Below, in pieces: positions 1 to 23,992 of a stretch of DNA of 23,992 nt (its first letter is position 1; every line of letters starts with the position of its first letter). The notes below the pieces were generated by a model. It saw only the letters and a program-made list of their open reading frames with translations, was not told the DNA's origin and searched no databases. The DNA lies in the IMG/VR virus record IMGVR_UViG_3300042881_000628, positions 1 through 23,992 of that record. One strand, 5' to 3'. The position numbers and the translations under genes are program-made. This stretch comes from a virus.

Positions 1-1342
1 TTCCAACCTCCGCGTTGTCAAAGGCACCGCCGTCTACACCGCAGCCTTCACGCCCCCCACCACCCCGCTGACGGCCATCACCAACACCTCCCTGCTGTGC
101 TTGCAGGACAACCGCTTCAAAGACAACAGCACCAACGCCTTTGCCATCACGCGCAATGGTGACACGCGCATCAGCAAGTTTGCGCCGTTCAACCCGCCAG
201 CGTCTTACAGCACGGCCTCGTATGGTGGTAGTGGGTATTTTGATGGGACGGGGGATTACCTGAGCATTGCGGACTCGGCCACCATTCGCTTTGGCACGGG
301 CACTTTTACCATTCAAGGATGGGTCTACCGAGGCGCAGCAGGAGCCACGCACACTATTGCGGCCAAGGGCGGGGCGTCTACAGGATGGGTGTTGCAGATC
401 ACTTCGACAAACGTGCTGCGATTTACAGACACGACAACCAACATTGACACCACCACCACCATCCCGGCGTCAACGTGGGCGCATGTGGCCGTCGTCAGAA
501 CCGGCACGGGGGCCAACGGGCTAAAGCTGTATATTAACGCGGTGGACAGCGCCACAGGCACCAGCAGCACAGATTTTAGCCAAACAGACGCGCTGAACAT
601 CGGCGCGGATCGGTCCAACGCAAACGCGTTCAACGGCTACATCTCCAATCTGAAGTACACGGTAGGCACGGCAGAAAGCATTTCTGTCCCCGCGTCTCCA
701 ATTACGGGCGGTACGGTGTTGTTGAACTTCACCAACGCAGGCATCTTTGACGCGGCCACGATCAACAATGGTCAGACCGTGGGCAATGCGCAGGTCAGCA
801 CCACGCAGGCGAAGTGGGGCACGACATCGATGTATTTCGATGGCACGGGGGATTGGTTTCCGATACAAAGAAGGGTTGAACTTTCTTTTGGCACAGGCTC
901 TTTCACGATTGAAGGCTGGATAAATGTTGCAAGTGTTGATGCCACATATCGGTGCATATTTAGCATAGGTACTCCTGTCCAAATTTATGCTCGAAGTGGA
1001 ACCATTGAAGTTTATTTCAATGATTCGGACGACCAGGTTTCGTATATTGTCAACGGCCAAACCGGACCTGCATCATCAATAACGGCAAACACTTGGGCTC
1101 ATTTTGCTGTTGTAAGAGATGGCACCACATTTACAACCTATGTGAATGGTGTAGGAGGAACTGCCGCAACTGGCGTCTCTGCCGCAGTTTTTTACAGCGC
1201 AGTATCGCCTTTAATTGGCGTAGCTGGGCCAAGTTTGACTTTGCCGTTTACTGGCTACATCCAAGACCTGCGCATCACCAACGGTTACGCCCGCTACACG
1301 GCCAACTTCACCGCACCCACCTCAGCCTTCCCGACGCTATGA
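1..1342 (+). CDS. LamG/ConA-like virion protein, 5' end missing
   Basis: The reading frame is open from base 2, so the gene begins upstream of the window. The visible 446 codons hold the tail of one beta-sandwich repeat (ends near base 100), then two complete laminin-G/concanavalin-like repeats at about 215-700 and 800-1330. Each repeat shows the usual signatures: a YFDGTGDY/W strand, FGTGTFTIQGWV or FGTGSFTIEGWI, a TWAHxAVVR strand, and a GYI..L..T closing strand. Such repeats bind carbohydrate or protein and are common in phage tail-fibre or capsid-decoration proteins. The position just before gp10-like and ejection genes supports a virion role; the ligand is unknown. The last repeat is much more AT-rich than the rest (22 G/C of 60 at 961-1020). 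Family assignment is by pattern only; the exact virion location is inference. Confidence 0.8.
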   Translation, partial: SNLRVVKGTAVYTAAFTPPTTPLTAITNTSLLCLQDNRFKDNSTNAFAITRNGDTRISKFAPFNPPASYSTASYGGSGYFDGTGDYLSIADSATIRFGTGTFTIQGWVYRGAAGATHTIAAKGGASTGWVLQITSTNVLRFTDTTTNIDTTTTIPASTWAHVAVVRTGTGANGLKLYINAVDSATGTSSTDFSQTDALNIGADRSNANAFNGYISNLKYTVGTAESISVPASPITGGTVLLNFTNAGIFDAATINNGQTVGNAQVSTTQAKWGTTSMYFDGTGDWFPIQRRVELSFGTGSFTIEGWINVASVDATYRCIFSIGTPVQIYARSGTIEVYFNDSDDQVSYIVNGQTGPASSITANTWAHFAVVRDGTTFTTYVNGVGGTAATGVSAAVFYSAVSPLIGVAGPSLTLPFTGYIQDLRITNGYARYTANFTAPTSAFPTL

Positions 1343-1638
1343 CGCTCTACAGCAAAAACGGGTCGATCCCGAAGCCGCAGACGGACGGCACACCCGGCTG
1401 GGTAGAGGTGCCTGAGCCTCCTGTGCCTGGACCCGGTGAGGAAACGGTCTGGTGGTGCCCGCCCGGATGGGTGGTGCGGCCTGTGGAGCCCGCGCCGGTC
1501 GAGGGCTATGTGTGGAAGTGGAGCCAGAGTGAAACGCAGTGGGTTGACTATCAGTTGCCACCTAATCCTGGCCCCGCTCCTGGCCCCGCTCCTGGCCCTG
1601 CGCCGGCGCCGATGCCCAGCGGCAACGTGACGATTTGA
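1339..1638 (+). CDS. Small Trp/Pro-rich hypothetical protein with PGPA repeats
   Basis: A 99-aa protein starting at an ATG that overlaps the TGA of the LamG gene (ATGA), so translation is probably coupled. The first 70 residues are rich in Trp and Pro (VWWCPPGWVV, YVWKWSQSETQWV), suggesting a small beta domain. The C-terminus is a PGPAPGPAPGPAPAP tract encoded by 12-bp tandem repeats. I do not recognise a named family. Placement directly after a fibre-type gene would fit a fibre accessory or assembly factor, but that is inference from context only. Base composition is like the GC-rich neighbours. Confidence 0.7.
   Translation: MTLYSKNGSIPKPQTDGTPGWVEVPEPPVPGPGEETVWWCPPGWVVRPVEPAPVEGYVWKWSQSETQWVDYQLPPNPGPAPGPAPGPAPAPMPSGNVTI
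1567..1602 (+). repeat. 12-bp tandem repeat, three copies, in coding sequence
   Basis: CCTGGCCCCGCT occurs at 1567-1578 and 1579-1590, followed by a diverged copy at 1591-1602. It encodes the PGPA repeat at the end of the small Trp/Pro-rich protein. Being in frame, copy-number slippage would only lengthen or shorten the Pro/Ala tail. Confidence 0.85.
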
Positions 1639-1641
1639 GGC

Positions 1642-1896
1642 ATGATGTCTAAGACACCCGCCTGGACGCGCAAGGAAGGCCAGAACCCCAAGGGCGGCCT
1701 GAATGCCAAGGGACGCGCCTCTGCCAAGGCCCAAGGCATGAACCTGAAGCCCCCTGCGCCGAACCCGAAAACCGAGAAGGACGCCGCACGGCGCAAGTCG
1801 TTCTGCGCTCGCATGGGCGGGATGCCTGGGCCGATGAAGGACGAGAAGGGCAAGCCTACCCGCAAGGCGCTGGCCCTGAAGGCGTGGAACTGCTGA
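1642..1896 (+). CDS. Small basic hypothetical protein (SFCARMxGM motif)
   Basis: An 84-aa Lys/Arg-rich protein. Two adjacent ATGs (1642, 1645) are possible starts; the GAGG at 1637-1640 lies within the end of the previous gene and favours 1645. The N-terminal half is low-complexity and basic (WTRKEGQNPKGGLNAKG), and the C-terminal half carries the motif SFCARMGGMPGPMKDEKG followed by TRKALALKAWNC. This motif recurs in many small phage proteins of unknown role, which I recall only generally (possibly DUF6321). The positive charge would suit nucleic-acid binding, but no function is established. The next gene starts one base after its stop. Confidence 0.7.
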   Translation: MMSKTPAWTRKEGQNPKGGLNAKGRASAKAQGMNLKPPAPNPKTEKDAARRKSFCARMGGMPGPMKDEKGKPTRKALALKAWNC

Positions 1897-1897
1897 C

Positions 1898-3307
1898 ATG
1901 CAAATCCCAATCGTCAGCGGCATCTACACCGACAACGGCCCTGACCTGCGCACGGCCTACCCGGTCAATTTCTTTGTCACGCCCAAGGGCAGCGGCATCA
2001 GCGATGCCTACCTGCGGCCGGCTGACGGGATCGTGAGCGATGGCACCGGCCCAGGCACTGACCGGGGCGGCATCGAGTGGCGCAACACGCTCTATCGCGT
2101 CATGGGCACCAAGCTGGTGAGCATCGCCAGCAATGGCGCCGTCACCGTGCTGGGCGATGTGGGCGGCCCCGTGGATGAGCTGGTCGCGTTCGACTACTCG
2201 TTCGACCGCCTGGCCGTCGTGTCGGGCGGCCGGCTCTACTACTGGAACGGTGCCACGCTCACGCAGGTGACGGACCCGGACCTGGGCACGGTGTTGGTCG
2301 ATGTGGTGTGGGTTGACGGCTATTTCATGGTCACGGACGGCGAGTTCCTGGTGGTCACCGAGCTGAGCGACCCGACGCAGGTCAACCCCCTGAAGTACGG
2401 TTCATCCGAGGTGGACCCAGATCCGGTGGTGGCCCTGCTGAAGCTGCGCAACGAGGTGTACGCGCTGAACCGTCACACCATCGAGGTGTTCGACAACGTG
2501 GGCGGCGATCTGTTCCCTTTCGGGCGCATCGACGGTGCGCAGATCCAGAAGGGCGCCATCGGCACGTTTGCGTGCTGCGTCTTCAACGAGATGATTGCCT
2601 TCCTAGGCTCCGGCCGCAACGAGGCCCCCGGCATCTACATGGCCGCCAATGCCACGGCGCAGAAGATCAGCACCGACGAGATTGACCGCCTATTGCTGAC
2701 CTATACCGAGTCGCAACTGGCGCGGGTGAAGCTGGAGGCCCGCAACGACAAGAACCACCAGCTTCTGTACGTCCATCTTCCAGACCGCACGGTGGTGTTC
2801 GACCTCGCTGCCACGCAGGCTCTGAACCAGCCGATCTGGACGACCCTGACCACCACGCTCACGGGCTTCGCGCAGTACCGGGCGCGCAACTTCGTCTGGG
2901 CCTATAACCAATGGTGTATCGGTGACCCGTCGTCATCGGCCATCGGGCACTTCGTGGACACGCGCAGCGACCATTGGGGCCAGACGGTGCGCTGGGAGTT
3001 CGGCACGATCATCGTCTACAACGCCGGCAGCGGCGCCCTGTTCCACGAACTGGAACTGGTGGCGCTCACGGGCCGCGTGGCGCTGGGGCTGGACCCGCAG
3101 ATCAGCACCAGTTACTCCCTCGATGGCTCGGCATGGGGGCAGGATCACTACATCCGCGCCGGGGCCATCGGCAACCGCACGAAACGCCTGGTGTGGCTAC
3201 GGCAGGGATCCATGCGCCACTGGCGTATGCAGCGGTTTCGGGGTGACAGTCAGGCGCACCTGTCGTTCGCCCGCCTGGAGGCGCAGATCGAGGCGCTGGC
3301 GTACTGA
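1898..3307 (+). CDS. P22 gp10-like packaged-DNA stabilisation/tail hub protein
   Basis: A 469-aa protein, close to the 472 aa of P22 gp10. It resembles gp10 across the middle: a QKGAIGTFACCVFNEMIAF segment, then SGRNEAPGIYM, then a helix ending in RLLLTYTESQLA, then QLLYVHLPDRTVVFDLAA, matching the order of the equivalent gp10 segments. In P22, gp10 closes the portal channel after DNA packaging and forms part of the tail hub between portal/gp4 and the needle. The fold is expected to be mostly beta. No signal peptide or membrane segment is visible. It starts at ATG 1898 and its TGA (3305-3307) overlaps the next ATG as TGATG. Its place just before the candidate needle gene matches the P22 order. 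Confidence 0.85.
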   Translation: MQIPIVSGIYTDNGPDLRTAYPVNFFVTPKGSGISDAYLRPADGIVSDGTGPGTDRGGIEWRNTLYRVMGTKLVSIASNGAVTVLGDVGGPVDELVAFDYSFDRLAVVSGGRLYYWNGATLTQVTDPDLGTVLVDVVWVDGYFMVTDGEFLVVTELSDPTQVNPLKYGSSEVDPDPVVALLKLRNEVYALNRHTIEVFDNVGGDLFPFGRIDGAQIQKGAIGTFACCVFNEMIAFLGSGRNEAPGIYMAANATAQKISTDEIDRLLLTYTESQLARVKLEARNDKNHQLLYVHLPDRTVVFDLAATQALNQPIWTTLTTTLTGFAQYRARNFVWAYNQWCIGDPSSSAIGHFVDTRSDHWGQTVRWEFGTIIVYNAGSGALFHELELVALTGRVALGLDPQISTSYSLDGSAWGQDHYIRAGAIGNRTKRLVWLRQGSMRHWRMQRFRGDSQAHLSFARLEAQIEALAY

Positions 3308-4083
3308 TGGCCGCGTCCAAACTCAACCTCACGCGGGATCAACTCGCGTCGTTCCTGCAAGACCATGAACAGGTGCGGCAGTTCGAGCGCCTGTTCTCAA
3401 ACGTGCGCGAACTGGAGCCCACCACGCTGGTGGATCTGGCCATCGCTGCGGGCACTGCCGATCAGAAGGCCACCGAGGCGCTGGACGCTGTGACCACACT
3501 GGCGCAGGACACCGCGCTGCAAGCCGAGGCCAAGGCGCAGCAGGCGCTGGACGCCGTTGAGCAGATGCGCACGGCGCTGGAACTGCTGACCACTGCGCCA
3601 CCCCCGCGTGAGTTCAAACGGTCGCGCTACGGGTCTTTTTACAGCACCGCCACGCAAACCGCGACGACCATCAACACGGCCACCGGGGTAACGCTGAACA
3701 CCACGGACCTGTCATCCGGCGTGTTCCTGAGCGGTTCCCCGCAGACGCGCATCAACGTGGACACGGACGGCATTTACAACCTGCAACTGTCTGTCCAGCT
3801 TGACAAGACCGCTGGCGGAACCGCAGAGTTCTACATCTGGTTTCGCAAGAATGGTGTGGACGTCACTGACTCTGCCAGTCAGATCAGAATACAGGGCAAC
3901 AACGCCGAGATTTTCTCGGCCCTGAACTACTTTTTCAGCCTCAAAGCCGGCGATTACGTCGAGGTCATGTTTTCGGTGAGTGACCTGTCAGTGGAACTGC
4001 TGGCCGTGCCTGCCGCTGCCCCACATCCAGGCATCCCGTCCATCATCGTCACCGTGTCCAACAACATCCAGGGGTTCCAATGA
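3307..4083 (+). CDS. Coiled-coil protein with C-terminal C1q/TNF-like beta domain; candidate tail needle
   Basis: A 258-aa protein. Residues 1-45 begin with a helix of the pattern LTRDQLASFLQDHEQVRQFE. Residues about 50-95 are Ala/Glu/Gln-rich with heptad character (coiled coil), followed by a PPP linker. Residues about 104-258 look like a trimeric beta jelly roll (TRINVDTDGIYNLQLSVQL, FYIWFRKNGVDV, LKAGDYVEVMFSV), the strand pattern of C1q/TNF-like heads. In P22 the gene after gp10 encodes the trimeric needle gp26, and in phage Sf6 the needle ends in a TNF-like knob. Position and architecture therefore suggest a needle or short fibre. The coiled coil is shorter than that of gp26, so a fibre or other trimeric appendage remains possible. 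Confidence 0.7.
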   Translation: MAASKLNLTRDQLASFLQDHEQVRQFERLFSNVRELEPTTLVDLAIAAGTADQKATEALDAVTTLAQDTALQAEAKAQQALDAVEQMRTALELLTTAPPPREFKRSRYGSFYSTATQTATTINTATGVTLNTTDLSSGVFLSGSPQTRINVDTDGIYNLQLSVQLDKTAGGTAEFYIWFRKNGVDVTDSASQIRIQGNNAEIFSALNYFFSLKAGDYVEVMFSVSDLSVELLAVPAAAPHPGIPSIIVTVSNNIQGFQ

Positions 4084-4415
4084 CCGTAACAGTCCGCGTC
4101 CTCGTCCCTTCCAAGCAACTGGAGGCCACGCAGACCACGCAGTACACCGCCACCAACGCCAAGGCCATCATCGACAAGGCCACGGTGACGAACACCGACA
4201 CGGTGAACCGCACGTTCTCCGTGAACCTCGTCACCTCGGGCGGCTCGGCTGGTAACTCGAACCTCGTCATTGACGACCGCACCGTGGTGCCGCGTGAGAC
4301 CTATTTGTGCCAGGAACTGGTGGGCCAGGCGCTGGAGTCGGGCGGGTTCATCTCCACCGTCGCCAGCAACGCCACGGCGCTCACGCTGCGGGTGTCTGGA
4401 CGCGAAATCACCTGA
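4080..4415 (+). CDS. Small beta-rich hypothetical virion protein
   Basis: A 111-aa protein whose ATG overlaps the previous TGA (ATGA). It is Thr/Val/Asn-rich with alternating beta strands (TVTVRVLVPSKQL, KATVTNTDTVNRTFSVNLV, TALTLRVSGREI) and a single Cys. There is no signal peptide or membrane span. The pattern resembles a single immunoglobulin- or jelly-roll-like domain that could decorate the tail or cap a fibre. It lies where P22 encodes gp14, but no sequence likeness to gp14 is evident. Function is unknown. Confidence 0.7.
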   Translation: MTVTVRVLVPSKQLEATQTTQYTATNAKAIIDKATVTNTDTVNRTFSVNLVTSGGSAGNSNLVIDDRTVVPRETYLCQELVGQALESGGFISTVASNATALTLRVSGREIT

Positions 4416-4468
4416 CGGGTATGATGCACGCGCCGAGTTCATGGCTTCCGGCAGCCTCTGAGGACGCC

Positions 4469-4921
4469 ATGAGTTACAGCCTGCGCACGCATTTCGACTC
4501 GCTGATGCTGCCCGCCGACGCTGCGGAGTGGCTACTCATGCTGTGGCAGAGCATCCAGACGTTCGACGACTACGCCGACGACGATTCTGTCAGGCGCGAG
4601 GCGCTGGACGCGACGATCTGGAACGTCTTGGTGGCCATGCCGCAGAACGCGTTTTTCTCGCGCCATGTGACCGAACTGGTGCCTCTGGTGGGCATGATGG
4701 TGCTGAAGTGGCAAGCCTCTGACCGCGTGGAGCGCGAAGGCAACGCATCGGCTCAATCCTACGTCTGGCGGGCCGGCTACTACGAACTGGTGCTGGCCGC
4801 CGTGCGTCTGTGCCACGGCCCTGTGGCGGCGGCATCGGTGGCTCACAAGGTGCTGGGCATGTACGGCGAGACGCTGGACGACTATCTGACCGAGTTCAAA
4901 AAAGGAGGCAGCGATGCCTAA
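4469..4921 (+). CDS. Helical hypothetical protein upstream of ejection genes
   Basis: A 150-aa, largely alpha-helical, acidic protein. ATG 4469 is preceded by GAGG at 4460-4463 with good spacing. In-frame ATGs at 4421 and 4424 would add 15-16 residues but lack a clear ribosome-binding site. Conserved-looking features are WLLMLWQSIQTFDDYADDD, MPQNAFFSRHVTELVP and a Trp-rich helix (KWQASDRVE). I do not recognise a named domain. It sits between the tail genes and the gp7-like gene and overlaps the latter by 8 bases. A role in assembling or delivering ejection proteins is a contextual guess. Confidence 0.7.
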   Translation: MSYSLRTHFDSLMLPADAAEWLLMLWQSIQTFDDYADDDSVRREALDATIWNVLVAMPQNAFFSRHVTELVPLVGMMVLKWQASDRVEREGNASAQSYVWRAGYYELVLAAVRLCHGPVAAASVAHKVLGMYGETLDDYLTEFKKGGSDA

Positions 4922-5621
4922 TCCCGTAGTCGCGATTGCCGGGAGTTCCGTCCTCGGATCGATCACGCAGTCCCGTGCAGCCAGCAAGGCCGCAGGCGCA
5001 CAGACGCAAGCCGCCGAGATGGGGATTGAGGAGCAGCGGCGGCAGTTCGACGAGATGCAGCGCCTGCTGGCACCGTATGTCCAGGCTGGTCAGCCGGCGC
5101 TCGCAGGCATGCAGAACCTCATCGGCCTGGGTGGCGCAGAGGCGCAGCAGCAGGCCATCTCTGGCATCGAGCAGAGTCCGCTGTTTCAGGCACTGACCCG
5201 TCAGGGTGAGGAGGCGATCCTGCAACGCGCATCGGCCACTGGTGGGCTGCGTGGGGGCAACGTGCAGGCCGCGCTGGCGCAGTTCCGGCCTCAGATGCTC
5301 CAGCAGGCGCTGGAACAGCAGTACAGCCGACTCGGCGGCCTGACATCGCTGGGCCAGCAGTCTGCGGCTCGCGTGGGCGCGGCAGGTATGAACACTGGCG
5401 TGAACGTGGGCAACCTGCTGCAGCAGCAAGGCGCAGCCCAGGCCGGCGGGGCGCTGGGGCGTGGCGCTGCGTTTGGTCAGTTTGCTCAGATTCCGGGGAT
5501 GTTAGGCGGGTATCAGTTGCAGACCGGAAAGGACATTTTCGGTAGTCTGTTCGGCGGCACGCCGATCCAGCCCGGTGTAATCAGCGGCCTGCCGTCCTAC
5601 GCGGTCATGCCCGGTCCTTGA
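4914..5621 (+). CDS. P22 gp7-like DNA ejection (injection) protein
   Basis: A 235-aa Gln/Ala/Gly-rich protein with an excellent Shine-Dalgarno (AAAGGAGG at 4901-4908, 5 bases before ATG). After a short hydrophobic N-terminus come helices rich in Gln/Glu (QRRQFDEMQRLLAPYVQAGQ), a QALTRQGEEAILQRASATGGLRGG segment and repeated Gln/Ala helices ending in a Gly-rich tail. The order of these segments parallels P22 gp7: LQPF..SAQPYVGVLENL, then ATGGLGSTATSNQLAAI. In P22, gp7 is packaged in the head and ejected with gp20 and gp16 to help form the trans-envelope conduit. Location upstream of two further ejection-type genes supports the call; orthology rests on pattern, not alignment. Confidence 0.75.
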   Translation: MPNPVVAIAGSSVLGSITQSRAASKAAGAQTQAAEMGIEEQRRQFDEMQRLLAPYVQAGQPALAGMQNLIGLGGAEAQQQAISGIEQSPLFQALTRQGEEAILQRASATGGLRGGNVQAALAQFRPQMLQQALEQQYSRLGGLTSLGQQSAARVGAAGMNTGVNVGNLLQQQGAAQAGGALGRGAAFGQFAQIPGMLGGYQLQTGKDIFGSLFGGTPIQPGVISGLPSYAVMPGP

Positions 5622-5630
5622 GGTAGCACC

Positions 5631-7130
5631 ATGGTCCAACCGTTCAACTACGTTATCCCCCAGGCAGACCCGTTTGCGGGGGTGCTGCAGGGGCTGAAGC
5701 TGGGTGCTTCGATGCAGGAGCTGGAAGCTGCGCGGGAGCAGCGGGCTGCACAGACTGACGCGCTTCGGCAAAAACTTGCAATGGAGCAGCAGGTAGCACA
5801 ACGAGCCGCTGCCAATGAGGCCGAGTTACAACAACTTCAAGCGGTTCCGTTTGAGGGGATGACGAGGCAGCAGCAGTTGCGGCTGCTTCAACTGACCAAC
5901 AGCGAGGCCAGCAGAGCGTTCATTGGACGGCAGCTTGAACAGATGCCTGCCGCCGCAATGGAGACTCGTCTGCGTCGGTCTGGCAGCATCGTCAACGCTT
6001 TGAGGATGAATCCTGAAATCGGAATCAAGTTGTTGCGCGAGTCATCCGAAGCCGAACAAGACCCCATTCAAAAGAAGGCTTATGACGACGCGGCAAGCAT
6101 CGCTGAGAAGAATCCATTACTCGCCGCAAGAATGATTCACGGCATGATGGATTTCATCGGTGCTGGTGATGAGAAGGCCAAGCGATCCGCCGATGCCGTG
6201 GTCAACTTCCTCGACCGTGCCGGTGCGCCGCTGTACCCCAAAGAGCCTGGGAAGCCGATGGTGGTTGGGCAGGGAGCGTCTGTGTATGACCCTGACACCG
6301 GCACATTCAAGCAAGCCCCTGTTGCTCCCGCAAAAGCGACTCCGGGTGAAGTTGAGGAACTTGTCAATCGGTTGCAAGATCCGAATCTGACACCTGACGC
6401 TCGCAGGGCGATTCAGGGTCGGATCAACATTCTGACGACTAGGGAAGCGCCTGCGCCGCGTGAAGCAAAAGACGATCCGCGAAAGGTGGTTGCTTTCCGA
6501 GAGACAGACGCTGCGGGCAACGTCACACTGCTCAACAAGTTTGGCGAGGTCATTACGCCCACTGCGCCAGTGCGCGGCAAACCGAGCGCGACGTTTGAAA
6601 AAACAACCGCGCAGCGCAAGCAACTTTCCGTTGACATTGACCGCACAATCATCGAACTGACAGAGGTTGCGAAGCGCGGTGGACTAATTGATCAGTCCAC
6701 CGGCAGTGGCATTGGGCGCGCTATCGATGTTGGAGCAGGGTTCGTTGGTCAAGCCACCCCTGGAGCAATTGCCATCGGCAGGCTGCAACCAATTGCCGAC
6801 ATGGTGCTCAAGATGGTGCCTCGGTTTGAGGGGCCTCAGTCGGACAAAGACACGCGCTCTTACAAGGAGGCTGCGGGTCAACTTGCTGACGCCACTCTTC
6901 CGAACGAGATTCGTAAGCAAGCCGCGCTTGAGATTGTGCGACTGATGAAGGCACGCAAAGGTCAATTTGTGACCGAATCAATGGCTGCGGAAGGTGTTGG
7001 CGCTGCACCATCTCCGACACCTGCGCCCGCTGGTGGAGGCGCTGTATCAGTAACGCTGCCCGATGGTCGAACGGTGTCATTCCCGAACCAGGCTGCTGCT
7101 GATCAGTTCAAACGGGCCGCAGGGCTCTGA
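5631..7130 (+). CDS. Putative DNA ejection protein (P22 gp20 position)
   Basis: A 499-aa protein, similar in size to P22 gp20 (471 aa). The N-terminal 100 residues are Gln/Glu/Ala-rich helix (QAAREQRAAQTDALRQKLAM-type, probably coiled coil). The middle is helical, and the C-terminal third holds QLSVDIDRTIIELTEVAKR, a Gly-rich GSGIGRAIDVGAGFVGQATPGA segment, a PRFEGPQSDKDT motif and a terminal VTLPDGRTVSFPNQAAADQF motif. These last motifs recur at the ends of phage internal virion proteins. The gene sits exactly between the gp7-like and gp16-like genes, so ejection is the best-supported role. Assignment to gp20 is positional. The central part is somewhat less GC-rich than the flanking genes. 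Confidence 0.7.
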   Translation: MVQPFNYVIPQADPFAGVLQGLKLGASMQELEAAREQRAAQTDALRQKLAMEQQVAQRAAANEAELQQLQAVPFEGMTRQQQLRLLQLTNSEASRAFIGRQLEQMPAAAMETRLRRSGSIVNALRMNPEIGIKLLRESSEAEQDPIQKKAYDDAASIAEKNPLLAARMIHGMMDFIGAGDEKAKRSADAVVNFLDRAGAPLYPKEPGKPMVVGQGASVYDPDTGTFKQAPVAPAKATPGEVEELVNRLQDPNLTPDARRAIQGRINILTTREAPAPREAKDDPRKVVAFRETDAAGNVTLLNKFGEVITPTAPVRGKPSATFEKTTAQRKQLSVDIDRTIIELTEVAKRGGLIDQSTGSGIGRAIDVGAGFVGQATPGAIAIGRLQPIADMVLKMVPRFEGPQSDKDTRSYKEAAGQLADATLPNEIRKQAALEIVRLMKARKGQFVTESMAAEGVGAAPSPTPAPAGGGAVSVTLPDGRTVSFPNQAAADQFKRAAGL

Positions 7131-7135
7131 CGACA

Positions 7136-9331
7136 ATGGCAACGATTGATGACCTGATTAAGCGGTTTGGTGGCGCTGTTTCGCCCGCGCCTGCCCCGGC
7201 AGTCGATTTGGCCGCACTCGCGGCGCAGTATGGCGGCGCCATGCAACCCGCCACACCCCCCGGTGTGATCCCCGGTGCTGCACCTGGTCAAGTTGCACCG
7301 CCTGCACAACCTGCGCAAGTGCCGCTGACTCAGCGGGCCATCACATTCGTAAGGCCGACCGTCGAGGCGCTTGGTACTGCCGGTGGTGCTGTGGTCGGTG
7401 GCGGCGGTGGCACGCTGCTTGCACCTGGTCCTGGCACTGCGCTGGGTGGTGTGACGGGCGCTGGCCTCGGCTACGGACTGGCCAAGGGTGGTCTTGATCT
7501 GCTGGAGACCGCGCTTGGCTATCGTCAAGGCCCTGCTACGGCCGGTGAGGCGCTGATCGGTGGTGCGCGGGATGTGCTGACCGGGGCTACCTACGAGACT
7601 GCCGGCCGCGTGGCCGCACCCATCGTCTCCGCAGCGCTCCAAAAGTTCGGCGCATCGGCCACCCGTGCCCTTGATGTCAAGGGACGACAGGCTACCAAGA
7701 TCGCTCGCGCCGCAGCCGGTAGGGAAATCGACGCCATCCGCTCCGCGTTGCGTGGTGCTGACCCCAGCGACCTACCGTCTCAGGCCACTGCCAACATCGA
7801 CCGCAAGGCGTGGCAGTCGCTCAATGATCTTGGCAAATCACTCGATGAAACCGATGTCATCTTGCGTCAGCAGAGCGAGGACCGACTGGCTGAGTTGGCA
7901 CGCTTGGCACGCGGCGGCAACGAGACAGAAATCCGCAACGCCATTGACGAATCTCGGTCTGTCTTGAATCAACTCACCACGCCAATGCGTGAAACCGAGA
8001 TGGCTGCTGCCAATCAGGCAGCGCAGACGATGGCTCGCCTGCAGCCACAGATCGCACAGCGTCAGCAGTCGATGGTGTCGGCGCTGCGGCAGGGGCAACC
8101 TGCACCCGTACCTGCGCCGCAACAAGGCGGCTTGATCAGAGGCACCGTGATAGGCGAGCCGTTGCAAGGTCAGTCGATGGTTGTGCCGGGAACGGAGGCA
8201 GCACGACTCAACACCCTCGCTGCTCAAGCGCAAGGGCCTCTGCGGCGACCGGATCAGATGATCGTTGCTGGTGAGCCGATTGACCGTTCTGCGACATTCC
8301 TGCGCAACCGTCTTGCCGCATCAGCCACTGAACAACAGGAAACCGCAGACATCTTCACTCGCCTCGCTGGTCAGCGTCGCGCCGAGCGTGATTTTCTTCA
8401 ACGGCAGATGGGCAGTTTGGAAGACTACGGCCTGCGCCCGCTGAGCATCGACAACGTGACGGACGCGATTCGGGCGTCAATGACCGCGCCAGGCAAGCGC
8501 ATGAGCAAGATCCACCAGCAAGTGATGGGTCAGTTGGATTCACAGCTTCGCTCTGCCGCCGCGCTGAATAACGGCGTAGTGGATGTGCGTGACCTCTACA
8601 CCATCCGCAAAGAAGGCGTCAACGAGATCATCGACACCTTAATGGCCGGTCAAGATCCGAAGGTGAGCAAGAAGGTTGCCGCCGACGTATTGGCCATCGT
8701 TCGACCAGAAATCGACAATGCCATCGTTCGCGCGGGCGGCACTGAATGGAAGCAGTATCTGGACACTTTCTCAAAGGGTGCGAAAGACCTTGAGAAGCGC
8801 CAGATGGCTGCTGAGGCGTTCCGCATGTTCAAGGACTCTCCAGAAGAGTACGTCAAACTCGTCCGTGGTAACAACACCGCTGCTGTCGAGTCTGTCTTCG
8901 GCACAGGCAACTTCGACATCTTCAAGGAGATGGGTAAGGAGATGTCCACGCTCAACAAGGTGGCCTCCTACGTCGAGCGGCAAGGTGTCATTGCAGACAA
9001 GGCCAAGGGTGGACGCGAGGAACTGGTGCGACTGATCGACGCCAACAACTGGCGTCGCCGCCTACCCAACTGGTTCAATCCTGTGGTCACTGCTGCCAAT
9101 CTGGCGCTGCGGGACGTCGAGAAGCGCATCAACGAGAAGACCCTCGACATCATTCGACAGGCCACCTTGTCCAACCAGTCAATGCTGGAGTTGCTTGAAG
9201 GACTGCCGCCCAGTGAGCGCAAAAAGCTCATGCGACTCGTCAACGGTTTGTCTGAAGGTGCCAAGACACAAGGCGCTCGCGCAGGCGTCACCGCCACAAT
9301 GGCACCCGAACAGCCCGAACCCGCACAGTAA
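7136..9331 (+). CDS. Large internal/ejection protein (P22 gp16 position)
   Basis: A 731-aa protein starting five bases after the previous stop. The N-terminus carries two short related motifs (IDDLIKRFGGAVSP and LAALAAQYGGAMQP). Residues about 80-120 form a Gly/Ala-rich stretch (GGAVVGGGGGTLL, GVTGAGLGYGLAKGGLD) that could insert into membranes. The remainder is mostly long charged helices with Gln-rich segments. In P22 the third ejection protein, gp16 (609 aa), is needed for DNA crossing the cytoplasmic membrane; this protein has the matching position and the expected membrane-prone Gly-rich part but is longer. I see no lysozyme or transglycosylase motif. It is followed by the tailspike gene. 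Confidence 0.7.
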   Translation: MATIDDLIKRFGGAVSPAPAPAVDLAALAAQYGGAMQPATPPGVIPGAAPGQVAPPAQPAQVPLTQRAITFVRPTVEALGTAGGAVVGGGGGTLLAPGPGTALGGVTGAGLGYGLAKGGLDLLETALGYRQGPATAGEALIGGARDVLTGATYETAGRVAAPIVSAALQKFGASATRALDVKGRQATKIARAAAGREIDAIRSALRGADPSDLPSQATANIDRKAWQSLNDLGKSLDETDVILRQQSEDRLAELARLARGGNETEIRNAIDESRSVLNQLTTPMRETEMAAANQAAQTMARLQPQIAQRQQSMVSALRQGQPAPVPAPQQGGLIRGTVIGEPLQGQSMVVPGTEAARLNTLAAQAQGPLRRPDQMIVAGEPIDRSATFLRNRLAASATEQQETADIFTRLAGQRRAERDFLQRQMGSLEDYGLRPLSIDNVTDAIRASMTAPGKRMSKIHQQVMGQLDSQLRSAAALNNGVVDVRDLYTIRKEGVNEIIDTLMAGQDPKVSKKVAADVLAIVRPEIDNAIVRAGGTEWKQYLDTFSKGAKDLEKRQMAAEAFRMFKDSPEEYVKLVRGNNTAAVESVFGTGNFDIFKEMGKEMSTLNKVASYVERQGVIADKAKGGREELVRLIDANNWRRRLPNWFNPVVTAANLALRDVEKRINEKTLDIIRQATLSNQSMLELLEGLPPSERKKLMRLVNGLSEGAKTQGARAGVTATMAPEQPEPAQ

Positions 9332-9351
9332 CACCGCCTCTAGGAGCCCCC

Positions 9352-11067
9352 ATGCCCGCTCTCAGCATCCAGCCCCCGTACCCCATCTTCACCGACACGG
9401 ACGGCCAGCCGCTGGAGAACGGCTACATCTGGATCGGCACGGCGAACCAGAACCCGATCACGAACCCGATCACGGCCTATTGGGATGCGGCGCTCACAGT
9501 GACTGCGGCCCAGCCTGTGCGCACGCTGAACGGGTATCCGGTCAACGCTGGCACGCCGGCCAGGCTGTACGTCAACAGCGATTACTCGATCCAGGTGCAG
9601 AACAAGAACGGCAGCGTGGTGTATTCGGCGCCGGGGGCTACGGAGCGGCTGAGCGCTGATCTGGTGACGTTCATCCAAGCCGGCACTGGAGCAGTCACGC
9701 GCACGGCGCAGGCGAAGATGCGTGAGACAGTGAGCGTCAAGGACTTTGGTGCTGTTGGTGATGGTGTGACGGACGACACTGCCGCGATTCAGGCGACGAT
9801 TAGTTACGCGCAGACTTCAAAAGCCGCTGTTTTGCTACCTGCTGGCGATTACAAAATCACCAATACCTTGTCCATAACGGATGAGATTTGCTTTCAAGGC
9901 GAGGGTAGTTTTCAGTCTAAACTGATTTTGTACACGGCGTCTGCGTCAACCGTTGCGCTTCTTGTCGATGTCGGCAATAACGCCAGCATTATTGGTGCCA
10001 GAATCGGTGGATTTGGTATTCGTTGCAACGGCGGCGCGGCGCGTGGTATCGGCATGCGTGTTCAAACCACTGCGACCAACAGCGCGGTCAGCAATTGCGT
10101 ATTTGAAGAAATGTATATCACGCACGTCAACGTAGGCGTGTCTATGACTGGCGTGATCTACATGAGCACGTTCCGGAATATCACAGTGTCTGGAAATGTT
10201 GACACTTATGGGTGGTACGCCACAACTGCTCAAGAGATCATATACAACAGCTATGAAGACTTAGAAGTCACCAACGTCAATAACGGCGCGTGGGCGTATT
10301 ACTTTGCGCCAGCCGTTGCCAGCCAGTTTCGCAACCTGACCGCAGATGGGTGCTGCTACTTTGCAGGTGCATACACGCGGGTGCAGGGACTGTCTGTTGA
10401 AGGTATTTACGCCGCTACCACGCCGTCTTCAGCCGCTGTAACAATTGATCAGATTGCTTGCCTGACGGACGTTGCACTGATCAACATTCCAAATTCCAAA
10501 TGCAGCCAAGGCATCAATGCGGTTGCAACATACCTTGAGATTTCAAACGTCCTGTTCCCGGACGCGGGTGCGGGAAATCAACCAAACACGCCGGTGATTT
10601 GGCAAACAGGTGGGACGGGAGTTTTATCCAATGTCCGCATGAATCGGACTGTTGTTAACAAGCTGGAAAATGCCATGTCAGACAGCGTTCTGTCTGGCTT
10701 TTTGATATTTGGTTGCCAAACAGTCACCGACCGCAACCTAACCTACTACGAAGGAACCTGGACTCCCGGATTCGCTTCGTGGTCAACAGCGCCAACCGTT
10801 AGTTCTGCGAAGTACATTCGTGTCGGTCGCACCGTAACTGTGTTCTTGAACTTTAATGGCGGCGCTTGCGTTGATTACTCGACCATCACCGGCCTTCCGT
10901 TCACTTCCAACTCTACGGTTGGCGGCACAGCGATGATGGCGTCTGGGGACGTTGCAAAGCGATTCACTGCACAGATTCCGACAGGGGCCACTTCCATCAG
11001 TGACATCCCCGCGCAGACGTTGACCAGCGTTTTCTGCCAATTAACTGCGACCTATCACGCGGCATGA
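9352..11067 (+). CDS. Tailspike with P22-type head-binding domain and beta-helix body
   Basis: A 571-aa protein with AGGAG before ATG 9352. Residues 1-110 match the P22 tailspike head-binding domain pattern (PPYPIFTDTDGQPLENGYIW, strands ending in the DYSIQVQNKNG hairpin). Residues 130-147 (KDFGAVGDGVTDDTAAIQ) are the classic opening of the pectate-lyase-3 type right-handed beta-helix, which continues to about residue 460. A separate C-terminal beta domain starts at YYEGTWTPGF and includes VGRTVTVFLNF, as in many trimeric fibre ends. It should bind, and perhaps cleave, a surface polysaccharide. Catalytic residues cannot be named. The body is less GC-rich (30 of 60 at 10501-10560) than the N-terminus (36 of 60 at 9421-9480), consistent with domain swapping. 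Its TGA overlaps the next ATG. Confidence 0.88.
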   Translation: MPALSIQPPYPIFTDTDGQPLENGYIWIGTANQNPITNPITAYWDAALTVTAAQPVRTLNGYPVNAGTPARLYVNSDYSIQVQNKNGSVVYSAPGATERLSADLVTFIQAGTGAVTRTAQAKMRETVSVKDFGAVGDGVTDDTAAIQATISYAQTSKAAVLLPAGDYKITNTLSITDEICFQGEGSFQSKLILYTASASTVALLVDVGNNASIIGARIGGFGIRCNGGAARGIGMRVQTTATNSAVSNCVFEEMYITHVNVGVSMTGVIYMSTFRNITVSGNVDTYGWYATTAQEIIYNSYEDLEVTNVNNGAWAYYFAPAVASQFRNLTADGCCYFAGAYTRVQGLSVEGIYAATTPSSAAVTIDQIACLTDVALINIPNSKCSQGINAVATYLEISNVLFPDAGAGNQPNTPVIWQTGGTGVLSNVRMNRTVVNKLENAMSDSVLSGFLIFGCQTVTDRNLTYYEGTWTPGFASWSTAPTVSSAKYIRVGRTVTVFLNFNGGACVDYSTITGLPFTSNSTVGGTAMMASGDVAKRFTAQIPTGATSISDIPAQTLTSVFCQLTATYHAA

Positions 11068-11357
11068 TGACCCCCCGCCCCGCGCCCCCAATCCTCCGCT
11101 GGTTCCTGCGAACCTTCGGCTACGGCGGCATCACGCTGCCGCCGTGGGGCATCTTCATCCTGGCCGAGCGCATCAACGAGGCGGCGCTCGTCAGGCATGA
11201 GCAGGCGCACTGGCAACAGGCGCAGCGCATGGGTGTGGTGAAGTTTTACGTCATGTACCTCTGGTATTTGCTCAAATTCGGTTATAGTCCAAAGCACCCA
11301 ATGGAAAGAGAGGCTTTGGATGCAGAGCGTGGAGATCGACCAGATGGTCGGGCGTAG
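11064..11357 (+). CDS. Small HExxH zinc-metallopeptidase-like protein
   Basis: A 97-aa protein starting ATGATG, overlapping the tailspike TGA. It contains RHEQAHWQQAQRMG, a canonical HExxH motif (H45, E46, H49) inside a helix. Near the C-terminus is HPMEREALDAE, where an acidic residue (E81 or E83) could be the third zinc ligand of a gluzincin-like site. A Trp/Tyr-rich hydrophobic helix (FYVMYLWYLLKFGY, residues 61-74) lies between the two and may contact membrane. The protein is very small for a peptidase. It sits between the tailspike and the lysis genes, so cell-envelope action is possible. Activity is predicted from the motif only. Confidence 0.7.
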   Translation: MMTPRPAPPILRWFLRTFGYGGITLPPWGIFILAERINEAALVRHEQAHWQQAQRMGVVKFYVMYLWYLLKFGYSPKHPMEREALDAERGDRPDGRA

Positions 11358-12021
11358 ATTTGGTCAAAGAGTTGTCGTGCGACTAGCTGGTCGTGACAAC
11401 TCCAGAGGGTATACGTACATCTGCCGCTGTGACTGTGGCCGAGAGGACACGGTTCGTAAATCGGCGCTGATGATCGGCAAAAGCATTAGGTGCCACGCTT
11501 GTTCGGCAAAGTTAACGCGGAATAAACGCACGCATGAGCTGTCTGGAACCCGTCTCTACAGCATATGGAAAAGCATGGTTTACAGAAGCACTCGAAGCTC
11601 GGTCAAGAACTATGCTGGGCGAGGCATAGGCGTATGCGATGAATGGAAAGACCCCATCAAGTTTCATGAGTGGGCACTCTCTTCGGGATACTCAGACAAA
11701 TTGTCGATTGACAGAATAGATGTTGACAAGGGGTACTGTCCTGAAAACTGCCGTTGGGCGACCTTGAAGCAGCAAAGAGAGAACGTTCAGGTTCTGACGG
11801 AGACGAACAAGAGCGGGTATCGCGGCGTAAGCGCAAAGCATGGCCGTCCAGGAACATGGCTTGCGCGGCTTACTTACAATGGCAAGATCATCCATCTTGG
11901 CCACCACCGAGACCCAATCGAAGCCGCCATTGCGCACGACAGATATATCTTTCAGCATGGACTGAAAAGGCCGACTAACTTTACACTTCTGGAAGTCGAA
12001 GCACGCGAGGCTGAGCGATGA
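11320..12021 (+). CDS. HNH-like/AP2-domain putative homing endonuclease
   Basis: A 233-aa protein with GAGAGG six bases before ATG 11320, overlapping the previous gene by 38 bases. Residues 33-61 hold a zinc ribbon-like set (C35, C37, C39 and C58, C61). Residues 77-155 match a phage HNH-like domain (GTRLYSIWKSMVYR, AGRGIGVCDEW, LSIDRIDVDKGYCPENCRWAT). Residues 166-221 form an AP2 DNA-binding domain (SGYRGVSAKHGRPGTW, EAAIAHDRYIFQHG, a final NF). In the HNH segment the usual histidine (VDHID) is replaced by IDRID, as I recall for this subfamily. The gene is AT-richer than its neighbours (28 G/C of 60 at 11521-11580), consistent with a free-standing mobile endonuclease. An alternative start is Met-9. 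Confidence 0.85.
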   Translation: MQSVEIDQMVGRRFGQRVVVRLAGRDNSRGYTYICRCDCGREDTVRKSALMIGKSIRCHACSAKLTRNKRTHELSGTRLYSIWKSMVYRSTRSSVKNYAGRGIGVCDEWKDPIKFHEWALSSGYSDKLSIDRIDVDKGYCPENCRWATLKQQRENVQVLTETNKSGYRGVSAKHGRPGTWLARLTYNGKIIHLGHHRDPIEAAIAHDRYIFQHGLKRPTNFTLLEVEAREAER

Positions 12022-12368
12022 CGGACTACATCGGCCCTGAGCGGCGCAAGGGTGGCATCACCGAAGACCGGGTGCAGGTGCTCATCCAGGAGGCCGTGAG
12101 CAAGGCCCTGGCGGCGCATGAGCAGCACCTGACCACGCACATGGACAACCAGTTCAGGGCGCTGCGGCAATCGTTTGCAGATGCCTTTCCCGGTGGCGAT
12201 CCGCACGGGCATCGCATTGCGCACGAGAAGGCCATTGCGAACGCTTCGTGGTGGGACAAGACCAAGAGTGATGCGTTCTCAAAAGTCACGGCAGCCGGAC
12301 TCTGGGCCATCGTGGTGTTCTTGTGTGTGGCCGCATGGGAGCACATCAAAGCGGAGGCGAAGAAATGA
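12018..12368 (+). CDS. Single-TM lysis-region protein
   Basis: A 116-aa protein starting ATGA across the HNH-AP2 stop. The N-terminal 90 residues are soluble and helical (ERRKGGITEDRVQVLIQEAV, then a GDPHGHRIAHEKAI motif). One membrane segment lies near residues 92-110 (AAGLWAIVVFLCVAAWEHI), followed by a short basic tail. I recall similar GDPxGHRxxHE proteins beside phage holin genes, without known function. Possible roles are an antiholin, an accessory holin or a membrane anchor for the lysis complex. The next gene (holin) overlaps by ATGA. Confidence 0.72.
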   Translation: MTDYIGPERRKGGITEDRVQVLIQEAVSKALAAHEQHLTTHMDNQFRALRQSFADAFPGGDPHGHRIAHEKAIANASWWDKTKSDAFSKVTAAGLWAIVVFLCVAAWEHIKAEAKK

Positions 12369-12766
12369 ACCCCCTGATCCTCGGGCCGATCCTAGAGGTA
12401 GGCAAGACCCTGCTGGACCGATTCGTCCCTGACCCGGAGGCCAAGCGCCAGGCCGAGATGGAACTGGTTCGGATGGCCGCAGAGGGCGAACTGAAGCAGA
12501 CCATCGCGCAACTGGAGATCAACGCCCGTGAGGCCTCTCACGCATCGGTGTTCGTGGCCGGCTGGCGGCCCGCGTTCGGCTGGTGCGGTGCGCTCGGGTT
12601 CCTCTACGCCACCATCATCCAGCCGCTGCTGGCCTGGGGCGCTGCCGTGAAGGGCTGGCCTGCACCCCCTGCGCTGAACCTCGATCTGCTGTGGGTGGTG
12701 GTGACGGGCCTGCTGGGTATTGGCGGGCTCAGGACTTTCGAGAAGACCAAGGGAGTGACCAAGTGA
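12365..12766 (+). CDS. Holin, GTA_holin_3TM family
   Basis: A 133-aa protein; ATG 12365 overlaps the preceding TGA. An N-terminal hydrophobic/amphipathic helix (PLILGPILEVGKTLLDRF) leads to DPEAKRQAEMEL, a charged helix, the family hallmark GWRPAFGW (residues 66-73), a strong TM at about 70-92 and a second TM at about 106-122, ending in a basic tail. This matches the gene-transfer-agent-type holin family, which permeabilises the inner membrane to let the endolysin act. Only two segments are strongly hydrophobic; the third predicted span would be the N-terminal helix. The endolysin gene begins with a GTG overlapping its stop (GTGA). Confidence 0.85.
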   Translation: MNPLILGPILEVGKTLLDRFVPDPEAKRQAEMELVRMAAEGELKQTIAQLEINAREASHASVFVAGWRPAFGWCGALGFLYATIIQPLLAWGAAVKGWPAPPALNLDLLWVVVTGLLGIGGLRTFEKTKGVTK

Positions 12767-13125
12767 ACTGGTCCGACTACCCCAATTTCACCGAGGCCGA
12801 GTTCCGCTGCCGCCACTGCGGCAAGCAGGAGATGAAGCCCGAGTTCATGGGCCGGCTTCAGGCGCTGCGGGATGTCTACAAGCGGCCCATGACGATTACG
12901 TCAGGTTATCGCTGTCCTGATAATCCCATCGAGAAGGCCAAGGCCACGCCAGGGATGCACGCGACGGGCCTGGCCTGCGATGTGGGCGTGCAGGGCGCAG
13001 ACGCGCACGAACTGCTGCGCCTGGCGATGCACCTCGGGTTCACCGGCATTGGCGTGCAGCAGAAGGGCGCGGGTCGGTTCATCCACCTCGATCTGCGGGC
13101 CACGCCGACGGTGTGGTCGTACTAG
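12763..13125 (+). CDS. Endolysin, peptidase M15 (D-Ala-D-Ala carboxypeptidase-like)
   Basis: A 120-aa protein. I chose GTG 12763 because it overlaps the holin TGA (GTGA) and gives the expected family N-terminus (NWSDYPNFTEAEFRC). Motifs of the Peptidase_M15_3 family are all present: SGYRCPDN (residues 47-54), GMHATGLACDV with zinc ligands H66 and D73, and FIHLDLR with H108. These enzymes cleave peptide crosslinks in murein. A CRHC pair (C16, C19) is near the N-terminus. No signal peptide is visible, so release depends on the adjacent holin. Its TAG stop shares the CTAG palindrome with the stop of the convergent gene. Confidence 0.9.
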   Translation: MNWSDYPNFTEAEFRCRHCGKQEMKPEFMGRLQALRDVYKRPMTITSGYRCPDNPIEKAKATPGMHATGLACDVGVQGADAHELLRLAMHLGFTGIGVQQKGAGRFIHLDLRATPTVWSY

Positions 13126-13322
13126 CGGGCAAAGACCATCGCCAGAACGGCCAAGCCGGCCACGATTGCACTGGCAACGCAGAGTGCGGCGATGACCTCG
13201 CCCTCCCAGAACTTGGCTCCGTAAAAGTCGGGGTCATCCTGGCCCAACTCGGTGCAGGGCTCGGCGGCTTCGGGGTAACGACCCTGCTGGTCGCAGCCGT
13301 GGGGGATGCGGTGGTGTTTCAT
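13122..13322 (-). CDS. Small C-terminal-TM membrane protein
   Basis: A 66-aa protein, last gene of the leftward operon. ATG at 13322 has a strong AAGGAG eight bases upstream and overlaps the previous TGA (ATGA). The N-terminal 40 residues are polar with two Cys (GCDQQGRYPEAAEPCTELGQ); the C-terminal part is one membrane helix (VIAALCVASAIVAGLAVLAMVF). A longer in-frame extension upstream would run through the preceding gene and is not needed. Function unknown. It ends at the same CTAG as the endolysin on the other strand. Confidence 0.75.
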   Translation of the reverse strand: MKHHRIPHGCDQQGRYPEAAEPCTELGQDDPDFYGAKFWEGEVIAALCVASAIVAGLAVLAMVFAR

Positions 13323-13555
13323 CTTCCAATCTCCTTGAAAAGCAACGGGCCGGCGGTGTAGACCCACCGGTACTTGGTTCGCACTGTCGGGTCGGCGCGC
13401 TTGGTGCGCGTGACCCAGCCTGCTTGCTCGGCATAGCGCAGGGATGCGCCCACGTTGTTGGGCTTCATGTCCCACTTGATGCCGACGTCGTGGGTTGTCA
13501 GTTCTTCTTCGGGGTTGCGGGCGAAGAAAACCGCCACGTGGGTGACGATGCTCAT
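13319..13555 (-). CDS. Small winged-helix-like putative DNA-binding protein
   Basis: A 78-aa protein starting at ATG 13555, which overlaps the previous stop (ATGA). The order helix (SIVTHVAVFFARNPEEELTT), helix (VGIKWDMKPNNVGASLRYAEQ), then beta hairpin (GWVTRTKRADPTVRTKYRWV) is that of a winged-helix domain, with the second helix as recognition helix and a basic wing. It may regulate transcription of phage or host genes; no partner site is identified. An upstream in-frame ATG at 13681 would overlap the neighbour heavily and is not chosen. Confidence 0.65.
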   Translation of the reverse strand: MSIVTHVAVFFARNPEEELTTHDVGIKWDMKPNNVGASLRYAEQAGWVTRTKRADPTVRTKYRWVYTAGPLLFKEIGR

Positions 13556-13944
13556 GGGTTTCGCTCCTTGCAAGCCTGCTCGATGGCGCGGGCAAAGGTA
13601 AACACCCGCGTCTTCAAGTCCGCGTTCCACGGCGTGTCGTGCCAGCACTTGGCAATCTCCTCCTCGCTCAACGAGCGCCACTCGCGGCGGGGTGGGTGGG
13701 TGAAGAGGGGAGTCCAGTTACGTCCACCAGTACCCTTATTCCAAACCAAATACTCTCGCTCGGTGTTGGAGTTTTGGTAGCGCCACGCCACCGGCTCCTG
13801 CTCCGGCTGCTCCAGCGCGGCGCGGAGGTTGATGGCGGCCTGTCTTCCGGCTTGGGATGCCACGGGCGGCGCCAGCGACTGCCACCCGTTCAGTTCTTCC
13901 AGAGCTTCAAGCGCCTGCTGGGCGGCTTCGCGTAGGGTTGTCAT
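13552..13944 (-). CDS. Hypothetical phage protein with EPVAW and LSEEEI motifs
   Basis: A 130-aa protein starting at ATG 13944, with AAGGAG upstream inside the preceding gene. The N-terminal half is helical and Ala/Glu/Leu-rich (LREAAQQALEALEELNGW, QAAINLRAALEQ). The middle has EPVAWRYQNSN and PLFTHPPRREWRSLSEEEIAKCW. This motif series recurs in small accessory proteins of many phages with no assigned role. It overlaps both neighbours by ATGA. Nothing marks an enzyme or membrane protein. Confidence 0.72.
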   Translation of the reverse strand: MTTLREAAQQALEALEELNGWQSLAPPVASQAGRQAAINLRAALEQPEQEPVAWRYQNSNTEREYLVWNKGTGGRNWTPLFTHPPRREWRSLSEEEIAKCWHDTPWNADLKTRVFTFARAIEQACKERNP

Positions 13945-14276
13945 GTCATGCTCCTTCCAATCTCAGCCGCAGCCCTGACGATGGCGCGGCGGGTGGCGGC
14001 GAGGGGGTCGCCGTTGTGCATCTGTGCGATTCGGATCGGGAGCTTGCCGTCTTCAAAGTCGTCAGGGCACGGGGCGACCCCCGCGTAAGTTGCACCAAGG
14101 TGCGGGCCGACCGTAAACCCCAACTTCACCGCCAACCGCAGCGCATCGCCGTCGTCGGTGAGGGGGTTCCAAGGAGTCCAGCCCATTTCAGCGCGGATTC
14201 GTGGCGTGTCATGAATCCATCCAAACTCAATCCCCGCCGCCTTCGCAGCGGCCTCAAGCAATTCGCGGTCTGTCAT
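13941..14276 (-). CDS. Hypothetical phage protein, DUF2591-like
   Basis: A 111-aa protein starting at ATG 14276 and overlapping both neighbours. It opens MTDRELLEAAAKAAGIEFGW and continues with WTPWNPLTDDGDALRLAVKLG and ends IVRAAAEIGRSM. The WNPLxDDGDALRLA motif is widespread in small phage proteins and resembles DUF2591 members, although identity with that family is from memory. Function unknown. Confidence 0.72.
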   Translation of the reverse strand: MTDRELLEAAAKAAGIEFGWIHDTPRIRAEMGWTPWNPLTDDGDALRLAVKLGFTVGPHLGATYAGVAPCPDDFEDGKLPIRIAQMHNGDPLAATRRAIVRAAAEIGRSMT

Positions 14277-14464
14277 TGCCCCTCCCCCGCCATCTCCAAC
14301 TGCGCTCGCAGCCGGTGGATCCGCGTCTCATGGTAGAACACCATCGCGTTGGCGTAGTCGCGCCCGGTCTGCGCTTCCAGCAGGCCGCGCCTGGCCTGGT
14401 CCAACTCGCGGGCGATCAACTCCTCGGGGCTCGGGGTGCGAAAAGGATTCGGGATGCGGATCAT
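14273..14464 (-). CDS. Small helical hypothetical protein, first gene of leftward operon
   Basis: A 63-aa protein. ATG 14464 is chosen because AGGAG lies at 14476-14472, seven bases upstream; an upstream in-frame ATG (14551) would run back through the promoter and into the RHH gene. After a Pro-rich start (RIPNPFRTPSPEEL) it is a single long charged helix (RELDQARRGLLEAQTGRDYA, YHETRIHRLRAQLEMAG). Similar helical proteins occur in many phages without known role. It is expressed from the leftward promoter at 14495-14523 with a predicted leader of about 24 bases. Confidence 0.72.
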   Translation of the reverse strand: MIRIPNPFRTPSPEELIARELDQARRGLLEAQTGRDYANAMVFYHETRIHRLRAQLEMAGEGQ

Positions 14465-14490
14465 TGGTGGACTCCTGTTGCAAAAAGTGC

Positions 14491-14518
14491 TTGCATCGTA
14501 TGAGCATTGTGATACGAT
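14491..14518 (+). promoter_or_regulatory. Rightward sigma70-type extended -10 promoter
   Basis: Plus strand: -35 TTGCAT (14491-14496), a 16-base spacer, TGA then -10 TACGAT (14513-14518), so the -10 is of the extended TGn type. The predicted start is at 14525 or 14526, at the ATG of the RHH gene, which implies a leaderless message. It overlaps the leftward promoter almost completely. Confidence 0.6.
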
Positions 14519-14519
14519 G
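14494..14519. promoter_or_regulatory. Inverted-repeat operator of the divergent control region
   Basis: CATCGTAT at 14494-14501 and its exact reverse complement ATACGATG at 14512-14519, separated by 10 bases. The flanks CTTG (14490-14493) and CAAG (14521-14524) extend the symmetry with one extra base on the right. Each half contains the -10 of one promoter. The adjacent RHH gene makes this its likely binding site (inference; the RHH family commonly autoregulates through such repeats). Confidence 0.7.
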
Positions 14520-14523
14520 TCAA
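14495..14523 (-). promoter_or_regulatory. Leftward sigma70-type promoter
   Basis: Reading the minus strand: -35 TTGACA (14523-14518), a 17-base spacer, -10 TACGAT (14500-14495). The -35 is a full consensus match and the -10 matches four of six. The predicted start is near 14488, giving a short leader with AGGAG for the gene at 14464. The promoter lies wholly across the inverted repeat, so an operator-bound repressor would block it. Confidence 0.75.
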
Positions 14524-14525
14524 GC

Positions 14526-14726
14526 ATGAACAAGCGAACCACTTTCCTCACTGTGCGTCTGCCTCAGCAGACACACCAAGCGTTCCGCGCCAAGGCCGAG
14601 AAGTACGGAGGTATTTCAGAGGTCTTGCGCGAACTGGTCGATGCGTTCATCGAGGATCGCATCACCATCACCCCACCTGCAACCCCGAAGAAGGAGTCTC
14701 TGTATGTCACTCGAAGCCAAAATTGA
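14526..14726 (+). CDS. Ribbon-helix-helix (Arc/CopG-like) transcriptional regulator
   Basis: A 66-aa protein with an RHH fold pattern: a beta strand at residues 5-11 (TTFLTVRL), helix A from PQQTHQAFRAKAEK, a GGIS turn and helix B from SEVLRELVDAFIEDRI, then a basic disordered tail. The strand would pair in a dimer and enter the DNA major groove. It lies immediately beside the inverted repeat and overlapping promoters, so autorepression and control of the leftward operon are likely. ATG 14526 is preferred over ATG 14517 because 14517 lies inside the predicted -10. There is no Shine-Dalgarno, consistent with leaderless translation. It overlaps the next gene by 23 bases. Confidence 0.82.
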   Translation: MNKRTTFLTVRLPQQTHQAFRAKAEKYGGISEVLRELVDAFIEDRITITPPATPKKESLYVTRSQN

Positions 14727-15105
14727 AAACCTGACCAACGCGATCAACGCTCTGGTCGCTGCGATGGGCGCTCGCCCCGTTGCTGCACCCGCTGCAGCCC
14801 CTGCTGTGGTCACCATCACACCCACCTCGCCAGTGCCTGCACCGGCCCCTGTCGTGCCTGCGATGCCCGCGCCACCCGTGTTCGCGCCGCCTGCACCCGT
14901 GGCACCGGCCGCCACGCTGCCCAAGGCACCGTTCACCGATCAGAAAAGTCTGATCGACTACGTGATGGCGTCCTACAAGGCGCTCGGCGTGGCCAAGGGT
15001 GCGCAGATCCAGCAGGTTCTGGTTGCGCTCGGGCACCAGAACATCAACGATGTGAAGCCTGAGAACTACGACGCCCTGTTTGCTGGCGTGGAAGCACTCA
15101 AGTGA
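14704..15105 (+). CDS. Hypothetical protein with Pro/Ala-rich linker
   Basis: A 133-aa protein with AAGGAG upstream of ATG 14704, inside the RHH gene. Residues 1-22 form a helix that could be a short coiled coil (SLEAKIENLTNAINALVAAM). Residues about 25-78 are almost entirely Pro/Ala/Val, a flexible linker. Residues about 80-133 form a compact helical domain (KSLIDYVMASYKALGVAKGA, then QIQQVLVALGHQ). This tethered two-part design suits a multimer that displays a binding domain. No family recognised. It precedes the DUF2800 nuclease, whose GTG overlaps its stop. Confidence 0.72.
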   Translation: MSLEAKIENLTNAINALVAAMGARPVAAPAAAPAVVTITPTSPVPAPAPVVPAMPAPPVFAPPAPVAPAATLPKAPFTDQKSLIDYVMASYKALGVAKGAQIQQVLVALGHQNINDVKPENYDALFAGVEALK

Positions 15106-16385
15106 GCACCGCCCACGCCAACCTGTCGCCCTCCAAGCGGCACCGCTGGGCCGCGTGCCCGGGCAGCGTGCGCGAGGAGGCCGCCTACCCCGATGAGCGC
15201 AGCGGCGCTGCGGCCATCGACGGCACCCACTCGCACACGCTGCTGGAGCACTGCGTCAAAGCCGGCGCGGCCGACCCCTCGCCAATGGTCGGCATCAAGA
15301 TGAAGGATGACGATGGTGAGTTCATCGTCGATGCCGACCGTGTAGCACGGGTCAAGGTCGCCATCGACTACATCAAGCAGCGCCACGCCGAGTCGCTGGG
15401 CATCGCTCAGTTGATCGCCGAGGAGCGGGTCAACCCGCAGTGGCTGCTGACTCGGGATGATCTGCACGGGAGCGTGGACGTCCAGATCCACGACAACCTG
15501 CACGGGGTGCTGGAGATCATCGACTACAAGGACGGGATGAACGACGCCTGGGACTCGGCAATCCTGCAGATGGAGCAGTACGCTGTGGGCGCACTGGCCG
15601 GGTTCAAGATTGCCAAGCCCAACCCGTACCCGTTCAAGACCGTGCGCATGACGGTCATCCAGCCGAAACTGGCGCTGCGTGGTGGCCAGGCGATCAGGTC
15701 TGTGGACTACCCTGTGGAGAAGGTGGTCGATGAGGTGGCTCGCACCATCGTCATCGAGGCGGCGGCCACGGACAGACCCGACGCGCCCCTGGTGCCTGGT
15801 GAGAAGCAGTGCAAGTATTGCCGCGCCAAGGGCGGCTGCGCGGCACTCAGCACCAAGGCGCTGGAGGTCGTGGACACGATGGACATCACGGCCAGCGCGG
15901 CCGAGAAGGATCCGACCAAGATGACGGACGAGCAGATCGTCCAGATCATGGAGGCGGCACCGCTGCTGCGTCAGATGCTCGAAGGCGTAGAGAAGGAAGC
16001 CCAGACCCGCATGGAGCGCGGCGCGGACATCCCGGGCCTGAAGATGGTCAACGGCAAGGGACACCGCGCCTGGAGGCTGTCTGACGAGGAGATGGCCGAG
16101 CGCCTGCGCAAGATGGGCATCCCCAAGGAGTCGGTCTACAAGACGACGCTGGTGTCCCCAGCACAGGCTGAGAAGCTGCGCTGGAAGAAGCGCGATGGCA
16201 CCGATGTGCAACTGACCGAGCGTCAACTGAAGACACTCGAACAAGAGTACGTGGTGAAGACGGTAGGCAAGCCGGTGGTCGCTCTGGCCGCTGACTCGCG
16301 CACCGCGATCACCACCAACGCTGCGCCGTTGTTCAGCGCAGTGCAATCTGAAGTGCCGGTCGAACTGCCGGCGTGGTTATCGTAA
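15102..16385 (+). CDS. DUF2800 PD-(D/E)XK nuclease, probable Fe-S type
   Basis: A 427-aa protein initiating at GTG 15102 (GTGA overlap). RecB/Cas4-like nuclease motifs are present in order: GTHSHTLLEH (H45/E49 region), GSVDVQI (D126) and VLEIIDYKDG (E138, D141, K143). An N-terminal Cys (RWAACPGS, C19) and a C-terminal C237-x2-C240-x5-C246 cluster match the four-Cys iron-sulfur arrangement of AddB/Cas4-type nucleases. DUF2800 proteins are found in phage replication modules beside DUF2815, polymerase, VRR-NUC and SNF2 genes, exactly as here. A role in DNA end processing or recombination is likely. Loading of an Fe-S cluster is inferred from cysteine spacing. Confidence 0.88.
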   Translation: MSTAHANLSPSKRHRWAACPGSVREEAAYPDERSGAAAIDGTHSHTLLEHCVKAGAADPSPMVGIKMKDDDGEFIVDADRVARVKVAIDYIKQRHAESLGIAQLIAEERVNPQWLLTRDDLHGSVDVQIHDNLHGVLEIIDYKDGMNDAWDSAILQMEQYAVGALAGFKIAKPNPYPFKTVRMTVIQPKLALRGGQAIRSVDYPVEKVVDEVARTIVIEAAATDRPDAPLVPGEKQCKYCRAKGGCAALSTKALEVVDTMDITASAAEKDPTKMTDEQIVQIMEAAPLLRQMLEGVEKEAQTRMERGADIPGLKMVNGKGHRAWRLSDEEMAERLRKMGIPKESVYKTTLVSPAQAEKLRWKKRDGTDVQLTERQLKTLEQEYVVKTVGKPVVALAADSRTAITTNAAPLFSAVQSEVPVELPAWLS

Positions 16386-16404
16386 ACCCTGAAAGGTAAT
16401 TGTC

Positions 16405-17067
16405 ATGTCCGATCTCGTATTTCTGTCGGGTGTTCGTCTCTCGTTCCCCCACCTCGCAGAGCCCCAGAAGCGCGTCTCACCCGAGACGGGCAAGGAGCGC
16501 CTGAGCTACTCCGGGGACTTCATCATGGCCCCCGACCACCCGGGGTTCAAGCAGTTCATGGCCAAGATCAACGAGATGGCTCTGGTCAAGTGGAAGGAGC
16601 ACGCCGGCAACGTGCTGAACCTGATCAACGCTGACCGCAAGCTGCGCTGCTACGGCGACGGCAACCAAAAGGTCAACAGCAAGACCTTCCAACCCTACGA
16701 TGGCTACGCGGGCAACGTGTACGTCACCGCCGGCCGGGACAACCCGCCGCAGATCATCCAGGCCGACGGCACGCCCGTGGACCCGACCAACACGATGGCC
16801 TACCAGGCGCTGACCCGCAAGATGTACGGCGGCTGCCGTGTCAACGTGGCCATCAAGCCCTGGCTGCAGGAGAACAAGCACGGCCGCGGCATCCGGGCCG
16901 ACCTCGTGGCCGTGCAGTTCGCTGGTGACGACAAGCCGTTCGGCGAGGGCGCCGTGGATGCGTCGGGCATGTTCGGCGCTGTGGCCGGCGCTGCTGCCCC
17001 GGCACCGTCGTTCCTGCAGCCCGCTGCGGCGCAGATGCCCCTGCCTCCGTTCATGAGCGCGCAGTGA
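16405..17067 (+). CDS. DUF2815 protein, putative ssDNA-binding protein
   Basis: A 220-aa protein with AAAGG upstream of ATG 16405. The start DLVFLSGVRLSFPHLAEP, then ETGKERLSYSGDFIM, and the middle YDGYAGNVYVTAGRDNPPQI, are typical of DUF2815. Members of this family are thought to be single-stranded-DNA-binding or recombination partners, and the gene usually follows a DUF2800 nuclease, as here. The C-terminal 35 residues are Ala/Pro-rich and flexible, reminiscent of SSB tails although not acidic. A stable hairpin follows the stop codon. Confidence 0.82.
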   Translation: MSDLVFLSGVRLSFPHLAEPQKRVSPETGKERLSYSGDFIMAPDHPGFKQFMAKINEMALVKWKEHAGNVLNLINADRKLRCYGDGNQKVNSKTFQPYDGYAGNVYVTAGRDNPPQIIQADGTPVDPTNTMAYQALTRKMYGGCRVNVAIKPWLQENKHGRGIRADLVAVQFAGDDKPFGEGAVDASGMFGAVAGAAAPAPSFLQPAAAQMPLPPFMSAQ

Positions 17068-17068
17068 T

Positions 17069-17100
17069 GAGGATGGGGCGGCGGTGCGCCGCCCCTCTTC
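17069..17100 (+). terminator. GC-rich hairpin, possible attenuator or RNA-processing site
   Basis: GGGGCGGCG (17075-17083) and CGCCGCCCC (17087-17095) form a perfect 9-bp stem with a 3-base loop. With one bulged T, five more pairs (including one G-T) extend it to 17069 and 17100. Only a weak pyrimidine run TCTTCT follows the core stem, so full termination is doubtful; it may reduce read-through into the next gene or protect the upstream message. Confidence 0.6.
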
Positions 17101-17116
17101 TACAAGGTAACCATTG

Positions 17117-17890
17117 ATGAAGATTCTCTCGTTTGGCGGCGGAACCGATAGCACTGCCATCTTGTGCGGTTGGGTCGAACGTGGGTTGGAACCATTCGAT
17201 CTGATTCTGTTTGCCGACACTGGTGGTGAGCGCCCTCACACCTACGAACACATCGAGCGCATGCAGGAGTGGCTGCGCCGGCACGGGATGCCGCCGATCA
17301 CCGTTGTGCGCAAATTGCGCCGCGACGGGCGTGTGCATACGTTGGAACAGAATTGCTTAGACGCGAAAATGTTGCCATCGCTGGCATATGGTTTCAAAGG
17401 TTGTTCACAGAAGTTCAAGGTCGCACCTCAAGAAAAGTACGCGAACAACCATTGGTTATCCAAGTTGACTTGGCAACGTGGTGAGCGAGTTGACAAGTAC
17501 ATTGGCTACGAGTTTTCCGAAACTCGGCGCTGGATGAAAGCACCAATCGAGGACGACAAGTATCGGTATCACTACCCGCTGGTTGAGTGGGAGTGGTCTC
17601 GTCCCGAGTGCCTTGCGGCCATTGACCGTGCTGGTCTGCCCCGCCCAGGCAAGTCATCGTGCTTCTTCTGTCCCGCGTCTACCAAACCTGAGATCGCAGC
17701 GCTGAAGCAGGAATACCCGCTGATGTTTCAACGGGCACTGGACATGGAAGCAAACGCTAATCTGACCAGCGTCAAAGGATTGGGGCGACGGTTTTCTTGG
17801 CGTGATTACGCAACGACGCTGGAAGAACCTGATGTTGTGCCTTGCATTTCATGCGCAGATGGCAGCAATAGTTGCGAGGTGTCCGCGTGA
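17117..17890 (+). CDS. PAPS-reductase-like adenine nucleotide alpha hydrolase
   Basis: A 257-aa protein. ATG 17117 is used; the codon before it is TTG. The PP-loop is SFGGGTDST (residues 5-13), followed by FADTGGERPHTYEH (the PAPS-reductase/DndC-like second motif), GCSQKFK (C96) and a CFFCPAS pair (C182, C185). The C-terminal ECGLH of assimilatory PAPS reductases is absent; the end has CISCADGSNSC instead. An AMP-forming, sulfur-handling or Fe-S role is possible, as in DndC or tRNA thiolation enzymes, but the substrate is unknown. The gene is AT-richer than its neighbours (27 G/C of 60 at 17341-17400 against 37 of 60 in the polymerase), follows a hairpin and overlaps the polymerase GTG, suggesting insertion into the replication operon. 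Confidence 0.85.
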   Translation: MKILSFGGGTDSTAILCGWVERGLEPFDLILFADTGGERPHTYEHIERMQEWLRRHGMPPITVVRKLRRDGRVHTLEQNCLDAKMLPSLAYGFKGCSQKFKVAPQEKYANNHWLSKLTWQRGERVDKYIGYEFSETRRWMKAPIEDDKYRYHYPLVEWEWSRPECLAAIDRAGLPRPGKSSCFFCPASTKPEIAALKQEYPLMFQRALDMEANANLTSVKGLGRRFSWRDYATTLEEPDVVPCISCADGSNSCEVSA

Positions 17891-19719
17891 ACGACTGGGT
17901 GTACGACTGCGAGACGTACCCCAACGTCTTCACGCTGTCTGTGATGCACGTCGAGGCACCCGTCAAGTTGATGTTCGAGATCAGCGAGTGGCGCAACGAG
18001 TCCCGGCAGATTGTCGAGTTCGTGCGCTACCTCGCTGACCGCAACGCCCGCATGGCGGGGTTCAATAACGTGGGCTTCGACTACCCCATCCTGCACACCC
18101 TGATGCAGATGGGTCAGTCTGACGCGCAGACGCTGTACCGCAAGGCGCAGGCCATCATCGAGCGCCAGGATGATGACGACCGCTGGCTGCACACGGTCAA
18201 GCCCAGCGACCGCATCGTGGAGCAGATTGACCTCTACAAGATCCACCACTTCGACAACAAGGCCCGCGCCACCAGCCTCAAGGCGCTGGAGTTCAACCTG
18301 CGCATGGACACCATCGAGGACTTGCCGTTCAAGGTCGGCACCACGCTGACCCGTGACCAGGTCGAGGTTTTGAAGAAGTACAACGAGCATGACGTCGAGG
18401 CCACGCGGCTTTTCTACCACCTGACCACGGACATGCTGCGGTTCCGCGAAGACCTCGCGATCAAGTACCCGGGCAAGGACTGGCTGAACTTCAACGACAC
18501 CAAGATCGGCAAGGAATACTTCACGCTGCGCCTGGAGCAGGCCGGCGTCTCCTGCTACGACTTCGGCCCCGATGGACGCTCGCCGCGGCAGACCCCTCGC
18601 CCGGTGATCCACCTCAAGGACGCCATCCTGCCGTGGATCACGTTCCAGCAGCCCGAGTTCATCCGGGTGCTGAACTGGCTCAAGGCGCAGACGATCACCG
18701 AGACCAAGGGCGTCTTCACGGATCTCACGGCCACGGTCGATGGGTTCACGTTCGTCTTCGGCCTGGGCGGCATCCACGGCTCGCTGGAGAACGCGGTGGT
18801 GGAGTCTGACGACGAGCATGTCATCGTGGACCTCGACGTGACCTCGTACTACCCCAACCTGGCTATCACCAACGAGTTCTATCCGCAGCACCTAGGCAAG
18901 GAGTTCGTGGCGATCTACAGCAACCTGTTCGAGCAGCGCAAGCAGTACCCCAAGAAGAGCAGCGAGAGCGCCATGCTCAAGCTGGCCCTGAACGGCGTGT
19001 ACGGCGATAGCAACAACAAGTTCAGCGTGTTCTACGACCCGCTGTTCACCATGAGCATCACGCTGAATGGGCAACTGCTGCTGTGCCTGCTGGCCGAGCG
19101 CCTGATGGAGATCGGCGGCCTGTCGCTGGTGCAGATCAACACCGATGGCGTCACGGTGCGCGTACCCCGCGCCAACATGTACTTTGTGGACAAGACGTGC
19201 GCATGGTGGATGCACATGACCGGGCTGAACCTAGAGCAGGTGCGCTACCGGCGCATGTACCTGCGCGACGTGAACAACTACATCGGGCAGTACGAGGACG
19301 GCACCGTCAAGCGCAAGGGTGCCTACGAGTGGAACATCGGCTGGCACCAGAACGCTGGTGGTCTGGTAATCCCCAAGGTGGCCGAGAAGGTGCTGGTGAA
19401 CGGCGCACCGATCCGCGAGACGGTGGAGAACTGGCCGCACCTGCACGACTTCATGCTGCGCATCAAGGTGCCGCGCTCCAGCTACCTGCAGTGGGGTGAC
19501 CACCAGGCGCAGAACACCACCCGGTACTACGTGGCCAAGGGCGGCAAGCCGTTGACCAAGTGGATGCCGCCGCTCAAGGGTAAGACCGACTGGCGCAAGT
19601 TCGCCGTGGAGAGTGGGTGGAACGTGCAGGTGTGCAACGACATCAAGGACGTTGGCCCTGAGATCGACTTCGACTACTACGTCAACGAGATCGAGAAACT
19701 GACATTGGGGTTGGCATGA
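17887..19719 (+). CDS. Family B DNA polymerase with 3'-5' exonuclease
   Basis: A 610-aa protein; GTG 17887 overlaps the previous TGA (GTGA), though an in-frame TTG at 17872 is possible. Exonuclease motifs: DCE (D7, E9), FNNVGFDYP (N60/N61, D65) and YNEHD (Y165, D169). Polymerase motifs: A, DVTSYYPNLAI (D317); B, KLALNGVYGD (K365, N369, Y372, G373); C, QINTDGV with D420 kept and the usual first Asp of DTD replaced by Asn-418; then a KRKGAY element (K477, Y480). All catalytic Asp expected for activity appear to remain. It is shorter than the 800-900 aa of T4-type enzymes. It should replicate the phage genome with the adjacent primase-helicase. In comparable DUF2800/DUF2815 modules I recall family A enzymes more often. 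Confidence 0.92.
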   Translation: MNDWVYDCETYPNVFTLSVMHVEAPVKLMFEISEWRNESRQIVEFVRYLADRNARMAGFNNVGFDYPILHTLMQMGQSDAQTLYRKAQAIIERQDDDDRWLHTVKPSDRIVEQIDLYKIHHFDNKARATSLKALEFNLRMDTIEDLPFKVGTTLTRDQVEVLKKYNEHDVEATRLFYHLTTDMLRFREDLAIKYPGKDWLNFNDTKIGKEYFTLRLEQAGVSCYDFGPDGRSPRQTPRPVIHLKDAILPWITFQQPEFIRVLNWLKAQTITETKGVFTDLTATVDGFTFVFGLGGIHGSLENAVVESDDEHVIVDLDVTSYYPNLAITNEFYPQHLGKEFVAIYSNLFEQRKQYPKKSSESAMLKLALNGVYGDSNNKFSVFYDPLFTMSITLNGQLLLCLLAERLMEIGGLSLVQINTDGVTVRVPRANMYFVDKTCAWWMHMTGLNLEQVRYRRMYLRDVNNYIGQYEDGTVKRKGAYEWNIGWHQNAGGLVIPKVAEKVLVNGAPIRETVENWPHLHDFMLRIKVPRSSYLQWGDHQAQNTTRYYVAKGGKPLTKWMPPLKGKTDWRKFAVESGWNVQVCNDIKDVGPEIDFDYYVNEIEKLTLGLA

Positions 19720-19865
19720 CCGACTTTGCAACCTGGGATCGAGAGACGCTCAACGCCTACGCCCAGGCTGCGAGGGACGAGATCGAGGCTCTGAGGGAAG
19801 AACTGCGCGTTGCCATTGACGCATACCGGAAACTGATCGTTGAGCAGGAGAAACGAGATGCTTGA
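19716..19865 (+). CDS. 49-aa helical ORF between polymerase and VRR-NUC
   Basis: ATG 19716 overlaps the polymerase TGA (ATGA), and the stop lies eight bases inside the VRR-NUC gene. The 49 residues are one charged helix (DRETLNAYAQAARDEIEALR, then EELRVAIDAYRKLIVEQEKR), a likely short coiled coil. It fills the only gap in the operon and carries the ribosome-binding site of the next gene, so it may serve mainly for coupling, or may be a small polymerase partner. No family recognised. Confidence 0.65.
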   Translation: MTDFATWDRETLNAYAQAARDEIEALREELRVAIDAYRKLIVEQEKRDA

Positions 19866-20142
19866 AAAGAACATCGAAGCGAAGGTCTGCGGCTACGCCC
19901 GTGAGCGCGGGCTGCTGGCCTACAAGTTCACCTCACCAGCGCACGCCGCGGTGCCTGACCGGCTGTTCGTGCTGCCCAACGGGCGCATGTTCTTCTGCGA
20001 GTTCAAGCGCCAAGGCCAGAAGCCCACGCCGGCCCAAGAGCGCGAGCATCACCGACTGCGCCAGCACAAGGTCAGCGTGTTCGTCATCGACAACGTGGAC
20101 GACGGGCTGCGGATGGTGGACGAGATGCTCGCATCATGCTGA
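19858..20142 (+). CDS. VRR-NUC domain nuclease
   Basis: A 94-aa single-domain protein. ATG 19858 has GGAG upstream (CAGGAGAAACG); a further in-frame ATG at 19840 is not needed. VRR-NUC signatures: N-terminal E7 in LEKNIEAKV, AYKFTSPAHAAVPDRLFV with P33-D34-R35, FCEFKRQGQKPTPAQ with E48, K50 and Q60. These make up the PD-(D/E)XK metal site. Stand-alone phage VRR-NUC proteins are structure-specific nucleases that act on branched DNA and commonly lie next to a SNF2 helicase gene, which here overlaps by seven bases. Confidence 0.92.
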   Translation: MLEKNIEAKVCGYARERGLLAYKFTSPAHAAVPDRLFVLPNGRMFFCEFKRQGQKPTPAQEREHHRLRQHKVSVFVIDNVDDGLRMVDEMLASC

Positions 20143-21542
20143 CCCCCAACCTCCTCCACGACTACCAGAAGAAGGCGGTCAACTTCCAGTCCACCCACGT
20201 CAACTCGATGATGTGGCTGGACATGGGGCTGGGCAAGACCATCATCACGCTCACCACCATCGCGCACCTCATCAACACCCGGTTCCTGCGGGGCGTGATC
20301 ATCATCGCCCCCATCCGCGTGATCCGTCTGGTGTGGCGCCAGGAGGCCGCGAAGTGGGAGCACACCAAGCACCTGCGGTTCAGCATGGTCACCGGCACCC
20401 GGGACCAGCGCACCCGGGCGCTGATGCGCGAGGCTGACGTGTACCTGATGAACTACGACAACCTCAAGTGGCTCGGTGAGACGCTGCACACCTACTACGT
20501 CAGCAAGGACAAGCCGCTGCCGTTCAACGGTGTGGTGTGGGACGAGATCAGCAAGATGAAGAACAGCGCCACGGACCGCGTGCGAGCGGTCAAGCGCATC
20601 TTGGACAAGTTCGACTGGACCACCGGCCTGACCGGCACCCCGGCGTCCAACGGCTACAAAGACCTCCACGGGCAGTACCTGGTGGTGGACAAGGGGCAGC
20701 GCCTGGGCACCAGCAAGACCGCGTTCAAGACCCGGTTCTACAAGAAGGCCGGCCCCTACAAGGAAGTGCCCTACGACGACACCGAGACGGTCATCAAGAC
20801 CCTCATTGGCGACATCACGCTGGAGATGAGCGCCGAGGACTACAACCCGCTGCCCGACCTCATCGTCAACAACATCGAGGTGGAGATGCCACCCGAGTTG
20901 CGTGCGAAGTACGAGCAGATGGAGCGTGAGTTCTTCACCGTGCTTGACAGCGGCAAGGAGATCGAGGTGTTCAACTCGGCCGCGCTGACCAACAAGTGCC
21001 TGCAGTTCAGCAACGGCGCGGTGTACCCTATCGCCGGCATGCCGCTGTGGGAGCCCGTGCATCAGTTGAAACTTGAAGCCCTTGACGAGATACTGGACGA
21101 GGCGCAGGGCTCACCCGTGCTGTGCGCCTATGCCTACCGATCAGATGCCGAGCGGATCATGGATCGGTTCAAGGCGCTGCGGCCGATCAACCTGACCGAG
21201 TGCAAGACCGAGCGCGAACTGAACAACGCAATGGAGCGGTGGAAGAGCGGTGACTGCCCGCTGATGATTGGTCATCCGGCCAGCATGGGCCACGGCATCG
21301 ACGGGCTGCAGCACAAGGGCCGCACGTTGGTGTGGTTCGGGCTGAACTGGAGCCTTGACCTGTACGACCAGTTCAACGCCCGGGTGCGGCGGCAGGGTCA
21401 GGGTGCTCCGGTGGTGTGCCACCGCATCCTGTGCCAGGACACCCTAGACCAGGCGCAGGCTCTGGCACTGGACGAGAAGGCGACTACGCAGGCCGGTCTG
21501 CGCAGCGCGGTGAAGGAATACCGGAAGCAAAAGGGTGTTTGA
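20136..21542 (+). CDS. SNF2/DEAD-type superfamily 2 helicase
   Basis: A 468-aa protein with a compact SF2 core. LHDYQKKAV (residues 7-15), Walker A DMGLGKT (29-35), IIIAPIRVI (motif Ia), DEIS (D136, E137; motif II), GLTGTPAS (164-171; motif III), GHGIDGLQ (motif V) and QFNARVRRQGQ (412-422; motif VI with arginine finger R416/R419). It should be a DNA-dependent ATPase that translocates on or remodels DNA during replication or recombination, acting with the VRR-NUC nuclease and the primase. It starts inside the end of the VRR-NUC gene, so translation is coupled. No accessory domains are seen. Confidence 0.92.
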   Translation: MLTPNLLHDYQKKAVNFQSTHVNSMMWLDMGLGKTIITLTTIAHLINTRFLRGVIIIAPIRVIRLVWRQEAAKWEHTKHLRFSMVTGTRDQRTRALMREADVYLMNYDNLKWLGETLHTYYVSKDKPLPFNGVVWDEISKMKNSATDRVRAVKRILDKFDWTTGLTGTPASNGYKDLHGQYLVVDKGQRLGTSKTAFKTRFYKKAGPYKEVPYDDTETVIKTLIGDITLEMSAEDYNPLPDLIVNNIEVEMPPELRAKYEQMEREFFTVLDSGKEIEVFNSAALTNKCLQFSNGAVYPIAGMPLWEPVHQLKLEALDEILDEAQGSPVLCAYAYRSDAERIMDRFKALRPINLTECKTERELNNAMERWKSGDCPLMIGHPASMGHGIDGLQHKGRTLVWFGLNWSLDLYDQFNARVRRQGQGAPVVCHRILCQDTLDQAQALALDEKATTQAGLRSAVKEYRKQKGV

Positions 21543-21549
21543 CATGACC

Positions 21550-21585
21550 AAAAAAGAACCCCGCCAAGCGTGAACTCGGCGGGGT
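21550..21585 (-). terminator. Leftward intrinsic terminator
   Basis: ACCCCGCC (21558-21565) and GGCGGGGT (21578-21585) form an 8-bp perfect stem with a 12-base loop. Read on the minus strand the stem is followed by TCTTTTTT (complement of the A-run at 21550-21555), a standard intrinsic terminator. On the plus strand no T-run follows, so rightward termination would be weak. It lies just after the helicase stop. Confidence 0.72.
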
Positions 21586-21598
21586 GTGCAACATCGAC

Positions 21599-21638
21599 AA
21601 AGGAGGAGACGCCGGTTAACCGGCGCCCGTATGGTATG
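21599..21638 (+). promoter_or_regulatory. Primase ribosome-binding site with interposed hairpin and 2-codon ORF
   Basis: AAAGGAGG at 21599-21606 is an excellent Shine-Dalgarno but lies 29 bases before the primase ATG (21636). In between is the 16-bp perfect palindrome CGCCGGTTAACCGGCG (21610-21625, 6-bp stem with TTAA loop), then ATG GTA TGA at 21631-21639. If the hairpin forms, the Shine-Dalgarno is about 8 bases from ATG 21631 and 13 from ATG 21636. The TGA of the minicistron overlaps the primase ATG. Confidence 0.6.
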
Positions 21639-23992
21639 ACATCATCGAGCATCGTGCAACAACATCCCGCGTCTGTTGACGCCTACATCAGACACGGGTG
21701 GTCGCTTGTGCCCATCCCACCGGGCACCAAGGGGCCGCGCACCGTGGGGTGGAACCGGCGCGAGTCGGCCCTGCGCTCTCAGGCCGATCTGCCCCCCGCG
21801 CACGGCATCGGCCTGGCCCATGCCTACAGCGGCACGATGGCCCTGGACATCGACGACTGGTTCACTGCCACCACGATGCTCTCGTTCATGGGCGTTGACC
21901 TGGCTGCGCTCTACGATGCGCCCGATGCGGTGATCGTGGACAGTGGACGGCAGGGCCACGGGAAGCTGCTGTACGCCATGCCCTTCGGCCTAGCGCTGCC
22001 GAGCAAGAAACTCATGGTGGACGTGGACGGCAAGGTGTCCAACTACCTCGACTTCCGATGCGCCACGGCCGACGGCCTGACGATGCAGGACGTACTGCCG
22101 CCGAGCATCCACCCCGACACGCAGCAGCCCTACCGCTGGGCAGGGCGCGGGCACTGGATGCGCATGCCGCTCATCCCGCCTGCACTACTCGACTTGTGGC
22201 AGACGCTGCTGAACGAGCCAGCGCCCGCGCCATCGCAGCCCACTGACACGGTGGAGGTGAACTGGTCCGAGATCCGCAGCGCACTGGACTCGATCAGTCC
22301 CGATGTCAGCCGCGACGAGTGGATCACCTGCGGCATGGCGCTGCACTGGGCAGGCACGCAGACCAATGACCTCGATGGCGCGTTCACCACCTGGCAGCAG
22401 TGGAGCGCCAAGAGCGCCGACAAGTACCCGGGTGATCGTGCCATCGCGGCGCAGTGGCGCTCGTTCAAGAGCGACAAGGCCACGGCGGTCAAGCTCGGCA
22501 GCCTGTTCCACCTGGCCCGACAGTCGGGCTGGGTGAAGCCCCCGCTGGACGCATCGGCCCTGTTCAAGCCCGCCGAGGCGCTGACCCAGCCGCAGGTGCT
22601 CATTGAGTCCAGCCGGGTGCCAGCGCCCGTGATGCGCGTGGAGTGGTGGCCGCAGGCCCTGGCCGACCGGGCCACCGAGGTCAGCGAGCACATTGGGTGC
22701 GACCCCATCGTGCCACTGTTCTCGGGCCTGGCGGCGGTGGCCGGTGCCATCGATGCCCGCTCCCGGCTGCGGCTGATGGAGGGCTACGAGGTGCCGCCGA
22801 TCATCTGGCTGATGACCATCGGCTCGCCCGCAGACAAGAAGACCCCGGGCGCGAGTCCGATGGTCGAGGTGTTGCACCAGATCGAGGCCGAGGATTACCC
22901 GGCCTTCAAGAAGCGCATGCTGGACTGGGAGGCGCTGGAGGCCCGGCATGCGGTGAGCAAGAAGGAGTTCCTCGATGCCGCCTCCAGCCTTGATGTGACG
23001 GGGAACACGGCGCTGCCCACGGTGTCAGACCTGCCGCCCCAGCCCCAGCCGCTGCGCCTAAAGGTCTCCGACATCACCAGCCAGAAGCTGGTGAGGTATG
23101 CGGCAGAGCGGCCGCGTGGCCTGCTGTGCTACCTGGACGAGATGGCCGCCTGGACCAAGAAGATGAGCGACCGCCAGAGCGGCGAGGATCGCTCGACGTG
23201 GGTGCAGGCCTACGAGGCGAGGCGGTACGAGTATGACCGGGTAGGCGGCGGTGCGATCCTTGCCGAGTGCTTCGCGGTGAGCGTCTACGGCAACATCCAG
23301 CCGCTGGTCTACCGGGCCACGGTCGAGGCGCTGGCTACCGACGGCCTGCTGCAGCGGTTCATCCCCGGCATCCTGGACACGCGCAAGACCCGGCGCGGTG
23401 AGCCTGGCCCGCCGGCGCACTCGGCTGGGTGGGACCAGTTGGTGCGCCTGGTGTACTCACTGCCGGCACAGACCTACACGCTGGCCCCGGATGCCTTCAC
23501 GCTGTTTCGAGAGTTCCAACTGTGGTTCGAGCAGAGCAAACGCGACGAGGTGGTGCTGGAGGCGGATCCCGCGTTCCTGACGGCCTACGGGAAGCTGGAG
23601 GGCACTGCGGCGCGCCTCGCGCTGCTGTTCCATGTGATCGAGTGCCCCTTCAGTAGCGTGGTCAGCCGTTCGACCCTTGAGCGGGCCATCAGCATGGTGC
23701 GCGGGTACGTGATCCCGGCGCTGCGGTACACGCTGGCCGAGTTCACCGGGGACTCGTTCGATATCTGGGTGCAGGGCTGGCTGCTGTACCACTGCGCGGG
23801 CAAGACCACGGTGACCCTCTCCGAGGTCAAGCGAGGCGCACGGCGGCGCATGGAGAAGGTCCAGAGCACCATCCTACAGGACCGCATGGTCATCGGTGCC
23901 ATGCAGACCCTAGAGGAGGCCGGCTGGGTTGTGCGGCTCGATGACGGCTCGCGTGAGCACCTGCATCAGGCCGACTGGGCGATCAACCCGGC
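21636..23992 (+). CDS. Prim-Pol/PriCT/DUF3987 primase-helicase, 3' end missing
   Basis: An open frame of 785 codons that runs off the window. Residues about 10-180 are an archaeo-eukaryotic-type Prim-Pol domain: ALDIDDW (D71, D73), SGRQGHGKLLY (H108) and NYLDFR (D139), followed by VLPPSIHPDT..YRW. Residues about 208-285 match PriCT-2 (VNWSEIRSALDSISPDVSRD, EWITCGMALHWAG). From about residue 330 it is DUF3987, a helicase-like ATPase: a Walker A-type GSPADKKTP (from G396), a Walker B LLCYLDEMAAW (D501, E502) and VYGNIQP. The enzyme should lay primers and unwind DNA at phage forks. The Walker A loop has Lys in place of the usual Gly before KT. Translation start ATG 21636 is discussed with its unusual leader. 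Confidence 0.9.
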   Translation, partial: MTSSSIVQQHPASVDAYIRHGWSLVPIPPGTKGPRTVGWNRRESALRSQADLPPAHGIGLAHAYSGTMALDIDDWFTATTMLSFMGVDLAALYDAPDAVIVDSGRQGHGKLLYAMPFGLALPSKKLMVDVDGKVSNYLDFRCATADGLTMQDVLPPSIHPDTQQPYRWAGRGHWMRMPLIPPALLDLWQTLLNEPAPAPSQPTDTVEVNWSEIRSALDSISPDVSRDEWITCGMALHWAGTQTNDLDGAFTTWQQWSAKSADKYPGDRAIAAQWRSFKSDKATAVKLGSLFHLARQSGWVKPPLDASALFKPAEALTQPQVLIESSRVPAPVMRVEWWPQALADRATEVSEHIGCDPIVPLFSGLAAVAGAIDARSRLRLMEGYEVPPIIWLMTIGSPADKKTPGASPMVEVLHQIEAEDYPAFKKRMLDWEALEARHAVSKKEFLDAASSLDVTGNTALPTVSDLPPQPQPLRLKVSDITSQKLVRYAAERPRGLLCYLDEMAAWTKKMSDRQSGEDRSTWVQAYEARRYEYDRVGGGAILAECFAVSVYGNIQPLVYRATVEALATDGLLQRFIPGILDTRKTRRGEPGPPAHSAGWDQLVRLVYSLPAQTYTLAPDAFTLFREFQLWFEQSKRDEVVLEADPAFLTAYGKLEGTAARLALLFHVIECPFSSVVSRSTLERAISMVRGYVIPALRYTLAEFTGDSFDIWVQGWLLYHCAGKTTVTLSEVKRGARRRMEKVQSTILQDRMVIGAMQTLEEAGWVVRLDDGSREHLHQADWAINP

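Follow-up and report, generated by a model that had tools for sequence, protein, structure and literature searches.

Overlapping divergent promoters with near-fixed geometry beside a probable ribbon-helix-helix gene: a candidate control point of replication genes in a phage group

Two predicted sigma70-type promoters of opposite direction are packed within 33 bases (positions 14491-14523) of the window, the whole 23,992-nt stretch of viral DNA that was analysed, and the same overlapping arrangement is kept with nearly fixed geometry in a group of related phages. These phages have genomes of roughly 38 kb and are probably virulent. The architecture of the pair, its conservation, the gene order around it and the spacing of the neighbouring ATG can be read from the sequences themselves. 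With moderate confidence, the pair is best explained as a conserved control point between two replication units, at which a small ribbon-helix-helix (RHH) protein represses both promoters.

The rightward promoter (14491-14518, plus strand) consists of a -35 element TTGCAT at 14491-14496, a spacer of 16 and a -10 element TACGAT at 14513-14518, and the leftward promoter (14495-14523, minus strand) of TTGACA at 14523-14518, a spacer of 17 and TACGAT at 14500-14495. Transcripts are predicted to start at 14525-14526 on the right and at an A at about 14488 on the left. The two -10 hexamers are thus 12 bp apart and the predicted starts about 37-38 bp apart, and the -35 region of each promoter overlaps or adjoins the -10 of the other, an overlap that would preclude simultaneous occupancy. 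The plus-strand -35 is weak (3/6 consensus bases) and a stock promoter scan lists the minus-strand promoter only (10/12), so that the rightward promoter depends on its extended -10, with the TG at 14510-14511; the full TGTG is absent further up, where the sequence reads TTGTG. No other interleaved opposite pair is found in the 24-kb window under criteria that include an overlap of at least 24 bp, and the score of the site is unmatched in 60 random 24-kb sequences of the same dinucleotide statistics, a comparison to be taken as a rough guide only because the scan criteria were fixed after the site was known. Conservation in relatives is stronger evidence for the pair than this chance calculation. 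The direct reading bears out a preliminary description of this DNA, which had recognized the two interleaved promoters (TTGCAT-16-TACGAT on the plus strand and TTGACA-17-TACGAT on the minus strand) and had placed each -10 within one half of the same repeat.

Relatives were collected with two independent seeds; the RHH protein as query retrieved 50 loci, and the DUF2800 exonuclease retrieved 52, most of the close ones carrying the same RHH gene. The second seed also recovers the same promoter. After removal of duplicates and addition of the phage record DSL-LC05 (OR003940), 61 loci were compared. This phage is the single relevant relative found by DNA similarity in phage records, and tblastn with two RHH proteins returned the same one. 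The gap between the two halves of the site is 2 nt in 49 of the 61 loci, 1 nt in 7 and 3 nt in 5, and the distance from -10 to -10 is 12 bp, with a minority at 11 or 13. Within a -10 element, A(-11) and T(-7) are the bases that sigma70 reads in flipped-out form. The main offset test was anchored on the plus-strand promoter alone, and its 44 diverged representatives were chosen regardless of the left half. A minus-strand -10 with both A(-11) and T(-7) lies at one and the same offset in 47/61 loci and 32/44 representatives, as against 24/61 and 16/44 for the next-best offset. When 1 nt on either side of the main offset is allowed, the counts rise to 59/61 and 42/44, and the other three-offset windows, used as the chance comparison, average 11.0 of 44 and peak at 28. 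The two failing loci (L009 and L058), in which the plus-strand anchor landed on another site, score poorly, with the left -10 kept and the right -10 shifted. An offset count of 29/29 was obtained as well, from loci pre-selected on a two-sided score, and is partly circular. Among 30 representatives of the 2-nt class, likewise pre-selected on the two-sided score, both -10s carry the A and the T in 30/30 and the plus-strand extended TG is present in 29/30, and the -10s hold 1.2-1.3 bits of information per base, compared with 0.16-0.24 for the distant flanks. The -35-like arm of some relatives is spaced at 19-20 bp, outside the usual range. Selection on both promoters is the best reading of the offset test, and both are probably real. 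The repeat search in related phages that the preliminary description had put forward yields a near-fixed geometry across the phage group (42/44 diverged loci). Its view that polymerase could occupy only one promoter at a time is supported in the sense of overlapping and probably mutually exclusive promoters. The adjoining RHH gene of that description is recovered too, as a small probable RHH gene starting at 14526 that is the same gene in loci from both seeds.

This gene (14526-14726, plus strand) is the first of the rightward unit and encodes a 66-aa protein, a small probable RHH (Arc-like) regulator. It matches PHROG 6506, 'Arc-like repressor', with an E-value of 0.004 and has no match to Pfam RHH_1; searches of Pfam, NCBIfam, PDB sequences and Foldseek for RHH identity gave weak or no matches, and the profile match to ParG has an E-value of only 0.43. 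In the AlphaFold2 model (mean pLDDT 77.7, pTM 0.53), helices at residues 14-25 and 30-42 follow a putative strand segment, whose T-V-R motif presumably resembles that of omega. Structural alignment of the model gives a Z score of 3.9 over 44 residues for the Arc variant 1myl and of 5.5, with an rmsd of 6.2, for DinJ. These grounds are thin but consistent, and they make an RHH regulator probable. Small RHH proteins encoded beside their own promoter usually autoregulate, as is the case for Arc, Mnt, CopG, omega and ParG, and repression of the promoter pair by the protein described here is plausible. The 3′-end of the gene shows features of its own; the DNA for its conserved C-terminal tail KESLYVTR, when read in a different frame, supplies the Shine-Dalgarno sequence (AAGGAG/AAGGAA) and the ATG of the next gene (14691-14727 in the window), and many diverged loci preserve the string TATGTCACTCGA in this part.

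Both promoters are enclosed by an inverted repeat that is imperfect, GCTTG-CATCGTAT / ATACGATG-T-CAAGC (14489-14525). Its core arms, CATCGTAT at 14494-14501 and ATACGATG at 14512-14519, form a perfect 8-bp pair, and the extended arms (14489-14501 and 14512-14525) include one bulged base; perfect 8-bp arm pairs are not rare, and several more lie within the same 1.2 kb. The repeat is a possible operator of the RHH protein. If the two halves had co-evolved under a regulator that reads them, they should match within a locus more than between loci. Among the 30 representatives no such covariation is seen (7.00 of 12 identities for matched halves versus 7.36 for mismatched ones, with 3.12 for shuffled letters), and the symmetry therefore neither demonstrates an RHH operator nor requires one. 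Most of it would be accounted for by the facing pair of -10s. A conserved C at position 3 of the -10s was considered as a mark of an operator, and this candidate is weakened by the occurrence of TGTGnTACnnT also at non-palindromic intergenic sites in relatives; the unusual C may reflect a preference shared by promoters more generally. The palindromic site itself usually occurs once per genome in relatives, beside the RHH gene. Four loci (L111, L114, L118 and L120) have other intergenic sites with a palindrome like GACCCAGTGGGTC or variants of it, which overlaps a TTGACC -35 in two cases and is possibly the operator of a second regulator.

To the right, the RHH gene is followed by a gene at 14704-15105, which begins within the 3′-end of the RHH gene, where both its Shine-Dalgarno sequence AAGGAG (14691-14696) and its ATG are located, and then by genes for a DUF2800/RecB-like exonuclease (15102-16385), an ssDNA-binding protein (SSB, 16405-17067), a DNA polymerase (17872-19719), an SNF2-type helicase (20136-21542) and a primase of the Prim-Pol/PriCT-2/DUF3987 kind (21570-23990), all on the plus strand, the primase gene being the last of the rightward replication genes in the window. 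A PAPS-reductase-like gene (17114-17890) is located between the SSB and DNA polymerase genes; its Pfam match (E 0.0039) is below the curated cut-off. To the left, on the minus strand, the first gene (14273-14464) encodes 64 aa that weakly match PHROG 25105, a family of unknown function, starts with an ATG at 14464 behind the Shine-Dalgarno sequence AGGAG (14476-14472) and has a predicted leader of about 24 nt. Two further small genes follow at 13941-14276 (PHROG 5086, unknown function) and 13552-13944. One relative (L109) carries a homolog of the first leftward gene (50% identity) at a different place, about 11217-11460, where it is preceded by a TGTGATACACT promoter of its own; the gene can therefore fall under different promoters.

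In the relatives, a primase homolog is found in the left flank of 54/61 loci, always on the minus strand (54/54) and in some cases behind at least one small gene, and most of the group therefore has the promoter pair positioned between two replication units. By the gene order, the primase has moved to 21570-23990 on the plus strand in the lineage of the window, and accessory genes alone on the left would be a trait of this lineage. Several left genes in relatives have short Shine-Dalgarno-bearing leaders just past the predicted start. The primase leaders of the leadered group (L016, L020, L021, L026, L036, L039 and others) have a strong GC-rich hairpin after an A-rich sequence, and the ones inspected by eye also carry a short ORF, some 11-14 codons long, that ends in a stop overlapping the ATG of the primase gene (ATGA); translational coupling between this short ORF and the primase is possible.

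On the right side of the pair, the ATG of the RHH gene (14526) lies 7 nt after the -10 and coincides with the predicted transcript start at 14525-14526, so that a leaderless mRNA is predicted. In a tree of 57 RHH proteins, which is based on few alignment columns, the proteins whose ATG lies no more than 10 nt from the -10 number 21 and make up one side of a branch (support 98/94), the window phage included, and the remaining 36 have longer distances. The distance in this clade is 7 nt in 17 loci, 8 nt in two and 9 nt in two, and the two 9-nt loci have a poorly matched -10. Every one of the 21 loci of the clade preserves the predicted leftward +1 A, 7 nt past the leftward -10. From these spacings, the RHH mRNA is probably leaderless in one clade, which would represent a single evolutionary step toward a leaderless regulator mRNA and can be compared with the leadered relatives.

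According to the favored explanation, one RNA polymerase at a time would load onto the overlapping pair, either leftward or rightward. Leftward loading would serve the primase gene in most relatives and the small genes in the window, and rightward loading would serve the genes for the RHH protein, exonuclease, SSB, DNA polymerase and helicase. The RHH protein, as the first rightward product, would accumulate and most likely repress both promoters, and this repression would cap expression of the replication genes. Translation would differ by side, with a probably leaderless RHH mRNA on the right versus an approximately 24-nt leader with a good Shine-Dalgarno sequence on the left. Promoter activity, mutual exclusion, RHH binding and autorepression are what we infer here from the arrangement. 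A further proposal, which we advance only tentatively, is that the one-polymerase pair balances the primase unit against the polymerase/exonuclease unit throughout the group, and that the leaderless RHH mRNA of the one clade makes the production of the regulator in an infected cell depend on the state of the translation machinery.

It could be supposed that only the rightward promoter with its extended -10 is real and that the left half is one half of a palindromic RHH operator, which merely resembles a -10. Such a reading would fit the better preservation of the extended TG on the right (43/44) than on the left (18/44, main register), and also the C at position 3 of the -10, which is not a base favored by sigma70 and which the two halves nevertheless retain in 29/30 and 26/30. 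The best-kept bases of the left half, however, include the polymerase-critical A(-11) and T(-7), and the lack of covariation between the halves is not what paired operator halves would lead one to expect. The invariably divergent left-flank primase homologs (54/54), the short Shine-Dalgarno-bearing leaders just past the predicted start of several left genes, and the leftward +1 A in 21/21 loci of the leaderless clade all speak for a functional leftward promoter as well, and we regard a rightward promoter alone as unlikely. Only slightly more weight can be given to the idea, still doubtful, that both interleaved promoters are real and the RHH protein acts elsewhere, control being exerted by polymerase competition and other factors. 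This idea agrees with the same lack of covariation, with the presence of the -10 motif at other, non-palindromic sites and with the weak RHH homology of the protein. Against it, loci from both seeds have the RHH gene directly next on the rightward side, the palindromic site is single in most relatives and stands beside that gene, and small RHH proteins so placed usually regulate their own promoter.

The preliminary description had further read the pair as switching between an accessory operon on the left and a replication operon on the right. This part is not supported, since a primase homolog is on the left arm, on the minus strand, in 54 of the 61 loci and most relatives have replication genes on both arms. 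A bistable switch, either of this accessory/replication type or of the lysis-lysogeny type, would agree with the one-at-a-time occupancy implied by the geometry, and plasmid pLS20 offers a case in which such overlapping promoters take part in a switch (PMC4207663). No integrase (PF00589) was matched in 19 records, some of which may be incomplete, the window itself being a 24-kb fragment; HTH_3 exceeded the cut-off in only 2 of the 19, and BACPHLIP predicts the relative DSL-LC05 to be virulent (PMC10611076). These findings make a lysis-lysogeny switch unlikely. Moreover, bidirectional promoters of E. coli show little competition at basal activity (PMC12825309), so that polymerase exclusion need not matter. 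Taken with the two-armed replication genes, these points leave a bistable switch of any kind very improbable, and the arrangement looks more like a balanced control of replication genes than like an on/off lifestyle switch.

The arrangement points to a regulator that likely acts early on the replication genes of a little-studied and mostly uncultured phage group. With about 40 diverged natural versions of one overlapping pair, it can be asked whether steric exclusion itself is selected.

Promoters that overlap and diverge next to a regulator gene are already known as a design. Those of Tn10 tetR/tetA have the regulator gene adjacent, according to the passage of PMC11686294 that cites Bertrand et al. 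(1983), and for Pc/Pr of plasmid pLS20 polymerase is described as able to occupy one of the two (PMC4207663). The present pair resembles both in its predicted opposite promoters on the same DNA and in a regulator gene at one of them, and differs from both in the probable RHH nature of the protein, in the near-fixed interleaved geometry across a phage group, in the replication genes on two sides in most relatives and in the predicted leaderless regulator mRNA of one clade. In the immI region of P22, the Arc and Mnt repressors control ant (PMC2629481). Small Arc-like phage repressors at a compact promoter region are common to the two cases, a likeness founded on the Arc-like protein and on background knowledge of P22, whereas P22 is temperate and the gene controlled there is an antirepressor, and the phages described here are probably virulent and have replication genes to the left and right of the pair. 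Bidirectional promoters likewise load polymerase either way from near-symmetrical DNA (PMC10268837; PMC12825309), but those described by Warman and Grainger share a -10 and have starts 7-25 bp apart, mostly 18 (PMC10268837), unlike the separate -10s at 12 bp and the predicted starts at 37-38 bp of the present pair, which does not belong to that class. The omega/ParB repressor of pSM19035, an RHH protein, binds WATCACW heptads in arrays of 7-10 contiguous copies (PMC9499535). The core TATCACA/TGTGATA of some relatives fits this heptad, with no more than two inverted half-sites, separated by 2 nt, in place of an array, and the resemblance is only a lead because the left half is degenerate in the window (TATGAGC) and in several relatives. 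Beside these systems, the interest of the promoter pair lies in its conserved geometry together with the leaderless clade, the latter being new here.
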